Part shown: positions 1 to 64,000 of the stretch, in pieces
Position numbering within the stretch: position 1 is the stretch's first letter
Layout of the letters: each line of letters opens with the position of its first letter
NCBI GenBank assembly: GCA_017889705.1
Contig: JAGGAB010000021.1
Span: 1-64,000, forward strand
Reading direction: 5' to 3'
Length of the DNA: 64,000 bases
Origin: Bacillota bacterium
GTDB lineage: Bacteria > Bacillota > Negativicutes > Sporomusales > Sporomusaceae
Position numbers and translations under genes: made by a program
Notes under the pieces: generated by a model
What the model was told of the DNA's origin: nothing
Databases searched by the model: none
Seen by the model: the letters and a program-made list of their open reading frames with translations, nothing else

Positions 1-243
1 ATGTGTGATATTAGGGAAGCTGGCAATTCTGACATTAGCAACTTCATTTTTACTGAATGAGCTACAGCCGGCAAAACTGGCACAAATAATCAAGCAAACT
101 ATACTGAATACTATTTTTTTGAACATCTATCCTATCCCTCACTCTTGCGAAATAACTTAAAACCTATTTCGGATATTAAAAAAATATGCATACTATAATA
201 ATATCGGATTATTTCTTTATATTTTATTAAGCAATCACTGCGT
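1..243. other. Intergenic/left-edge sequence, no gene assigned
   Basis: I see no gene here. Plus-strand frame 1 is open from the edge to a TGA at 58-60 (about 19 codons), so it could be the tail of a plus-strand gene cut by the window start, but there is too little sequence to identify it. The rest is AT-rich. Confidence 0.3.
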
Positions 244-290
244 ATTAAAAAAGCACAAAAGCTCTGCTGAGCAGAGCTTTTGTGCTTTTA
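244..290 (-). terminator. Flagellin terminator
   Basis: A perfect inverted repeat (AAAGCACAAAAGCTCTGCT and its complement around a minimal loop) is followed on the minus strand by a T run. It lies 25 bp past the flagellin stop codon. A matching A/T run on the other side suggests it works in both directions. Confidence 0.9.
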
Positions 291-314
291 TTTCAATGTG
301 TACTAATGCTTGTA

Positions 315-2120
315 TTAACCTTGTAACAGAGTCAATACTTGTTGCGGCTGCGAGTTAGCTTTAGCCAGCATTGCAGTAGCAGCCTGAGTAATAACACTCA
401 GTTTAGTGTACTCAGCCATTACTTCAGCCATGTCAGTGTCGCGGATGTTGGATTCAGCTGAAGTCAAGTTTTCACTTTCAGTATCCAGGTTGTTGATGTT
501 GCTTTCCAAGCTGTTTTGAACAGCGCCCAGATTCGAGCGTTCAGAAGCAATTTTGCTAATAGCGGCATCAATAGTGGTGATGGCATCAGTTGCAAGTTCA
601 GCTGTGCTCAAATCAATACCGGTGTCAGAAGTGCTGCCAGCCACGCCCAGAGAGTTAGCATCCATATCGCTGATGGACAGTGTCATGGTTTGATCAGAGT
701 TGGCACCAACCTGGAAGGTCAGGTTAGAACTGCTGTCTACACTAACTTCAGCAGTAGCAGTAGCAGTAGCAGCCAGATATTGAGCTACAGTAGTAGTGGT
801 AGGATCAGCAGTCGAAGCTGCGGCTACATCTGCTGCATTATCAAGAGTTTTTGCAGCAATATAAGTAGTATAGTTAGCAGCATCAGCAGCATCAGTACTT
901 TCAGCAACCGCAATAGCTAATTCATTAACGGCAGCTTCATACTCATCAGTATAAGCGGTAGTAGCTTCCAGCGCAGCTAAGGCAGTAGTAACATCAGTGT
1001 CAGTACTACCTTGTAGCGCAGTTAAAGCAGCCTGATAATCTGTTTCAGTAGCAGTAGCTGCAGCAGTTAAAGTATCAGTGCCAGTAGCATAGAGTGCCAT
1101 GTCGGCTTTAGCAGTAGCCAGTTTCTCTAATTCTGCATCATCACCGGTTACAGTAAGGTCGAAAGCAGTCAAGGTATTGCCGTCTGCGGTAGCCACAGCA
1201 CCATTAATAGTACCGGTTGCGTCTGTACCGCTAACAGTAACGCTGGTGCTGGTAGTATCAGTTGTTGCAACTGCATTAAACAGACCACTTAAGGTAGCAT
1301 TATCTGCTTTTAATGTAATGGAAGAATCACTGCCATAGGTAGCCTCATTTAATTGAATGTACATATTACCAGAATCGTCTGTATTCAATGTGGCAGTAAC
1401 ACCAGTAGTGGTAGTTTCGTCATTGATTTTTTCAATAACACCTTCGATAGTGTCGCCAGACTCAATGGTGATGGTTGTGCCATTGATGGTAACTTCGCCG
1501 GCAAAAGCAGTAGCGCTATCAGTAATTGAGTCAATACCGGTAGCAGAGGTTAAACCAAGAGATTCAGTGCTTGCTTGGGTAGCAACTGAAGTATAGTTTA
1601 CAGTGTAATCGCCAGTGGTTGTATTGTTACCAGCTTCAGTTGTGCTGGCAACAACTGCTGATGAATTCACGCCAGCAACAGAAGTTGCTGAACCGCTGTC
1701 ACCATTGAGAAGTTTAATGGTGTTGTATTCGGTGTCATCAGAAATACGGTCAATTTCTTGGCGAAGAGTGTCGATTTCGTCCTGGATGGACTCACGGTCA
1801 TCATCAGTTAAGGTATCGGAAGAAGCTTGTACAGCCAGTTCACGCATACGCTTTAAGATTTCGTTAGTTTCATCAAGTGCACCGTCAGCAGTCTGAGCCA
1901 GCGAGATAGCGTCCTGGGAGTTGTCGCTTGCCTGGTTCAAGCCTTCGATCTGAGCGCGCATTTTTTCGGAAATAGCGAGACCTGCAGCATTATCTGCAGC
2001 ACTGTTGATGGAATAACCGGATGACAGTTTTTCCAACGCTGAGTTCATAAGGTTAGAGTTTTTGTTCAACTGATTAGTGGTGTTTAACGCGGACATGTTA
2101 GTGCTAATTACCATTGACAT
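315..2120 (-). CDS. fliC: Flagellin, enlarged central domain
   Basis: Structural subunit of the flagellar filament, exported through the flagellar type III apparatus. The N-terminal D0/D1 region (about residues 1-145, with SSGYSINSAADNAAGLAIS) and the C-terminal D1/D0 region (about 510-601, ending in the ANSQPQQVLTLLQ type tail) are classic. At 601 aa it is roughly twice the usual 270-300 aa. The extra length is a Thr/Ala/Ser-rich central region; residues about 336-458 are almost purely Ala/Thr/Asp and include an ASTADPT motif also found in the neighbouring FlgL. The start is the first ATG, 9 bp behind GGAGG. A second in-frame ATG at codon 3 is possible. It sits at the end of the flagellar block behind its own terminator and a long leader, consistent with separate high-level expression. 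Confidence 0.96.
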   Translation of the reverse strand: MSMVISTNMSALNTTNQLNKNSNLMNSALEKLSSGYSINSAADNAAGLAISEKMRAQIEGLNQASDNSQDAISLAQTADGALDETNEILKRMRELAVQASSDTLTDDDRESIQDEIDTLRQEIDRISDDTEYNTIKLLNGDSGSATSVAGVNSSAVVASTTEAGNNTTTGDYTVNYTSVATQASTESLGLTSATGIDSITDSATAFAGEVTINGTTITIESGDTIEGVIEKINDETTTTGVTATLNTDDSGNMYIQLNEATYGSDSSITLKADNATLSGLFNAVATTDTTSTSVTVSGTDATGTINGAVATADGNTLTAFDLTVTGDDAELEKLATAKADMALYATGTDTLTAAATATETDYQAALTALQGSTDTDVTTALAALEATTAYTDEYEAAVNELAIAVAESTDAADAANYTTYIAAKTLDNAADVAAASTADPTTTTVAQYLAATATATAEVSVDSSSNLTFQVGANSDQTMTLSISDMDANSLGVAGSTSDTGIDLSTAELATDAITTIDAAISKIASERSNLGAVQNSLESNINNLDTESENLTSAESNIRDTDMAEVMAEYTKLSVITQAATAMLAKANSQPQQVLTLLQG

Positions 2121-2153
2121 AATAAAATTCCTCCTTGATTTTCCCTTTTTTTA

Positions 2154-2198
2154 TGTAGCTTCCGTGCAACATGTAGTTAGATTTTTGCTTTCAGCAAG
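2154..2198 (-). ncRNA. Flagellin leader element, copy 2
   Basis: In the flagellin leader, a small hairpin (TTGCT-GAA-AGCAA) is followed by an A run, TCTA, and about 25 nt later AGCTACA and another A-rich stretch. The same order of motifs occurs in copy 1 upstream. The stem bases differ between the copies but pairing is kept, which suggests an RNA structure. Function is unknown. I could not match it to a riboswitch class I know. Confidence 0.4.
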
Positions 2199-2330
2199 CG
2201 ACTCTCTAACAAAAAGTCCTGCTAAGTTTTGCCTCCTTCCTTCTATCTGTAAATGATTTCGAAGTTGATTGTTGGAAAAATGTTAAATAATTTATTAAGT
2301 TTAATTTTTTTGTCGTTTTTTATTTTTGTT

Positions 2331-2378
2331 TGTAGCTGATTTGCGTTCGCCTTGGATAGATTTTTTTGCCTTCGGCAG
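2331..2378 (-). ncRNA. Flagellin leader element, copy 1
   Basis: This is the distal copy of the duplicated leader element: hairpin TGCC-GAA-GGCA, a run of A, TCTA, a spacer, then AGCTACA and an A-rich tail. It lies just downstream of the csrA terminator, so it belongs to the flagellin transcript if that transcript starts in this gap or reads through. Confidence 0.4.
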
Positions 2379-2383
2379 TACTC

Positions 2384-2431
2384 AAACAAAAAGCAAGTAC
2401 CTGCTAGCGATGTACTCTCTAGCAGGTACTT
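2384..2431 (-). terminator. csrA terminator
   Basis: A perfect 13-bp stem AAGTACCTGCTAG / CTAGCAGGTACTT with an 11-nt loop, followed on the minus strand by gcTTTTTGTTT. It ends the flgD-to-csrA run and separates it from the flagellin gene. Confidence 0.9.
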
Positions 2432-2515
2432 ACAAATATGTCCGGTCATTTATCCGCTGACTATAATTCATATGGTATTAGAACCCTTCTGAATTAAGTC
2501 TTCATTTGTATTAGC

Positions 2516-2692
2516 TTACTTCTCTGACACACTATTTTGTTGACTTTCGAATATTTCTCCGCGGATAATACTCGTAGATTTTGGCGCATCAATTCCCAGT
2601 CTTAAGTGGCCGTCACCATCCTTGACAACTTTAACCATTATGTCTTTGCCGATCATAACATATTCCCCGGGTTTCCGTCCTAATACCAGCAT
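2516..2692 (-). CDS. csrA: Carbon storage regulator CsrA
   Basis: A 58-aa RNA-binding translational regulator. The sequence follows the family closely: MLVLGRKPGE at the start, IGKDI, then the core GHLRLGIDAPKSTSIIRGEI. In other bacteria CsrA dimers bind GGA motifs in flagellin mRNA leaders and block translation. Here csrA sits directly upstream of the flagellin gene, whose leader contains clustered GGA motifs near 2231-2243 and at its ribosome binding site. The start ATG lies behind GAGGTG. No fliW (the usual CsrA antagonist, often adjacent) is seen in this window. It is too short for many gene callers but clear by motif. Confidence 0.93.
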   Translation of the reverse strand: MLVLGRKPGEYVMIGKDIMVKVVKDGDGHLRLGIDAPKSTSIIRGEIFESQQNSVSEK

Positions 2693-2748
2693 AATGCGTC
2701 ACCTCGCACTAAAAATCCTTTTTTTGAGCTAAGCAGCCCTGCATATCC

Positions 2749-3177
2749 TTATGCCTGCATTTGTCTTTCTACGACTTTATCTGTGGCACCATCCTTACTC
2801 TTATCCACACGCACCTGTTTCATGGCCTGTGACCATGCGTCGCGAAACTCCAGCAGGAATTTTTTAGCTTCCTCGAGTTGGCGTTTGTCTTTTTTTATAT
2901 TGCCCTGAACTAAGCAATGCAATATATATTCGTCAATCAGTATCCATTTCTCGGACATTTCCTGCTTCATGTCGGTGGCCAGCATCAGTTCACGCACGAT
3001 TTTCTGCGCCTTTATATTGGCGGTATGCGCCTTATTTATATCTTTTTTTTCAATAGCTTGTATGCTCTCTGTAATAAAACGGATAGCTCCGTTATACAAC
3101 ATGAGCGTCAATTCTGCTGGCGATGCCGTCAAAATTTGTTGCCTTTTATAAGCATTGGCTGTATTTGTTGCATTCAT
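2749..3177 (-). CDS. fliS: Flagellar export chaperone FliS
   Basis: A 142-aa cytoplasmic chaperone that binds the C-terminus of flagellin and keeps it from polymerising before export. The FliS signature is clear: an N-terminal NAYKRQQILTASPAELTLMLYNG stretch (given in part), followed by helices with IRF and VRELMLATD. I place the start at the ATG at 3177. The ATG seven codons upstream overlaps the GAGGAGG ribosome binding site and is unlikely to be used. It lies between the FliD/chaperone genes and csrA, the usual fliD-fliS order. Confidence 0.93.
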   Translation of the reverse strand: MNATNTANAYKRQQILTASPAELTLMLYNGAIRFITESIQAIEKKDINKAHTANIKAQKIVRELMLATDMKQEMSEKWILIDEYILHCLVQGNIKKDKRQLEEAKKFLLEFRDAWSQAMKQVRVDKSKDGATDKVVERQMQA

Positions 3178-3239
3178 AACCAGCCATATCCTCCTCATCC
3201 CTGCATAGTCGCAGGTTATTCTCAGCAGCTAAGTATTAG

Positions 3240-3659
3240 TTAGCCTTTTTTGTTGAAGCGGCAGCCCCGCAACATGATTGTCCAGGGAGCAATATATTGA
3301 TTTTGAACTTGCCGCTGAATTTTGCTGCTTCTTAACTCGGCAGCAATACGAGTTTTCTCGGTTACGGCTTGTTGCAACACTTCCCGGCTGCGTGCCATAA
3401 CTCGTCGCTGCATATTGGCATTGTTTTGCATCATAGCTGCTAACTGAGGCATGTTTTTCCAATCTGAATCACCGGCTAACTCTCCATTGATTGTTTTAAG
3501 CGTTTGAAGTAACACAGCCCGTTTGGCAAGAACCCGATTTAACCCTTGCATTTTACGTGCTTGGATAAGACGGCACTGCGCTTCGGTATTGGCAGCAATT
3601 TCTTCGAGAATTTGCATCTTATGATTTAAATATTCTTTTGCTCTTTCCCATTGCCCCAT
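3240..3659 (-). CDS. FlgN/FliT-like flagellar chaperone
   Basis: A 139-aa, mostly helical protein with no cysteine motif or membrane segment. Position and composition fit a flagellar export chaperone: a long amphipathic helix near the start (YLNHKMQILEEIAANTEAQ) and glutamine/arginine-rich helices to the end. It sits directly behind fliD and ahead of fliS, where FliT or FlgN usually lies. FlgN serves FlgK/FlgL and FliT serves FliD; all three clients are encoded immediately upstream. The start ATG follows AAGGAG by 8 bp. Choosing between FlgN and FliT needs a profile search. Confidence 0.65.
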   Translation of the reverse strand: MGQWERAKEYLNHKMQILEEIAANTEAQCRLIQARKMQGLNRVLAKRAVLLQTLKTINGELAGDSDWKNMPQLAAMMQNNANMQRRVMARSREVLQQAVTEKTRIAAELRSSKIQRQVQNQYIAPWTIMLRGCRFNKKG

Positions 3660-3693
3660 ACTATCCACTCCTTGAAAAAGTTCTCTTTACGCT

Positions 3694-5685
3694 TTAACTG
3701 CTGCTTCCTAACAACGATGACAAAGCTGAAAGCTGTGAGTTCATGGTACTGATATAAGTTTCTAAAGTTGTGTATTTATCATATAGCGTTTCTTGCAATT
3801 CATCCAGACGGTCTTCTTCGTCCTCGATTTCCTCTTCATACTTTTCAATCAGGCTGCTTAACGTATTGTCACTTTCAGAAGCATCGCTTTCCGTACCGGC
3901 TTTTTCGATAAGTGTCCCTTTATTGCCTGCACTATCACGGCTTGTCGAAACAACGCTTTCCAGAAGATCGTAGAAACGATACGCTATGCCTTCTTCTTCA
4001 TACCTGGTGGCTAAGTCAGTTGCATTGAGTGAACGCAATACCGAATTGCTTCCCAGCGAATCACCCTCAACCGATGAGGTAGTTGCCGTAGAAGTAGCGG
4101 TTTGTGTAAACAATTCCATAATAGCTTCCGGATCACTAGCGATAGCTGAGGTTAGCGTGGTCTCGTCAATCGTCAATGTACCTTCTTCGTCATAATCGCC
4201 GGTTGTTATGCCAATGTCTGAAAGTGAAAGTGTCAAACCGGAAACGGAATCAATCAAGGCTGTCCGCAAATCACTTAACAGATCTTCTATTGTGGAATCA
4301 CTTTCCAATAGTCCAACCTGGGCTTTTGCTTCCCAGGCAGTAATCTGCTCATCAGTCATGTCTTCTTTTTCAGCATCGGTGAGTGGCGGATAGTCTGAGT
4401 CGGAATTTTCATCCACCAAGTCGTTGAGAGTAGCTATTAACTCATTATATGCTTCCACAAAATTTTCGATCAGCTCATAAATGCCGTCAGTATCCTGGGT
4501 CACGGTTACTGTTAGGGGGTCATCTGTGGTGGTGACATTGCCTGAAGAATCCGTAGTAGTAGTTGTTGTCAGAGCATTCAAAGTATAAGTAACACCATCA
4601 ATGGTAACAGAGTTATCGCTACGGGTATATGCTTCACCATCAATTGAAAACTCAGCATCGGTACCGGCCGTGTAAGTTCCCAATAATAAAGAAGCAAAAT
4701 TTCCTGAGCCTGAATCAGCCACTGTCAAAGTAGAGTCACCGGCACCTGTTTCTTCGGCTGTCAAGACAAATTCACCGGTAAGTTCATCATATTCCATAGT
4801 GACACCTAAATCGGCGTCATTGACTTCTTCCATCATCTCATCGATTGTATCTTCTTCGTCAAAGTACAGGGTTGTACCATTGATCGTCAATGCTATCTGG
4901 CTATTGGTAAATGTCAGATCAGTAGATGATGTTAGATAATCAGAAAGATCTGCCAGGGTAACCGTACTGGTATCCAGCCGGTTAGATAATACAGCAGTAT
5001 CACCAAAACCAAGATCGGTTAACCCGGAATCGCTGGAACTGGTAGCACTAACAGTAATCTCCTGTATACCGTCATCCTCAGCTGTGATTTCCAGATATCC
5101 GCTAGCGTTTTCACTAACAGTGATCTTATCTGAACCAACAGCATCATCGATCGCAGATTGTAGTGAAGAAAGATCAGTTACTGAGTCCAGATCAACCGTA
5201 TAATCAGTACCATCAAGAGAAATAACGAAACTTTCGCCGCTTAGACTGGTATAGTCTGCAGCCTCTGAACCTTGCACGTCCAAAGAAATACTGGTACCGC
5301 CATTGGAATACGTGGCTTCTGTAGCCAGAGCAGTGACCGACACAGTATGGCTTCCCGCCGAAGCCGAACTGGAAGCGGTCACCGTGACAGCATCATCACT
5401 GCTGGTTGCGGTATATTGCAGGAAATTACTTGCTTTCATAATACTGCTGGATGAGGTTGTACTAAAATAGGTGTCCTCAAAATCTGTCAGATCAGAAATA
5501 ACGCTGCGATATGCTTCCTGTGTCCATTCTGCTGTTTGTAAATCCTGTTCCAGGCTATCCAGTTTTTTTGCTTTTTCTGCAGTTATCAACTGTTCAACAA
5601 TACCATCGACATCTAATCCGGAAGACAAGCCGGTAATCCGGGTTGTTCCGTTGACTGTGCTGGTAGTTATACTACTTGTAGACAT
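3694..5685 (-). CDS. fliD: Flagellar filament cap FliD
   Basis: Filament cap (hook-associated protein 2) that helps flagellin subunits fold at the growing tip. The N-terminal FliD_N region shows ITGLSSGLDVDGIVEQLITAE and a coiled stretch. The C-terminal region (about 580-663) has long charged coiled-coil segments (KYEEEIEDEEDRLDELQETL) ending in MNSQLSALSSLLG, as in the family. At 663 aa it is longer than the usual 450-500; the excess is Ser/Thr/Asp-rich sequence in the middle, probably exposed domains. AAGGAGG precedes the ATG. It follows flgL by 22 bp, so it is co-transcribed. Confidence 0.95.
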   Translation of the reverse strand: MSTSSITTSTVNGTTRITGLSSGLDVDGIVEQLITAEKAKKLDSLEQDLQTAEWTQEAYRSVISDLTDFEDTYFSTTSSSSIMKASNFLQYTATSSDDAVTVTASSSASAGSHTVSVTALATEATYSNGGTSISLDVQGSEAADYTSLSGESFVISLDGTDYTVDLDSVTDLSSLQSAIDDAVGSDKITVSENASGYLEITAEDDGIQEITVSATSSSDSGLTDLGFGDTAVLSNRLDTSTVTLADLSDYLTSSTDLTFTNSQIALTINGTTLYFDEEDTIDEMMEEVNDADLGVTMEYDELTGEFVLTAEETGAGDSTLTVADSGSGNFASLLLGTYTAGTDAEFSIDGEAYTRSDNSVTIDGVTYTLNALTTTTTTDSSGNVTTTDDPLTVTVTQDTDGIYELIENFVEAYNELIATLNDLVDENSDSDYPPLTDAEKEDMTDEQITAWEAKAQVGLLESDSTIEDLLSDLRTALIDSVSGLTLSLSDIGITTGDYDEEGTLTIDETTLTSAIASDPEAIMELFTQTATSTATTSSVEGDSLGSNSVLRSLNATDLATRYEEEGIAYRFYDLLESVVSTSRDSAGNKGTLIEKAGTESDASESDNTLSSLIEKYEEEIEDEEDRLDELQETLYDKYTTLETYISTMNSQLSALSSLLGSSS

Positions 5686-5707
5686 TTACGTCGCCTCCTT
5701 GCATACG

Positions 5708-7612
5708 TTATCCGATATAATCGATTAGTGTTTTAGAGATTACCTTTGCACCAACCGCAAGCGCTGCTTCATAGGTGTACTCGGCGCTGGTTAATTCTGT
5801 GGTTGCGGTTGCCGTATCGATATTCTCATTGTCTGTCATAAGTGCACTATACGCTTCATAGGCATCATCCAGCCTATCTGTTACATTGGTGACAGCCTCC
5901 ATGCTGACACCTAATGTAGCTTGCGCTGTTGTTGCCAGCTCAAGTGAATCTGATAGCTCATCGATTAAATCGGTTATCGACAATTCATTGGTAGTAATTG
6001 TTACATTACCTGATGAATCCATTGAAGCTGTCTTATAGCTGGTATCGCCATTCAGTGCCAACAGCAATTTCTGAATCGTATTAAATACACTGCTGCTACC
6101 TTCGCCGGTAATGTCCTGGCCTTCCACATTTACCGTGACTTCTGTACTAAAACCGATATTGTAATCAATATTTTGTTCGGCATCAGCATCAGCTCCGGCC
6201 AATGCTTCATACGTGGTTTTAGCTGCCTCAGCCGCTTCACTCAAGGTAGAGGTTCCACCATAGGTAGCAACCGCTGTTGCCAATGCATCTGAAGTAGCCT
6301 CAGCTTCTTCGGCTGCCTCAGATACAGTTGCCGTGCTGCCATATGTTGTAATGGCCGCCGATAAAATATTATAAGTAGCCAGCGCCTCTGCCGTCTCTGT
6401 ACTGGTAGGATCAGCGGCATAAGCAGTATCATAAGCAGTCTTCGCCGAGCTGGCTGCAGATGTTAAGGTAGTGGAATCACCATAAGTAACACTAGCGGCC
6501 GCTAAGGTATCGAAAATATCAAGTGCGGTTGCCGCCGCATCACTTAAAGTAGTTGTCCCGCCAATATAATTTTTTATGGCTGTTGCTAATACATCATCAC
6601 CACTTTCAGCCGCGTCTGCCAAGGTGGTAGTACCGCCAAGGGCAGTAACCGCTGCTGCCAATGCATCTGAAATTTCCAGTGCATCTGCCGCTGCTTCAGC
6701 CAAATCTGTATTGGTAGGATCGGCGGCAGCAGCCGCCGCAGCCGTAGTATAGGCAGTAAGCGCATCCGCAGCCGCATCGGTTAATGTGGTAGTGCTGGCC
6801 TCAACGGTTGTCGTGATAGTGTCTGTTATGGTCTCATAATCACTTTCAGCCGCAGCCGTTGCATCAGTCAAATTGGTAGTACCACCATAGGTAGTAACAG
6901 CTGCTGTAATAGTATTGTAATTGGTCAGTGCTGAGGCCGTCTTAGCCGCCAAAATAATATTCGTAGGATCAGCAGTAGATGCAGCTAACGCAGTGGTATA
7001 AGCACTATAGGCATCAGTAGCAGCTTCTGTTAACGAATTGTAAATCTCACTAGCGCTGTCTGTTAAATAATCCTCAATTGTTTCATCAGATACATCTGAT
7101 GCTATTACACTACCCAGACTCAAGTATTGGCCTTTGTAGGTCACTGTTTCCCCTATATCAGTAGTCACAATCTCATAAGGCTCTTCAGTGGTACTATACC
7201 CGCCAAAAATATAACTTCCGTTATAATCAGTATTCATTAGGTTTACAATGTCTTCCAACAATTGTTCGACCGATGTTGCGTAATTTTCAAGATCCGTGTC
7301 ACTAATTGATTCACTGGATGCCGCAGTCGCGATTTCTTTCAATGTTGTAATGTCTTCGACCAGTTCATCCAGCGCATCATCAGTAGCTGTCTGCCAGGCA
7401 TCAGCAGACTCCGCATTTTCCTGATACTGCTCGATCTGTGATACATAACTGCGGTAGGTTACCGCCCGCGTAGCAACAGTAGTATCATCAGATGCCAGTT
7501 GAATTTTCATATTGGATGCTACCGCTTCATTGGCTTCTGCTAAACGAACAGCTGCAGCACTGATATTGCGCAAGGTATTATCGGCAATCATGCCATTGGT
7601 TATACGATACAT
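5708..7612 (-). CDS. flgL: Hook-filament junction protein FlgL with repeat insertion
   Basis: Hook-associated protein 3, the junction between hook and filament. The N-terminus (MYRITNGMIADNTLRNIS) and the region to about residue 170, including YNGSYIFGG, are typical, and the C-terminus returns to the flagellin-like helix with ENIDTATATTELTSAEYTYEAAL. At 634 aa it is about twice normal. The excess is an insertion at about residues 197-471 made of Ala/Thr repeats: AYxTA, DPTN/DPTS, then TTYGGTTTLxDAA. GGAGGAG precedes the start. The repeats probably form a surface domain; that is inference. Confidence 0.93.
   Translation of the reverse strand: MYRITNGMIADNTLRNISAAAVRLAEANEAVASNMKIQLASDDTTVATRAVTYRSYVSQIEQYQENAESADAWQTATDDALDELVEDITTLKEIATAASSESISDTDLENYATSVEQLLEDIVNLMNTDYNGSYIFGGYSTTEEPYEIVTTDIGETVTYKGQYLSLGSVIASDVSDETIEDYLTDSASEIYNSLTEAATDAYSAYTTALAASTADPTNIILAAKTASALTNYNTITAAVTTYGGTTNLTDATAAAESDYETITDTITTTVEASTTTLTDAAADALTAYTTAAAAAAADPTNTDLAEAAADALEISDALAAAVTALGGTTTLADAAESGDDVLATAIKNYIGGTTTLSDAAATALDIFDTLAAASVTYGDSTTLTSAASSAKTAYDTAYAADPTSTETAEALATYNILSAAITTYGSTATVSEAAEEAEATSDALATAVATYGGTSTLSEAAEAAKTTYEALAGADADAEQNIDYNIGFSTEVTVNVEGQDITGEGSSSVFNTIQKLLLALNGDTSYKTASMDSSGNVTITTNELSITDLIDELSDSLELATTAQATLGVSMEAVTNVTDRLDDAYEAYSALMTDNENIDTATATTELTSAEYTYEAALAVGAKVISKTLIDYIG
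6200..7024 (-). repeat. Degenerate coding repeats inside flgL
   Basis: About three divergent units of roughly 80-110 residues, each with the order AY-x-TA-x-A, DPT(N/S), a helix rich in AL, then AA-x-TTYGGTTTL-x-DAA. The shorter YGGT(T/S)TL(S/T)xAA element recurs several more times. The DNA word GTAGGATCAGC also recurs on the plus strand, including inside the flagellin gene. Confidence 0.75.
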
Positions 7613-7628
7613 ACTAGTCTCCTCCTCT

Positions 7629-9140
7629 CTAATCGTCTACCATGCTGATGGTAGTATCATATAGTTCACTCCAGGCACTCACCATAGAAGCCGATGCAGC
7701 GTAGGCCGACTGATAAGTAGTCAGGTTAATTGTTTCCTCATCACTTGAAACCCCAGATACAGAAGTCCGGCTGGTATCAATGTAAGTTGCAGTTGCACTT
7801 TTGCTGGCATATGCGGTTTGTGTGGTTGCACTGTCACCGCCGACAGTGGCAACAATCACATTGTATAAATCAGTAAGCGTGGAGGTTCCTGAAACATTAA
7901 CTGATGAACAGATACTGATAATATCATCAAGATTTTCGGTATTGGACTCCTCACCGGAAGCAGAAGAGGCTGCGATCTTGTTAGTATCGTCTTGAACGTC
8001 CTTAGATACTGAGATATTGGCAGCCGTAATATTACTGTATGCGTCTTCCAGGTCTGAGCCGCTACTCTCAAATTCTTCTGATGTCAGATCATCATAAGTA
8101 AACAAACGAATACCGGTGCTGTCGTCAAGGCCATAGCCGTCGACATTACCACTATAGGTAGTACCGGAAGAATCCGTAACGCCTTCATTTAAAGCCTGTG
8201 CAAACGTCTGGGCAAATTCATCCAACTGATTCATGTAGTAAACGACACCTTTGCTGTCAGCAGTGCTGCCGTCCCTCATCTCCAGGTAGCCAGCGAGCGC
8301 ACCGGAATCACCGGCATCAAAGTCATCGCCGCTTTCCGCCCAGCGTATGCCGTACATGCCATATGAGTCACTAGTAGAATCGGTGACAGTGTAACACTCA
8401 AGTTCATTATAACTATCACCTTTTACCAGTGTTATTCCGTCAACAGTAATGGTATAGGAGCCGTCATCGGCCGCTGTTACACTAATATCAGCCAAGCTGG
8501 AAAGTTCATCAATAAGCACATCCCGCGCATCCTCCAACTCGTTGGTGGAAGCACCGGAGGCAGTGGCGGTTACAATCTGGCTGTTTAGTTCCGCAATTTG
8601 CGACGCATACGAATTTATCTCTTCTACCGCTGTATACACTTCGTTGTTAAGATCGCTGCGGATAGACTCCAATTCTTCAGCAGCAGTGTTCAGAGTGTCG
8701 CAAAAGGCTTCTGCATACTCCAACACCGAAGCTCTAACCGATTCATCGGTCGGATCATCCGCCAATGTACCTAACGCCGTTTCTAAAGCATCCAGCGCTT
8801 CTGAAATATCACTGGAATCACTAGTGCCGAAAACCTCTTCAATTTGTTCCAGATAGGTAGCCTCGGCTTCCAGTTCGCTTGCCGCGCTATTTTCAGCCCA
8901 ATATTTTTGATTAAGACGAAAACTACTTACTCTGTCAACCGAGGTTACCTCTACCCCGGAACCAACCAAGCTGCTGCTACTATAAACCGCCGCCGGGCCG
9001 ATCGAGGTCTGACTCACCACTTGCCGGGAGTAGCCCTCGGTGTCAATATTACTCATATTGTTAGTGGTTACTGTCAACCCAACCTGAGCGGCATTTAAAC
9101 CCCGGCTGGTTATGCTAAGCCCTGCAAAAGTTGAAGCCAT
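7629..9140 (-). CDS. flgK: Hook-associated protein FlgK (paralogue 1)
   Basis: A 503-aa hook-filament junction protein 1. The N-terminal rod/hook motif is canonical (ITSRGLNAAQVGLTVTTNNMSNIDTEGYSRQ), followed by the helical FlgK region (LNNEVYTAVEEINSYASQIAELNSQI) and ending in the FlgK C-terminal helix with LTTYQSAYAASASMVSAWSEL. Length is near the usual 450-550. It follows a second, more divergent FlgK by 20 bp. Of the two, this one better fits the family consensus at the N-terminus (NIDTEGYSRQ) and probably does the conventional job. Confidence 0.93.
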   Translation of the reverse strand: MASTFAGLSITSRGLNAAQVGLTVTTNNMSNIDTEGYSRQVVSQTSIGPAAVYSSSSLVGSGVEVTSVDRVSSFRLNQKYWAENSAASELEAEATYLEQIEEVFGTSDSSDISEALDALETALGTLADDPTDESVRASVLEYAEAFCDTLNTAAEELESIRSDLNNEVYTAVEEINSYASQIAELNSQIVTATASGASTNELEDARDVLIDELSSLADISVTAADDGSYTITVDGITLVKGDSYNELECYTVTDSTSDSYGMYGIRWAESGDDFDAGDSGALAGYLEMRDGSTADSKGVVYYMNQLDEFAQTFAQALNEGVTDSSGTTYSGNVDGYGLDDSTGIRLFTYDDLTSEEFESSGSDLEDAYSNITAANISVSKDVQDDTNKIAASSASGEESNTENLDDIISICSSVNVSGTSTLTDLYNVIVATVGGDSATTQTAYASKSATATYIDTSRTSVSGVSSDEETINLTTYQSAYAASASMVSAWSELYDTTISMVDD

Positions 9141-9160
9141 TTTATTCCCTCCTTATCTCA

Positions 9161-10666
9161 CTAGATGGCATCTATCAAATAACCAATCATGGTATCAATG
9201 GTATTCATTACCCTAGCACTGGCGGCATAAGCTGTTTGATATTTAATCATGTTCGACATTTCTTCATCAATGGAAATAGATGAAACGGCCTGTCGTTGGT
9301 AATCCAACTGTGTAACTAAGGCAGCTTGTGTTTCATAATCACTTGCCATCGTATCGCCTTCAGTCCCCAGCCAAGTAGTTATCGCTGAATAAAAGTCGAT
9401 AATGTCAAGCGAAGTTCCTTCATTCTGATACGAAGTTGTACTGTCAAGATCGCAAATCGCATCAGCAATACTGTTATCACCATCTTCATCACTGGCTGAA
9501 GTGACTACTTTATCCGAGTCACTCACAAGTTCGGGATTAACTTGGATATTCGTGATACTTAGCGGTTCACTGGAATCAATAACAGTAAAGAAATCGAGAC
9601 CGGCGTTACCGTCTAGATCAACGCCTGAACTTGTCAACGAATTGACGCTGTATGCCAGCGTAGTAATCATGGCATTTAATGCCTGCCGCATGGTAGAGAT
9701 GGAACTAGTTGCGTCAGTAGTAAAGTTATAAGGCAGGTCGCTTTCATCAATGGTCTCGTAACCGGTCTGATCGGCGTCTTCCATATAAGCTTTGATACTG
9801 CCGCTGGTAATCTCAACTTCATTACCGGAATCAGCCAATACTACCTTCAGGGGATTATCGGTTTCCCCTGTACCTTCGACAGCCAGCGTATCGTATTCAT
9901 CACCATCTACTATAGTTACACCACTAATACTAACGCTTAAAGTACCCTCGCTGTCAGTGGTAACTGTGATATTGGCGAGTGATGACATCTCGTCAAGCAG
10001 CGCATCACGCTGATCCCGCAGATAACTGGCCTCACCGCCACTAGCTTCTGCCAGGGTAATTTGGGCATTAAGTTCTGCAACCTGCTCGGCAAGATCATTC
10101 AAGCTTTCCACGCCATCTTCTACTGCTGTTACCGCATCGGCCTGCAGTTGCTGCAGCTCGGCATCAATCTCAGTCAGCATAGTAATCAGGTCAGTTGCAG
10201 CTGTTACTACGGCAATACGGTCACTTTCACTGGTTGAAGATGTCGACAGAGTTTCCCAGGCATCAAAAAAATCAGTAATCGCAGATTCCAGCCCGTCAGT
10301 GGTGGTGGTATTGCCATCATCGTCAGTAGTTACTGTGTTGTATTCGCTCAAAATTGTATCAATGTATTCCAGATTGCCGCTTTTTACCGCCAAGTAACTA
10401 GAATCGGCATTTTCAGTACGGTATGTTTTATCAAGGTAGATGTCACGCGAACGCGTAATCGTTTCCACAGTAACACCGCTATTTGTGGTAGATGTCGTAG
10501 AGGTTTGATCTGATGTACTCGTAGATGCATCGGCACTAGTTAGTTGCACTTTGGAAGCGCCAGTGGTATCCACATTAGCAAGGTTTGTGCTTGTTGTCAT
10601 CAATGCAGCCTGATTCGTATACATTCCCGAATAGGCAACACTGTAGGTGCCAAAAGTTGATGACAT
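9161..10666 (-). CDS. Hook-associated protein FlgK (paralogue 2)
   Basis: A 501-aa FlgK-family protein. Shared features are the N-terminal helix with SGMYTNQAALMTTSTNLANVD, the central LNDLAEQVAELNAQI helix, LRDQRDALLDEMSSLANI, and the C-terminal MIKYQTAYAASARVMNTIDTM helix. The N-terminal motif is altered (NVDTTGASK in place of NIDTEGYSR) and is followed by a Ser/Thr-rich stretch. It lies directly upstream of the other flgK in the same operon, so the two arose by an old duplication. It may be a second junction protein; most flagella need FlgK and FlgL only. Confidence 0.88.
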   Translation of the reverse strand: MSSTFGTYSVAYSGMYTNQAALMTTSTNLANVDTTGASKVQLTSADASTSTSDQTSTTSTTNSGVTVETITRSRDIYLDKTYRTENADSSYLAVKSGNLEYIDTILSEYNTVTTDDDGNTTTTDGLESAITDFFDAWETLSTSSTSESDRIAVVTAATDLITMLTEIDAELQQLQADAVTAVEDGVESLNDLAEQVAELNAQITLAEASGGEASYLRDQRDALLDEMSSLANITVTTDSEGTLSVSISGVTIVDGDEYDTLAVEGTGETDNPLKVVLADSGNEVEITSGSIKAYMEDADQTGYETIDESDLPYNFTTDATSSISTMRQALNAMITTLAYSVNSLTSSGVDLDGNAGLDFFTVIDSSEPLSITNIQVNPELVSDSDKVVTSASDEDGDNSIADAICDLDSTTSYQNEGTSLDIIDFYSAITTWLGTEGDTMASDYETQAALVTQLDYQRQAVSSISIDEEMSNMIKYQTAYAASARVMNTIDTMIGYLIDAI

Positions 10667-10691
10667 ACTGAAACTCCTCCTTCCGTCAAAC

Positions 10692-10735
10692 GCTTATACC
10701 GGCCATTTGTTATAATATAGTCAGCCGGTATAAGC
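10692..10735 (-). other. Intra-operon hairpin between flgE and flgK
   Basis: A perfect 12-bp inverted repeat GCTTATACCGGC / GCCGGTATAAGC with a 20-nt AT-rich loop. No T run follows, so it does not look like a simple terminator. It may adjust mRNA stability between hook and junction genes. Confidence 0.6.
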
Positions 10736-10759
10736 ACTAGGTTGCTAGTTTTATTGACA

Positions 10760-12658
10760 TCAACCTACCATATTAATTAGCGACTGCAGCACATCGTCAC
10801 AAGTGGTAATCATTTTACTGTTAGCCTGATAAGCCCGTTGGCTGATCATCATGTTGCTGAATTCTGACGCCAAATCAACATTGGATAATTCCAATGCATA
10901 AGAGGTCATTGTACCAGAACCACCTTCGCCGGCAACAACATAGTCAGCATCACCTGAGCTAAGGCTTGTTGAATAAAGGCTGTCGCCGATTTTATTCAAG
11001 CCTTCCGCATTTTCAAACACAGCCAAAGCTATCTGACCAATTGAAAGGGTTTCGCCATTATCATAAGTACAATAAATAGTACCGTCAGACGAAATGCTAT
11101 AACTTGATGCCGTACCTGCGGAATAGCCGTCAGTTTCATCAGACAGTGAATCTGATGTATCTGAAGTCTCAAGATCGGAAAAATCTAATGCGACCGTAAT
11201 ATCATCGGTACCGGCAGAAGCCGGTGTTGTTATAGTAATAGTAGTTGAGCTGGGGAAAGAATAAGTATTTGAGGCAACAGTAAAAGTCGATGTACCTGTT
11301 TCAAGATTTGACGGTGCTGACAAAGTAATTGCTGATGTACCACTGCCAAACGTAGCAGAACCGTCTGTAGAAGCAACCGTAGAGGTTGTTCCGTCCGGAT
11401 AAGTCAGTGTAACACTATAGTTTCCACTTGTACCTGAGACAGTGACAGTATAATCACCTGTCGCTACAGCAGATCCTAGACCAACATCTGAGTATTCGTA
11501 ATTTGCAGAGCTGCATGTCACTGCAGATGAAGCAACTGTAATAGTAGTAGTGCCTGTCGAAATTGATGTCGGCGCAGCTAAAGTAAGGGTTCCGCCAGTC
11601 GATAAAGTAATCGTCCCTGCCCCAGTTGTTGAAACTGTTGAGCCCAAAGAAGTAGAGTGAGTCGTATCTGTACTAGCATATACGTTAATAGTATAGTTGC
11701 CACTTGTACCTGTTACCACAATATCATAATCGCCATCTGTCACGCTGACACTTGACGTGTCGGTGCCTGCAGTCACGTTTGAAGCAGTATAACCAGCAAT
11801 ATCATCCACGGTTGGTGAAAGCGTTGTGGCGGAAGTAACAATATTACCATCGGCATCAAAAGCAATATAGCCGCTGGAGGGGCTTATAGTGGTATCATCA
11901 GAACTGAGTTCGTAATACCAGGTAGTTATATCACCCTCAACAGCACATTTTTTCAAGCTGACAGTAACATCATAATCATTTCCCTGGGAGTCATATACCG
12001 TGATTTCAGTTGTCGCATCAAAATCGAGATCGGTGGTATCGCCGATAGAAGTTAATCCGGTAGCAGTTTCAGCTACCTCATCCTCACTATTAAGATTTCC
12101 TGAAATCTTAGAAGATGTGGTAACCTCAGGAGTCAGCGTATATTTATCGCCGGCGTAAGCATCACTATAAATATTAATAGGCTCGACATCACTGTCGGTA
12201 TTGTAAACAATGTTGCCGTCTGCATCGAGAGTATAATCCTCCCACCCGCAAACAATATAGCCGTCAATTGTCAGATTGCCTTCATCATCAACACTCATGC
12301 TGCCATTTCTGGTATACGCATAGCTGCCATCACTTAACTGTACAATATAGTACCCATCACCGGTAAGCGCCACATCAGACCAGTTGCTGGTGGATGAAGT
12401 ACTACCTACCGACGTATCAGTACTGGTAGTGGCAACACTTACGCCCAGACCAGTCTGTACAGGGTTGGTGCCACCGGTAGTATCGGTAGCAGCAGTAGCA
12501 GAGCTAATTGTCTGGCTCAGTATGTCACTAAAGGTGGTTGTCTGTGCTTTATAGCCTGTTGTATTTACGTTGGCAATATTATTCGCGATTGTGTCAAGGG
12601 CAGTTTGTTGGGCCTGCATCCCGGATACCGCGGTTGTTAATGCGACCATTATAGCCAT
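10760..12658 (-). CDS. flgE: Flagellar hook protein FlgE
   Basis: Subunit of the flagellar hook. The N-terminus MAIMVALTTAVSGMQAQQTALDTIANNIANVNTTGYK is the rod/hook family motif (shown in pieces: SGMQAQQTALD, NVNTTGYK). The C-terminus has the matching LELSNVDLASEF and MISQRAYQANSKMI motifs. I start at the ATG at 12658, 10 bp behind GGGAGG. The roughly 632 aa exceed the usual 400 or so because of two similar inserts of about 70-90 residues, each of pattern SGTSGNY(S/T) ... TLSAPS ... TGT(S/T)TFTVASN, spanning about 11261-11755. They look like duplicated surface beta domains. Confidence 0.94.
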   Translation of the reverse strand: MAIMVALTTAVSGMQAQQTALDTIANNIANVNTTGYKAQTTTFSDILSQTISSATAATDTTGGTNPVQTGLGVSVATTSTDTSVGSTSSTSNWSDVALTGDGYYIVQLSDGSYAYTRNGSMSVDDEGNLTIDGYIVCGWEDYTLDADGNIVYNTDSDVEPINIYSDAYAGDKYTLTPEVTTSSKISGNLNSEDEVAETATGLTSIGDTTDLDFDATTEITVYDSQGNDYDVTVSLKKCAVEGDITTWYYELSSDDTTISPSSGYIAFDADGNIVTSATTLSPTVDDIAGYTASNVTAGTDTSSVSVTDGDYDIVVTGTSGNYTINVYASTDTTHSTSLGSTVSTTGAGTITLSTGGTLTLAAPTSISTGTTTITVASSAVTCSSANYEYSDVGLGSAVATGDYTVTVSGTSGNYSVTLTYPDGTTSTVASTDGSATFGSGTSAITLSAPSNLETGTSTFTVASNTYSFPSSTTITITTPASAGTDDITVALDFSDLETSDTSDSLSDETDGYSAGTASSYSISSDGTIYCTYDNGETLSIGQIALAVFENAEGLNKIGDSLYSTSLSSGDADYVVAGEGGSGTMTSYALELSNVDLASEFSNMMISQRAYQANSKMITTCDDVLQSLINMVG

Positions 12659-12784
12659 AAGAAAAATACCTCCCAATATATTTAGTAAATACTATTTCAT
12701 CTGTCGTTCAGAAATAGCGATAACCTCCCTGGTCGGGTCCGGTTAAAGTAAAGCTAAACCAATTAAAATTATTAACTATGTGAG

Positions 12785-13213
12785 CTACGCTGTAGTGGTC
12801 GTGGTAGTATCACTGCCTACCTTGGTAATATCAGCATAATCAACTGTTGTGCCGCCAACATTTACATAGGTGTTGCTGCCGGAAACCGTTACCGAAAGCA
12901 CTGTACCTGAACCTGTAACCGTACTGCCTGATGTGCTGGTAGCCGAATAGGTTACAGTTTCTCCAATCAGACTAAATGCCGACGCATTGGTTACCGAAGT
13001 ACTGATATCTGACAATGCCGACAAGGAACTGATTTGCGCCAGCTGCGACACATATTCGGTACCGCTGACCGGGTCATCAGGATCCTGGTATTTCAGCTCA
13101 GTAGCCAATATCTGGATAAACTCTTCAAAATCCAAACTGGCCGCAGACTCAGTGGTTGAAGTGGTTGAACTTGTTGTTGATGTAGTAGAAGTAACGGATG
13201 ATGTACTACTCAT
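12785..13213 (-). CDS. flgD: Hook-capping protein FlgD (short)
   Basis: The FlgD scaffold caps the growing hook and is later displaced. The diagnostic segment is residues about 28-70: LDFEEFIQILATELKYQDPDDP and TEYVSQLAQISSLSAL (given in parts). At 142 aa this is a short form, as in many Firmicutes. An N-terminal Ser/Thr-only leader (residues 1-25) precedes the conserved part and a Thr run ends the protein. GGAGGG precedes the ATG. It is the first gene of the minus-strand flagellar run; no FliK is seen upstream. Confidence 0.9.
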   Translation of the reverse strand: MSSTSSVTSTTSTTSSTTSTTESAASLDFEEFIQILATELKYQDPDDPVSGTEYVSQLAQISSLSALSDISTSVTNASAFSLIGETVTYSATSTSGSTVTGSGTVLSVTVSGSNTYVNVGGTTVDYADITKVGSDTTTTTTA

Positions 13214-13351
13214 TTTTTTCCCTCCATTTTTTACGAAAAATCGATAAAGATTCTAATTCTGGTGATAGTATCGCAGTCATATATTTATTTTTTATTAAGA
13301 AAAGGAGATAATAATTGTTTATTTGTCAAAAACTCCTACTATATTGTAATT

Positions 13352-13411
13352 TTCTGCATTGAAAAAAGACGTCGTCTCAACTCTTGAGACAACGCCTTTT
13401 TTACAATGCAG
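13352..13411 (-). terminator. Terminator of efflux set 1
   Basis: A long imperfect inverted repeat: arms TCTGCATTG-AAAAAAG-CGT-GTCTCAA and their complement, with T runs inside the stem on both strands. It lies between the end of the first MacB-type permease gene and flgD. Confidence 0.85.
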
Positions 13412-13423
13412 ACTTTGTATTCA

Positions 13424-14638
13424 TTATTCGTAACGCAAAGCATCAATCGGATCTAACAAGGCCGCCTTTCTGGCTGGATAAATACCAAAAAACAGACCAA
13501 CCGCAACAGAAACACCAAATGGTATAAGAATCGAGACTACCGATATTACTGTATTCAAACTACCAAACGCGGAAATAGCAAAGGCCGCCGCAACACCCAT
13601 AATAATGCCGAAAATACCGCCTAAAATTCCAATAACCACTGCTTCAATGAGAAACTGCAGCATAATATCGCGATATGTCGCACCCAGGGCCTTTCTTATA
13701 CCGATTTCCCGGGTACGCTCCGTCACCGATACCATCATAATATTCATAATACCGATACCGCCCACCAATAGAGATATGGCACCAATACACCCCAAAAACA
13801 AGGTAATAGTTCCTGTGGTTTCCGTCATCATCTCCATAATACTGGTCAGATTCCGTACGGTAAAGTCATCTTCCTTATTGCCGCTGATCTTATGCCGCTG
13901 CCTTAGCAAGCTGGTGATTTGTTCCTGCACCTGGTCCATACCTTCCAGCTTGGTAACTTGGACACTAATGGAGTTTAGATAAGTAATACCCAGCAAGCGT
14001 TCCTGCGCCGTCGTCAGCGGCACAAGGATGATGTCATCCTGATCCTGGCCCATCGTGGATTGGCCTTTACTGTCCAAAATGCCAATAACCTGGTATGGGG
14101 TATTGTTGATCCGGATATTTTGTCCTGTTGGGTTCATGTCGCCAAATAAACTTTCGGCAACGGTAGCGCCGAGAACAGCCACCCGGTTACGCGAATTTAT
14201 ATCCTGTTGCGAAACAAAACTGCCGCTACCCACTGTCAGGCTTTTAATAGCCATATACTCAGGCGTAATTCCGTATACCGTCGTTGTCCAGTTCTGATTA
14301 CCGGCAATAATCTGATATTGTTTGCTGACAGTTGGCGCCACATAGTCAATGCCTTGTATCATCTTCTTGATATATTCCGCATCCTCCAGCGTTAGAGTTA
14401 TGTTGCTGCCGGAGGCTGAGCGCACACCTTGGGATGAGGCCGCACCCGGACTCACAATTAACATATTGCTGCCCAGACTGGCAATAGAATTTTGCACCTT
14501 CTCTCTTACACCCATGCCGATAGATACCATCGAGATAACCGCCCCAACGCCGATAATAATACCCAGCATGGTCAAAATAGAGCGAAGCTTATTAGCCAGC
14601 AACGCCCTGAGGGCAATCGCAATGCTTTCTTTAAACAT
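13424..14638 (-). CDS. MacB-type ABC transporter permease (set 1)
   Basis: A 404-aa inner-membrane permease of the MacB/FtsX family. It has TM1 near residues 15-40 ([20 protein letters not shown]), a periplasmic MacB core domain (about 45-270) and three C-terminal TM segments with the family motif [13 protein letters not shown]. It ends NPIDALRYE-like (DPIDALRYE). It lacks the fused ATPase of Escherichia coli MacB. Unlike set 2 downstream, no ATPase gene lies beside it; only 45 bp separate it from the adaptor gene. It probably borrows the ATPase at 20134-20817, which is inference. Confidence 0.92.
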   Translation of the reverse strand: MFKESIAIALRALLANKLRSILTMLGIIIGVGAVISMVSIGMGVREKVQNSIASLGSNMLIVSPGAASSQGVRSASGSNITLTLEDAEYIKKMIQGIDYVAPTVSKQYQIIAGNQNWTTTVYGITPEYMAIKSLTVGSGSFVSQQDINSRNRVAVLGATVAESLFGDMNPTGQNIRINNTPYQVIGILDSKGQSTMGQDQDDIILVPLTTAQERLLGITYLNSISVQVTKLEGMDQVQEQITSLLRQRHKISGNKEDDFTVRNLTSIMEMMTETTGTITLFLGCIGAISLLVGGIGIMNIMMVSVTERTREIGIRKALGATYRDIMLQFLIEAVVIGILGGIFGIIMGVAAAFAISAFGSLNTVISVVSILIPFGVSVAVGLFFGIYPARKAALLDPIDALRYE

Positions 14639-14683
14639 GATTCTGCTCCTTTATTAATCACTCATAATCTTCCGCTCCCGACT

Positions 14684-15826
14684 CTACATATGCGGCGGCG
14701 GGCCATTATCTTTTTGTTTAGAAGAGCTTTGGCTTTGTGATTTGGTATACGAAATGATTAGTCTGTCATTGTCTTGCAGACCACTGATAATTTCAACCTT
14801 ATCATTACTTGTTAAACCGGTTTCGACGGGGATATTTTCAGTTTTGCCGTCATCACGCTGTACCATGACATATTGACCGCTGGTGGTGGTTTTCAAAGCT
14901 GCCAGCGGAATTAATAACGCATTATCTTTCTCATCAATCTTGATGTTGACCCTGGCCGTCATCTCTGTCTTTAGTAATTTTTCAGGATCTTCCACAGAAA
15001 GCGTTACATAATAATAAACTACACTATTAGAGGAAGACGAAGACGAGGATGATGACGTTGATGAGGAAGTGCTTGACGAGGAAGTACTTGTGGTACTTGT
15101 CGAAATTTCACCGATCTTAGTAACCTTGCCGGCAAAAGTGCGATTTTGATAAGCATCTACAGTAAAAGTCGCCGATTGACCGACTTTAATTTTGCCAATA
15201 TCGGTCTCATCCACCTTTACCTTTACCGTTTTACGGGAAACATCGCCAATCATCATGACCACTGTCGGATCACTAACGCCTGCCGTCACCAGCGTACCTA
15301 CCGCTACCGGCTCTCCCAAAACAAGGCCATCCATAGGAGAAACCAGCACGGTTTTTTCCACATCGGACTGAGCGGCTTCATAACTGGCTACGGCTGTCTG
15401 ATAATTAAGCTGGGCATCTTCAAGATCAGCCTCGGATTTTGCACCAATAGAATGTAAATATTGATAGCGTTTATAGATTGATCCGTAATTGTCCATGGCG
15501 TATTTGGCTTTTTGCATTGTAGTTTCATAGGATTTAGCATCCAAAATTGCCAGAACCTGACCGGTTTTTACGTAATCATTCTCTTTAACTTTAATTTCTT
15601 TAATCAGCGCGGTAACCTGCGCTGAAATATCTACGGCGTCAATTGGTTTTATAGTTCCTGTCGCAGCTACACTGGAGATAATTTTCCCTCTGGAGGCTGT
15701 CGCTATTTCCTGATTAGTTGCCGTCTTACTTTGTTGCGTATAGCTATAGTACCAAAACCCGCTGGCAATACCCAGCACAACAACAATGCTTGCCACGAGT
15801 ATTTTCTTATTAATTTTCTCCCACAT
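14684..15826 (-). CDS. MacA-like periplasmic adaptor (set 1)
   Basis: A 380-aa membrane-fusion protein that bridges inner-membrane permease and TolC-type channel. It has an N-terminal membrane anchor (residues 9-27), a lipoyl/barrel-sandwich domain (GTIKPIDAVDISAQV), a helical hairpin (about 100-155), the lipoyl return (VLVSPMDGLVLG) and beta-barrel domains. An unusual run of about 29 residues made almost only of Ser and Thr (241-269) interrupts the beta-barrel; the sister protein of set 2 has only a short loop there. The tail ends in Ser/Gln/Pro-rich sequence. It lies 12 bp after the TolC gene. Confidence 0.92.
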   Translation of the reverse strand: MWEKINKKILVASIVVVLGIASGFWYYSYTQQSKTATNQEIATASRGKIISSVAATGTIKPIDAVDISAQVTALIKEIKVKENDYVKTGQVLAILDAKSYETTMQKAKYAMDNYGSIYKRYQYLHSIGAKSEADLEDAQLNYQTAVASYEAAQSDVEKTVLVSPMDGLVLGEPVAVGTLVTAGVSDPTVVMMIGDVSRKTVKVKVDETDIGKIKVGQSATFTVDAYQNRTFAGKVTKIGEISTSTTSTSSSSTSSSTSSSSSSSSSNSVVYYYVTLSVEDPEKLLKTEMTARVNIKIDEKDNALLIPLAALKTTTSGQYVMVQRDDGKTENIPVETGLTSNDKVEIISGLQDNDRLIISYTKSQSQSSSKQKDNGPPPHM

Positions 15827-15838
15827 GACTTCTGCCCC

Positions 15839-17104
15839 CTAGTCCATTCCCATAGCATTTTCTAATTTTGCTTTATATGTTACATAATCGTACTGTGCGG
15901 TAATATAGTTGTTTTTTGCTGTCGTCAATGCCAACTGAGCATCAATAACATCAAGAATAACGCCTTCTCCTATCCGATATTTTGTTTCGGCAATAAAGTA
16001 ATCTTCTTCTGCTTTATGTACGGCAAACTGGGTTGTCGCGATCCGTTTTTCCGCTTCTTTCATCCCCAGATAATATTCCTTCACAGCAAGTTCCACTGAG
16101 TCTTCCTGTGCTGTCAGTTCCAAGCGGGCATTATCCACTTCACTAAAAGCTTTTTTGACTTTGGCATTAGTAACTTGACTATCGAATAAATTCCAGCTGG
16201 TGGTTACACCAACATAGATTTCCTTATTTTCATCTTTAGGTAGTACACTGCTGCTCCAACCGGTTGCAGCCGTAAGTGAAACTGATGGTTTCTTATCGGC
16301 TTTGGCAACTTCCACATTTTTCTCGGCTTCTGCAATAGCAAGGCGGTATTTTTTTACATCGGGCCGGTGTTCTATAGCAAACGCAACACATTCATCCATT
16401 GTTTTGTTGAATGGGGCATATTGAAAGTCTTCAACAAACTCAATACCTTCAGAATTTTTCCAGCGAATAGTCTTTTTAAAAGCATTAACTGCCACTTCAT
16501 GGGAATTTTTGGCCTTAATCAGCGTTTGCTCGGCATCTGCCAGTTCCACTTCCGAACGCAGGACATCCACCTTGGCAACATTGCCCACACTATACTGGGC
16601 TTTAACATCCTTAAGATGTTTTTCATAATTATCGACTGTTTCCTGATCGACTGTTTGGGTTTTACGGGTCTCGATTACATCATAGTAAGCAGAAATTGTT
16701 TCCAACTTAACATCCTGCCTGGTTTTTAAGAGACTTAAGCCAGCAATCGTTACATCGGTTTTGGCAATCTCGATATTACCTTCATTCTTTCCCCCCGTAT
16801 ATAGGGGAATCGATACAGTAATGGCACTGGTACTACTGCTTCCCGGATAATCAATTCGCTTTAGATAAAAGGTATTAGAAGCATCAACAGATACTCCCTG
16901 ACTGCCTTGGGTGCTCTCTAACGTATATCTAGCCTGAGTTTCACTGTTAATGGCCTTCTTTATATCCAGATGATTTTCAAACGCCATATTTACTGCCTGT
17001 TCCACTGTAAGCGGTGCGGCAAAAGTAATCGTTACCTGTGCAAAAAAACATAGTCCTAAAACACCTGCACTTCGATACTTTATGTATTTGTCTAACAACC
17101 TCAA
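15839..17104 (-). CDS. TolC-family outer-membrane channel (set 1)
   Basis: An outer-membrane efflux protein of about 421 aa. After a signal peptide ending near ITFAA, the sequence shows two OEP repeats: LTVEQAVNMAFENHLDIKKA, the IAKTDVTIAGLSLLK helix, then SAYYDVIETRK, and a second repeat with CVAFAIEHRPDVKKYRLAI and VELAVKEYYLGMKEAEKR. I prefer a TTG start at 17104, 7 bp behind AGGAGG, over the ATG at 17122, which overlaps that site. First gene of the TolC-MacA-permease operon. It implies a diderm envelope. Confidence 0.93.
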   Translation of the reverse strand: MRLLDKYIKYRSAGVLGLCFFAQVTITFAAPLTVEQAVNMAFENHLDIKKAINSETQARYTLESTQGSQGVSVDASNTFYLKRIDYPGSSSTSAITVSIPLYTGGKNEGNIEIAKTDVTIAGLSLLKTRQDVKLETISAYYDVIETRKTQTVDQETVDNYEKHLKDVKAQYSVGNVAKVDVLRSEVELADAEQTLIKAKNSHEVAVNAFKKTIRWKNSEGIEFVEDFQYAPFNKTMDECVAFAIEHRPDVKKYRLAIAEAEKNVEVAKADKKPSVSLTAATGWSSSVLPKDENKEIYVGVTTSWNLFDSQVTNAKVKKAFSEVDNARLELTAQEDSVELAVKEYYLGMKEAEKRIATTQFAVHKAEEDYFIAETKYRIGEGVILDVIDAQLALTTAKNNYITAQYDYVTYKAKLENAMGMD

Positions 17105-17171
17105 TTCAAGTCCTCCTATCATGTGGCATCTATTTTTTTATACTTTTTTTCGCAATATCAGTAATATACTT

Positions 17172-17201
17172 ATTATAAGGGTATCACAGCATTATTGCTA
17201 A
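17172..17201 (-). promoter_or_regulatory. Possible sigma-A promoter for efflux set 1
   Basis: On the minus strand TTAGCA, an 18-bp spacer and TATAAT lie about 70 bp upstream of the TolC start. The -10 box is perfect, the -35 box weak. Confidence 0.4.
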
Positions 17202-17303
17202 ATTATTACATTACTATTGGAAAATTAATTATATTTTTGTATATTCAAGAATAATTGAGCCATACTAACATCTGTACTTCAATAAAATCGAGGTGAACAA
17301 GCT

Positions 17304-17468
17304 ATGGCTTTATCTGGGGTAACATGCAAAGTCTCCAGCTGCAAGTACTGGAAATCCGGCGAACATTGTGATGCTTCCGCTATCGAAGTCAGCGTTGAAG
17401 GCGGGGGCACAAACGCCCGCCAGAGTGAACAAACCAACTGTCATACCTTTGCTCCCAAATCTTCCTAA
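17304..17468 (+). CDS. DUF1540 small cysteine protein
   Basis: A 54-aa protein with four cysteines in the DUF1540 arrangement: C8-x4-C13, C22 and C46 followed by HTF (VTCKVSSCKYW, EHCDASAIEV, TNCHTFAP). Function of the family is unknown; the spacing suggests a metal site. It is common in Firmicutes and often sporulation-linked in databases, but that cannot be judged here. GAGGTG precedes the ATG by 8 bp, and a strong terminator follows 12 bp after the stop. Confidence 0.85.
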   Translation: MALSGVTCKVSSCKYWKSGEHCDASAIEVSVEGGGTNARQSEQTNCHTFAPKSS

Positions 17469-17480
17469 TCCCAACCCTTT

Positions 17481-17520
17481 AGCAATAAGCCGTCCTACAG
17501 ACGGCTTATTGCTATTTTCT
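17481..17520 (+). terminator. DUF1540 gene terminator
   Basis: A perfect 14-bp stem AGCAATAAGCCGTC / GACGGCTTATTGCT with a 5-nt loop, followed by ATTTTCTTT. Confidence 0.9.
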
Positions 17521-17530
17521 TTACGGTATT

Positions 17531-17559
17531 TTGCCAGCACAATAGGCTTGTGCTACAAT
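17531..17559 (+). promoter_or_regulatory. Sigma-A promoter of the alkD-like gene
   Basis: TTGCCA, a 17-bp spacer and TACAAT, about 30 bp upstream of the start codon at 17590. Confidence 0.7.
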
Positions 17560-17589
17560 GAACTCAACAGCCTATAAAGGAGAAACAAC

Positions 17590-18273
17590 ATGAGCGAAAT
17601 GATTAGAGAGCGCCTGCTTGCGCTGGTTGATGAAAAATACCGGCAGTTTCACAGTAAACTAGTGCCTGGCACAGATAACATCCTGGGGGTCCGGTTGCCG
17701 CACCAGCGGGAACTTGCCAAAGAAATCGCCCGTGGCGACTGGCGTTCCTATCTGGCCACAGCGCAAGCCGATTATTATGAAGAAGATATGATCGCAGGGC
17801 TGGTCATTGGTTATGCCAAAGCTGATATTGAAGAAATTCTGCGTTACACCGCAACATTTGTTCCCAAAATCAAGAACTGGGGGATTTGCGACAGTTTCTG
17901 CAATAACTTAAAAATCGCAAAAAAACATCGGCAGCAAGTCTGGGAGTTTTTGCAACCTTATCTGCAGTCTCGCGAAGAGTTCGAATTACGTTTCGGTGTT
18001 GTCATGCTGCTGAATTTTTATATAGAAGATGAATATATTGACCAGGTGCTTGCACGCCTGGACGCCGCTAAACACGAAGGCTATTATGTAAAAATGGCGG
18101 TAGCTTGGGCTGTTTCTCTCTGCTTTATTAAGTATCCTGACAAAACCATGAACTATCTGCGGCATAACACGCTGGATGACTGGACTTACAACAAATCACT
18201 GCAAAAAATTATCGAGTCGCTGCGTGTGGATAAACCCACCAAACAATTGATTGCCGGCATGAAACGCAAATAG
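17590..18273 (+). CDS. DNA alkylation repair protein, AlkD-like
   Basis: A 227-aa HEAT-repeat DNA glycosylase-like protein. Features are a conserved GVRLPHQRELAKEI segment, the YEEDMIAGLVIGYAK helix, the active-site region KIKNWGICDSFCNNL with the family aspartate, and VKMAVAWAVSLCFIKYPDKT. AlkD enzymes excise N3- and N7-alkylated bases; many relatives are catalytically uncharacterised. AAAGGAG precedes the ATG. It is monocistronic between two plus-strand genes with its own promoter. Confidence 0.88.
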   Translation: MSEMIRERLLALVDEKYRQFHSKLVPGTDNILGVRLPHQRELAKEIARGDWRSYLATAQADYYEEDMIAGLVIGYAKADIEEILRYTATFVPKIKNWGICDSFCNNLKIAKKHRQQVWEFLQPYLQSREEFELRFGVVMLLNFYIEDEYIDQVLARLDAAKHEGYYVKMAVAWAVSLCFIKYPDKTMNYLRHNTLDDWTYNKSLQKIIESLRVDKPTKQLIAGMKRK

Positions 18274-18357
18274 CATTCCTAGTGGAAACGTAATTCAGGT
18301 AGTGTTTTAACACCGCCTAAGCTGCAGTCCAAATGTTAAATTTCTGTTGGTAATCGC

Positions 18358-18385
18358 TTGACTACCCAGTCAGTTCCGGTATAAT
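18358..18385 (+). promoter_or_regulatory. Sigma-A promoter of the secreted-protein gene
   Basis: TTGACT, a 16-bp spacer and a perfect TATAAT, 43 bp upstream of the start codon at 18428. Confidence 0.7.
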
Positions 18386-18427
18386 CAAATTATAGTAGAA
18401 ATACTAAATTTTGAGTTGGAGGTTATC

Positions 18428-18859
18428 ATGAAGAAAACATTGCAGATCGGATTGTTGCTGGTTTCCTTGTTATCATTTGTTGCGGTTCCGGTATCACAGG
18501 CTATCGACTTTGGCGATATCTTCAAAGTCGGCGGAATATCGTTTTTAATCGATAGATTCTCAACCCCCCTGAATAATTTTATTAATACACTGACCTTCAA
18601 ACATGGTGCTGGCAATGATTATGCCACCAAGGTTGTGCCAATTCTTTCGTTTGGCTCAAAAGGCTACATAGGAGCTGCGCAGGTAACAGGTTCACAGGAG
18701 TTAGTAGACAGAACCAAAGCAGTCGTTCAAATCGAGGGAAACTTCAGCGGCAATTCTTTTAGGGTAAAAGCACTAGTCCCTATCGACAGTACCAATCCTA
18801 CTAATTTTTCCCGAGTGCAGGGTGTCGGCGTATCAGCCATTATTGACATCAAAATCTAA
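18428..18859 (+). CDS. Secreted protein of unknown function
   Basis: A 143-aa protein with a clear signal peptide (MKKTLQIGLLLVSLLSFVAV, cleavage likely after VSQA). The mature part is beta-rich, with FGSKGYIGAAQVTG and a C-terminal VGVSAIIDIKI strand. I do not recognise the family; it may be periplasmic. The ATG at 18428 follows TTGGAGG. It is flanked by its own promoter and a terminator shared with the convergent permease gene. Confidence 0.75.
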   Translation: MKKTLQIGLLLVSLLSFVAVPVSQAIDFGDIFKVGGISFLIDRFSTPLNNFINTLTFKHGAGNDYATKVVPILSFGSKGYIGAAQVTGSQELVDRTKAVVQIEGNFSGNSFRVKALVPIDSTNPTNFSRVQGVGVSAIIDIKI

Positions 18860-18871
18860 ATGTAATATCAC

Positions 18872-18911
18872 AAAGGAGTTGTGCTGAACGATTGTTCAAC
18901 ACAACTCCTTT
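18872..18911. terminator. Bidirectional terminator
   Basis: Arms AAAGGAGTTGTG / CACAACTCCTTT extended by a TGAAC/GTTCA inner stem, with T runs on both sides. It ends the secreted-protein gene and the convergent set 2 permease gene. Confidence 0.88.
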
Positions 18912-18917
18912 TATTTA

Positions 18918-20141
18918 CTACTCATAGCGAAGCGCATCAATCGGGTTTAAGAGAGCTGCTTTGCGGGCAGGATACAGACCGAAAAACAAGCCGATGCCCA
19001 CCGAAAAGCTAAAGGATAACAAAATCGGAGTTGCCGTAATTACCGTATTCCAGCCGGCAACTGAAGATATGGCATGGGAAGAACCAATCCCGAGCACAAC
19101 ACCAATAATGCCGCCAATAACACCGATAACGACAGCTTCAATCAGAAACTGCATAAGAATATTGCTGTATCTGGCTCCCAGCGCTTTGCGAATGCCGATT
19201 TCCCGTGTCCGTTCGGTAACAGATACCAGCATAATGTTCATAATGCCGATGCCGCCCACCAACAGCGAGATGGCTGCTATACTGCCAAGCAGCATAGTGA
19301 TAGTTCCCGTGGTTTCCTGGGCTGTCGCCATAACACTGGCAAGATTACGCACAGTAAAATCATCGCCTTTGTCTGCCGTGATGCCATGCCGGGCTCGCAG
19401 CAGAGTAGTGATCCCCTCCTGCACCTGATCAACAGTATCGCTGCTAGCTGCCTGCACACTGATTGTCTGGACATAGGTAATGCCCATCATACGCTCCTGA
19501 GCTGTAGTCAGCGGAATAATAACAGTATCATCCTGGTCCTGTCCTCCGGCTGATTGGCCTTTGCTCTCAAGCACCCCGATGATGATAAAGGGAGCGTTGT
19601 TAATGCGGATGCTTTGTCCAATCGGATTCATATTGGCAAACAGGTTACTGGCAACTGTTGCGCCGATAACCGCAACCCGGTTACGGGTTTCCAGGTCTTC
19701 ATCGGTAATAAAGCTACCAGCCTGCACACTAAGGTTCCGAACTTCCAAAAATTCCGGCGTCGTTCCCTGCACTCCGGTTGTCCAGTTCATATTGCCGGCA
19801 ACCATTTGATATTGCTTGCTAACACTGGGAGCTACCGCGCCAATACCATCGACGTCGCGGGCAATAGCTTCAGCATCCTTTAATGTCAGCGTAATATTGG
19901 TGCCGGCTGCCTGCCGTACCCCGGAAGTAGAAGCTGCACCTGGTGTAACAATAATCAGATTACTGCCCAGACTGGCAATGGAACTTGATACCTTGTCCCT
20001 TACCCCCATACCAATCGAAACCATGGCAATAACAGCCCCTACGCCAATAATAATCCCCAACATAGTCAGGATCGAGCGCAGCTTATTAGAAATTAATGCG
20101 TCTAAGGCAATTTTAATACTTTCCCAAAACACATTATTCAT
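18918..20141 (-). CDS. MacB-type ABC transporter permease (set 2)
   Basis: A permease of about 407 aa, closely related to the one at 13424-14638: [21 protein letters not shown], a MacB core domain, three C-terminal TM helices, [13 protein letters not shown], and a final NPIDALRYE. The ATG at 20141 overlaps the end of the ATPase gene (ATGAATAA), so the two are translationally coupled. With the ATPase, adaptor and TolC genes upstream it makes a complete MacAB-TolC-like efflux operon. Substrate cannot be read from sequence. Confidence 0.93.
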
Positions 20142-20817
20142 CCCTTCCTGTGTCCCGGACAATAAGGCCGTCCCGGACGTGAATCACGCGTTTAGCATGA
20201 GCGGCAATATCCGGTTCATGCGTTACCAGAATAATAGTACGCCCGTAAGAATTGAGTGTTTTAAAAATCTCCATAACCTCATCGCCTGATTTGGTATCAA
20301 GCGCGCCGGTTGGTTCATCAGCCATGATAATGCTGGGCTCGTTAACCAATGCCCTGGCAATGGCCACCCTCTGCCGCTGACCGCCTGACAATTCGTTAGG
20401 CAAATGCTCCATGCGCGGCTCCAACCCGACTGAGGCTAAAGCTGCAGCTGAACGCTGCCGCCGTTCCTTAGCCTCAACTCCGGCATAAACCAAGGGTAAT
20501 GCTACATTCTCAATAGCTGTAATGCGTGGCAGAAGATTAAAGTTCTGGAATACAAACCCTATCTTTTTATTTCTGGTCAGTGCCAGCTCATCATCTGTTA
20601 AAGAAGAAACCTCCTGACCATCTAACAAATACGAACCACTTGTCGGGCGATCCAAACAACCCAATATATTCATCAAGGTCGATTTTCCGGAACCTGACGG
20701 CCCCATGATGGCGGTAAACTCGCCTTCACGGATATCAAGCGTAACTCCTGCCAAAGCAGCAACAACATTATCGCCCATTTGATAGGTTTTGATTATATTA
20801 TCTAATGCGATTGTCAT
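20134..20817 (-). CDS. MacB/LolD-type ABC ATPase
   Basis: A 227-aa ATPase. Walker A is GPSGSGKST, the Q-loop [11 protein letters not shown], the signature [15 protein letters not shown], Walker [13 protein letters not shown] and the H-loop VTHE. It powers the tripartite exporter by mechanotransmission (family knowledge). It is the only ATPase in the two efflux sets. Confidence 0.95.
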
Positions 20818-20846
20818 AGTATGACCCCCTTATTCACTGGGCTTAC

Positions 20847-21953
20847 CTAAAAGATCGGACGTCCTGCGCCTTGACGAGGAGTTCCCTGCGAGCTGCCGGT
20901 TTGGCCTTGTGACGCTGCTTTGACCTGCGACAAAATAACCTTGTCACCCTCATTCAGTCCACTGAGTATTTCTACCCGGTCGTCACCACCATTGCCGGTA
21001 GTTACCGGCACATTTTGGGTTTGGCCGTTCGGACCGGGCACAACTACATACTTGCCGGTTTTATCGGAACGAATTGCCGAAAGTGGCAGAGTCAGCACAC
21101 CTTTCTTTTCGCTGACAAAAACCGATACTCTGGCAACCATGCCGGGATTTAACAGGTTTTCAGCATTGGCGACATCAATGGTTACCGGGTAATAGGTAAC
21201 ATTCTGAGAAACGGTAGCCTTGCGGGATATGGTTGTCACCACGCCGCTAAACTCCTTGCCCGGGTAAGCATCAACGGTAAACGTAACTTTTTGCCCCAGT
21301 GCAATTTTGCCGATGTCAGTCTGATCCACATTGGCTTCAATCTGCATTCTGGACATATCAGCCACCGTCATAATGACTGTCGGGTTATTAACCCCCTGTG
21401 CCACCAGTTCACCGGCCGATAACGGCTTGCCGATAACGCTGCCTGACATTGGCGCAACAATAACAGTATCATCAAGTTTTGACATGACTTCATCATAATT
21501 AGCTTTCGCAATATTATAGTCCATACTGGCATTATCCAGTGTTTCTTTGGATGAACCGCCAATAGTAGATAATCTGGATGTCCGCTGATACTTGATTGCA
21601 GCATTATCCAGTTTCTCTTTGGCCTGAGTGACCTGAGCCTGCAGTGCCGTATCTTCCAGAATAACCAGCACCTGCCCGGCGGTAACCTGCTCATTCTCTT
21701 TAACTTTAATTTCTTTGATATGAGCTGTCATTTTCGAGCTGATATCTACCGAATTTACCGCCTTAATGGTGCCTGTAGCCGACACCACGGTAGTAAGATC
21801 GCGCCGCTCTACTTGGGTAGTCTGCTGAGGCACGGTAACGGCTTTACTTTTATTTTGATAGTAATAAGCACCGCCGCCGGCAGCCACTGCTGCAAGAACG
21901 GCTAATACCAGCAGCTTTTTATGGTTCAGGATTTTTTGCCAGATTAATTTCAT
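20847..21953 (-). CDS. MacA-like periplasmic adaptor (set 2)
   Basis: A 368-aa membrane-fusion protein: N-terminal membrane anchor (residues 11-28, followed by GGGAYYY), lipoyl domain with GTIKAVNSVDISSKM, helical hairpin, return strand with VIVAPMSGSVIGKPL, and a beta-barrel. The C-terminus is Gln/Gly-rich. It resembles the set 1 adaptor but lacks the long Ser run. It lies 29 bp upstream of the ATPase gene in an apparent four-gene operon. Confidence 0.93.
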   Translation of the reverse strand: MKLIWQKILNHKKLLVLAVLAAVAAGGGAYYYQNKSKAVTVPQQTTQVERRDLTTVVSATGTIKAVNSVDISSKMTAHIKEIKVKENEQVTAGQVLVILEDTALQAQVTQAKEKLDNAAIKYQRTSRLSTIGGSSKETLDNASMDYNIAKANYDEVMSKLDDTVIVAPMSGSVIGKPLSAGELVAQGVNNPTVIMTVADMSRMQIEANVDQTDIGKIALGQKVTFTVDAYPGKEFSGVVTTISRKATVSQNVTYYPVTIDVANAENLLNPGMVARVSVFVSEKKGVLTLPLSAIRSDKTGKYVVVPGPNGQTQNVPVTTGNGGDDRVEILSGLNEGDKVILSQVKAASQGQTGSSQGTPRQGAGRPIF

Positions 21954-21967
21954 AACATTTTCTCTCC

Positions 21968-23242
21968 TTACAGACCAGCGGCTTTTATGCCCATAGCTTT
22001 ATCCAAATTGGCTTTGTTGACATTATAATCATAAAGCGCCTGAACATGGTTTGTTTTGGCTTGCGTAAAGGCTAACTGTGCGTCGAAAACATCCAGGTTG
22101 GTGCTGACACCGGCCTTATATGTCTCCCTGGCAATATACAAATCTTCTTGGGCTTTATTGACAGTTACCTCAGTGGTACTTAAGCGTTTTTCGGCTTCTT
22201 TCATATTAAGATAGCTTTGACGTACTTCCTGTTCAATCGTATCCATGGTTTGTTCAGCCTGTAGTTTTGCTTTGGCTGCGGTTGTCTCGGCCTGGTTGAC
22301 TTTGGATTTAGCTACCCCGCCGTCAAAAACATTCCAACTAGCCTTAGCACTGACTCCCCAGCCGTTGTCATCGGTTGGCAGCAAATCCCTGCCGTCAGTC
22401 GAAGCAGACAATGTCACTGTTGGCTTCTTGGCGCTTGCGGCAATATCAATTCCCTTTTGCGCGCTGTCAATGGCTATTTGCGCCTGAATAGCCTCCGGGC
22501 GGTTTTTCTTGGCGGTAGCAATGGCGTCTGCAATAGTTCTGGTATCAGCAAGGTAGGCCAACTCGCCTTTTAGCTGGATTTCCGTACTGGCATCCATATT
22601 CATAGTAGTAAGCAGATTAGATACTGCCAACTCGTATTGATTCTGCGCCTTAATCAAATTCTGATCAGCATTGGCTACTTCAACCTCTGCCCGCAAAACT
22701 TCTGCCTTAGCTGATACACCTTCCTGGTATTTTGCCTGTACTATATCCAGATGGGCCTTGAGATTATTGACAGTTTCTTCGTTGACAGCCCGCATGTTCC
22801 GGGCTTCCAGCACGCTGTAATAGTCAGTGGTCGCAGTAAGCACCAACTGCTGCTTGGATTTTTCTACATTAAGATCGGCGGTTTTTACTCCAAGTTCGGC
22901 CTGATCTATCTGTGCCTCGGTCCGTCCCCCGTTATATAGCGACCAGCTCATTCCCAGACTATTGCTCTTGCTCGTGCTATGGGAACTATCTTTGAAGTTT
23001 CCTGAATAACTGTAGCCGCTGCCTAGTGTTACGGTAGGCAGCCTGCCTGCTTTGTTTTCTCCGACTCTAAACTCAGAAGCTTTTTTATCTTCATCGGCAA
23101 TCTGAATGGACGGATTATGCTTTAGCGCAAAATCAATACTGTCTTGCAATGATAACTCAATAGGTGCAGCAAAAGCAAAGGTCTGCTGCAAAAAGATCAA
23201 CCCGGCAGTAACCACTGCAGCCTTATGTGTTAAGTTTAACAT
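21968..23242 (-). CDS. TolC-family outer-membrane channel (set 2)
   Basis: A channel protein of about 424 aa with a signal peptide ending near QQTFAFAA and two OEP repeats (LSLQDSIDFALKHNPSIQIA and TIADAIATAKKNRPEAIQAQ), each followed by long helices with VEVANADQNLIKAQ and YLNMKEAEKRL. I use the ATG at 23242, preceded by GGGGGGC. It is the first gene of the four-gene efflux operon that follows the two-component system. Confidence 0.94.
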   Translation of the reverse strand: MLNLTHKAAVVTAGLIFLQQTFAFAAPIELSLQDSIDFALKHNPSIQIADEDKKASEFRVGENKAGRLPTVTLGSGYSYSGNFKDSSHSTSKSNSLGMSWSLYNGGRTEAQIDQAELGVKTADLNVEKSKQQLVLTATTDYYSVLEARNMRAVNEETVNNLKAHLDIVQAKYQEGVSAKAEVLRAEVEVANADQNLIKAQNQYELAVSNLLTTMNMDASTEIQLKGELAYLADTRTIADAIATAKKNRPEAIQAQIAIDSAQKGIDIAASAKKPTVTLSASTDGRDLLPTDDNGWGVSAKASWNVFDGGVAKSKVNQAETTAAKAKLQAEQTMDTIEQEVRQSYLNMKEAEKRLSTTEVTVNKAQEDLYIARETYKAGVSTNLDVFDAQLAFTQAKTNHVQALYDYNVNKANLDKAMGIKAAGL

Positions 23243-23446
23243 ATATGAGCAGCCCCCCACGCATTTTTTTCAAATTGTAACCATGCATTTATTCTAGTCT
23301 CGTTCTTTTTGAATTTCTTTATATTTTATTTAGTTTTCAACCTCGCTACCTGCCACCGAACGTTAACCAGGATTTTCCAATGCATGTTTGCGGTTTTACG
23401 TTACCATTATACGATTAACCGCACTATTAGAAAAGTATTAAATATA

Positions 23447-23475
23447 GGGAAAAGAGCACTTAGCAAGTGCTCTTT
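23447..23475 (-). terminator. Terminator of the two-component operon
   Basis: Perfect stem AAAGAGCACTT / AAGTGCTCTTT with a 3-nt loop. On the minus strand it runs into TTTCCC. It lies 14 bp past the kinase stop codon. Confidence 0.8.
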
Positions 23476-23488
23476 CTGCTGCTGGTAT

Positions 23489-24754
23489 TTATTTTTTTGC
23501 TGGGAAAACAATGCTGAACTTACTCCCAACACCGAGTTTACTGTCTACGCTGATTTTTCCGCCATGCTGTTCTACAATCCATTTGGCAATAGAAAGCCCC
23601 AAACCGGTGCCGCCTTTTTCCCTGGATCTGGCTTTATCACCCCGGTAAAATCGGTCGAAAACCCGTGGCAAATCCTCAGACGGTATCCCTTGCCCGGAAT
23701 CTTGCACAGCAATCATTACGTTATTTCCCTGCTTAGTTGCCGTTAACTGAATTTCTCCCGGTGCAGGGGTGTATTTCATTGCATTATCTAGTAAGATAAC
23801 CAGCAACTGGTGAAGTCGTTCTTTATCGGCCATCATGTCAAGCTTTTCACTGAAGTTGACTTTAAGATCAAATCCTTCCATTTCGGCCAGTGGTATAAAC
23901 TGTTCGGCAATAATCTCCACAATTTCATTTACACTGGTGGGCTCCAGCTTTACTTCTAGTTGATTGGCATCAGACCTGGCCAGCGTCAACAACTCGACAA
24001 CCAGTTTGGTCATACGTCTGACTTCTCTAATAATATTGGTAACCCGAATGCTTTCCTCTTCCACCGTATGGCTAGGATGCCGTAAGATAAGCTCGGCATT
24101 GCTTTTCAGCACGGCCAGTGGTGTCCTTAGTTCATGGGAAGCATCAGCCACAAATTGCTGTTGCTTTTCCCAGGATGCCTGAATCGGAATCATGGATCGT
24201 CTTGCCAGATAATAGCCGGCAAGCACAATAATGAGCATGCCGGTTACCAGTCCGCTTACTATAATTATGAGCAAATCCCGCAAGGAAGCCACTTCTGAAT
24301 CGACAATACTAACAGCAATAACCCGTTTAACCGCAATCGGCCCCTGCTGGGTGTGTAGTATATTATCCTGATACATAAAGGGAATATCCAGGATTCTATA
24401 GGAATGATTCTCAAAGTTTTTCGTCTGTATATAGTCTGGCGGAAGCTGAGACACCAGTTCACCTAAGCCTTCCACATATAACTCGTCACGCGGAAATAAA
24501 TTGATAACACGTTCCTGATCGTCCTTTAGCAAAATAAATATGCGTGGATCGAACAGCGCGCGATTACGGCTCGCCGGAACAAACCGGCCATTAGCAATGG
24601 CAAAATTATTTGCCATATGAAACATGGCTTCGTCTACCTTGTCAAAAAGCCGGAATGATACATAACCATAAATAACGGTTCCGAAAAACACAAAAATTAA
24701 CATAAACACAATAGAATTCATGGCTGTTATCCGGCGCAGCGTGCGGTTAAACAT
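23489..24754 (-). CDS. Sensor histidine kinase
   Basis: A 421-aa membrane kinase. TM1 is at about residues 13-35, a periplasmic sensor domain of about 120 residues follows, and TM2 is at about 158-180. The H-box is FVADASHELRTPL, the N-box DNAMKYTP, G1 DSGQGIP and G2 GGTGLGLSIAK. No clear HAMP domain is seen between TM2 and the H-box. It overlaps closely with the response regulator gene (2 bp gap). Its operon lies just upstream of efflux set 2, which it may control; the signal is unknown. Confidence 0.94.
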   Translation of the reverse strand: MFNRTLRRITAMNSIVFMLIFVFFGTVIYGYVSFRLFDKVDEAMFHMANNFAIANGRFVPASRNRALFDPRIFILLKDDQERVINLFPRDELYVEGLGELVSQLPPDYIQTKNFENHSYRILDIPFMYQDNILHTQQGPIAVKRVIAVSIVDSEVASLRDLLIIIVSGLVTGMLIIVLAGYYLARRSMIPIQASWEKQQQFVADASHELRTPLAVLKSNAELILRHPSHTVEEESIRVTNIIREVRRMTKLVVELLTLARSDANQLEVKLEPTSVNEIVEIIAEQFIPLAEMEGFDLKVNFSEKLDMMADKERLHQLLVILLDNAMKYTPAPGEIQLTATKQGNNVMIAVQDSGQGIPSEDLPRVFDRFYRGDKARSREKGGTGLGLSIAKWIVEQHGGKISVDSKLGVGSKFSIVFPAKK

Positions 24755-24756
24755 TG

Positions 24757-25431
24757 CTAGTTCTCCTTACACATGAAACCGGCCCCACGTACTGTACGCA
24801 GCAGATTGTCATGTCCGGACTGAGCCAGCTTTTTGCGCAAATAATGAACATAGAGATCAACTACACTAATTGTAGTTTCTGACTCAAAACCCCAAACACG
24901 GTCAAAAATCTGCTCTCTGGTTAGAATTTGTTCTTTATTCAATACCAAAAACTCCAATAAATCATATTCTTTCGTGGTCAGCGCCAGCGCCTGACTGCCC
25001 ACAAAGCCGTCCCGTACTTTGCTGTCGATTGTGACACCGCCATAAGTAATTTTGCCGTCATTAGCCATGGCTCCCCCGCGGCGGAGGAGCGCCTTTATCC
25101 GTGCTAATAATTCCTGGATGGCAAAAGGCTTAACCAGATAATCATCAGCCCCAGTCTCCAGACCATTCACTCTGTCTGTTATACTGTCACGTGCTGTCAG
25201 CAATAAGATCGGTACTGAATGACCAGCCTGCCGGACTTTCTCAACAATCTCAAGTCCAGTGATTTCCGGCAGCATAATATCCAGTACCAGCAAATCATAG
25301 ATACCCTGTTCAGCCAAATACAAACCCTCATCACCGGTAGCTGCTTCATCAATTATATAATTTTCCTCAGTTAAGAGAGAAACGATGGCTTCCCGTAACG
25401 GATCATCATCTTCAACAACCAAAATTTTCAT
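24757..25431 (-). CDS. OmpR-family response regulator
   Basis: A 224-aa regulator. The receiver domain (1-115) has the acidic pocket VVEDDD, phospho-acceptor D51 in LVLDIMLPE, T in LLLTARD and K in DYLVKPF. The winged-helix DNA-binding domain (about 130-222) has LTTKEYDLLEFLVLNKEQILTRE (split) and VVDLYVHYLRKKL. It is encoded ahead of the kinase. Position suggests control of the neighbouring TolC-MacA-ABC operon or of itself. Confidence 0.95.
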   Translation of the reverse strand: MKILVVEDDDPLREAIVSLLTEENYIIDEAATGDEGLYLAEQGIYDLLVLDIMLPEITGLEIVEKVRQAGHSVPILLLTARDSITDRVNGLETGADDYLVKPFAIQELLARIKALLRRGGAMANDGKITYGGVTIDSKVRDGFVGSQALALTTKEYDLLEFLVLNKEQILTREQIFDRVWGFESETTISVVDLYVHYLRKKLAQSGHDNLLRTVRGAGFMCKEN

Positions 25432-25483
25432 GAAACCACCCCAACACTTTTTACATTTTATTCCCTACCCAAAGAGTATGGTA

Positions 25484-25738
25484 TTATTTCTTCCCTGTCA
25501 AGTCAGTCTGGCTACTCCCCTCACTGCTCTCAGAATTTGCCGTTTGGTAGACAAGCACAGGGTCGGTTTTCTCCGGGTAGCTGTGTTTAACCGCCGGTGC
25601 CTCTTTGATGCTAAAACTTTCGACAGCAGTTGCAGGTTCTGTCGCATACACCATGGCAGCAACCGGTGAAACCATAATCAAACAAGTAGTAATCAGACTA
25701 AACACCGTATTTGCTAAACCACGAATCAACTTTTTCAT
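25484..25738 (-). CDS. Small exported protein of unknown function
   Basis: An 84-aa protein with an N-terminal signal or anchor (LANTVFSLITTCLIMVSPVAAM, in part) and a polar Ser/Glu/Thr-rich remainder. No family recognised. It lies 52 bp upstream of the response regulator in the same direction, so it may be co-transcribed and act as an accessory to the two-component system. This is position-based inference only. Confidence 0.55.
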   Translation of the reverse strand: MKKLIRGLANTVFSLITTCLIMVSPVAAMVYATEPATAVESFSIKEAPAVKHSYPEKTDPVLVYQTANSESSEGSSQTDLTGKK

Positions 25739-25807
25739 GTCCTCACCCCCATGCAGTTTTCTTTGTGTGTATAGTATACTGCCTGTTTTTTTGTATTTCT
25801 TTAGAAT

Positions 25808-25840
25808 GAAAAAAGTGCACCTGGTAAATAAGGTGCACTT
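25808..25840 (-). terminator. Terminator of the DUF190/HAD operon
   Basis: Perfect 10-bp stem AAGTGCACCT / AGGTGCACTT followed on the minus strand by a T run, 14 bp past the HAD gene stop. Confidence 0.88.
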
Positions 25841-25853
25841 GCTTTATTTTACA

Positions 25854-26327
25854 TTAATGCCTAAGTGTAGCGATAAGCCGTTTGGGATTAAGGAGTAGAC
25901 GAATAGCATCTTCCGGGCTTTTTACAACAATCGTAGAAGCGGCTAAAAGACCGCTGCTGACCCCCTCCGGACCAAGTACCGCAATTTTTAACGCGCCAAT
26001 AAAGAACATGGGCTGATCATTTACGCCGTTACCAACAACTACTGTAGTTTCTGCTCCCCACTCCTGCACATAACGCGCCTTTTCCTTGCCGTCTGTATCA
26101 CTACCGATAACAATGACCTCTATGTTTTTGACATCCTTCAGTTGCTCACGGACAAGACCAAAGGTATCTGCCGTAATAACAGCTACGTGGACCTTCTCCG
26201 CCAACTGCTGCAATAACGCCTTAACGGCCTCGCTGGTAATACCATCCTCCGCTAATGTCCCGTTATAGTCAAATACAACATGTGCAAATTGTAAACGCCT
26301 GTTATCTGGCATAGTAATGTCAATCAT
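25854..26327 (-). CDS. HAD-family phosphatase, soluble P-type ATPase-like
   Basis: A 157-aa cytoplasmic HAD protein. Motif I is VVFDYNGTLAEDG, motif II lies in VAVITADTFG, and motif III/IV in VVGNGVNDQPMF. The DYNGT version and the GVNDQPM loop match the family called soluble P-type ATPase-like (COG4087), whose substrates are unknown. I start at the ATG at 26327, 6 bp behind GGGGGA; an upstream ATG would overlap the preceding gene. It is co-transcribed with the DUF190 gene. Confidence 0.85.
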   Translation of the reverse strand: MIDITMPDNRRLQFAHVVFDYNGTLAEDGITSEAVKALLQQLAEKVHVAVITADTFGLVREQLKDVKNIEVIVIGSDTDGKEKARYVQEWGAETTVVVGNGVNDQPMFFIGALKIAVLGPEGVSSGLLAASTIVVKSPEDAIRLLLNPKRLIATLRH

Positions 26328-26343
26328 AGTATGTCCCCCAATC

Positions 26344-26691
26344 CTATCTGTTCGACTTTTTGTTGCCATATTTTATTACTTCGATATCGTCAAGCGTAAC
26401 CAAACCTTCCTGCAACATAGTATCAAGGTAAGGCAGCAGCTTATTAATATACTCCTCACTGTCGACGATTTCCACCAATATTGGTAAATCACTTGACAAA
26501 TCAACAATACTGGCGGTGTGAATACGGCTGTTTGCCCCATACCCCATCAAACCGCGCGACACCGTGGCACCTGCCAAATCCAATTGTTTAGCTTTTTCAA
26601 CAATAGCCTGATAGAGAGATTTTCCCGCATACCGGTCATGTTCACCGATATAAATTCTCAGCCGCTTTGCCGTACCCGTGATTTTGGGCAT
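26344..26691 (-). CDS. DUF190 family protein
   Basis: A 115-aa protein with the DUF190 pattern: RLRIYIGEHDRYAGKSLYQ at the start, VSRGLMGYG in the middle and LPILVEIVDSEE near the C-terminal third. The fold is PII-like by family knowledge. Relatives are often encoded beside fluoride channels (CrcB), but none is seen here. GGAGAGG precedes the ATG. First gene of a two-gene operon with the HAD phosphatase. Confidence 0.85.
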   Translation of the reverse strand: MPKITGTAKRLRIYIGEHDRYAGKSLYQAIVEKAKQLDLAGATVSRGLMGYGANSRIHTASIVDLSSDLPILVEIVDSEEYINKLLPYLDTMLQEGLVTLDDIEVIKYGNKKSNR

Positions 26692-26991
26692 ACTATTACC
26701 TCTCCTTGCCTGTTATTTTTTTATTATCTTACAGGTATAAAACATTTCCCGGTAGTGCTGTCTTCCTTTACCCTTATGATATCTCCAAAAATTTCCTGAA
26801 GTCAAGCAGATTTAACCTGACGGCTGTTTGTCAGCTTTATTTTGCCAGCTTCATCGCATTGCTCACAACTAGATATTTATGCGATTATCTAGTCTATTCG
26901 CAAACAAGAATATTTTTCACCTTGACCGCGCCCGCTAGATAATTTATAATAAGATCTGTGATACCAATAGATAATATAGCGAGGTGTTTAG

Positions 26992-27756
26992 ATGAACGAC
27001 TTGACCGAACTCTTTTGGCAGGCATCTCTTACTGAAATAAAGGAAGGCTATCTCTACCAGGAACAAACTGGTGAATTCATTTGTTTGATTTGCGGAAAAA
27101 GCTTTGTCGACGGAGTAATTTATCCCCATCAGAATCAATTATATGAGGCCCGCAAGTATATTGCCATTCACATTGCTGAACAGCATCACTCACCTTTTGA
27201 GGTGCTGATTAACCTCGACAAGAAGTTAACCGGCCTGACTGATCACCAAAAAACCATTTTAGAACTCTTCTATGCCGGTCATACCGACACCGCGATTGCC
27301 AAAATCCTTAACACCGGCAGCACGTCAACCATCAGAAACCACCGTTTTTCCCTGCGTGAAAAACAAAAACAAGCCAAAATTTTTTTGGCCATTATGGAGC
27401 TGTTAGGCGAACAGACTCCTAAGAAACAAGCCTTTATCGACATACCGCGCAGTACTCAGATGGTCGATGACCGATTTGCCATTACTGAGGAGGAAAGTAA
27501 GAAGATTATAGCCGCTTACTTTAAAGAAGGTCCAGACGGGCCACTTTCCCTCTTCCCAGGAAAAGAGAAAAAGCGGATCGCTATTATCCGCCATTTGCTT
27601 AAGAACTTTGAAACAGGCAAAAATTATACCGAAAAAGAAGTAAACGCTATTTTACAGCGCTCTTACTCCGACTATGTACTGCTGCGCCGGTATTTGATTG
27701 ACTATGGCTTTATGGACCGTACCCAAGACGGCAGTGCTTACTGGGTGCGCAATTAA
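26992..27756 (+). CDS. DUF2087 domain transcriptional regulator
   Basis: A 254-aa protein. The N-terminal third has a CxxC (FICLICGKSF) with HIAEQHH further on, which may form a zinc site. The middle holds a LuxR-like helix-turn-helix (LTDHQKTILELFYAGHTDTAIAK, split here). The C-terminal DUF2087 region has LSLFPGKEKKRIAIIRHL and RYLIDYGFMDRTQDGSAYW. It probably binds DNA. The next gene, 26 bp on, encodes a GIY-YIG protein, a recurring pairing in Firmicutes. Confidence 0.85.
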   Translation: MNDLTELFWQASLTEIKEGYLYQEQTGEFICLICGKSFVDGVIYPHQNQLYEARKYIAIHIAEQHHSPFEVLINLDKKLTGLTDHQKTILELFYAGHTDTAIAKILNTGSTSTIRNHRFSLREKQKQAKIFLAIMELLGEQTPKKQAFIDIPRSTQMVDDRFAITEEESKKIIAAYFKEGPDGPLSLFPGKEKKRIAIIRHLLKNFETGKNYTEKEVNAILQRSYSDYVLLRRYLIDYGFMDRTQDGSAYWVRN

Positions 27757-27782
27757 CTTTTTACAGAAACGGAGCTAAGATT

Positions 27783-28151
27783 ATGGACAGACGTAAAGAA
27801 CTGAAATCCTTATATAAACAAACAACTTTTCCAATTGGGGTATTTCAGATAAAGAATACTCGTAACAACAAGGTTCTCATCGGCACCAGCAAGAACCTGA
27901 CTACCGTATTTAACCGTCATCAGTTTCAACTAAAAATGAACTGTCATAAAAATACCGTTCTCCAACAAGAGTGGAATCAATATGGACCTGATGCTTATTC
28001 TTTTGACATTCTTGAAACACTAAAAACCGATGAGCTGCCACCGGAAAAATTGCCGGAAGCCCTGACCGCTCTGGAAGAAAAATGGCTGGCTGAGCTTTCG
28101 CCCTATAATGACCACGGTTATAATCGCCCTAGCACAGCCAAGAAGCAATAG
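27783..28151 (+). CDS. GIY-YIG family protein
   Basis: A 122-aa protein with a GIY-YIG-like fold: GVFQIKNTRNNKVLIGTS holds the two strand motifs in altered form (GVFQI for GIY and VLIGTS for YIG), followed by NRHQFQL and a late catalytic-type Glu in LEEKWLAEL. Relatives are single-domain, and their nuclease activity is mostly unproven. GGAGCT precedes the ATG. Co-transcribed with the DUF2087 regulator and followed by a terminator. Confidence 0.82.
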   Translation: MDRRKELKSLYKQTTFPIGVFQIKNTRNNKVLIGTSKNLTTVFNRHQFQLKMNCHKNTVLQQEWNQYGPDAYSFDILETLKTDELPPEKLPEALTALEEKWLAELSPYNDHGYNRPSTAKKQ

Positions 28152-28152
28152 C

Positions 28153-28199
28153 AAATAACCTGCAGCCGCCTCGTTAACAAGGCGGTTGCAGGTTATTTT
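28153..28199. terminator. Terminator after the GIY-YIG gene
   Basis: Arms AAATAACCTGCA-CCGCC / GGCGG-TGCAGGTTATTTT with a short loop. T-rich on both outer sides, so it likely also ends the convergent small gene at 28198. Confidence 0.9.
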
Positions 28200-28344
28200 A
28201 ATATTTGCCTTTAGTTTGACTTTGATTTGTCTGCGCTGTGTCTAATTCTTCCTGCTCTCTGGCATTTTCGTCTTTACCGCGAGGCGATTTTTTGGCTCTG
28301 GCCTGTTGCCTGCTGTTAAACTGATCAAGCGTTCTGCCACCCAT
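28198..28344 (-). CDS. Small charged protein, unknown
   Basis: A 48-aa hydrophilic protein (begins MGGRTLDQFNSRQQARAKK, ends QTKGKY) rich in Gln, Lys, Arg and Glu. No family recognised. It has a reasonable ribosome site (GGCGGTGAA) 5 bp before the ATG, and its stop codon enters the shared terminator. It could be a small DNA- or RNA-binding protein; composition is the only support. Confidence 0.55.
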   Translation of the reverse strand: MGGRTLDQFNSRQQARAKKSPRGKDENAREQEELDTAQTNQSQTKGKY

Positions 28345-28392
28345 TATTTTTCACCGCCTGTTAATTATAATGTTCATCGGCCTTTGATTTGA

Positions 28393-28701
28393 TTAGTAAC
28401 GCGAATTATTCTGGCTAAAACAGTCACGGCAGTAAACCGGCCGGTCACCGCTTGGCCTAAACGGAACTTCCGTTTCTTTCCCGCATTCAGAACAAGTGAC
28501 AGCATGCATTTCACGTGGGGGACGGTTGTTGTTGTCTCTCCGGTTGAAACCTCCACCTTGTTGTTTGCGTGCGGATCTGCATTCCGGGCAGCGTCCCGGT
28601 TCATTGGTAAATCCCTTTTCCGCATAGAAATCTTGTTCTGATGCGGAAAAAACAAACGGCGTATTGCACTCCTTGCAAGTTAATTTTTTGTCTTCAGCCA
28701 T
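28393..28701 (-). CDS. Zinc-ribbon protein
   Basis: A 102-aa protein with two zinc-ribbon knuckle pairs: CKEC near the start with CPEC about 25 residues later, then CSEC and CRDC near the C-terminus, joined by an Arg/Asn/Gly-rich linker (FNRRDNNNRPPRE). It belongs to the small CxxC 'zinc-ribbon domain' proteins common in Firmicutes; function unknown, nucleic-acid binding plausible from the linker. The ATG at 28701 follows GAGGAGG by 8 bp. Confidence 0.85.
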   Translation of the reverse strand: MAEDKKLTCKECNTPFVFSASEQDFYAEKGFTNEPGRCPECRSARKQQGGGFNRRDNNNRPPREMHAVTCSECGKETEVPFRPSGDRPVYCRDCFSQNNSRY

Positions 28702-28811
28702 AAATGTGTCCTCCTCAAAGGGCAAAATAGTAAAAAATTACTGTCGGTCAAAACCATAACCGTATTATTAATATGACCACAAACAAAATTTTGATGAATA
28801 GTAAACATAAC

Positions 28812-29096
28812 CTATTTTGGCATTCTTGCCTTACGTAAACAAGCCGCATATAATGCCATTTTGTTAGGCGGCGATTTTGCGGTTAAGCCTGTCCACATAA
28901 GGCGTAATACAACATCTTTATCGCCAATGCGTTTTATTAGTTTTCCCGCTTTCACGAAAATTTTCGCAAACAGCGACGCTATTCTATGCGCGAAATAGCC
29001 AACAATAATTAACGGCAGCAAAATAACCGGGATCTTCAATAGCGCCCAAAGCATTCTCCGTAAGATAAACAGTTTGGAACTAAACGTCGTCGCCAT
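28812..29096 (-). CDS. Putative small membrane protein
   Basis: About 94 aa from the ATG at 29096, behind GGGG. One strong hydrophobic segment (LLKIPVILLPLIIVGYFA) is followed by a Lys-rich amphipathic stretch. No family recognised. The frame remains open upstream to TTG codons near 29174, so the start is uncertain. Confidence 0.5.
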   Translation of the reverse strand: MATTFSSKLFILRRMLWALLKIPVILLPLIIVGYFAHRIASLFAKIFVKAGKLIKRIGDKDVVLRLMWTGLTAKSPPNKMALYAACLRKARMPK

Positions 29097-29279
29097 AATT
29101 TTTCCCCAGCTAAAGCGGCTGAATATTCGCAGCGGGTATAGCAAGTGGCTCACCTTCTCTCTGACAACAGTCAATTATATCCAGTCGCAATTATTATAAC
29201 CACTCTTACTCTTTTTAAACACCTGCCTCCATCGGCGTTTGGGGTATGCAATATTCTTTTTTGAGAAATGGGATAAACA

Positions 29280-29308
29280 AGCAAAAAGGCTGCTCTCAGG
29301 CAGCCCTT
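29280..29308 (-). terminator. asr operon terminator
   Basis: Stem GGCTGC / GCAGCC with a 6-nt loop followed on the minus strand by TTTTTGC, 17 bp past the asrC stop. Confidence 0.85.
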
Positions 29309-29324
29309 ACTATCGCACAATAAT

Positions 29325-30284
29325 TCAATTAATACCCTTCCAGTAAACAGGTGTGCATACTTCTGCTTTTGCGGACAGCTGCACATTTTTAAGCGCCCAC
29401 GTTTTGAATTTTTCAAAACCTGTTCTGTCAACAATATAGCCAATATGTTCTTTGCCGCCGGGAGCGGACGGGTCAATGTATTTTTTTACATAAGCATACG
29501 TATTGCAAATGATTTTGATAATACTGTCTTCATCTGCCCATTTGATGAAATCCTCGCCCAAGCGGGGATTTTTCCTACCAGTCCTGCCCAAGAGAGTCAG
29601 ACGGTAATATTTCTCGTGGCTGCGTGTCCAGGCCCCGGTCGGGCAGTTTAATACACACTCACCACAGCCAATACATTCCTTGGCATTACGCGCAACCTTA
29701 TAATTTACTGTTTCCAGCACACCCACCGATTTTCTGGTACAAGCCTTTACACAGGCACCGCAGCTAACACAGCGGTCCGGTTCATACTGCGGCAGCGTCA
29801 TGCCCATAATGCCGAAATCATGCATCCGAACTTTCGCACAATCGTTGGGGCAGCCGGTAAGCGCCACCTTGAAATGCAGATCATTGGGGAAAATGGCTTT
29901 TTCAATTCTTTTGGCAAACGCCGAAGTGTTATAACAAGCATACGGACAGACATTATTGCCGATACAGGCCGTTACATTTCTGGTACCGGCAGCGGTATAT
30001 CCTTGTCCGGCGGCTTCCTGATTAATGCCGAGACCCTCAATAATGGGCTGAAGCAGTTCATTAACCCGCGGTATATCTTCAAACTTAATGCCAGGCAGTT
30101 CAAACCCCTGCCGAGTAGTAATATTAACTATTCCATTGCCGTAAATTTCCGCAATGTCTTGAATCATTCCCAAATATTTTGCTTCCAGATATCCGCCGGG
30201 AACGCGGATCCGGGAAGCAGTCAGTCCCCTGTGTTTGGTCACCCGAAAGGCATTCTTTTTGAGCTTTTTGGTGTTGATGTCCAT
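29325..30284 (-). CDS. asrC: Anaerobic sulfite reductase subunit C
   Basis: A 319-aa catalytic subunit of the dissimilatory-type anaerobic sulfite reductase, which reduces sulfite to sulfide. The siroheme/[4Fe-4S] cysteines are C107, C113, C145 and C149 (ACIGNNVCPYAC and LTGCPNDCAK). Two further ferredoxin motifs follow (CVSCGACVKAC and CIGCGECVLNC). Length matches AsrC. Last gene of the asrABC operon, 15 bp after asrB. Confidence 0.95.
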   Translation of the reverse strand: MDINTKKLKKNAFRVTKHRGLTASRIRVPGGYLEAKYLGMIQDIAEIYGNGIVNITTRQGFELPGIKFEDIPRVNELLQPIIEGLGINQEAAGQGYTAAGTRNVTACIGNNVCPYACYNTSAFAKRIEKAIFPNDLHFKVALTGCPNDCAKVRMHDFGIMGMTLPQYEPDRCVSCGACVKACTRKSVGVLETVNYKVARNAKECIGCGECVLNCPTGAWTRSHEKYYRLTLLGRTGRKNPRLGEDFIKWADEDSIIKIICNTYAYVKKYIDPSAPGGKEHIGYIVDRTGFEKFKTWALKNVQLSAKAEVCTPVYWKGIN

Positions 30285-30299
30285 ATTTTCCCCTCCCCT

Positions 30300-31094
30300 C
30301 TAGTCTAGCAGCTGACATCCCTTGACATAGTTAAATACTGGTCCGTCCAGGCAAATATAGATGTCGTCAATTTTGCAGTGACCACATTTGCCAATACCGC
30401 AGCACATCTTGCGTTCCTGAGAAATCCAGATATTTTCTTCTAAGAAACCTCGTTTTAGCAGTTCCTGGGTGGTAAATTTCATCATCATAGGAGGGCCAAC
30501 TACAATAGCAACAGCCTCTTTAATCTTATTTAGCTTAAGCTGCGGAACATATTGTGTGACTAAACCGATCTGGCACTCAGTATCATTGTCCGCACAGTCA
30601 ACGGTCAAGATGACCTCCATGGCTTGTTTCCAACAGGAAAATTCTTCAATAAATAAAATATCCTTAGGCGTCTTAAAGCCGGCGATCAGCGTCATGCCCT
30701 TGGTTTCTTCCTTATACCTAGCAAAATAGTCAACAACACCTTTAACCGGTGAAAGTCCTGTTCCGCCGGCAATCACCACCAGCTCTTTTCCCTGGTAATT
30801 GGCAATGTCAAATCCGTTACCATAAGGGCCGCGCATAAACAATTTGTCACCGGCATAGTGTTCAAAAATCTCATTAGTCACCTTACCCACCCGGCGAATG
30901 GTCAGGTCAACCGTACCTACACCAATACCACTGACCGATATAGGTGCTTCGCCATATTTCGGAATAGATACCTCAAAAAACTGTCCTGGCTTAACCGCCC
31001 CTTCGTAAGTCAAACGAAAGGTATATTCAATATCAGTATGTTTGATAACTTCCTTAATTTCGGTCAGAAAAGGAAGATACTCATTTGCCGGCAT
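30300..31094 (-). CDS. asrB: Anaerobic sulfite reductase subunit B
   Basis: A 264-aa FAD/NAD(P)H-binding subunit of the ferredoxin reductase type that feeds electrons to AsrC. FAD-binding motif region RGPYGNGF, NAD-binding GGTGLSPVKG, and a C-terminal [2Fe-2S] site CCGIGKCGHC. The ATG at 31094 lies inside the end of asrA, 9 bp behind GGAGG, giving a 14-bp overlap and likely translational coupling. Confidence 0.95.
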   Translation of the reverse strand: MPANEYLPFLTEIKEVIKHTDIEYTFRLTYEGAVKPGQFFEVSIPKYGEAPISVSGIGVGTVDLTIRRVGKVTNEIFEHYAGDKLFMRGPYGNGFDIANYQGKELVVIAGGTGLSPVKGVVDYFARYKEETKGMTLIAGFKTPKDILFIEEFSCWKQAMEVILTVDCADNDTECQIGLVTQYVPQLKLNKIKEAVAIVVGPPMMMKFTTQELLKRGFLEENIWISQERKMCCGIGKCGHCKIDDIYICLDGPVFNYVKGCQLLD

Positions 31095-32103
31095 GTACAG
31101 CCACCTCCGCAACAGCTTCAGCCAGTTTATTTACAGCATGAGAAAACGATATATACTCAGGGCAGATATCGTCACAGCGTCCACATCCTACGCACATATG
31201 GCAGCCGTTCCTCTTTTTGTAATCATAGACTTTATGCAACACTCGAAACCGCATTCGCTGTCCAGTTTTCCCTCGGTAATAACCGCCACCGGCAACATCA
31301 GTAAAGCCGTCGACCATACACGAAGCCCATACTCGGCGTCTTTCGCCAACCTTGCCGTTATCTGTGTAAAATATATCCTGCATAGTAAAACAGGTACAGG
31401 TCGGACAAACAAAATTACACCGCCCACAATTAATACAGCGACCATCATACTCATTCCACATCGAAGCTTCGATAGCATCTAACGTAATCCCGTCTGGCAC
31501 CTGCACACGGGTATCATTGTGGGTCACAAAGTCCGGGATCACCGTTAGCGTTTGCGTACTACGAGCAGCAAGCATTGCCTCCCATGTCTCATTATGATTG
31601 TCTATATACACCTTGCCGTTCTTTATTGCCAGGTAAGCGTCATATTCATCAGTTTGGTTTGTTTCCATATCAACACAAAAACAGTTGTCAAATGAGGCTT
31701 CACAACCGATTAGAACAAACTTCACCTTGTCGCGCAGCCGCTTGTAGTAGTAATCTTCACAGCCATTCTCCAGATAAATGGCGTCAAGGCGTTTAATGGC
31801 ATGCAGATCACAGCTGCGCACCAAGATGATTGCCCCATTCTTCGGCGCGTCAGCTTCCTTAACATCATCTTCCGTAAAGAAAAACAGAGTTTGCGATAAC
31901 GGCAGCAATACTTCTTTGAAAGAATACTCGGCTTTGTGGTCAAACACAATTTCTGCAAGCGAATGGATTTCTCCGTACCGAATTCGGTCAGTGTCAGAAA
32001 AACTACCTCCATCCTTGAATAGTTTGGGTGCATAAACAACATATTCTTGGGACAGTTCCTGTAATACCTGATTAAAGCCCTCTTCGTCCAAACAATAGCC
32101 CAT
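31081..32103 (-). CDS. asrA: Anaerobic sulfite reductase subunit A
   Basis: A 340-aa iron-sulfur electron-transfer subunit. The N-terminal two thirds match the AsrA/HydB-type domain (ILVRSCDLHAIKRLDAIYL). The C-terminus carries two [4Fe-4S] motifs (CINCGRCNFVCPTC and CVGCGRCDDICP). First gene of asrABC. GAGAGAGG precedes the ATG. A Crp/Fnr regulator lies just upstream in the same direction, behind its own terminator. Confidence 0.95.
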   Translation of the reverse strand: MGYCLDEEGFNQVLQELSQEYVVYAPKLFKDGGSFSDTDRIRYGEIHSLAEIVFDHKAEYSFKEVLLPLSQTLFFFTEDDVKEADAPKNGAIILVRSCDLHAIKRLDAIYLENGCEDYYYKRLRDKVKFVLIGCEASFDNCFCVDMETNQTDEYDAYLAIKNGKVYIDNHNETWEAMLAARSTQTLTVIPDFVTHNDTRVQVPDGITLDAIEASMWNEYDGRCINCGRCNFVCPTCTCFTMQDIFYTDNGKVGERRRVWASCMVDGFTDVAGGGYYRGKTGQRMRFRVLHKVYDYKKRNGCHMCVGCGRCDDICPEYISFSHAVNKLAEAVAEVAVHAGK

Positions 32104-32104
32104 G

Positions 32105-32160
32105 GTTACACCTCTCTCTTTTTTTGATTGATGTCAGCTGGAATAACGACAGCTATGTCA
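32105..32160 (-). promoter_or_regulatory. Possible regulatory repeat upstream of asrA
   Basis: The 57 bp before asrA contain TTGACAT-AGCTG, 9 bp, CAGCT-GACATCAA: an AGCTG-N9-CAGCT inverted repeat within a larger imperfect TTGA/TCAA repeat. TTGACA could be a -35 box, but no clear -10 follows. It may be an operator for the adjacent Crp/Fnr protein. Confidence 0.3.
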
Positions 32161-32198
32161 ACTTGTGCTTTTTTTAACAATTTGATTGTATGACAGAT

Positions 32199-32228
32199 AA
32201 AAAAAAGCCGCCGTGACTAAAATCACGA
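32199..32228 (-). terminator. Terminator of the Crp/Fnr gene
   Basis: Stem CGTGA / TCACG extended by GC pairs, followed on the minus strand by GGCTTTTTTT. The stop codon of the regulator lies inside the stem. Confidence 0.8.
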
Positions 32229-32915
32229 CAACTTAAAATAATCAGAAAGTTTATCTCGATCCGGTATAATCATGTGACCGGCTTCCATCCGAAGCAAGCC
32301 TTGTTCAGCTAGCGACTTTAGCTGGCGCGAAACGGTTTCGCGTCTTGCGCCCAGCATATCTGCGAGATAAGTAATACTTAAATCCATATTTATTTTGGTT
32401 TCCGCACCATACGCCACTCCATAATCCCTGGATAGTTTCCATAGCTTAGCGGCAATACGTTTATCACTGCGAACCGAGCTGGGAGTGTTCTTGAGCTGCC
32501 TGTACAGCCGCCTGACTTTGATGGCCAGCGAATCCATAACCCCTTTGGCAAGCATAGCATCCTGTCCCATAATCCGCCCGAAATCTTGCTTGTCAAAACA
32601 AAGAATCTGCGTATCCTCAAACGCTTCACAATTAATAGAATCTTTTTCCCCCTGAAGTATTACTTCATTGATGAGTTTGCCTTTATCCAAAATAAAAATA
32701 ACCTTTTTCTCACCCTGGGAGTCAACCGTATAGAGAGTAACAAAACCGCTGATAACAGCATACAGCTTCCTGACTGGCTCTTTATCGAGAAATAAATGTT
32801 CCCCTTTAGCCAAACAGCGCAGCGTGCCACAGCCCGCCAAATCCCTTATTGAAGCTGCATTTGCCTGGTGGAATGCCGCTACTAGCACCACCGCCTCATG
32901 TATACTTATTTTCAT
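32223..32915 (-). CDS. Crp/Fnr-family transcription regulator
   Basis: A 230-aa regulator with an N-terminal cyclic-nucleotide-type beta-roll (GEHLFLDKEPVRKLYAV and KLINEVILQ) and a C-terminal Crp helix-turn-helix (ITYLADMLGARRETVSRQLKSL, in part). It lacks the N-terminal cysteine cluster of Fnr; there are scattered cysteines (C30 and C35 region, GCGTLRCL), so redox or ligand sensing is open. It sits upstream of asrABC and is a good candidate to control it. Confidence 0.9.
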   Translation of the reverse strand: MKISIHEAVVLVAAFHQANAASIRDLAGCGTLRCLAKGEHLFLDKEPVRKLYAVISGFVTLYTVDSQGEKKVIFILDKGKLINEVILQGEKDSINCEAFEDTQILCFDKQDFGRIMGQDAMLAKGVMDSLAIKVRRLYRQLKNTPSSVRSDKRIAAKLWKLSRDYGVAYGAETKINMDLSITYLADMLGARRETVSRQLKSLAEQGLLRMEAGHMIIPDRDKLSDYFKLS

Positions 32916-33009
32916 CACATCACCAACATGCTTGATCTTATATTTTAATCCGGATTATTCTTTTGGGAAACTTCTATATCTCTGCCTGATTCTCCTCTTC
33001 CACTGCCCC

Positions 33010-33053
33010 TAACAGTATCTGCTGGACCAATTATCCTATGCAAACATAAATGA
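33010..33053. other. Intergenic start of the 33 kb gap
   Basis: First part of a gap of about 470 bp between the divergent Crp/Fnr and ppnP genes. No reading frame with a ribosome site was found. The structured part of the gap is listed separately. Confidence 0.5.
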
Positions 33054-33295
33054 GACTTGATTCAGATGGGGTTTTAACCCTACCTGAATCTTAGTCGAAT
33101 TATCCTAACGTTTAGCCGTTCGCCGATGCCCGTAGGGGTATTACTCCCGCCTACATAAGTAAGCCTTGGGTCCGCAGACCCTTAGAGCGAACTTATTTCG
33201 AATTTTACAACCTGTTGCCTGAACGTCAAGGACAGGGATTACAGGTTGTTAATAAGATGAGGGCGGGAGTATTAGAACGGTTAGTCATCGGGAAA
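33054..33295. ncRNA. Structured intergenic element, possible ncRNA
   Basis: The gap is densely self-complementary. Hairpin 1 (33054-33098): GACT-GATTCAG / CTGAATC-AGTC enclosing GGGG/CCC. A long-range 10-bp pairing TACTCCCGCC near 33143 with GGCGGGAGTA near 33263 closes the rest. Inside lie GGGTC-cgca-GACCC and CAACCTGT / ACAGGTTG with an inner CCTG/CAGG. Extra pairings (CCGTTC with GAACGG, CCGATG with CATCGG, GTTCGC with GCGAAC) are not all nested, suggesting pseudoknots or switching. Strand and function are unknown. Confidence 0.55.
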
Positions 33296-33384
33296 ACAGT
33301 TGATTAATTGGCATCATCCAATTTACTTACAGCCAATTTTATTTTATAATAGCAACTATAACAATTTACCAGGAGGAGTACGTT

Positions 33385-33702
33385 ATGGGACAATTCGAGA
33401 ATGTCACAGTTATCAAGAACGCCAACGTATATTTTGAAGGCAAAGTAACCAGCCGTACGGTGATTTTACCTGACGGCACAAAAAAAACGCTGGGAATTAT
33501 GCTCCCAGGCGAATACGATTTTGGCACTGCGGCAGCCGAAATCATGGAAATTCTGGCAGGTGAAATGACTGTATTGCTGCCAGGGCAAAGCAACTGGGTT
33601 ACCTATAAAACCGGTGACAGCTTCCAGGTTCCCGCCAATTCGCGCTTCCAGCTAAAGGTGCCTGTAGTGGCAGATTATTGCTGCTCCTATATCGAAAACT
33701 AA
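33385..33702 (+). CDS. ppnP: Pyrimidine/purine nucleoside phosphorylase
   Basis: A 105-aa single-domain cupin of the PpnP (formerly DUF1255/YaiE) family: [44 protein letters not shown], the [10 protein letters not shown] strand, and a C-terminal DYCCSYIEN. The enzyme splits nucleosides with phosphate to base and ribose 1-phosphate. AGGAGGAG precedes the ATG. Single-gene unit ended by a bidirectional terminator. Confidence 0.93.
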
Positions 33703-33730
33703 AGACCGAAAAAACTATGTTATACATCCG

Positions 33731-33765
33731 AAAATCCGCTTAAGCACCTGTCTTAAGCGGATTTT
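33731..33765. terminator. Bidirectional terminator after ppnP
   Basis: Perfect 14-bp stem AAAATCCGCTTAAG / CTTAAGCGGATTTT, T-rich on both outer sides. It lies between two convergent genes. Confidence 0.92.
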
Positions 33766-33774
33766 TTATTTCTA

Positions 33775-34095
33775 TTACATTACGCCCCATTGTCTGCGGT
33801 ATTCAAGGTAAATTTGGTATTCATTATCGGCAAAACCCTGCTCGGACAAAAGACGCTTTGCATCTACTGCCTCCACACTTTCTGAGTCAGCATAGACGCA
33901 GTCTTTTTTCGCACCAATCTGAAAACCGTTGTCTGCCAAAATCTCCAGCATAACAGCCATCCGTTCGCTGGTCTTGGTTACTTCCTGGGCATAATTGCGC
34001 AAAGCATCAGGTGTAGGTGCAGAAGCAAACAACTCCTTTTTCAGCTTATCAATATTCTTACTGCTAATAATCACCCGGGTTGTATAATTAACCAT
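33775..34095 (-). CDS. Unknown protein coupled to the YeiH-type exporter
   Basis: A 106-aa soluble, charged protein (begins MVNYTTRVIISSKNIDKLKK). No family recognised, no signal peptide or membrane segment, one cysteine (KKDCVYAD). Its ATG overlaps the stop codon of the exporter gene (TAATG), which argues for translational coupling and a shared role. It could be a regulatory or accessory subunit. Confidence 0.7.
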   Translation of the reverse strand: MVNYTTRVIISSKNIDKLKKELFASAPTPDALRNYAQEVTKTSERMAVMLEILADNGFQIGAKKDCVYADSESVEAVDAKRLLSEQGFADNEYQIYLEYRRQWGVM

Positions 34096-35432
34096 TACTT
34101 AACCCCCAACCAGTAATCCACAAACAAGACATTAGACAACACGTAACCCAGTGGAACATTAATAATCACCCCGATTGCAAATGCGGCAAGCGGCTTCCAG
34201 CCAAATGACGTCAAATCTTTTAGCCTGGTGGTAAGGCCGATGCATAGAAAGGTCCAGGTAAAGGTCCAGCCGCGCAATGATTTAATCGGCCCGATAACCT
34301 CTTTGGTAAAGTTCGCGCCAAGTTTAGGATCAAGATAGGTCAGCACTAAGGTAGTAAATACCGACGCCGCCAAAAAACCGATAATGAATTTGGGAAAACG
34401 CACCCAAATCTCTTTGATGCTAACCTGGCTGGCTTCGGCGGCAGTCTTATTTTCCCAGCGCGTTACTGATAAGAAAGCAGCAAGCAATGCCCAAATACCT
34501 ACAAACATATCGCGCCCAACCACTTTCATTAGGGTAAAGGTCTTAACCGCCCGTTCATCACCCATGGCTTCGGCGGCTGCAAAGCCGGCCGCATCGGCAA
34601 ATTCCGAAGTCCCGATCCAGGCGCCGGCCGGCCCGGCTGCCAGCCCCAGCGATTTTGCCAGTGTCGGCAGTAAGAAGATCATGGCTACCGCCCAGATAAT
34701 AACCATGGAAATCGAGACCGAAACATGTTCCTTTTCTGCTCGGCAAGCACCACCGATAGCAATTGACGCCGACACTCCGCAGATTGAACCGCCTGCGGCC
34801 AAAGTAGCGCCAAAGCGACGGTCAAGTCCAAACAAGCGAGTAGCCGCATAGTAAATAGTTGCAAATGTCACTACTGCTACAATCGTTGCCTGTAGCATCG
34901 CCAGCGGTCCTGCCTGCATAATAACTGTAAACGGTAGAGTTGCGCCCATAAGCACAATCCCTGTTTTCACATAAAACTCAGTTCTAAGACCGGCCTGAAA
35001 CCACTGCGGCAATTTTATCGTATTGCTGATAATTAAACCAGTCAATAGTGCTAGCAGCGGCGTTTCCAACTGCCATTCCTTAAGGAATTTATTTGAACCC
35101 AGGATTGTTACAAAAATCGATAGTAAAAAAAGTGCAGAAAAACTTGTTAGATAATTGCCTGTTTTGTAACCCAATACTCTACCGGCTGCAGTGAACACAA
35201 CCGCAAAAAAGCTAAACAAAATTGCCACACCGGTTGCATTCTTAGATAAATACTCGGCGATTTTGCCGAAGTCACCAGCCCATCCGGGAATGTTGATCGC
35301 CATAGCAGCCAGCCATTTTGCCGAGCCGCCCAAAAAAGCTATTGTGCCGGTTAAAATAAGTCCTACAGCAATAATAATGGCCCAATAATCTTCTTTTTTG
35401 TACCAGGCATCCAGATAATTCTTTGTTGCCAT
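34095..35432 (-). CDS. YeiH-family putative sulfate/anion exporter
   Basis: A 445-aa membrane protein of the UPF0324/YeiH family with about ten or more TM segments. Family hallmarks include AGLRTEFYVKTGIVLMGATLP and the GGSICGVSASIAIGG re-entrant motif. The family is annotated as putative sulfate exporters, but transport is poorly proven. The neighbouring asrABC genes fit a sulfur theme. The ATG follows GGAAGTGGAG closely. Its leader contains a promoter, a hairpin terminator and a tiny MKCC frame, suggesting control by attenuation. Confidence 0.88.
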   Translation of the reverse strand: MATKNYLDAWYKKEDYWAIIIAVGLILTGTIAFLGGSAKWLAAMAINIPGWAGDFGKIAEYLSKNATGVAILFSFFAVVFTAAGRVLGYKTGNYLTSFSALFLLSIFVTILGSNKFLKEWQLETPLLALLTGLIISNTIKLPQWFQAGLRTEFYVKTGIVLMGATLPFTVIMQAGPLAMLQATIVAVVTFATIYYAATRLFGLDRRFGATLAAGGSICGVSASIAIGGACRAEKEHVSVSISMVIIWAVAMIFLLPTLAKSLGLAAGPAGAWIGTSEFADAAGFAAAEAMGDERAVKTFTLMKVVGRDMFVGIWALLAAFLSVTRWENKTAAEASQVSIKEIWVRFPKFIIGFLAASVFTTLVLTYLDPKLGANFTKEVIGPIKSLRGWTFTWTFLCIGLTTRLKDLTSFGWKPLAAFAIGVIINVPLGYVLSNVLFVDYWLGVK

Positions 35433-35477
35433 TTACTCCACTTCCTTTTTTCGATAATTAGCGCTAAATCCTTGGAA

Positions 35478-35492
35478 TCAGCAACACTTCAT
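35478..35492 (-). CDS. Possible leader peptide MKCC
   Basis: A four-codon frame, ATG AAG TGT TGC TGA, with an excellent ribosome site (TTGAGGAGG, 7 bp before the ATG), 45 bp upstream of the YeiH-family start. Two adjacent cysteine codons just before the stop are what a cysteine-sensing translational leader would look like. It is tiny and could be chance. Confidence 0.4.
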   Translation of the reverse strand: MKCC

Positions 35493-35507
35493 TTTCTCTA
35501 CCTCCTC

Positions 35508-35563
35508 AAGAAAAATAAAAAAGGCCAAAGTTTTCTCCCTTTCAGAAGAAAACTTTAGCCTTT
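35508..35563 (-). terminator. Hairpin terminator in the YeiH leader
   Basis: Arms AAAGGCCAAAGTTTTC / GAAAACTTTAGCCTTT (one mismatch) followed on the minus strand by TTTTTTATTTTTC. It can end the chemoreceptor transcript from upstream, but a strong promoter for the YeiH gene lies between that gene and this hairpin, so the YeiH transcript must pass through it. Confidence 0.88.
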
Positions 35564-35604
35564 GGTTAGTCCAATCAGCTTAGTTATTTATTATTGTTGT
35601 TCAG

Positions 35605-35633
35605 ATAATAGCATTTTGTGAGTACATTGTCAA
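35605..35633 (-). promoter_or_regulatory. Sigma-A promoter of the YeiH unit
   Basis: On the minus strand a perfect TTGACA, a 17-bp spacer and TATTAT. The predicted start lies about 35 nt before the hairpin terminator. Confidence 0.75.
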
Positions 35634-35655
35634 CAATAATAAAGACTCAATTCAA

Positions 35656-37614
35656 TTATATCTTAAACTGACGGATAGTTCCTTGCAGCTCCACTGCTAA
35701 GTTTGACAAAGCCTGACTGGAAGAAGAAATTTCATCCATGGCAGCTGATTGCTCTTCCGTAGCAGCCGATACGGTTTCGGCCTGTTGCGCCGTATGTTGA
35801 CTGACCTGATCGATGTCCCGGATAGAAGTAACAATTTGCTGACTTCCCTTAGCCATTTCCTGGATTGCCGATGTAATACCCTTAATTTGACTAAGCACTT
35901 CTCCCAGCTGACACGTAATATCATGGAAAGCCACACCCGCCGAATTTACCACTTCAGCGCCGACTCGCACTTCCTGAGAACCGGCAGTCATAGCAATTAC
36001 CGCTTGTTCAGTTTCGCTCTGTATTTCTGTAATAATCTCGCCAATCTGCTTTGCCGCCGCTTCCGACCCTTCAGCTAATTTCCTGACTTCTTCAGCCACA
36101 ACCGCAAATCCCCGGCCTTGCTCTCCCGCCCTGGCTGCCTCAATAGCGGCATTAAGTGCCAACAGATTGGTCTGGTTAGCAATTCCGGTAATCGTATTGA
36201 TGATTTCACCAATTTTCTTCGAATTGTCACCTAATAGAGCAACAATGTCAGCTGAACGTGAAACCACGTCTTCAATTTTCTCCATCTGGCTAACCGCTGC
36301 ATCCACTGATTTTTTACCTGTCGTAGCTGATTCCATTGTCCTGTCAGTCATATCGGCAACCTGACTGGCATTAGCAGCAATTTCTTCAATACTGGCAGAT
36401 ATCTCTTCAGTCACGGCAGCAGTGCTGTCTATGGCTTGATTCTGACGTTGCACACCCTCAGCCACATCGGTAATAGAATGAGCTACCTGATTTGTAGCTT
36501 GTGAACATTGTTCAGACACAGCAGTCAACTCTTCTGCGGAAGCAGCAACCTGTTCTGAGGACCGCATAATATTACTTACTATGCTTTGCAAGCCATGACG
36601 CATACTTTCCAGTGACTCAGCAAGATGGTTAATCTCGGCAACACCTTGTGTGGCAATAACTTGCCTTAAATTGCCGCCAGCCATTTGTTCAGCGGCAGCA
36701 GCCAGCAATTCGAGCGGCTTAACCATGTTTTTCACCACATAAATTGCCGCAATTCCCGCTAAAAGCACGGTAACAACTATCAAAACCAATGTAATTTCAA
36801 GGTTTTTTGTAATTACCGAAGTGATTTCCGACTTAGGCTGATAAGTCACCATGCCCCATCCCAGCATCTTCATGGGTGCAAACGCGACCAGAGAGGAGAT
36901 ACCTGTACTTGATACACCTTCAGTACTTCCAAGTTTACCACCCATAACTTCTTTAATATAGGGCAGCTCAGCCACATTTTCATTTTTGAGTACCCGTTCT
37001 TTCACCGGATGCGCAATCAGGGTTCCCTTGTTGTCAACAATATCAACATAGCCAGTCTGGCCAATCTTAATTTGCTCAGAAATATCAGCCAGCGCCTTAA
37101 GACTGACATCAGCAGCAAACACTCCTATAATTTGTCCAGCGGGATTTTTGATAGGGGTTGATATTGTGATTGTAGGCGCATTGGTAAACGCAGAAATATA
37201 AGTATCGGTAAAGTAGGTTGTGCCTTTCATTGCTTCCTTAAAATAGGCCCGGTCAGCCCGGTTTGCCAAATTTCCTGAGGTTCTAGCAATCTGCTGTCCA
37301 GTAACATCCATTACAAATATCAACTCAAACTGAGGATTCTTCTGCTGAATAGCCAGGATCATTTCCCGAATTTTAACCCCATCCATAGAATACGAAGTTG
37401 GTGAAACCGCCATGGCCTCCACCATACCTTTGACGTCAATCATGAACCTCTCAATTTCACTGGACAACTGACTTGCAATGGTTTGATTGTTCTCCAGCAT
37501 CTTACTCATAGTTGAGTTCACAGAAAGGTACATATTGACCGCACCTACCAAAGTGGCGGAAATAAAGGCGAATACTACTATTAACGCAATTAACCGTGCA
37601 TTCATACTCTTCAT
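35656..37614 (-). CDS. Methyl-accepting chemotaxis protein with dCache sensor
   Basis: A 652-aa chemoreceptor. TM1 is at about residues 8-30, a periplasmic double-Cache domain at about 35-275 ([17 protein letters not shown] and [10 protein letters not shown]), TM2 at about 280-300, HAMP at about 300-352, and a signalling domain to the end with the hairpin tip [22 protein letters not shown] (split) and [23 protein letters not shown] precedes the ATG by 7 bp. Ligand unknown; Cache domains bind small acids or amino acids. Confidence 0.95.
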
Positions 37615-37856
37615 GGCGAAGCTCCTCCTAATCCTTTATTGCGAACAATGATTCGACAATATCTACCACTCATCCTCCAGTTCTATGTAAGATTTACATA
37701 ATATTTACATAAATTTTACATTATTTTTAATTCTAAAACCTTCCCAGCTTGGCCTACATGTTATACAGAAAGCACGGCTTACGCCGAGCGTTAGCGAAAG
37801 CACAATTCGATGTTGCCCTTATCCTGTTTTTAAGAAAGTTTTGCTTTCTGTTAGAA
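37615..37856. other. Upstream region of the chemoreceptor gene
   Basis: An AT-rich gap with no gene. A compact hairpin lies at about 37778-37803 (GCTTACGC / GCGAAAGC, one mismatch), and AGAAAG / CTTTCT at about 37830-37850. They could be leader structure; no known riboswitch is recognised. Confidence 0.4.
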
Positions 37857-37896
37857 AAACAAAAACCGCTCCTACCCTAAACCGGCAGAAGCGATC
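37857..37896 (-). terminator. Terminator of the unknown gene at 37931
   Basis: On the minus strand a 10-bp stem with two G-U pairs (CGCTTCTGCC / GGGTAGGAGCG region) is followed by GTTTTTGTTTTTC, about 35 bp past the stop codon. Confidence 0.75.
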
Positions 37897-37930
37897 TCTA
37901 AAATCTTACTTATAATACCTTATGACTTTT

Positions 37931-38257
37931 CTAATGTTTTACATCAAACAGAATTCTATAGGAAGCACCAATCTCGCCATCATTATACAACCACACCAAT
38001 GGCGAAACTCTTTTTTGCAGGTATCCCCAGTCAATTGTGGCTGCAACCACCCGCTCAAAATGGCAACAGGAAGAATCTTTAAACCGAAGTGCCACCTGCA
38101 GCGAACGGCTGGTATCGTCTTTTCTCAATTCATACTGTTCTAAAATTCTAGTATCCTCGTGTTCCTGCAGTTTACCGAAGAGTTGTACCTGACGACCAAG
38201 AGTATTTTCCAAAATTTCCTGGAGGCTGGAGTATACGCCGTCAAACCGCTCGTTCAT
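37931..38257 (-). CDS. Protein of unknown function
   Basis: A soluble protein of 108 aa (begins MNERFDGVYSSLQEILEN). It has charged helices in the first half and a strand-rich second half ending SYRILFDVKH. No known motif; an adjacent cysteine pair (SSCCHFERV) is the only unusual feature. The ATG at 38257 follows AGGTG by 6 bp. Monocistronic. Confidence 0.65.
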   Translation of the reverse strand: MNERFDGVYSSLQEILENTLGRQVQLFGKLQEHEDTRILEQYELRKDDTSRSLQVALRFKDSSCCHFERVVAATIDWGYLQKRVSPLVWLYNDGEIGASYRILFDVKH

Positions 38258-38337
38258 TAATACACCTGCTTTCAAAATGTTTCCCGTACAGGGTATGAGG
38301 ATGAGTGCACCAGAAATAATCCAAAATTTGGTCAACC

Positions 38338-38598
38338 TGTAAAATTATATGTATGACATAACTATATAAAAACTAAAAAAAAAGTGCAAGTAAAATTTAC
38401 TGAAATGTTAGAAAAATGTGTCTGAAATGTAAAATAAAACATCTGAGTTGGAATCTTAGTTTTTAATGTGATTTTCATGTTGCGCAAACTGCCGCTAATA
38501 CCATTAACCGCAAAGAATGAAATAAATAATACAGAACATCCCGTTTCTAGTAACATGCAGCGACCTGTAATGCTGCACTCCTGCCTTGCCGATAGATG
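38338..38598. other. Intergenic gap before the dehydrogenase gene
   Basis: AT-rich; no convincing gene on either strand. Minus-strand frames here lack ribosome sites and overlap the promoter of the next gene. Confidence 0.5.
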
Positions 38599-38627
38599 TT
38601 GACAGGCATATTGGGGAACAATATACT
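38599..38627 (+). promoter_or_regulatory. Sigma-A promoter of the dehydrogenase gene
   Basis: Perfect TTGACA, 17-bp spacer, TATACT. The predicted start leaves a leader of about 80 nt. Confidence 0.8.
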
Positions 38628-38715
38628 TAAAACCATAAATGAGACTAAGATTACTTCGTATAGCCCAATCTGGTTTAAAATTGTAAAATTGTCGGGAAAG
38701 CAAGGAGGGTATATT

Positions 38716-39669
38716 ATGAAAACAGTATTTCTTAATGTAGCTAAACTGGATTTTGACAACAAACTCAATTTTTCAAAAATCGCTAACCTAACTACTGTCA
38801 CCACTCATGCTGCCAGCAGCGACCAAGAGATTATCGACAGGGTTAGCGGCCAGAACATTGTCATCACCAAAGAACTGCCTGTGGGGGGCGATATCATTGC
38901 CCAGTTCCCGTCCTCTGTCAAACTTATCTGCGAAGCCGGCACCGGTTTTAACAATATTGACCTTGCCGCCGCCCGCGAAAAAGGCATCACGGTCTGCAAT
39001 GTTCCCGGCTACAGTACCGAGGCAGTTGCGCAGCTAGCAGTTACCTTTATGTTAAGCCTAAGCGCCTCACTGTCAAGACAGCAGGCTATGCTTCACCAGA
39101 AAGACTATACCAATTTTACTAAGCATCTCTCTGTACCCCATTTCGAAATCCAAAACAAAGTATTGGGCATCATCGGCTCAGGCAGTATTGGACAGCAAGT
39201 GATTAAAATTGCCCGCGCGCTTGGCATGAACATCCTAGTCTACAACAGAACTCCTAAAGTGTGGAGCGACCCTCAAATAAAATCAGTTTCTCTGGAAGAG
39301 TTATTTCGGCAAAGCGACTTTATTTCTCTTCACTGCCCACTGACCCCAGATACCAGACGGCTTGTAAACAAAGCCACGTTAGCACTCATGAAAGCCTCGG
39401 CTTTTGTGATTAATACGTCCCGGGGCGCACTTATCAACGAGCCTGATTTGATCGAAGCCCTGCAGCAAGGCCGAATTGCCGGCGCTGCCCTTGATGTCCA
39501 GGACCCCGAACCACCTGAACTCACTAATCCGCTGTTTTCTATGGCTAATGTCATCTTGACGCCGCACATTGGCTGGAAGCCTCTGGAGGCAAGACAGCGG
39601 CTCATTAACCTCCTGGCGGGAAATATTGAAGCTTATCTTCAAGGAAAACCCGTCAATGTGGTAAGTTAG
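38716..39669 (+). CDS. D-2-hydroxyacid dehydrogenase
   Basis: A 317-aa NAD-dependent dehydrogenase. The catalytic domain flanks a Rossmann domain with LGIIGSGSIGQQV. Catalytic residues are the Arg in NTSRGALINE, the Glu in VQDPEPPE and the His in LTPHIGW. The family reduces 2-keto acids or hydroxypyruvate/glyoxylate; substrate not predictable. The ATG at 38716 follows AAGGAGGG. Single gene with its own promoter and terminator. Confidence 0.93.
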   Translation: MKTVFLNVAKLDFDNKLNFSKIANLTTVTTHAASSDQEIIDRVSGQNIVITKELPVGGDIIAQFPSSVKLICEAGTGFNNIDLAAAREKGITVCNVPGYSTEAVAQLAVTFMLSLSASLSRQQAMLHQKDYTNFTKHLSVPHFEIQNKVLGIIGSGSIGQQVIKIARALGMNILVYNRTPKVWSDPQIKSVSLEELFRQSDFISLHCPLTPDTRRLVNKATLALMKASAFVINTSRGALINEPDLIEALQQGRIAGAALDVQDPEPPELTNPLFSMANVILTPHIGWKPLEARQRLINLLAGNIEAYLQGKPVNVVS

Positions 39670-39690
39670 ACAGATTCTCATAACAAACCA

Positions 39691-39735
39691 AAAGCAGCCG
39701 GCAAGGGAAATCCCTTTACCGGCTGCTGCTTTGTT
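39691..39735 (+). terminator. Dehydrogenase gene terminator
   Basis: Stem GCAGCCGG / CCGGCTGC with an inner AGGG/CCCT pairing, followed by TGCTTTGTT. Confidence 0.85.
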
Positions 39736-39784
39736 GGTATTTAGTTTTCAAGCACAACAGCCACTTGGCTGCTATCCCCAAAAA

Positions 39785-41644
39785 TCAAGGCGTAATTGTC
39801 GGATTGGTTTTTCCATACTCACAATAATTTTTAATCTCGGTATTCATGCCAACAGGCTCTTTCGTGCCCCACAGCTTGATCCATTTGCTGGCGCAATCAA
39901 TCAAGATTGCGGCTGTCAAGACGATCAGAACAACGCTGGCTGTACCGTTGATATTGCCAAGTGTGGTATTCATGTTAAAGTACATCATGGTGTTCTTGGC
40001 ACCGGCCGTAATAACGGTAACCGCTAGGAAGGTGCAAGGAGCCAAGGTTACCCAGGCATAATTTTTAACCGGGGCAATTTTCAAGATAATTGTGGTGCCA
40101 ATTGCCAAAGCAATGGTCGCCAGCAATTGGTTAGCAACACCGAACATTGGCCAGATGCTGCTGATATCACCACTATATACGAGATAACCCCAGCTGAAAG
40201 ATACAACAAAGCTGGCAAAGATTGAGCCAGGCATCCAGGTAGTTTCCTTCATTGGTGCATAGAGATAGGTGCCGATAACGTCTTGCAAAATATAACGAGC
40301 AACACGAGTGCCGGCATCAATGGTAGTCAGGATGAAGAGAGCTTCAAACATGATTGCGAATTGATACCAGTAATTCATCAGGTGGCTCATACCACCGATA
40401 CTGGAGAAGATGTGCGCCATACCAACAGCCAGTGAAACAGCGCCGCCAGGACGATGCGCTACATCCATACCAACTAAGGTAGATAATTGGGCTAACTCCA
40501 CAGTTGGGAATTCTTTAGCAATTTTAGCATATACAGGAGCTGCTGAATTGATGGCAAAGTAGTCGCCAGGTACCAGCACTACAGCTGCAATTAAAGCCAT
40601 AACCCCTACAAAGGCTTCAGTCAACATCGCTCCATAGCCGATAAGACGGGCTTCACTTTCTTTTTCCAGCATCTTAGGAGTAGTACCTGAGCTAATCAGA
40701 GCATGGAAGCCTGAGATAGCGCCGCAAGCGATGGTAATAAACACATACGGCCACCACGGGCCTGGAATGATAGGTCCGCCACCATCTACGAAGCGTGTAA
40801 TCATCGGGAACTGGACAGTCGGCTGTACAATCAGAATACCGATAGCCAGCAAACCAATTGTACCAATCTTCATGTACGAACTGAGATAGTCACGCGGTGC
40901 TAAGAGCAACCATACAGGCAAAGTTGCTGCAAAGAAACCATATACCGGCAGCATAACTGCCAGTTGTTTTTTGGTAAAGCTTAATGACTCAGCAAGAGAA
41001 CCCCACATCTGTCCAGGCATTACCCAGTGACCGGCAACAACAGCACCTAAAACCAGCAAAAAACCGGCCAGAGAAGCTGATTTGATAGATCCCGGGGAAA
41101 TTTTGAACATCCAGAGGCCAATCACGATAGCAATCGGAATTGTCATACCAATCGTGAACACACCCCACGGGTTTCCAAACAGGGCATTAACAATAACAAT
41201 GGATAAACCAGCCATAGCAAGAATAATGATGAACAAAATTGCAAGAGACGTGGTTACGCCGGCAACAGGTCCAACCTCACGCCGGGCGATAACAGATAAG
41301 GATTGGCCATTGTGTCTGATAGAAGCAAATAGAATAATAAAATCATGAACAGCACCGGCAAATACAGATCCCAAAAGAATCCACATAAAACCGGGGCCCC
41401 AACCCCACTGAGCTGCCAAGATCGGACCAACCAAAGGACCAGCTCCGGCAATAGCAGCAAAATGATGACCAAATAATACCCATTTGTTCATAGGAACAAA
41501 CTCATTTCCGTCGTTACAACGGTATGCAGGTGTTTGGTACTCGTCATTCAGCAGCAAAACTTTAGTAGCGATAAACGCGGAATAATAGCGATAAGCCAAT
41601 ACAAGCACGCAAGCTGCAACAATAAGAAGCATTATCGAATTCAT
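39785..41644 (-). CDS. cstA: CstA-family carbon starvation transporter
   Basis: A 619-aa membrane protein with about 16 TM segments. Family hallmarks are FGHHFAAIAGAGPLVGP, GSVFAGAVHDF, the GFHALISSGTTPK motif and FEALFILTTIDAGTRVARY (split). CstA/BtsT proteins import pyruvate and have also been linked to peptide uptake. GGAGA precedes the ATG. Single gene; a long, folded region lies upstream. Confidence 0.95.
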   Translation of the reverse strand: MNSIMLLIVAACVLVLAYRYYSAFIATKVLLLNDEYQTPAYRCNDGNEFVPMNKWVLFGHHFAAIAGAGPLVGPILAAQWGWGPGFMWILLGSVFAGAVHDFIILFASIRHNGQSLSVIARREVGPVAGVTTSLAILFIIILAMAGLSIVIVNALFGNPWGVFTIGMTIPIAIVIGLWMFKISPGSIKSASLAGFLLVLGAVVAGHWVMPGQMWGSLAESLSFTKKQLAVMLPVYGFFAATLPVWLLLAPRDYLSSYMKIGTIGLLAIGILIVQPTVQFPMITRFVDGGGPIIPGPWWPYVFITIACGAISGFHALISSGTTPKMLEKESEARLIGYGAMLTEAFVGVMALIAAVVLVPGDYFAINSAAPVYAKIAKEFPTVELAQLSTLVGMDVAHRPGGAVSLAVGMAHIFSSIGGMSHLMNYWYQFAIMFEALFILTTIDAGTRVARYILQDVIGTYLYAPMKETTWMPGSIFASFVVSFSWGYLVYSGDISSIWPMFGVANQLLATIALAIGTTIILKIAPVKNYAWVTLAPCTFLAVTVITAGAKNTMMYFNMNTTLGNINGTASVVLIVLTAAILIDCASKWIKLWGTKEPVGMNTEIKNYCEYGKTNPTITP

Positions 41645-41699
41645 AACAATCTCCTTTCCAAGCTTATTAGATTACATCCAGCCCAAAAACCGCACTCCT

Positions 41700-41892
41700 C
41701 CTCCCTTACTTTATTAATGGTATTTTCTTAATATTAGCTTAATTTTAAACAAAGAGCAATAAAGTACCAGTAAAATGTCGAAATCGCAAGGTGAAATGCA
41801 CTTACACCGGAATAAACGGAGACTACAACTTTTTAGTTAATTCACAGGCAGATAACTTATGGCCCTTGGCTATTCTGCTTTGATTGATCTCC
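41700..41892. other. Upstream region of cstA
   Basis: No gene seen. On the minus strand a weak TTGCGA, 17 bp, TACTTT could be a promoter near 41765-41795. Confidence 0.35.
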
Positions 41893-41987
41893 ATAAGAAA
41901 AGACTTGGTTTGTGCCAAGTCCCCCAGGACGCAGGTCGAAACCTTAGTCATTCTTATATCAACAGAGTTTTGTTATAAACTCTGTTA
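41893..41987. ncRNA. Folded element upstream of cstA
   Basis: ATAAGAA (41893) pairs with TTCTTAT (41951), enclosing GACTTGG / CCAAGTC, GTCC / GGAC and AGGT / ACCT hairpins in a branched layout. A separate hairpin AACAGAGTTT / AAACTCTGTT follows. It could be a leader RNA of cstA on the minus strand, but a terminator directly before it leaves little room for a promoter. Function unknown. Confidence 0.4.
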
Positions 41988-41989
41988 GA

Positions 41990-42043
41990 CAAAGAAAACA
42001 GCGGCCAGTTACGCAAATCTCATCTTAACTGACCGCTGTTTTT
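41990..42043 (-). terminator. Terminator of the gene at 42048
   Basis: Arms AAAACAGCGGCCAGTTA / TAACTGACCGCTGTTTT (one mismatch), with T runs on both strands. Confidence 0.92.
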
Positions 42044-42047
42044 GACA

Positions 42048-42362
42048 TTATCTATTTTCCACATCTACCACTTGCTTTAACCCTTCCACCAGCAATATCG
42101 AGGGATCGTTTAATAGCAAATCTTTTATCTGCTTCTTTTTATCCAGGTGCCGCCCGCTTGATATATCAATAGAAGTAGCCCCATTAGGCCGGAAATGAAA
42201 ATCCACAAAAAAGTCTATATCATCAACGGTTATTTCTACCCTATGGCGGTTACCGTCTACAGGAAGAAGAGCCGAAACCATAGACTTCTTATAATTCTCA
42301 GAACAATATTTCTTGATAGCCGGTACAATCAATTCTCTATTTAGCATCTTTTCTCGACTCAT
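42048..42362 (-). CDS. Protein of unknown function
   Basis: A 104-aa soluble protein starting MSREKMLNRELIVPAIKKY. A helical N-terminus is followed by strands rich in Asp and Phe (VEITVDDIDFFVDFHFRP). No family recognised. GGAGAGG precedes the ATG. Single gene. Confidence 0.65.
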   Translation of the reverse strand: MSREKMLNRELIVPAIKKYCSENYKKSMVSALLPVDGNRHRVEITVDDIDFFVDFHFRPNGATSIDISSGRHLDKKKQIKDLLLNDPSILLVEGLKQVVDVENR

Positions 42363-42384
42363 AGTATCCTCTCCGTTTCGACTA

Positions 42385-42420
42385 GAATTCAAGGGGCGTT
42401 AAAACGCCGTCTGAATTCAT
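42385..42420. repeat. Palindromic hairpin between two minus-strand genes
   Basis: GAATTCA-agg-GGCGT-taaa-ACGCC-gtc-TGAATTC, a two-tier inverted repeat. There is no T run beside it, so it is not a standard terminator. It may be an operator or a weak terminator for the CoA-disulfide reductase gene. Confidence 0.5.
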
Positions 42421-42490
42421 TCTCCGTTTATTAGCTATATATGCTTCCACTCGTATTGCTTCTTAAGAGAAAGCAAGTAGTTGCAAGCCG

Positions 42491-44143
42491 TTATTTCTTA
42501 TTATTTTTTTCGAAATTCTTGTAGCCGCCCGACAAATTAAACACCTGCTTGAATCCACAGTTAAGCAAGATATTTTGCGCTGCATTACCGGTAACTCCCT
42601 TATTACAGTAAGTAACTACCGGTACTTCTTTATCGATAGCCGCAAGCTCTTGCCTGATACTATCCTGCGGGATGTTTTTAGCGTCAGTTACATGGCCTGC
42701 TTGATATTGTTTGGCTACACGAGCATCAATAATCTGAATTTCTTCGCCAGTTTCTATTTTTTTCTTTAATTCTTCCGGCGTTATTAGATTACGCCCTGCT
42801 TTGAGCGCATTATCCAAAATCATTCCCGTATACATGACTGGATCTTTAGTAGTAGAAAACGGCGGCGCATAAGCCAGATCCAAATGGAATAAGTCTTCGG
42901 CTTTCCCCCCGAAAGTTATTGCTGTAACCAATACATCAATCCGTTTATCCACTCCGGCTTTACCGACAATCTGGGCTCCAAGCAGCTTGCCTGTCTTTTT
43001 ATCGGCAACTGCTTTAATAATCATGTCCTGTCCCCCAAAATACTCGGCCTTGTCAGGTTTTATATTATGACAGACAACTACCTCATAGCCCTCGCGTTTA
43101 GCTTCTTTTTCAGTAAGCCCAGTTTGCGCCACAGCCATGTCAAAAACCTTGAAAATGCCAGTACCCAACCCGCCCCGAAACTCCAAACTGCCATCGGTAA
43201 TCTGATCGCCGGCAACACGGCCCATCTTGTTGGCAGTTGACCCGAGCGGTCGATAGAATGGCTTGCCGGTTATAAGGGAATAGCTTTCTACACAGTCACC
43301 ACAAGCATAGATATCAGGAAAGTTGGTTTGCATCTTGGTATTGACGGCAATGGCTCCGGTTGCACCAATTGCTATGCCAACCGCCCTTGCCAGCTCTACG
43401 TTCGGCTTAACACCTACTGCCATTACCACAAGGCCTACAGCCAGCTCTTGGCCGCTTTTCAGTATGACGGTATCGACCTCTTGACTTCCTGCCATACGAA
43501 CAACAGAGTCATTAACAATGACGGTAATCCCTTTTTCTTTAAGGTAGTCTTGCACATAGACCGCAACATCTTCATCCAGCACAGGCATAACATGCGCCGC
43601 CAGCTCGACAATAGTAACCGTAATGCCCCGTGCTGCTAAATTTTCCGCCATCTCCAGGCCAATAAATCCCGAACCAATAATAACTGCTGTGTCTGGCTTT
43701 GCAGTAAGCACATGTTTACGGATACTATCAGCACTGACAACATTACGCAGCGAAAACACATTGGCTTTGCTGCTGCCCTCAATCGGCAAAACAACGGCTT
43801 GCGCGCCTGTTGCGATAACCAATCGGTCATAGCTTTCCGCAAATACTTGGCCGCTAATTAAATTTTTAACCGTAAGCACTTTAGTTTGAGGCTGAATTTC
43901 CAATACACAGTGTTTTGTGTACACGTCAACATTGTATTTTTGCTTAAAAAAGTTTGCATCGCGTGGAACCAGTTGCTCTCGCTCTTCAATCTCCGGTCCG
44001 ATATAATAGGGCAAACCACAGCTGGAATACGAAATATCTTCATCAGCGTCAAATACTTTTATCTCTGCTTCTTCATTATTCCGTCTGGCCTTGGCAGCGG
44101 CCGAAGTGCCTGCGGCCACACTGCCGATTATTACGATTTTCAT
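42491..44143 (-). CDS. CoA-disulfide reductase fused to a rhodanese domain
   Basis: A 550-aa flavoprotein. FAD motif IIGSVAAGTSAAAKARR, active cysteine in SYSSCGLPYY, NAD-binding VIIGSGFIGLEMAENLA, second FAD motif IYACGDCVES. The C-terminal rhodanese domain (about 455-550) has active cysteine in TYCNKGVTG. CoADR-Rhd enzymes reduce CoA disulfides, CoA persulfides or polysulfides with NAD(P)H; this links to the sulfur genes nearby. The ATG at 44143 follows GAGGGGG by 9 bp. Confidence 0.94.
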   Translation of the reverse strand: MKIVIIGSVAAGTSAAAKARRNNEEAEIKVFDADEDISYSSCGLPYYIGPEIEEREQLVPRDANFFKQKYNVDVYTKHCVLEIQPQTKVLTVKNLISGQVFAESYDRLVIATGAQAVVLPIEGSSKANVFSLRNVVSADSIRKHVLTAKPDTAVIIGSGFIGLEMAENLAARGITVTIVELAAHVMPVLDEDVAVYVQDYLKEKGITVIVNDSVVRMAGSQEVDTVILKSGQELAVGLVVMAVGVKPNVELARAVGIAIGATGAIAVNTKMQTNFPDIYACGDCVESYSLITGKPFYRPLGSTANKMGRVAGDQITDGSLEFRGGLGTGIFKVFDMAVAQTGLTEKEAKREGYEVVVCHNIKPDKAEYFGGQDMIIKAVADKKTGKLLGAQIVGKAGVDKRIDVLVTAITFGGKAEDLFHLDLAYAPPFSTTKDPVMYTGMILDNALKAGRNLITPEELKKKIETGEEIQIIDARVAKQYQAGHVTDAKNIPQDSIRQELAAIDKEVPVVTYCNKGVTGNAAQNILLNCGFKQVFNLSGGYKNFEKNNKK

Positions 44144-44275
44144 ATCGTAAATCCCCCTCATTTAACATATGCCGAGCTTGTCCTGTAGATTAAGAGGTTA
44201 TACAATAATTAGTTTGTATTCCTAAGAAGTATGCCATGACAAACTAGTATTATCAACACGTAACTAAAACTCATC

Positions 44276-44304
44276 CTTAAAACCGGGACAGATAACCTGT
44301 CCCC
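44276..44304 (-). terminator. Terminator of the dioxygenase operon
   Basis: Stem GGGACAG / CTGTCCC followed on the minus strand by GGTTTTAAGG. T run short. Confidence 0.65.
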
Positions 44305-44315
44305 CTTGTCCCAAT

Positions 44316-45098
44316 TTATGTGAACAAGTAACAGGTCATGGATATCGAACCCAGGGTGCGGTAATCATTAACGACTGTCAGTTTGTCCGCTGGTGTTGAC
44401 GCCCCTAACACATATAGGAGCGGGTAAAAATGTTCGGGTGTGACAAACGCCAAATCGGCAGATACGCCTGCTGACTGATGCTGAATAACCTCCTGATATT
44501 GTCTGGCACTTATTTTTTCTTTAATATAGTGATCAAATTCATCTGCCCAGGGATACCCGCCAGCCATCCCCCAGCTTATGCGGGACAAATTATGTACAAT
44601 ATTACCGCTGCCCAAAAGGAGTACACCTTGTTCCCGTAGCGCCCTTATTTCCTGCCCAATTTGAAAATGGCTTTCCGCGCTGGCATTACGATCTACACTA
44701 AGCTGATAAACCGGAATATCTGCCGCTGGATACATCTTATGCAGCACCGACCAGGTACCATGGTCAATTCCCCAGCTATTGTCAATCTGCACGTCCCTAC
44801 TTATCAGCTTCTTAGTCAAATGAGCCAGTTCCGGCGCGCCAGGAGCATGGTACGTCACCTGATACAGTTCTTCCGGAAAACCATACATATCATAAATGGT
44901 TTCCGGGTTTACCGCATCGTTAATCCGACTGCCTTTTGTGTACCAGTGTGCCGATATAGCCAATACAGCCTCAGGTTTAGGAAACTTCCGGGCTAGTTCT
45001 TCCCACCCTTTAGTGTAGGTATTATCTTCAATGGCATTCATCGGCGACCCATGACCGACAAACAAAGCCGGCATTCTTTTCGCTTTATCTGTCATCAT
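44316..45098 (-). CDS. DODA-type extradiol dioxygenase
   Basis: A protein of about 260 aa in the LigB/DODA class III extradiol family. Metal-site histidines lie in FVGHGSPMNA, ISAHWYT and LGSGNIVHNL, with a further conserved DHGTWSVL. E. coli YgiD cleaves DOPA with oxygen. In an anaerobe the physiological reaction is uncertain. I use the ATG at 45098; a GTG at 45116 is possible but overlaps the upstream gene, which ends 4 bp before this ATG. Confidence 0.88.
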   Translation of the reverse strand: MMTDKAKRMPALFVGHGSPMNAIEDNTYTKGWEELARKFPKPEAVLAISAHWYTKGSRINDAVNPETIYDMYGFPEELYQVTYHAPGAPELAHLTKKLISRDVQIDNSWGIDHGTWSVLHKMYPAADIPVYQLSVDRNASAESHFQIGQEIRALREQGVLLLGSGNIVHNLSRISWGMAGGYPWADEFDHYIKEKISARQYQEVIQHQSAGVSADLAFVTPEHFYPLLYVLGASTPADKLTVVNDYRTLGSISMTCYLFT

Positions 45099-45102
45099 CT
45101 TA

Positions 45103-45327
45103 CTACTTGCCGCCACTACCGCGCTTTAATTCCTGTTCAGTCAAGGTGTCGACAATTGCAGTCAAAAGCTGATCTTCTGCTTGGCAGCTCTGTTTATAAT
45201 ACCAATCGCGGACCATCTTATCAATCTCTTCGTCACTGCCTTTTACCTGAAACGGATAAATGGCAATCAACTTTTTCGACACCTTTTCCCGCAAACCAAC
45301 TTTTCCTGCCTGTTCAAATTTGCCCAT
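45103..45327 (-). CDS. Small protein of unknown function
   Basis: A 74-aa helical, charged protein (begins MGKFEQAGKVGLREKVSKK, ends GSGGK) with one cysteine. No family recognised. TAGGAGG precedes the ATG. It overlaps closely with the dioxygenase gene, so the two are one transcript. Confidence 0.65.
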   Translation of the reverse strand: MGKFEQAGKVGLREKVSKKLIAIYPFQVKGSDEEIDKMVRDWYYKQSCQAEDQLLTAIVDTLTEQELKRGSGGK

Positions 45328-45454
45328 TTCAGAATACCTCCTAAAATATAGTATACGTTTTCTTAGCTTACAATAATTTTACCACGAAAGCCTTATTAAA
45401 TAACAGTGTTTGTTATTTAAATCTAATTAGTATTACTCATATTGCCGATCACAT

Positions 45455-45501
45455 ATAAAAATTGAGTAGGAGAAAGCGCTTCACGTCTCCCCTACTCAAT
45501 T
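45455..45501 (-). terminator. Terminator of the soluble chemoreceptor gene
   Basis: Arms AATTGAGTAGG / CCTACTCAATT extended by GAG/CTC, followed on the minus strand by TTTTTATAT. Confidence 0.75.
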
Positions 45502-45572
45502 GATTTCCCATGATAACTACTTATTCTGACTACTGCCAAAGTAATACGAGAATCCCAAGGCAACGTTTTTCG

Positions 45573-46415
45573 CTATGCATCAAATAATGCATCAGACAGC
45601 CTATCAATTTCTTCTGCCATCATATTTATCTGTTCAACTTCTTTAGCAACTTCCGTTATTGCTGTAGCTACCTGACCGATCATGTTTTCAATATTGACAA
45701 CCTGCCGGTAGTTCTCCTCGCTGCCGCTTTGTATCATACTAATGACCGCTCCTACCTTCTTCACAGATTGCTCGCAGGTAGTCGCCAAATTTCTGATTTC
45801 AGTTGCAACTACTGCGAAAGTCTTTCCTTGTTCGCCTACCCTAGCAGCCTCGATTGCTGCGTTTAGGCCTAGCAAGTTGGTCTGCGTAGATATGTTTTTA
45901 ATTATTTCCAGAACTTCACCGGTTTCTTGTACATGTTCCATCGATTGAGTTACTTTTCTGGCAGAAGTATTGCTAATTGCGGCAATTTCCTGCGCTTGTG
46001 CCGATATTTCTTCAGAAGTGCTTGCCAGAACGGCAATGCTGTTTGCCAGCCTGCTGGCCATGTTTTTCAAGCCTTCCTGCCGGTCAATCGGTTCTGCTAC
46101 CGACAAACAGCCAATTACTTCACCGGCTTGATTATGAATTGGATAAGCATAAGCAAGGTATGGAACGCCAAATACGGCTTTGTCGCCCCGAACAACCACT
46201 CTACGGTTTTCTGTTATGGCGATAAATACAGAGGTTCCCGGTTTTAAGGGAGAGCCGGGCTCAATATTGAGGTTTATTTTTTTGCTGGGCTTTGTCAATA
46301 AATACTTTTCCCGGTCAGTTACCGCAACACAGTAATCGTTCGGCAACAACTCAGTCAAGATAGGCGCTACCTGTTCATAACATGTTAAAAGTTCACTGGC
46401 TGTCATATTGTTCAT
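45573..46415 (-). CDS. Short soluble methyl-accepting chemotaxis protein
   Basis: A 280-aa chemoreceptor-like protein without membrane segments. Residues about 1-120 form a small cytoplasmic sensor region ([19 protein letters not shown] and [11 protein letters not shown]). Residues about 125-280 form a short signalling hairpin with the tip [22 protein letters not shown] (split) and [15 protein letters not shown]. This architecture is common in Firmicutes. Role may be intracellular sensing; monocistronic. Confidence 0.9.
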
Positions 46416-46439
46416 TCCTTTACGTATATTTCACGCGGG

Positions 46440-46485
46440 CAAAAGCAGCAAATCCCCCAAGAGAGGACTTGCTGCTTTCTACAAC
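46440..46485 (-). terminator. Terminator of the atoDAE operon
   Basis: Arms AAAGCAGCAA / TTGCTGCTTT with an inner TCC/GGA pairing and a short T run on the minus strand. Confidence 0.75.
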
Positions 46486-46512
46486 TAAGCACAGTATACC
46501 AGCGAAGTACTT

Positions 46513-47847
46513 TTAGTGTGGTATTAAAAGAATTCCTGCGATAGCAACTATATTGCCAATAATAAACAGCAGAACCGAAAATCCCATCAGGTCACGTAGA
46601 CTCATATTGGCAATGGCCAAAAGCGGCAATGCCCAGAAAGGGCATACAATGTTCCAGATACTTTCGCCCCAGGCAACACCCATAGCAACTTTCCACGGCT
46701 CTACACCCAGGGTTGCGGCAGCCGGCAGCATAAACGGCGCCTGAACCACCCAGTGTCCGCCAGCCGAAGGAACAAAGATACTGATAATCAGCGATGAGAA
46801 ATAACAAGCTACCTCGAAAGTCTGATAAGTAGAAATACCCAACAACCAATCTGAGATAACATTAACCAATCCGCTACCATGCATAATTCCCATTATGCCT
46901 GCATAAAACGGGAACTGTAAAATAATCCCGCTTGCCGTAGCAGTACCTTTTGAAATTGCTTTTGCATAATTGATTAAAGTCCCATGAGCCAGTATTCCCA
47001 ACACAATAAACATAAAAATCAAAATATTTACATTAAGATTAAAGCCGTTTTTCATGAAGTACATGCCCAGATAAACAAGCCCGGCTAAGCCTAAGGTATA
47101 ATTTAAAAACCGGCTGTTATCCATTTTATCGGCCAGGAAGGTCTCAACCAAAGTGGTCGCTGCCGCATCTACTTTTTCATCTTCCAGCTTGGAAATATCA
47201 GGAACTACTATATCTTCCTTACGTTTAGGGAGCATCAAAACACAAACAAACGGAATGATAATGGCCAACGTGCACGTAATCAAAAGCGCTTGAGGATGGA
47301 AAATAGTCTGAGTTAATGGAACCAGTCCCATTTGGCTTTCCAGGAAGTGTCCCTTGGTGTTAATTACAAGCGGAACAGAAGCTGACAAGCCTCCATGGGT
47401 AATAATAATACCGGAAAATGCCGCTGTTACAAGAACACGGAAATCGGTATCTCTGTGCTGTTTTGCGGCTTCTCTTGCCAGAAATCCTCCGGCAATCAGG
47501 CCTAAGCCCCAGTTAAGATAATACAGAGCCATTGATGAAAAACCGATGAAAAGTATTGTTTGGGTTGGAGTCTTAGGGATCAATACAATTTTTTGCAGAA
47601 ACTTTCTTACTATATTTGCAGAAGCTAATGCATAGCCGGTTATCAATACCAATGACATCTGCATAGCAAACGCTAAAATATCAAAGAAACCTTTACCCCA
47701 ATACCCGATAACGTCTACCGGGGACTTTTGGGTCACAATTACTGCCATTGCGCCTACAAACAGAGTGATAACCCATACAATTGTAAACGGATCAGGCAAA
47801 TACCTTTGCATCAAATTCACGAAGAACATGAGCACACGGTTAATCAT
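46513..47847 (-). CDS. atoE: Short-chain fatty acid transporter AtoE
   Basis: A 444-aa membrane protein with about 12 TM segments. The N-terminal LMQRYLPDPFTIVWVITLFVG (in part) and the C-terminal FVPSAGGHWVVQAPF and GVAWGESIWNIVCPFWALP (in part) are AtoE hallmarks. It moves short-chain fatty acids such as butyrate or acetoacetate. The ATG at 47847 is chosen over a GTG two codons upstream. Last gene of a three-gene operon with the CoA-transferase. Confidence 0.92.
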   Translation of the reverse strand: MINRVLMFFVNLMQRYLPDPFTIVWVITLFVGAMAVIVTQKSPVDVIGYWGKGFFDILAFAMQMSLVLITGYALASANIVRKFLQKIVLIPKTPTQTILFIGFSSMALYYLNWGLGLIAGGFLAREAAKQHRDTDFRVLVTAAFSGIIITHGGLSASVPLVINTKGHFLESQMGLVPLTQTIFHPQALLITCTLAIIIPFVCVLMLPKRKEDIVVPDISKLEDEKVDAAATTLVETFLADKMDNSRFLNYTLGLAGLVYLGMYFMKNGFNLNVNILIFMFIVLGILAHGTLINYAKAISKGTATASGIILQFPFYAGIMGIMHGSGLVNVISDWLLGISTYQTFEVACYFSSLIISIFVPSAGGHWVVQAPFMLPAAATLGVEPWKVAMGVAWGESIWNIVCPFWALPLLAIANMSLRDLMGFSVLLFIIGNIVAIAGILLIPH

Positions 47848-47899
47848 TCTCACACATCCATTCTTTCTTTTATATTTATACTCACATTTGCATAATTAC

Positions 47900-48547
47900 T
47901 TAAACTGTCATTTTCTTCACGTCAGGAGAAACTGCATAATCGGCCTCAGTAGCTTCTCTGATCATCTGCTCAGTAACATTAGGAGCCAGTTCGGTCAGCA
48001 CTAATCCTTGTTTTGTTACCTCGAATACACATAAATCCGTAATAATTAAATCCACTTCATGAGAAGCCGTCAAAGGCAAATTGCATTTTTTCATGATTTT
48101 GGGCACTCCGCCTTTGCCAACATGCTCCATAGCGACAATAACTCGTTTAGCTCCTACAACAAGATCCATTGCACCGCCCATGCCCGGGACAATTTTACCC
48201 GGCACCATCCAGTTGGCTAAGTTTCCTTCCTGATCCACTTCCAAAGCGCCTAGAACCGTAGCATCCAAATGGCCGCCACGTACGATGGTAAACGACATAG
48301 CACTATCAAACATTGAACCGCCAGGCAAAACACCGGCTGCTTGTCCACCGGCATTGGCTAGATCAGGATCTGGATTCTCTTCTACCGGGCCAAGACCGAT
48401 AAATCCATTCTCTGAATGCAATATAACTCTTTTGTCACTAGGTATATGATTCGCGACAAGTGTAGGTATACCTATTCCTAAGTTAACTACATCTCCGTCT
48501 TTAAGTTCTTGCGCAACTCTTTTCGCAATAAGAGTTCTGCTTTCCAT
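47900..48547 (-). CDS. atoA: Acetate/acetoacetate CoA-transferase, beta subunit
   Basis: A 215-aa family I CoA-transferase subunit carrying the catalytic glutamate in HSENGFIGLGP. Other motifs: VNLGIGIPTLVANHI and LGALEVDQEGNLANWMVPG. With AtoD it swaps CoA between acetyl- or butyryl-CoA and acetoacetate or butyrate. GAGGGGG precedes the ATG by 6 bp. It is 15 bp after atoD. Confidence 0.93.
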   Translation of the reverse strand: MESRTLIAKRVAQELKDGDVVNLGIGIPTLVANHIPSDKRVILHSENGFIGLGPVEENPDPDLANAGGQAAGVLPGGSMFDSAMSFTIVRGGHLDATVLGALEVDQEGNLANWMVPGKIVPGMGGAMDLVVGAKRVIVAMEHVGKGGVPKIMKKCNLPLTASHEVDLIITDLCVFEVTKQGLVLTELAPNVTEQMIREATEADYAVSPDVKKMTV

Positions 48548-48562
48548 CACAATCCCCCTCGT

Positions 48563-49210
48563 TTAGGCTTGAATAAGAGCATCTACAAAAATTCCAGGCA
48601 CCATAACTTCATCCGGATCTATTTCACCGGTAGGCACGATATTTTCCACTTCAGCAATTACATAATCAGCAGCTGTTGCCATTTGTGGATTGAAGTTTCT
48701 TGTTGACCTTCTAAATATCAGATTACCCTCCAGATCTGCTTTGTGTGCCTTAATTAATGCAATATCGGCTCTAAGGGGTTTTTCTAACAGAAAGGTACGC
48801 CCGTCTACATCCACGGTAGTTTTTCCCTCAGCAACAACGGTTCCTACACCGGTAGGAGTAAGCACTCCACCGAGTCCGGCTCCGCCGGATCGAATCCGTT
48901 CAATTAGCGTTCCTTGCGGTGATAATTCGACTTCCAGCTCGTTAGCGTTCATCTGACGACCAGTTTCGGAATTAGTTCCAACATGAGATACAATTACTTT
49001 TTTTGCTTGTCGATTAACAATTAATTTGCCAATACCACGATCTGGATAGCCTGTATCGTTTGCGATTACCGTGAGGTTTTTATACCCTCTATCTACTATT
49101 GCGTCAACTAAACGGGTTGGTGTTCCATTTACCAAAAATCCGCCAATCATGAGTACTGCCGAATCTTTGATCTTGTCTGCCGCTTGCTCTAAACTAATTA
49201 CCTTTGACAT
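48563..49210 (-). CDS. atoD: Acetate/acetoacetate CoA-transferase, alpha subunit
   Basis: A 215-aa family I CoA-transferase alpha subunit: the glycine-rich LMIGGFLVNGTPTRLVDAIV, SHVGTN, ELSPQGTLIERIRSGGAGLGG (split) and ADIALIKAHKADLEGNL. First gene of atoDAE, behind a near-perfect sigma-54 promoter. GGGGGAAAT precedes the ATG. Confidence 0.93.
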   Translation of the reverse strand: MSKVISLEQAADKIKDSAVLMIGGFLVNGTPTRLVDAIVDRGYKNLTVIANDTGYPDRGIGKLIVNRQAKKVIVSHVGTNSETGRQMNANELEVELSPQGTLIERIRSGGAGLGGVLTPTGVGTVVAEGKTTVDVDGRTFLLEKPLRADIALIKAHKADLEGNLIFRRSTRNFNPQMATAADYVIAEVENIVPTGEIDPDEVMVPGIFVDALIQA

Positions 49211-49263
49211 TATTTCCCCCTCAGCTTCAGGATTTAGCCTTCAACACCCACGCTAATTTAATT

Positions 49264-49280
49264 TGCAAGAACTGTGCCAA
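49264..49280 (-). promoter_or_regulatory. Sigma-54 promoter of atoDAE
   Basis: On the minus strand TTGGCAC-AGTTC-TTGCA: consensus -24 (TGGCAC) and -12 (TTGCA) with the exact GG-N10-GC spacing. It is about 55 bp before atoD. Confidence 0.88.
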
Positions 49281-49331
49281 TACAAAAATCAAAGTCAGTT
49301 ATTAAAAGACTCTGTCAATTCAACCGTCCAT

Positions 49332-49347
49332 GATGAAATTTTTCATC
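49332..49347. promoter_or_regulatory. Activator site upstream of the atoDAE promoter
   Basis: Palindrome GATGAAATTTTTCATC. It starts 53 bp upstream of the -24 TGG, the same distance as the matching site before the butyryl-CoA dehydrogenase operon. Probable binding site for the adjacent sigma-54 activator. Confidence 0.65.
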
Positions 49348-49390
49348 GTATAATTTATAGAATTATCTGTAAAATATAGATTTTTCCGTT

Positions 49391-49448
49391 AGTTTTAAAA
49401 GATGAAAAAACGCATCAGCTATGATGCGTTTTTTCATCTTTTAAAACT
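49391..49448 (-). terminator. 27-bp perfect hairpin at the activator gene end
   Basis: A perfect 27-bp inverted repeat with a 4-nt loop. The 3' half encodes the last codons of the activator and the stop lies at the loop. T runs within the stem make it a likely terminator for both strands. It also contains two GATG-N8-CATC words (49401 and 49424). Confidence 0.8.
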
Positions 49449-50974
49449 ATTCCTAATTTTTTAGCCTTTTTCACTATGGTAGACTGGTCGACCATCAGTA
49501 CTTTGGCTACTTTTCGCGTACTTCCATATAGCGTCATTGCCTCTTCAATTGTCCGTTTCTCAATATTATTTACGATTTCTTTTAAGCCCATTTCCTTTAT
49601 TGCCGACTTCGTGGTGTAAGCTGGAACAACGTTTAGCAGCGCACCTAATTGCTCATTATTTACTACACCGCTTTGTTCTGAAATAATTACAAGTCTCTCA
49701 ATAATATTCTGTAATTCACGAATGTTTCCCGGCCAGAGATATTGCTGCATCATACCAAAGCCAATTTCATCGATAATTGTGTTCTTGACGTATTTTGCAT
49801 TATAAATTTCAAGAAAGTGGCAGGCCAACGGCTCAATATCCTTAACACGCGCCCTTAGTGGCGGTATATGGATAGGAAACACATTCAGCCGGTAGTACAA
49901 ATCTTCACGGAAACGGCCTTGTTTTACCAAATCCTTTAAGCCGCAATTTGTCGCTGACAGAATTCTTACATCAAGCCTAATCGGTTTAGTTCCTCCGATA
50001 CGAGTTACTTCCTTATGCTGTATCACTCTTAGCAGCTTGGATTGTAATTCCATGGGCATATCGCCGATTTCATCGAGCAAAATAGTTCCTTTATCCGCTA
50101 ATTCAAATAGCCCCGTTTTACCGGTACTGGTAGCACCGGTGAACGCGCCTTTAGCATAACCAAAAAGCTCTGCTTCTAATAAGTTAGCAGGAATAGCCGC
50201 ACAGTTTACTTTGATATAAGGGCCGTCTTTCCTGGCACTATTCACATAGATTTCATTAGCTACAACTTCCTTACCGGAACCAGTTTCTCCGGTTATCAGT
50301 ACAGTAACGTCAAGTCCTGCCACCTGTTGAATTTGCTTCATAACCTGCTGGGTTTCCGCGCTGGTTCCAATCATACTGTTATTCAACTGCAATTTACGAA
50401 GATGCTCAGCCTCTAACGCGCTTTTCACTTTGTCTTTTTCCACGGCTTTCATCTTGCGTTGCGAAACATCCAATTCACTTTTAATTTTCAGCAAATCGGT
50501 AATTTCTCTATCAATAACAACAACTTTCTTTACATTACCTTTTGCATCCAAAACGGGGCTGCCTGTGATTAGCATTTTGGTTCCGTTTCGCAGGCTTTCT
50601 CCCATGGCATTTACTTGCTTTTTGCTTTTAATTACTTCTGGAGTTACCGCATTCAGATATACTCCAGCGGCCACCAGCTCGTCAACGTACTTTCCAACCA
50701 CTTCTTCCGGCTTAATACCGGTAATTCTGGTATAGGCCTTATTAACATACAAGGTTTTACCCTCGCCGTCAGTAATATAAATTCCGTCATACAAATGATC
50801 GCCGATCTCACGAAAATCAGCCAGTTCACCTAAGATTTTTTGCAAACTGTCTGTAAACTCCCCTCGCAAGGAGCTATCCCATGTCCCTTTCTCGATTTTT
50901 TTTATTATGTCCCGCAATGCAATTTCACTGCTTACCATTGTACTTATCAATGCTCTCACGCCTCTATTCGCCAA
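49415..50974 (-). CDS. Sigma-54-dependent PAS activator
   Basis: An enhancer-binding protein of about 519 aa. A PAS domain (about 55-165; [20 protein letters not shown]) is followed by a coiled linker and an AAA+ domain with Walker A GETGSGKE, the sigma-54 contact loop GAFTGA, Walker [10 protein letters not shown] and an R-finger region. The C-terminal HTH ([20 protein letters not shown]) is of the TyrR/Fis type. The start is uncertain (TTG at 50974 or 50950, or ATG at 50938). It lies between two sigma-54 promoters and probably controls all three butyrate operons; the PAS domain may bind a pathway acid. Confidence 0.93.
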
Positions 50975-51012
50975 ATTACTCTACCCAAATAATAGCCAAT
51001 AGCCATTCAAAT

Positions 51013-51035
51013 GTAAATAATCAAAATTTATTCAC
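51013..51035. promoter_or_regulatory. Imperfect inverted repeat upstream of the thiolase promoter
   Basis: GTAAATAA-N6-TTTATTCAC, 18 bp upstream of the -24 element. It does not match GATG-N8-CATC. It resembles a TyrR-type box only loosely. Confidence 0.25.
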
Positions 51036-51051
51036 TTCTTTGGTTTTGACT

Positions 51052-51068
51052 TTGGCATGAAAATTGCA
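51052..51068 (+). promoter_or_regulatory. Sigma-54 promoter of the thiolase-Kce operon
   Basis: TTGGCAT-GAAAA-TTGCA with exact GG-N10-GC spacing, about 50 bp upstream of the thiolase TTG start and 80 bp from the divergent activator gene. Confidence 0.85.
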
Positions 51069-51116
51069 ATAAGGTTAAGCGAGCCTTACAACAACCCCAC
51101 AAGGAGGATAAACACA

Positions 51117-52298
51117 TTGAAAGAAGTCGTTATCGCCGCTGCACTCCGCACCGCTATCGGTAGTTTCAACGGCACACTTGCACCCTTATCTGCCACCGAA
51201 CTCGGCAGTATCATTATCCGTTCTGCATTAGAAAAAGCTAATTTGTCACCATGTGATGTTGATGAAGTCATCATGGGCAATGTTCTCCAGGCAGGCCTAG
51301 GACAAAATCCCGCTCGCCAATCAGCGGTAAAATCCGGACTGCCAGTCGAAGTTCCCGCCTATACGATTAACAAAGTTTGCGGCTCAGGCTTAAAAGCTGT
51401 TAACTTAGCCACACAGTCCATCCTGGCCAACGATGCCGACATTGTCATCGCCGGCGGAATGGAGAGCATGACTAACGCTCCTTATGTTTTGGAAAACAAA
51501 GCCCGTTGGGGATACCGCATGGGAAACAGCAAGGTAGTTGATGTCATGATCCAAGACGGCCTATGGTGCGCTTTTAACGATTACCATATGGGTATCACCG
51601 CAGAAAATGTTGCCGCTAAATATGGTATTACCCGCGAAGCTCAAGATGAATTGGCTGCGCAGTCGCAAGCTAAAGCCATCGCCGCAATAGATAACGGCAC
51701 CTTTAAAAATGAAATTGTTCCTGTAACCATTAAAGGCAAAAAGGGCGACATCGTCTTTGATACCGATGAATTCCCGAAACGCGGCACGTCGCTAGAATCG
51801 CTGACTAAATTACGGACAGCCTTTAAAAAAGACGGTACCGTAACCGCCGGTAATGCTTCCGGCATTAATGACGGTGCTGCCGCACTTGTTGTTATGTCCG
51901 GTGAAAAAGCCAAAGCTCTAGGAATCAAGCCATTAGCGCGAATCATCGGCTATGGTTCAGGCGGCGTTGATCCTTCCATTATGGGAATGGGTCCGGTGCC
52001 TGCGGCACAAAAAGCTCTCGCCAAAGCAGGTCTGACAGTAGCTGATATTGATTTATTTGAGGCCAACGAAGCCTTTGCTGCTCAATTCCTGGCTGTTGGC
52101 AAAGAGTTAGGACTTCCCCAAGAAAAAATCAATGTTAACGGCGGCGCTACCGCTCTTGGACATCCGATTGGCGCCAGCGGTGCCCGCATCCTGGTAACAC
52201 TTCTCCACGCAATGCAACAGCGTCAAGCCAAGCGTGGCCTGGCTACCCTATGCATTGGCGGCGGCCAGGGCATAGCAACAATTGTTGAGTTAATTTAA
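51117..52298 (+). CDS. Acetyl-CoA acetyltransferase (thiolase)
   Basis: A 393-aa biosynthetic-type thiolase that interconverts two acetyl-CoA and acetoacetyl-CoA. Active cysteine lies in [12 protein letters not shown], the His in [15 protein letters not shown] and the second Cys in CIGGGQG. I place the start at the TTG at 51117 (TTG AAA GAA), 9 bp behind AAGGAGG; an upstream ATG overlaps the sigma-54 promoter and would precede transcription start. First gene of a three-gene plus-strand operon. Confidence 0.94.
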
Positions 52299-52323
52299 TT
52301 TATTTTATGAGGTGAATGCAATT

Positions 52324-53145
52324 ATGGAAAAAACAATTATTACCGTCGCAACAACAGGCGCATGGCCTACCAAGGAACATAACCCCAACATCCCCTTAAC
52401 ACCTGCTGAAATTGCGAACGATGTGTATGAGTGCTGGAAAGCCGGCGCAGCAGTTGCCCATCTTCATATGCGCGATGATGAAGGTAAAGGCACTATGTCC
52501 AAAGAAAAATTTGCTGAAACCGTTAAACTTATCAGAAGCAAATGCAACATTGTACTTAACCTGACAACCTCCGGTGACCTTAACGCTACCGACGAAACCA
52601 GAATGGCACATCTTATTGAATTAAAGCCTGAATTAGCCTCTTATGACTGTGGTTCCATGAACTGGATGCATAACAGCCTGTTCCTGAATCCGCCCCAATT
52701 TCTCGAGAAACTTGGCAAGACCATGATGGAAAACGGAGTAAAACCAGAAATCGAAATTTTTGATGCTGGTATGATTTACAATTCCCTTTACTACATGAAA
52801 AAAGGCGTTATCGCCGCCCCTGCTCATTATCAGTTTGTATTAGGCGCTGCCGGCGGTACAGCTGCAACCATCGAAAACTTAGTATATCTTAAAAGTTTAA
52901 TTCCGCAAGGCTCCACCTGGTCAGCGCTAGGCATTGGGCACGGTCATGTACCCATTATGTTGGCAGCTATCGCCCTTGGCGGTCATGTTCGTGTAGGTAT
53001 GGAAGACAACGTATATTATGCTAAAAACCAATTGGCTGAATCCAATGCACAATTTGTCGCCCGCGCTGCAAGAGTAATTAAAGAAGCCAACAGCACAGTC
53101 GCAACCCCTGATGAAGCAAGAGAAATTCTGGGCGTAAAAAAATAA
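52324..53145 (+). CDS. Beta-keto acid cleavage enzyme (Kce/BKACE family)
   Basis: A 273-aa zinc enzyme that condenses a beta-keto acid with acetyl-CoA, releasing acetoacetate and a new acyl-CoA. Zinc ligands are H46 and H48 (AVAHLHMRD) and E227 (RVGMEDN), in the positions known for Kce; NLTTSGDL and FDAGMIYN are also conserved. The founding member cleaves 3-keto-5-aminohexanoate in lysine fermentation, but other members act on dehydrocarnitine and other keto acids. No other lysine-pathway genes are seen here, so the substrate is open. ATG at 52324 behind GAGGTG. Confidence 0.92.
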   Translation: MEKTIITVATTGAWPTKEHNPNIPLTPAEIANDVYECWKAGAAVAHLHMRDDEGKGTMSKEKFAETVKLIRSKCNIVLNLTTSGDLNATDETRMAHLIELKPELASYDCGSMNWMHNSLFLNPPQFLEKLGKTMMENGVKPEIEIFDAGMIYNSLYYMKKGVIAAPAHYQFVLGAAGGTAATIENLVYLKSLIPQGSTWSALGIGHGHVPIMLAAIALGGHVRVGMEDNVYYAKNQLAESNAQFVARAARVIKEANSTVATPDEAREILGVKK

Positions 53146-53164
53146 TAATAGGAGATAAGCAACC

Positions 53165-54115
53165 ATGATTAAAAAAATTGGTGTAATCGGCGCAGGTACC
53201 ATGGGGCATGGCATCGCTTTATCCTTTGCTATGTACGGCTTTGATGTAAATATGTATGATGCCTACGAAAATCAATTAACTAAAGCACTGGCTGATATGG
53301 CTGATGAATTGGCTCTCTTAGTGGAAGAAAAGTTCATTGAACCGCAAACTGTTAAACCCATCCTCAGTCGCATCAAAGTATTTAGCGACCTTAAACAAAC
53401 AGTTGAAGATCGTGATTATGTTATTGAAGCAGCTCCCGAAAAAATCGAACTCAAGCAAAACCTCTTTAAACAGCTTGATGAATATTGTCCGAAACATACC
53501 GTTTTTGCCAGCAACACTTCCAGTCTCGCACTTGACGCAATGATGGCCTTGCTTCCCGAAGAACGCAAACAGCGCATGATTGTCAACCACTGGTACAATC
53601 CTGCCCACCTGATGCCAATTGTTGAGCTTTCTTGTTTTGGCAATATGCCGCTTGAAATCTACAATGAAGTTGAGCAAATGTATGCTTCCATCAAAAAGCA
53701 AACAGTAAAAGTTCTCAAAGACGTTCCCGGCCTTGTTGCCAATCGTATTCAGCAAGGTGTAGCCAGAGAAGTTTTCTCTCTGATTGAACAAGGCGTTGCT
53801 GAACCTGCCGATATCGATAAGGCATTGAAATTCGGTCCCGCCTTCCGCTATGCCACAACAGGCCAATTGGAAGTAGCCGATTTCGGTGGACTTGATATCT
53901 GGTGCATTGTAGGCGACAACCTGCTGAAAGAAATGGATAATCGCCTTGGCGCCAATGATCTTTTGAAACAAAAAGTTGCCGAAGGCAAACTTGGTATTAA
54001 AACAGGCGAAGGCTTCTACAAATATAACGAAGCTGAAATTCCAACTATCAAAAAAGAATTTGCAAAAAAATTAATCCATCAATTAAAAGCTTCTGAGTAT
54101 TATACAGATAAATAA
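53165..54115 (+). CDS. Atypical 3-hydroxyacyl dehydrogenase
   Basis: A 316-aa NAD-dependent dehydrogenase of the 3-hydroxyacyl-CoA dehydrogenase fold. Rossmann motif GVIGAGTMGHGIA; catalytic region SNTSSLALDA and VNHWYNPAHLMPIVEL. The HWYNPAHLMP version differs from the HFFNP motif of the true 3-hydroxybutyryl-CoA dehydrogenase at 55358 and resembles relatives acting on free hydroxy acids, such as carnitine or gulonate dehydrogenases. Encoded 19 bp after the Kce gene, so it most likely makes that enzyme's beta-keto acid substrate. Confidence 0.85.
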   Translation: MIKKIGVIGAGTMGHGIALSFAMYGFDVNMYDAYENQLTKALADMADELALLVEEKFIEPQTVKPILSRIKVFSDLKQTVEDRDYVIEAAPEKIELKQNLFKQLDEYCPKHTVFASNTSSLALDAMMALLPEERKQRMIVNHWYNPAHLMPIVELSCFGNMPLEIYNEVEQMYASIKKQTVKVLKDVPGLVANRIQQGVAREVFSLIEQGVAEPADIDKALKFGPAFRYATTGQLEVADFGGLDIWCIVGDNLLKEMDNRLGANDLLKQKVAEGKLGIKTGEGFYKYNEAEIPTIKKEFAKKLIHQLKASEYYTDK

Positions 54116-54125
54116 TTATTAAAGC

Positions 54126-54167
54126 ACACAGGTATCGGCCGCAAAGCTGAATACCTGTGTTTTTTTA
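54126..54167 (+). terminator. Terminator of the thiolase-Kce operon
   Basis: Perfect stem ACACAGGTAT / ATACCTGTGT followed by TTTTTTTA. Confidence 0.92.
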
Positions 54168-54199
54168 CACCCTTTTACGCTAGAGTGAAGTAATTCAAC

Positions 54200-54260
54200 T
54201 TTAAAAGCGCAGTTGGTTATCAGCAATACTATATTGCCGGCAACCAGCCGCGCTTTAAAA
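54200..54260 (-). terminator. Terminator of the small Cys-protein gene
   Basis: Arms TTTAAAAGCGC / GCGCTTTAAAA with an inner TGGTT/AACCA pairing. It lies 15 bp past the small gene's stop. Confidence 0.75.
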
Positions 54261-54274
54261 AGAGTGAAATTTCT

Positions 54275-54430
54275 TCATTTTTCTTTATTCAATATGGCTA
54301 CAGCTTGTTTTAGCAACTGAACATCACCACAAATCGGAAACTCACCACAACTATCTCCTGCCAGGCATTTAGCACAAAGCGACTCAGCTAGTTGCTCAAG
54401 ACCGCTAGCCACTTCAGAACTTTGTAGCAT
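54275..54430 (-). CDS. Small four-cysteine protein
   Basis: A 51-aa protein (begins MLQSSEVASGLEQLAESLC) with cysteines at 19, 22, 28 and 34 (CAKC, SCGEF, ICGD): a CxxC-x5-C-x5-C array that could hold an iron-sulfur cluster or zinc. AGGAGG lies 7 bp before the ATG. It has its own terminator. No family recognised. It follows the crotonase gene of the butyrate operon in the same direction and could be its last gene. Confidence 0.65.
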   Translation of the reverse strand: MLQSSEVASGLEQLAESLCAKCLAGDSCGEFPICGDVQLLKQAVAILNKEK

Positions 54431-54560
54431 ACTTACCACCTCCTGTGGTCAGTATACTACCAGTCTAACCCCAAGCACAAATACCATAATTTTGCAATAT
54501 CCTCTTTCTATGCTTGTAATTGGTGAAATATGCAAAATAAGTATATCCTTATGCCAGTTA

Positions 54561-55346
54561 CTATTTACCCGTAAAAGCAGGTTTACGTTTTTCAACAAAC
54601 GCCGTCATACCCTCTTTTTGATCAGCAGTCGCAAAACATATGCCAAATGCTTCGGCTTCATAAGCTATACCTGAATCAAGATCCATATCAAGCCCTTCAT
54701 TTACGGCAGCTTTACACAGTTTAACAGCATATTCCGCTTTAGCCATAATGTTTTCTGCCATAGCCTGGGCTACACTCAGCAGTTCCTCAGGTGCAGTTAC
54801 ATTGTTAACCAACCCCAGACGATATGCTTCCTGCGCATTAATGATGTCCGCAGTAAACAGCAGCTCTTTGGCTCTCCCTTTGCCAATTAAGCGAGGCAGA
54901 CGTTGGGTGCCGCCAAAACCTGGTATAATGCCTAACCCAACCTCGGGTTGTCCAAATTTAGCCTTTACAGAAGCTATCCGGATATCACAAGCCATTGCCA
55001 ATTCACAGCCACCACCTAAGGCAAAGCCATTAATAGCCGCAATCACTGGCTGTGGAAGATTCTCCAGTTTATTAAATACTTGCTGTCCAAATTTAGCAAA
55101 ACTCCGGCCTTCAATGGCAGATTTGCTTTGCATTTCGCTGATATCAGCTCCGGCAACAAAAGCTTTTTCCCCGCTACCTGTCAATATGACTACTTTTACG
55201 CTTTCATCGGCAGCAATAACATCAATTAGGCTATTCAGCTCGGAAAGCAATTCTGAATTTAACGCATTCAAAGCTTTGGGGCGATTAAGTGTAATACGGG
55301 CAATACCCTGATAATTACTATACAAGAGATTGGAATACTCAGCCAT
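54561..55346 (-). CDS. crt: Enoyl-CoA hydratase (crotonase)
   Basis: A 261-aa crotonase that dehydrates 3-hydroxybutyryl-CoA to crotonyl-CoA. Oxyanion-hole motifs are AFVAGADI and NGFALGGGCELA. The two catalytic glutamates lie in GQPEVGLGIIPGFGGTQ and GRAKELLF. The ATG at 55346 follows GAGGTG by 6 bp. Near the end of the five-gene butyryl-CoA operon. Confidence 0.94.
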   Translation of the reverse strand: MAEYSNLLYSNYQGIARITLNRPKALNALNSELLSELNSLIDVIAADESVKVVILTGSGEKAFVAGADISEMQSKSAIEGRSFAKFGQQVFNKLENLPQPVIAAINGFALGGGCELAMACDIRIASVKAKFGQPEVGLGIIPGFGGTQRLPRLIGKGRAKELLFTADIINAQEAYRLGLVNNVTAPEELLSVAQAMAENIMAKAEYAVKLCKAAVNEGLDMDLDSGIAYEAEAFGICFATADQKEGMTAFVEKRKPAFTGK

Positions 55347-55357
55347 CTCACTCACCT

Positions 55358-56215
55358 CTACTTTGTATAATCATAAAAACCCTTGCCGGTTTTACGGCCA
55401 AGATACCCTGCTTGTACCATTTTCTTAAGCAACGGGCACGGCCGATACTTAGGATCGCCATAACCGTTATAGAGCACTTCCATAATTGAAAGAATTGTAT
55501 CATTGCCAATAAGATCAGACAGAGCTAACGGGCCCATAGGATGATTAAATCCTAGCTTAGCAACCTGATCAATGTCTTCCGCACTTGCTACCCCTTCCAT
55601 TAGTGTATAGATAGCTTCATTTATCATCGGCACCATAATACGGTTGCCGACAAACCCGGGGAAATCTTCCACTTTGACAGATGATTTACCCAACTTCTCG
55701 GCCAAAGTTTTTACCGCGGCAAAGGTTTCTTCGCTTGTTGCCAAGCCATTAATAATTTCAATAAGTTTCATAATGGTCGCCGGATTAAAAAAGTGCATGC
55801 CAATAACTTTGTCAGCCCGTTTAGTATAAGCGGCAATAGCCGTTATCGGCAACGACGAGGTATTGGTTGCCAAGATAGTATGCTCAGGACAAAGCTTGTC
55901 CAATGTTTGAAATATTTCCCTCTTAATATCCGCATTTTCAATAGCAGCTTCCACCACCAGATCTACTTGACAAACCTCGGCATTCAGGTCTTCCGTAGTT
56001 GAAATACGTCCTAAAACAGCATCCTTTTCTTGTGGTAATAATTTGCCCTTTTCCACCAGTTTATTCAGGTTCTTATCAATTCCGGCAATTCCTTTTTGAA
56101 CGAATTCTTCCTTAATATCCCGCAAGATAACAGTAAGACCAGTTTGCGCCATTACCTGCGCAATACCGCTTCCCATTTGTCCGGCACCGATAATTAGCAC
56201 TTTATTTATTTCCAT
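55358..56215 (-). CDS. hbd: 3-hydroxybutyryl-CoA dehydrogenase
   Basis: A 285-aa dehydrogenase reducing acetoacetyl-CoA to 3-hydroxybutyryl-CoA. NAD-binding [12 protein letters not shown], catalytic His/Glu pair in [17 protein letters not shown], Ser in NTSSLPIT and Asn in GFVGNRI. Typical length. The consensus HFFNP contrasts with the Kce-linked dehydrogenase. Lies between etfA and crt. Confidence 0.95.
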
Positions 56216-56244
56216 GGTATATTGCCTCCTATAGAAAAATCAAA

Positions 56245-57441
56245 TTAACAGGCTTTTGCTTTTTTAAATTCTTCGATAAGCGCAGGCAGTACTTCCGCCA
56301 CGTCACCGATTATTCCGTAATCAGCTACTTTAAATATAGGTGCATCAGCATCTTTGTTAATAGCAATAATGATATCTGAGGATGACATACCTGCTACATG
56401 CTGAATTGCGCCTGATATACCACAGGCAAAATATACCTTCGGACCAACTGTTTTACCGGTTTGCCCAACCTGATGATAGTGCGGCTTCCAACCGGCATCA
56501 ACAACTGCCCGCGAAGCTCCGACAACGCCACCCAGTACATCAGCTAACTCTTCAATCAGTCTGAAGTTCTCAGGTTTCCCCATGCCTCTGCCGCCGGAAA
56601 CAATGATTTCGGCTTCTTCCAGATTACAGGAAGTAGTACAAACTTTAACTAACTCAAGCAGCCTTGTGCGAATACCCTGACCTTTCACCTTACTGGCAAC
56701 CCGAATAATCTCGCCACTCTTAGAGAAATCTTGCTCGGGGCGCTTAAATACCTTTGGTCGTACTGTTCCCATTTGCGGGCGATGTTCCGGACAGAGAATG
56801 GTGGCCATAATATTGCCGCCAAAAGCCGGCCGCGTCCAGGCTACCAGGCCGGTCTGCTCATCAATCCCCAAGTTAGTGCAATCTGCGGTCAGCCCTGTAC
56901 CTACCCGGCACGCAACCCTTGGCCCCAGATCACGTCCGTCATTAGTTGCTCCAATCAATATAACCGAAGGTTTATAGGTATTAATTAAACCAGCAAATAC
57001 CGTCGTATAACCATCAGTACTATAGTTTTTCAGCTCACTTGCTTCCACTAAATAGACTTTATCTGCACCACTTGCAAACACTTCTTTGGATAGTGCTTCA
57101 ACTTCGTCGCCAATAATTACGCCTGCTAATTGCTCGCCCATAGCATCTGCCAGTTTACGGCCTTCGCCCAAGAGTTCATGACTGACATTTTTTACTTGTC
57201 CATCTATCTGCTCAATGAATACCCATACATCTTTATATTCAGCTTTATCTATTTTAACCGCAGCTTGTTCACTTTCTTTAGTTATCGCATTTACAGGGCA
57301 TGTGTCAACACAAGCCCCGCATACTGTACACGCATCAGTAATACAAGCTTTGTCGGCCTCCATAACCATTGCGCCAAAAGGACACGCGCTAATGCATGCA
57401 CTGCAACCAATACATTCTTCTTTATTAACTATTACCGCCAT
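56245..57441 (-). CDS. etfA: Electron-transfer flavoprotein alpha with N-terminal ferredoxin
   Basis: A 398-aa EtfA. The N-terminal 60 residues are a two-cluster [4Fe-4S] ferredoxin domain (C10, C13, C16, C20 and C38, C41, C44, C48). The rest is EtfA proper, with the FAD-binding ending SGRG-type region (IIVSGGRGMGKPENF), GASRAVVDAGW, and YFACGISGAIQHVAGM. Ferredoxin-fused EtfA occurs in bifurcating systems such as caffeyl-CoA reductase. This supports ferredoxin reduction coupled to crotonyl-CoA reduction. Confidence 0.94.
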   Translation of the reverse strand: MAVIVNKEECIGCSACISACPFGAMVMEADKACITDACTVCGACVDTCPVNAITKESEQAAVKIDKAEYKDVWVFIEQIDGQVKNVSHELLGEGRKLADAMGEQLAGVIIGDEVEALSKEVFASGADKVYLVEASELKNYSTDGYTTVFAGLINTYKPSVILIGATNDGRDLGPRVACRVGTGLTADCTNLGIDEQTGLVAWTRPAFGGNIMATILCPEHRPQMGTVRPKVFKRPEQDFSKSGEIIRVASKVKGQGIRTRLLELVKVCTTSCNLEEAEIIVSGGRGMGKPENFRLIEELADVLGGVVGASRAVVDAGWKPHYHQVGQTGKTVGPKVYFACGISGAIQHVAGMSSSDIIIAINKDADAPIFKVADYGIIGDVAEVLPALIEEFKKAKAC

Positions 57442-57456
57442 GTTTTATTGCCTCCG

Positions 57457-58242
57457 TTACACAATCTTTGCCGTTAGTAATTTACCAGCGAGTATTGCTG
57501 CTGCTTCACGCGCCGTATCAGACTTAATAATCTCACCTTGCACTCTTTGCGGTGGAGTAAAAATACGCCGCACCTGTGTCGGTGAACCTTTAAGCCCAAG
57601 CTGTCCTGGATCTACCTCCATATCATCAGCGGTCCAGGTAGGAATTTCTTTTTTATTGGCTTTCATTGTTCCCTTGATGGTCGGAAAACGCGGCTCATTA
57701 ATGGACTTTATAACAGTAAGAAGTACCGGAATTTGTGTCTCAACAACTTCATAGCCTTCTTCATGTTCACGCTCTACTTTGACCTGGTTGCCTTCAACCT
57801 CAATCTTAGATACGCAGGTAACTTGCGCCATATCTAAATGTTCCGCCATTTCGGGTCCTACCTGAGCAGTATCACCATCAATAGCTTGTTTACCACAAAT
57901 GATCATATCTACTTTACCCAGTTTTTTAATCGCACAAGCCAGCGTATAGCTGGTAGCCAACGTGTCTGCACCGCCAAAAGCACGGTCACTGACAAGTATG
58001 GCCTCGTCAGCTCCTATAGCTACACATTCCTTTAAAGCATCTTTGGCTTGCGACGGCCCCATAGTAACAACCGTTACTTTGCCACCGTGCTTTTCTTTCA
58101 GTTGAAGCGCTGCTTCGAGCGCATGTTTGTCAAAAGGATTTACAATGCTAGGTACGCCCTGTCTAATAAGCGTGTTAGTAACCGAATCGATCTTTACTTC
58201 CGTAGTATCAGGGACTTGTTTGACACAAACAACAATTTCCAC
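57457..58242 (-). CDS. etfB: Electron-transfer flavoprotein beta
   Basis: A 261-aa EtfB. N-terminal CVKQVPDTTEVKID, NPFDKHALEAAL, the VTMGPSQAKDALKEC loop and GKQAIDGDTAQVGPEMAEHL (in part) are family signatures and include the flavin/nucleotide site. Pairs with EtfA (15 bp downstream) and Bcd (20 bp upstream). Confidence 0.95.
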   Translation of the reverse strand: MEIVVCVKQVPDTTEVKIDSVTNTLIRQGVPSIVNPFDKHALEAALQLKEKHGGKVTVVTMGPSQAKDALKECVAIGADEAILVSDRAFGGADTLATSYTLACAIKKLGKVDMIICGKQAIDGDTAQVGPEMAEHLDMAQVTCVSKIEVEGNQVKVEREHEEGYEVVETQIPVLLTVIKSINEPRFPTIKGTMKANKKEIPTWTADDMEVDPGQLGLKGSPTQVRRIFTPPQRVQGEIIKSDTAREAAAILAGKLLTAKIV

Positions 58243-58262
58243 GTTGAGACCTCCTAAATCGC

Positions 58263-59402
58263 CTATCGTAATATGCTTCCTGAAATGACCATGCGCTGCA
58301 CCTGATTTGTCCCCTCATAAATCTGGGTAATCTTAGCGTCCCGCATCAACCGTTCTACCGGATATTCACGACTATAACCATATCCGCCGAAAATCTGCAC
58401 AGCATCAGAAGTAACCTCCATGGCAATATCAGAAGCAAACATTTTTGCCATAGCAGCTTCCTTGGCATAAGGCAGTCCTAGATCTTTTAAACAAGCTGCA
58501 CGATAAACCAATAAGCGTGCTGCATCGATTTTAGTTGCCATATCAGCAAGCATAAAGGCAATCGCCTGATTAGCAGCAATCGGCTTGCCAAACTGCACCC
58601 TTTCCTTGGAGTACTTAACCGCATAATCCAAGGCCGCCTGCGCTATGCCCAAAGCCTGTGCCGCAACACCGATACGGCCTCCGTCAAGTGTCGCCATGGC
58701 AATTTTAAAGCCTTCGCCTTCTTTACCAAGCAAATTTCCTTTGGGAACCTTGACATCCTGAAAAATAAGCTCATTGGTTATCGAAGAGTGAATACCCATC
58801 TTATGTTCTTTTTTACCAAAGCTAAAACCAGGCATTCCCTTTTCCACAATAAAGGCCGAGATTCCCTTTACGCCTTTGCTTCTGTCAGTCATCGCAAAAA
58901 CTACATATATCTCAGCTTCACCGGCATTAGTAATAAAAATTTTGCTGCCATTAAGCAAATAATGGTCATCTTTAAACTCAGCTATAGTTTGCTGGCCAGC
59001 GGCATCAGTCCCCGCATTTGGTTCAGTCAATCCAAAGGCTCCCAGCTTAGCCCCTTCTGCCAGCGGTACAAGATACTTTTGCTTTTGTTCTTCTGTGCCA
59101 AAGGAATATATCGGCCAACCGCACAAAGACACAGTAGCCGATAAAGTAATACCTACACCGGAATCAGCGCGTGACAACTCCTCAACCGCTAAGATATAGC
59201 TAAGAACATCAGCCTCTGCTCCACCGTATTTTTCTGGAAAACAAATTCCCGCAAAACCCATTTCTCCCATAGCATCCGCTATTTCCCGCGAGAATTCCTC
59301 TTTCTCATCCCGTTCTGCAGCACCTGGGGCGACTTCCTTTTCGGCAAAATCGCGTACTAATTTTTGCATTATTTTTTGTTCATCGGTAAGGTTAATCTGC
59401 AT
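58263..59402 (-). CDS. bcd: Butyryl-CoA dehydrogenase
   Basis: A 379-aa short-chain acyl-CoA dehydrogenase reducing crotonyl-CoA to butyryl-CoA. FAD motifs [13 protein letters not shown] and the [14 protein letters not shown] strand; catalytic glutamate in [11 protein letters not shown]. The ATG at 59402 follows AAAGGAG by 9 bp. First gene of bcd-etfB-etfA-hbd-crt, behind a consensus sigma-54 promoter. Confidence 0.94.
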
Positions 59403-59452
59403 GCTTGTCATCTCCTTTTTTTTGTTTTAGATACCTTGTTTTAGTAATATTC

Positions 59453-59467
59453 GCAAAAATCGTGCCA
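59453..59467 (-). promoter_or_regulatory. Sigma-54 promoter of the bcd operon
   Basis: On the minus strand TGGCACGATTTTTGC: perfect -24 and -12 elements with GG-N10-GC spacing, about 50 bp before bcd. Confidence 0.9.
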
Positions 59468-59500
59468 AAAAGAAAACTTGCCATTTCCTTGTTAAATAAA

Positions 59501-59515
59501 TCACATTTTATGTGA
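59501..59515. promoter_or_regulatory. Palindrome near the bcd promoter
   Basis: TCACATTTTATGTGA, a 6-bp inverted repeat around TTT, 34 bp upstream of the -24 element. It could be a separate regulator's operator. Confidence 0.35.
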
Positions 59516-59519
59516 AAAT

Positions 59520-59535
59520 GATGATTATGTTCATC
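59520..59535. promoter_or_regulatory. Activator site 1 upstream of bcd
   Basis: GATGATTATGTTCATC, starting 53 bp upstream of the -24 TGG. Matches GATG-N8-CATC. Confidence 0.65.
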
Positions 59536-59576
59536 GGTTTATATAAAAAATACCCATAAATCGGACTTTGATAAGT

Positions 59577-59592
59577 GATGACAAAAATCATA
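59577..59592. promoter_or_regulatory. Activator site 2 upstream of bcd (imperfect)
   Basis: GATGACAAAAATCATA; matches the GATG half and CAT of the other half. Lies 110 bp upstream of the -24 element. Confidence 0.4.
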
Positions 59593-59598
59593 CTCTAT

Positions 59599-59614
59599 GA
59601 TGCAAATATTCATC
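59599..59614. promoter_or_regulatory. Activator site 3 upstream of bcd
   Basis: GATGCAAATATTCATC, a full GATG-N8-CATC match, 132 bp upstream of the -24 element. Confidence 0.6.
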
Positions 59615-59713
59615 AAACATTAAAATATAATTAATTTATAGAAAATACCCGTGGAATTTCCCAAAAATTCGCTATGTAGTGCTATTGCCTTTAGTGCCTG
59701 AAGTCAATAATAC

Positions 59714-59753
59714 AAAGAACACCACCTCTACGCGTTCAGAGATGGTGTTCTTT
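59714..59753 (-). terminator. Asparaginase gene terminator
   Basis: Arms AAAGAACACCA-CTCT / AGAG-TGGTGTTCTTT, about 30 bp past the stop codon. Confidence 0.85.
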
Positions 59754-59782
59754 CCCGGCTTTCCATTATTAACAGATATCTA

Positions 59783-60766
59783 TTAATACGTCCAGAACAG
59801 CTCTTGGATTTCCCTGGCATTATTGGTTTTGGTCAGCGCCAGCATCAATAAGATTCTAGCTTTTTGCGGGCTGAGATTATCGGCGGCAACAAACGGGTCC
59901 TCTGCGAAAGAGCCGTTTCTTGTAACCACTCCGTTACCCGCCCGGGTACTGCGAACAACGACAACGCCTTGATCTTGGATTTTCTGGAAGGTGTCTTGCA
60001 TAGTTTGCGACATATTTCCATTGCCAAGCCCTGCGTAAACGAGGCCTTTGACACCCGCATCTGCAGCGGCCTTAGCTAGTATGCCGTTGTCATTGACATG
60101 GCCATAGATGATCTCTACTTGCGGGAATTCAGTAATCCCCTCAATAGCAAATTCACTCAGGTAGGTATGCTTACGGGTCGGCATGCGGTAAAAATGTGGA
60201 TGCGCATCAACAATGTAGCCCAAATAGCCCAGCTCCGGAGCCTTAAAGGTATCTTGCAATGCCGTGTTGGTTTTGGTAACTTCCCGGCTGCTGTTAATGG
60301 TGTCGTTAAGAGATACCAGCACGCCTTTTCCCCATGCATCAGAACTTACAGCCAGAATAACGGCATTATACAAATTCATCGGTCCGTCTGGGCTGATCGC
60401 CGTTGACGGCCGCATAGCCCCGACCAGCACAACCGGTTTTTGACTTTTAACCACAAGGTTTAGAAAATATGCGGTCTCTTCCATAGTATCTGTTCCATGG
60501 GTTACCACAACGCCGTCTACATCAGACTGATTTAACAGGGCATTAATCCGTTCAGCCAGGTAAAACCAGATTTTATGATCCATGTCGGCACTGTCAATCT
60601 GGGCAATCTGTTCTGTAGTAATGTTGGCAATATTTTTTAGGGGTTCAATATTTTCCACAATTTCGGCTATGGGTACTATCCCTGCATAATAGCCTACCAT
60701 GTCGGTAGGGTCAGAAGATGCGCCGGCAATGGTTCCGCCGGTCGCCAGTATCACAATATTTTTCAT
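59783..60766 (-). CDS. L-asparaginase
   Basis: A 327-aa asparaginase converting asparagine to aspartate and ammonia. Catalytic threonines lie in ILATGGTIAG and VVTHGTDTMEETA; DGPMNLYNAV and RSTRAGNGVV are also conserved. There is no signal peptide, so it is cytoplasmic. The ATG at 60766 lies 6 bp behind AAAGGATT. It follows the broken molybdopterin oxidoreductase gene closely and shares its direction. Confidence 0.93.
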   Translation of the reverse strand: MKNIVILATGGTIAGASSDPTDMVGYYAGIVPIAEIVENIEPLKNIANITTEQIAQIDSADMDHKIWFYLAERINALLNQSDVDGVVVTHGTDTMEETAYFLNLVVKSQKPVVLVGAMRPSTAISPDGPMNLYNAVILAVSSDAWGKGVLVSLNDTINSSREVTKTNTALQDTFKAPELGYLGYIVDAHPHFYRMPTRKHTYLSEFAIEGITEFPQVEIIYGHVNDNGILAKAAADAGVKGLVYAGLGNGNMSQTMQDTFQKIQDQGVVVVRSTRAGNGVVTRNGSFAEDPFVAADNLSPQKARILLMLALTKTNNAREIQELFWTY

Positions 60767-60789
60767 ATATATAATCCTTTCCGGCCTTT

Positions 60790-62786
60790 TCACTCCACAG
60801 CTCTTACATTCACTTTGACATCATAAAATGTACTCCCCTGGGCCTTATCAGTAAGCCGCTGGGAAGTCAGCGCATTAACTGAACGATTGCCGGGAGCATG
60901 TTCAAGCCACCACAGGCCTTCGGCTACAACCACGCCACCGGGGACTTTGTCGGAAACTTTTGCGGTAAAGGTTACCTCGCCACGCTCGTTGTAGGCAAGT
61001 ACAAGCTGGCCATCCGCTATCTCTATTTTTGCTGCATCATGCGGATTAATCTGTAACAGCATTTTGTTGGTCTTGGTTAACTCTTCCCTTTCATTAAAGG
61101 AAGAGTTTAATAACCGGGCATCAGGCGAATTAACAAGCCAAAAAGCGGCAGCATCGCCCTGTGGTTTAGTATACATGGGCAATGGGCTGTCTTCAGCCGG
61201 ATTAAAAATCTCGATCTTGCCTGACGGGGTTTTAAAATTGGTCTTGTAGCCCTCAGGCAGCGGCAATTCCACCGGCCGCCCTTCAGACAAAGCTTGCAGC
61301 GACGTGCCGGCAAGCCAGGCTGACGGCTGCGTCAATATACTATCAATCAACTCATCGGCCGACTGTTTGAAGAAAGGTTTATCTATTCCCATGGCTGCTG
61401 CCAGCAGGCAGAATACTTCCCAGTTGGCTTTAGCCTGGCCTAACGGCGGAATTACCGAATACGCCCGCTGTACCCCATAATGCCCGTAGGAACGATAGAT
61501 ATCACTGTGTTCCAGCGAGGTTGTTGCCGGTAGAATGATATCTGCATACTTTGCCGTATCAGTCATAAACCGCTCGTGCACTACCGTGAAGAGATCCTCT
61601 CGCGCCAAGCCTTGTAGCACCTTATTCTGGTCAGGCGCTACCGCTGCCGGATTGGAGGTATACACATACAGACTCATGATTGGCGGATCTTGCAGTTCAG
61701 CGCATTACCCAGTTGGTTCATATTAACAAGGCGGGTGGCAGTCTCCCGGAAATCTTCACGGGTTATCTTACTTGTATTTAGTGCGCCGCCTGTGGTTGTG
61801 CCGGCCAACAGTCCGCCGCCAGATTTGCTCCATGCCCCAACCAATGCCGGCAGACAAGTAATCGTCCGAACTGTCATGGCTCCATTGCTGTAGCGTGACA
61901 GACCGCTTCCCAATCTAATAAACGGTGCTTTGGCTTTGGCATACTGCCTGGCCATATCTTCAATTACCCCGGCAGGCAGGCCGGTTATTTCACTTACTGC
62001 TGCCGGCGAATACTCCGGCAGCACAGTATTCTTCAGTTCTTCATAGCCTTGCACATAGGTATTAACAAAGTCCGCATCAATAAGATTTTCCCTTGCGATT
62101 ACATGCATCATGCCCAATGCCAGAGCACCATCTGTACCCGGACGGACAACAATAACCTGATCGGCAATTTGCGCGGTTGGCGTCTCATAAGTGTCAATCA
62201 GCCAAACCTTTGCGCCTTTCTGTTTAGCTATATTTATATCATGCAGGATATGAATATTGGTTGCCAAAGCATGAATGCCCCATAAAACAATCAGATCACT
62301 GCTATGAATTTCGTTGGTATGAGGCGCCATTGTCTGTCCCATTACGGCCTCCCAGCCATAACTTTTAGCCGGCGAACAAATCGTACGATCAAGTTGGGAT
62401 GCACCCAAGCTATAAAAGAAAGGGTGACCGACATTGCGCTGCACAAGCCCCATTGTTCCGGCATAGGAGTAAGGCAATATGGCCTCAGCACCGTACTTGG
62501 CAATAATATTTTCCCATTTGGTTTTTATGCGTTCAATAGCTTCTTCCCACGAAACGGGCGTAAACTCACCGCTTCCTTTGCAACCGTTTCTTAGTAAAGG
62601 CGTCATAATTCGTCGCGGCGAATGCACACTTCTTTCATAATGGGCCATCTTCGGACAAAGAGTCCCTCTGGTAAAAGGATGTTCCGGGTCACCCTCGACT
62701 TTGGCAGCTTTGCCGTTATCTATATGAACAAGTAGGCCACACGCGTCAGGACAATCATACGGACAAACCGAGCGCAGAACTTGCAT
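60790..62786 (-). pseudogene. Molybdopterin oxidoreductase, frameshifted
   Basis: Two overlapping frames together make one Mo/W-bisMGD oxidoreductase of about 665 aa. The 5' part (61674-62786) has the N-terminal [4Fe-4S] motif CPYDCPDAC ... LCPKMAHYER, a likely Mo-ligand Cys in DRTICSPAK, and the MGD-binding regions. The 3' part (60790-61677) continues with SLYVYTSNPAAV, ADIILPATTSLEHSD and the C-terminal molydopterin-binding barrel (QINPHDAAKIEIADGQLV). The break lies near 61685-61692: adding one base in AAGATC restores K-D-P-P-I-M-S-L-Y, the normal family sequence. It is a recent mutation or a sequencing error. Substrate unknown. Confidence 0.88.
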
Positions 62787-62998
62787 ATTATCTTCCCCCT
62801 TAGAAATTACACTGATAGCTTGTTTTATTATTTTACTATTTTTATATTGATCTGGGTAGTTTTTCTTGATTATACCACCCTCACAATACCGGTTCTCCCC
62901 CCTTCCAATTGGCTATTGCCAAGCATTATATAGCAAGTCTCAACCTACTGTCTAAATATTATATGATTCACCGTCAGATCAGAGAGGATTTTGTAGAA

Positions 62999-63026
62999 TT
63001 GCAGTGAATTAATTATATGCTATTAT
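62999..63026 (+). promoter_or_regulatory. Possible promoter of the edge gene
   Basis: TTGCAG, a 16-bp spacer and TATTAT, about 45 bp before the proposed start at 63073. Confidence 0.4.
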
Positions 63027-63072
63027 GCAAAGCAAACTACTAAAGAAAGTATGTTGAAGGGGAGTTTTTAGA

Positions 63073-64000
63073 ATTAAAGCCGTACTTTTCAAAGAAGCAT
63101 GTTGCCAATTCCTAAGTAAACACAAATATAAGCTCATGGGAATAGTTGCAATTTGTTGTATAGAATTTTTTCTTTCATTTCAGTTCTATAGGAACGAACC
63201 CGAGTTCCCAATAGAATTATTCAAGATTGATGCCGTTAATGCCATCTTTCGCGATTTGTTATTAGCAAGTATCTTTATATTTCTGCGCAAACACAGTACG
63301 CGGGTTAAACAAATTGCAAAAAATTATTCCCCAATAGCAATTGTAGCTCTTCTTTGGATAGGCATCTCACTGCTTATTATCCATTCATTAAACTTAATTT
63401 TTAATGTAGCAACTCTCATATCAGTTTTTACCGGTGTAATTAATAATATCTTTTTCGTATTTTTAGCTGGCTGGCTTTATACGAAGTGGAACAATACACT
63501 AGCGAAGACAATTTATTTCCTGACTTATTTCTTTACTATTTTCTTTTTCTTCAGTGACACCATCTATTTTTTTGTTACGTCATCCCATATTGAAAAGATG
63601 GTGTTTGACAATTTAAACAGCCAGTCAATAACTAGCGTAATCTATACTTCAGACAAACTTATTTTGCTGGGCATACTAATGTGTTTTTCCTTCCTGATGT
63701 TATTATTTCGCACGCCGGGCAACCTGCATCATTTGCCCAGAAAAAATACCGGCGTTGTTATCCTTATCCTCATCTGTGTTGCCGCTAATCTTGTTAATAT
63801 CGCAACAGTCGCCGCCTATCCCCGTGCCCTCATCGATAACGGCTTTGACGAGGAAAGTGCCATCGAAAAATCCCGAAATGTATCGCGGGATATGCTTTCT
63901 AGTTCAGTAACTGTTAACTTAGTACGGGAATTCTTGCGGAATACCGAAAAACATGCTGCTGCCAGTCAACTCCACCGCTATCCATTTACGGAAAAGGAAA
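63073..64000 (+). CDS. Membrane protein, partial, possible ATT start
   Basis: A frame open to the window end (309 codons). A TGA lies 15 bp upstream of the first usable codon, and no ATG, GTG or TTG occurs before ATG codon 22 (63136). The ATT at 63073 sits 8 bp behind GAAGGGGAG, so an ATT start is likely. The first 220 residues hold about five or six TM segments (IVAICCIEFFLSF, LLLASIFIFL, IVALLWIGISLLIIH, IFFVFLAGWLY, FLTYFFTIFFFF, VVILILICVAANLV). Then a soluble part begins. The layout recalls LTA-synthase/phosphoglycerol-transferase-like sulfatases, but the catalytic domain is off the edge. Confidence 0.6.
   Translation, partial: MKAVLFKEACCQFLSKHKYKLMGIVAICCIEFFLSFQFYRNEPEFPIELFKIDAVNAIFRDLLLASIFIFLRKHSTRVKQIAKNYSPIAIVALLWIGISLLIIHSLNLIFNVATLISVFTGVINNIFFVFLAGWLYTKWNNTLAKTIYFLTYFFTIFFFFSDTIYFFVTSSHIEKMVFDNLNSQSITSVIYTSDKLILLGILMCFSFLMLLFRTPGNLHHLPRKNTGVVILILICVAANLVNIATVAAYPRALIDNGFDEESAIEKSRNVSRDMLSSSVTVNLVREFLRNTEKHAAASQLHRYPFTEKE

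Follow-up and report, generated by a model that had tools for sequence, protein, structure and literature searches.

A predicted three-site sigma-54 enhancer linking a PAS-domain activator to CoA-transferase and butyryl-CoA operons in a Sporomusaceae genome

Three operons with sigma-54 promoters lie around one gene for a sigma-54 activator in the window (the whole stretch of 64,000 nucleotides that was analysed), which raises the question of whether this activator controls them, through which DNA sites and for which pathway. A preliminary description of the sequence had named the palindrome GATG-N8-CATC as a candidate operator.

The activator, its promoters and the palindrome arrays

The gene at 49415..50974 on the minus strand encodes a sigma-54 activator (bEBP) composed of a PAS domain, an AAA+ domain and a C-terminal HTH_50 domain, with a PF00158 match of 236 bits and the GAFTGA motif present in the translation. 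Its true start is uncertain because orthologue alignments begin anywhere from query residue 4 to 52. The best NCBIfam models all scored under their cut-offs, among the 25 matches listed, and identity with NorR (NF003451, 331 bits, cut-off 476) or PrdR (NF041552, 409.5 bits, cut-off 795) as an equivalog was rejected on the scores. The locus has the features of a sigma-54/bEBP regulon, namely a single sigma-54 gene, rpoN, in the genome (PF04552, 207.5 bits), TGGC-N8-TGC promoters preceding the target operons, and palindromic sites upstream that are conserved together with the activator. The three -24/-12 promoters reported around the activator gene were all recovered with the sequences described: TGGCACAGTTCTTGC for atoD-atoA-atoE (49264..49279, minus strand, T of TGG at 49279), TGGCATGAAAATTGC for thl-kce-hdh2 (51053..51068, plus strand, without GATG-N8-CATC upstream) and TGGCACGATTTTTGC for bcd-etfB-etfA-hbd-crt (59453..59467, minus strand, T of TGG at 59467).

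The window holds five copies of GATG-N8-CATC (49332, 49401, 49423, 59520 and 59599) against 0.73 expected, a number matched by none of 100 shuffles, and the background in the same genome, whose 5.005 Mb hold 84 copies or roughly one every 60 kb, is close to the chance rate of one per 65 kb given earlier. A palindrome 40-70 bp before TGGC-N8-TGC occurs at only two places in the genome, both within the window. The ato and bcd promoters each carry an array of three palindromes, overlooked in the preliminary description, which had one operator plus extra copies as the unit. In the ato array, operator 1 (49332..49347) has its near edge 53 from the T of TGG at 49279, operator 2 (49401..49416) lies 69 bp further and overlaps the end of the activator stop codon, and operator 3 (49423..49438) follows after another 22 bp, within the last codons of the activator (D-E-K-T-H); the latter two are the words earlier seen in a hairpin. 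In the bcd array, operator 1 (59520..59535) is likewise 53 from the T of TGG at 59467, operator 2 (59577..59592) is the imperfect copy noted before, GATGACAAAAATCATA, with one mismatch and 57 bp past operator 1, and operator 3 (59599..59614) is the full copy, 22 bp beyond. Across loci the layout is a proximal site, a second site 65-69 bp further (82 at L120; 55-57 at bcd) and a third after 21-22 bp, the proximal-to-distal spacing being a non-integer number of helical turns.

It is very probable that the ato and bcd operons are activated in a NorR-like manner by three activator dimers on such a three-palindrome sigma-54 enhancer. As judged from sequence, the PAS-AAA+-HTH activator would bind each palindrome as a dimer; every target would have a proximal site some 53 positions upstream of the -24 TGG and, a further 65-69 bp or so away in ato/kce-type arrays or 55-57 bp in bcd-type ones, two tandem sites separated by 21-22 bp. 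By analogy, three bound dimers would build the active AAA+ ring, which would loop onto sigma-54 RNA polymerase and open the promoter. The ato distal pair overlaps the activator 3' end, and that enhancer would thus be partly encoded in the C-terminal codons. The predicted targets of the arrays are the ato operon, with its CoA-transferase and transporter genes, and the butyryl-CoA operon; the ato array probably also drives the thiolase-BKACE-dehydrogenase operon 1.6 kb off; the signal is probably a short 3-hydroxy or 3-oxo acid, or a precursor, sensed by the PAS domain. The number of dimers and the ring assembly are modelled on Escherichia coli NorR, for which, in the part of the report used here, three enhancer sites upstream of norVW are described as essential and as the scaffold of a ring-shaped higher-order oligomer (PMC2941729). 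The likeness drawn from that part of the report is one of site number, a sigma-54 activator with three sites per enhancer, whereas NorR senses nitric oxide through a GAF domain in place of the PAS domain and the distal sites overlap the activator's own 3' end only in the present system (PMC2941729). The fixed layout would allow the seeding of an active ring by three dimers on DNA to be tested outside NorR.

Conservation of the arrays beside activator orthologues

Orthologues of the activator (E below 1e-200; matches of 40-46% were counted as paralogues) number 19 in 18 genomes, its own included, and span nine families at 65-100% identity. The motif might have proved to be absent from their operons; instead, a perfect proximal palindrome stands at or past the 3' end of the orthologue in 19/19 loci. 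The second site is perfect in 18/19 and the third in 15/19, the remainder having one mismatch, such that all 19 activator-linked arrays contain three sites, as in NorR-type enhancers, and five of them have one mismatch in one site. The second and third sites are 22 bp apart in all 19. The position-locking proposed earlier is strong, with the proximal site 52-54 from the -24 element in 16 loci, but not absolute, the distance being 62, 97 and 389 at the other three; a perfect site at 51-54 had a chance of 0.0001 in first-order resampled upstream DNA. The palindrome is retained both in L117, where the stop codon lies inside the site, and in L123, where the site lies past the stop, and selection therefore acts on the DNA. 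In a comparison of nine of the 19 loci, sites are more identical than spacers, which is in part built in because the pattern itself fixes half of each site.

Presence of the array follows presence of the activator. The exact distal pair was found in 13/15 genomes with an orthologue and in 0/45 without one (Fisher p 2e-11, with related genomes treated as independent), and, among 300 genomes of the class, in 14/18 with and 1/282 without (Fisher p 1e-19, genomes again treated as independent and both searches taken as covering the same 300 genomes). When all that is required is a single palindrome 40-70 bp upstream of TGGC-N8-TGC, 15/15 genomes with an orthologue match, but so do 21/45 without. 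Arrays also stand away from the activator 3' end, before a divergent kce at two loci (L120 and L121) and before bcd in five; within the genus, five genomes have the bcd operon as a second predicted target. The 31 promoters analysed are those having an array; eight site-less divergent sigma-54-like promoters (51053 of the window, L110-L114, L119 and L211) fall outside this set, and divergent sigma-54-like promoters beside orthologues bear an array in only 2 of 10 cases (L120 and L121). For six of these 31 arrays (L174, L214 and four 'extra' ones) the motif itself was the means of discovery, so they are no test of it. GATG-N8-CATC is thus likely the operator of the activator at 49415-50974, on the strength of its conservation across families, its tracking of the activator's presence or absence and its mostly fixed distance from the -24 element. 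An activator that falls below the NCBIfam cut-offs is thereby given a concrete predicted operator, a site geometry and a list of candidate targets.

Predicted target operons and the thiolase promoter

The ato operon encodes atoD-like and atoA-like CoA-transferase subunits A and B (48563..49210 and 47900..48550, minus strand) and an AtoE-like short-chain fatty acid transporter (46513..47853, minus strand; PF02667, 428 bits). The divergent operon, on the plus strand, encodes a thiolase (51117..52298, TTG start after aaggagg), a beta-keto acid cleavage enzyme (BKACE; 52312..53145) and a 3-hydroxyacyl-CoA-dehydrogenase-like enzyme, hdh2 (53165..54115), and bcd-etfB-etfA-hbd-crt (54561..59411, minus strand; bcd, hbd and crt from profile scans, the etf names from reading the sequence) would reduce crotonyl-CoA to butyryl-CoA. 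The BKACE scores 326.7 bits and has Trp18 at the position of KCE Glu14, and its classification as a KCE equivalog was rejected on profile score and Trp18. hdh2 has Phe and Ala for HBD Lys56 and Asn221 (all three positions counted along alignments), as described for the lower pathway of triacetate/phloroglucinol degradation, and its probable substrate is a free 3-hydroxy acid; a carnitine dehydrogenase assignment was dropped (NF005471, 106.5 of 414 bits; NF005716, 115.9 of 592).

In the portion of the Clostridium scatologenes report used, the phloroglucinol cluster comprises PGR, DPGC, TfD and TAL (PMC10470551), and the present operons resemble it in a BKACE with Trp at KCE Glu14, a 3HCDH-like enzyme without Lys56/Asn221, a CoA transferase, a thiolase and a connection to the butyrate pathway. 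Two relatives, G005 and G006, have operons whose genes resemble those of phloroglucinol degradation, with a reductase and a cyclase where the ato operon of the window, by contrast, has the transporter. Nothing related to the G006 cyclase turned up in the genome itself at 1e-50, but its contig C134 carries two further genes with PF04199. Because of these active-site residues and the operons of the two relatives, the sequences suggest degradation of 3-hydroxy/3-oxo acids of the triacetate type feeding butyrate. This would replace the earlier proposal that the regulon serves butyrate formation as such; as a label, 'butyrate regulon' is probably too narrow. A sigma-54 switch would be tied to a 3-hydroxy/3-oxo-acid pathway and, in the two relatives, to phloroglucinol-degradation-like genes.

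For Clostridiales, butyrate genes under sigma-54 control have been published before (PMC6615313). The part of that study used here predicts the sigma-54 activators AhcR, CrbR, XanR, XcgR and YctR for crt-hbd-thl-bcd-etf, atoE-hbd and similar operons, with TGT-N10-12-ACA as the site of AhcR, CrbR and XcgR and distinct motifs for XanR and YctR; sites of the butyrate/butanol activators are often several upstream, most of them 100-250 bp from the promoter (PMC6615313). A sigma-54 activator over butyrate genes and several upstream sites are shared with the present system, which differs in the GATG-N8-CATC motif (compared with XanR and YctR by description only) and the conserved three-site geometry (PMC6615313). 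TGT-N10-12-ACA is absent within 300 bp above 49279 and 51053 and occurs once above 59467; the 31 array promoters together have four against 5.6 expected by resampling, and an operator of the CrbR/AhcR/PrdR type was rejected. A Sporomusa sphaeroides strain is described, in the part of the source used, as having no butyrate pathway (PMC12456013); nothing on this regulon appears in the corresponding part of PMC12316311, and a literature search on Negativicutes enhancer binding proteins returned only unrelated papers.

That the thiolase promoter lacks the motif, as first described, is true: no site above a PWM score of 2 was found in the 260 bp upstream of 51053, and nothing above 8 in 49001-54200 other than the three ato sites. 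Absence of sites at this promoter is conserved in 6/6 comparable loci, and the weaker site once suggested is therefore unlikely; together with the PWM scans, this led to its rejection. Elsewhere the thiolase stands directly behind a three-site array (L211 and L213) and kce behind an array in 9/19 loci, and both genes therefore look like members of the regulon. By analogy, it is plausible that the ato array drives the thiolase-BKACE-dehydrogenase operon from 1.6 kb away: in the excerpt used on Bacillus thuringiensis SoxR, a single enhancer site is reported to act on two promoters of one locus, and soxC lies no less than 1.7 kb from it (PMC4941409). Unlike for SoxR/soxC, use of the ato array by a distant promoter is something we infer here (PMC4941409). 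It is nevertheless quite possible that a different activator, of which the genome has many others, serves the promoter at 51053, as the lack of a nearby site in all comparable loci would suggest; the array-linked thiolase and kce genes and the SoxR precedent weigh against it. With the ato array as the preferred source of activation, the conserved site-less thiolase promoter offers a natural test of one enhancer for two promoters.

The distal pair and the paralogues

The two distal ato operators and their flanks form an extended hairpin (49390..49449, no strand assigned) with a 28-bp stem (z = -10.9), possibly an extra terminator or insulator, and a stem reaching at least 3 bp beyond the operators is present in 9/19 loci. 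It could accordingly be held that 49401 and 49423 do no more than make up the terminator hairpin of the activator gene, leaving the proximal palindrome as the sole operator. This is very unlikely, since the other 10 loci, with at most one extra pair, still keep the palindromes 22 bp apart, the same pair stands away from the activator 3' end before divergent kce (L120 and L121) and before bcd (L111), and the pair tracks the presence of the activator; the reading was rejected. By their sequence, the hairpin words are the two predicted distal operators in all 19 orthologous loci, and a double role as operator and terminator is likely in some clades.

Still less probable is that another DNA-binding protein, for instance one of the other 30-odd activators (the genome has 31 PF00158 matches above 200 bits), reads GATG-N8-CATC and the gene at 49415 is a mere neighbour: G137 does have a complete array with no activator orthologue found, but the array sits at the activator's 3' end in 19/19 loci, both G021 copies included, GATG-N8-CATC is missing from 11 of the 14 paralogue loci inspected, and the same-genus genomes without an orthologue (G001, G002, G004 and G007) are also without the exact pair. 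Further against it, two paralogues with similar recognition helices (NQSTIVRK vs DQSTIVKK) carry related GATGC arrays, whose sites are spaced by 21 and 68-69 bp, in the same place relative to their own genes.

Returning to the activator at 49415 as the reader of the palindromes, one stretch of DNA may have three jobs, encoding the activator's last residues, forming its terminator in some clades and supplying two of the three dimer sites of an enhancer for ato and, over 1.6 kb, for the divergent thiolase/BKACE operon of a triacetate/phloroglucinol-type regulon, with such 3'-end-embedded 21-22 / 65-69 bp enhancers recurring in the wider PAS activator group, as the two paralogues hint; this broad view is offered tentatively and is on balance doubtful. 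A contig scan that matched at least 596 stretches, of which 79 loci were kept, covered relatives of at most 51% identity in the best segment; the exact distal pair is in 0/79 of these loci, although 1.47 Mb of sequence held 64 single GATG-N8-CATC words. When 48 activator loci, 14 of them without a parsed ORF, were scanned for any three-palindrome layout, clear arrays came out at the orthologues, L103 and L106 and a likely one at L095, with L199, L201 and L203 slightly above three simple shuffles.

Predicted operator sites and the three-site array

The three -24/-12 promoters noted in the preliminary description, namely the ato (49264..49279, minus strand), thiolase (51053..51068, plus strand) and bcd (59453..59467, minus strand) promoters, were found in place, as were the five perfect copies and one imperfect copy of the GATG-N8-CATC palindrome, and the spacing of 53 positions holds exactly at both the ato and the bcd promoter. 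The five perfect copies stand against 0.73 expected in 64 kb; none of 100 shuffles contained five or more, and the genome containing the window carries 84 copies in 5.005 Mb. A palindrome 40-70 bp before TGGC-N8-TGC occurs at just two places in this whole genome, both within the window. Across genomes, this single-site pattern is not specific to orthologues of the activator (49415..50974, minus strand), since it matches all 15 genomes bearing an orthologue and also 21 of the 45 without one.

Of 60 genomes, own genome counted, 15 carry an activator orthologue (E below 1e-200), as do 18 of 300 from the class, with nine families represented; 19 orthologue genes were studied with their surroundings, one genome (G021) contributing two. 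In this check on relatives, which the preliminary description had proposed, a perfect GATG-N8-CATC accompanies all 19, at or after the activator 3' end and above the next sigma-54 promoter. The proximal site lies 53 bp from the T of TGG in ten loci, 52 in four and 54 in two, with single loci at 62, 97 and 389, the last being L111, where additional DNA separates site from promoter. The first gene after the array is kce, encoding the beta-keto acid cleavage enzyme (BKACE), in nine loci, atoD in four, atoE in three and thl (thiolase) in two; L120, whose contig stops 134 bp past the promoter, is not among these counts.

The palindromes originally read as one operator with extra copies are real, but the unit is an array of three sites. 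With a position weight matrix run over 260 bp, all 16 activator-linked promoters first scanned, L111 excepted, showed a regular array; that of L111 lies farther out, and a wider scan located it together with those of three later-added loci. The second site lies 65-69 bp beyond the proximal one (82 in L120) and the third exactly 22 bp past the second in 19/19 activator-linked loci, the second being perfect in 18 and the third in 15, and the remainder having one mismatch. Identity across nine representative loci is 81-83% in sites and 32-43% in spacers, a contrast partly built in because the pattern fixed half of each site. The divergent kce promoters of L120 and L121 also carry an array (54, 67, 22), and bcd-operon arrays in five genomes of the genus have successive spacings of 51-53, 55-57 and 21-22, four of the five having a degenerate middle site; the window's bcd sites are at 59520, 59577 and 59599.

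The exact distal pair was present in 13 of 15 genomes with an orthologue versus 0 of 45 without (Fisher p = 2e-11, shared descent ignored), and in 14 of 18 versus 1 of 282 among the 300 genomes of the class (p = 1e-19, likewise), the orthologue and pair searches being taken to cover the same 300, as 262 of the genomes lacking an orthologue match are not listed individually. The reversed pattern, used as a control, occurred in no genome of either set. G015, G048, G060 and G085, which have an orthologue and no exact pair, carry the pair with one mismatch. The sole orthologue-free genome with an exact pair, G137, has a full array before its orthologue of the 3HCDH-like dehydrogenase gene hdh2, neighboured by thl-atoE-atoD-atoA, a histidine kinase and a sigma-54 response regulator (L214 2550-9836); an activator orthologue was looked for in G137 and not found, and the contig of L214 ends shortly beyond.

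Activator 3' end and predicted operator specificity

The two GATG-N8-CATC words previously placed in a hairpin exist, and they are the two distal operators of the array, forming a 28-bp stem in the window. The stem extends outside the sites by at least 3 pairs in nine of the 19 loci and by at most 1 pair in ten, where the operators and their 22-bp spacing are nevertheless kept; a terminator or insulator role of the hairpin is therefore probably limited to some clades. The outer operator encodes the last residues of the activator (D-E-K-T-H and variants) in 17/19 loci, L120 being counted using its corrected site. L117 has its stop codon within the operator and L123 has it ahead of the operator, yet the palindrome is intact in both, so selection acts at the DNA level.

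All 19 orthologues share (V/I)DQST(I/V)VKK in the HTH, as judged by comparing C-termini. GATG-N8-CATC is absent from 11 of 14 paralogue loci, with one poor match in L098. In L103 and L106, GATGC palindromes spaced 21 and 68-69 bp apart span the 3' end of the paralogue (VNQSTIVRK; L103 2869-2905; L106 1414-1518), and in L095 (IDRSTCFRK) TGTGC-like sites are spaced at 20 and 59 bp. This pairing of helix and site, a correlation only, fits recognition of the operator by the activator HTH. The palindromes of these three paralogues form comparable arrays of three, with GATGC or TGTGC half-sites, at or just past their own 3' ends.

Probable sigma-54 control and the thiolase promoter

The activator comprises PAS, AAA+ (with GAFTGA) and HTH_50 domains, and its genome has one sigma-54 gene. 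For NorR, three enhancer sites are described as essential and as a scaffold for the oligomer (PMC2941729); by analogy, we infer that this activator would need its three sites, which would scaffold its oligomer. In Clostridiales, several activators are reported to exert sigma-54 control over butyrate genes, with TGT-N10-12-ACA sites given for three of five activators labelled butyrate/butanol (PMC6615313). The window activator resembles those described there in its predicted sigma-54 control and differs in its predicted operator; TGT-N10-12-ACA showed no enrichment, with 4 occurrences across 31 upstream regions versus 5.6 expected. It is a new, well-conserved member of this published group, with a predicted operator of its own and three sites in strict geometry.

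The thiolase promoter had been described as lacking the motif, and this extends to its counterparts: six comparable loci keep a TTGGCAYGAAAATTGC-like promoter ahead of thl or kce, and none of the six has GATG-N8-CATC there. In two other genomes (L211, L213) thl directly follows the array. Most simply, the ato array would serve both the ato and thiolase promoters, the latter from 1.6 kb away across the activator gene; comparable dual service over at least 1.7 kb is reported for SoxR of B. thuringiensis (PMC4941409). Alternatively, the site-less thiolase promoter may be under a different activator. A -35/-10-like pair, recognized by eye on the opposite strand of the same stretch, may be the activator's own promoter.

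Predicted pathway and further loci

Counting along alignments places Trp18 of the window BKACE at KCE Glu14, and a Phe and an Ala of the 3HCDH-like protein at HBD Lys56 and Asn221. Both resemble the C. scatologenes triacetate enzymes as described, where the Glu14-to-Trp change is reported for triacetate acetoacetate-lyase, and the triacetate-forming dehydrogenase is reported to lack Lys56 and Asn221 (PMC10470551). The place that an SDR and a PF04199 cyclase occupy behind atoDA in the activator-linked ato operons of G005 and G006 (L110 5515-7265; L111 5093-6903) is taken in the window by a short-chain fatty acid transporter (PF02667). Our inference is that the organism would import a 3-hydroxy or 3-oxo acid and cleave it with acetyl-CoA, acetoacetyl-CoA then being routed to thiolysis or butyrate.

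Phloroglucinol reductase belongs to the SDR family and dihydrophloroglucinol cyclohydrolase to PF04199; no NCBIfam equivalog confirmed either G006 copy. G006 also has a pyrogallol hydroxytransferase (PDB 4v4c, 1292.5 bits) behind a partly degenerate array. Relatives of the G006 cyclase at 1e-50 occur in only 4 of 60 genomes, that of G021 lying on a different contig from its two activators and that of G024 in a genome without an activator orthologue; none was found in the own genome, where two other PF04199 genes lie on contig C134. This distribution argues against generalising the phloroglucinol link.

The hydroxytransferase cluster (L172 3081-17820) also contains a PF00474 symporter, a UbiD-family-like decarboxylase scoring under its cut-offs, and two sigma-54 promoters with GATG-N8-CATC at 51-53 and degenerate or missing middle sites. 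Besides the array 389 from its ato promoter, G006 has a second complete one with an ato-like promoter (distance 41) before a LysR-family gene (L173 11780-11940), which looks like duplication and insertion. In G005, a three-site array with 59 and 20 bp spacing (L171 14010-14223) lies 119 from a sigma-54-like promoter, and the following gene is porin-like by eye, with no Pfam match at 1e-10. At 60790-62786 in the window, a molybdopterin oxidoreductase is spread over two adjoining ORFs, one of 295 aa that matches the C-terminal part of PF00384 and one of 370 aa that matches the N-terminal part; it may be a split gene.
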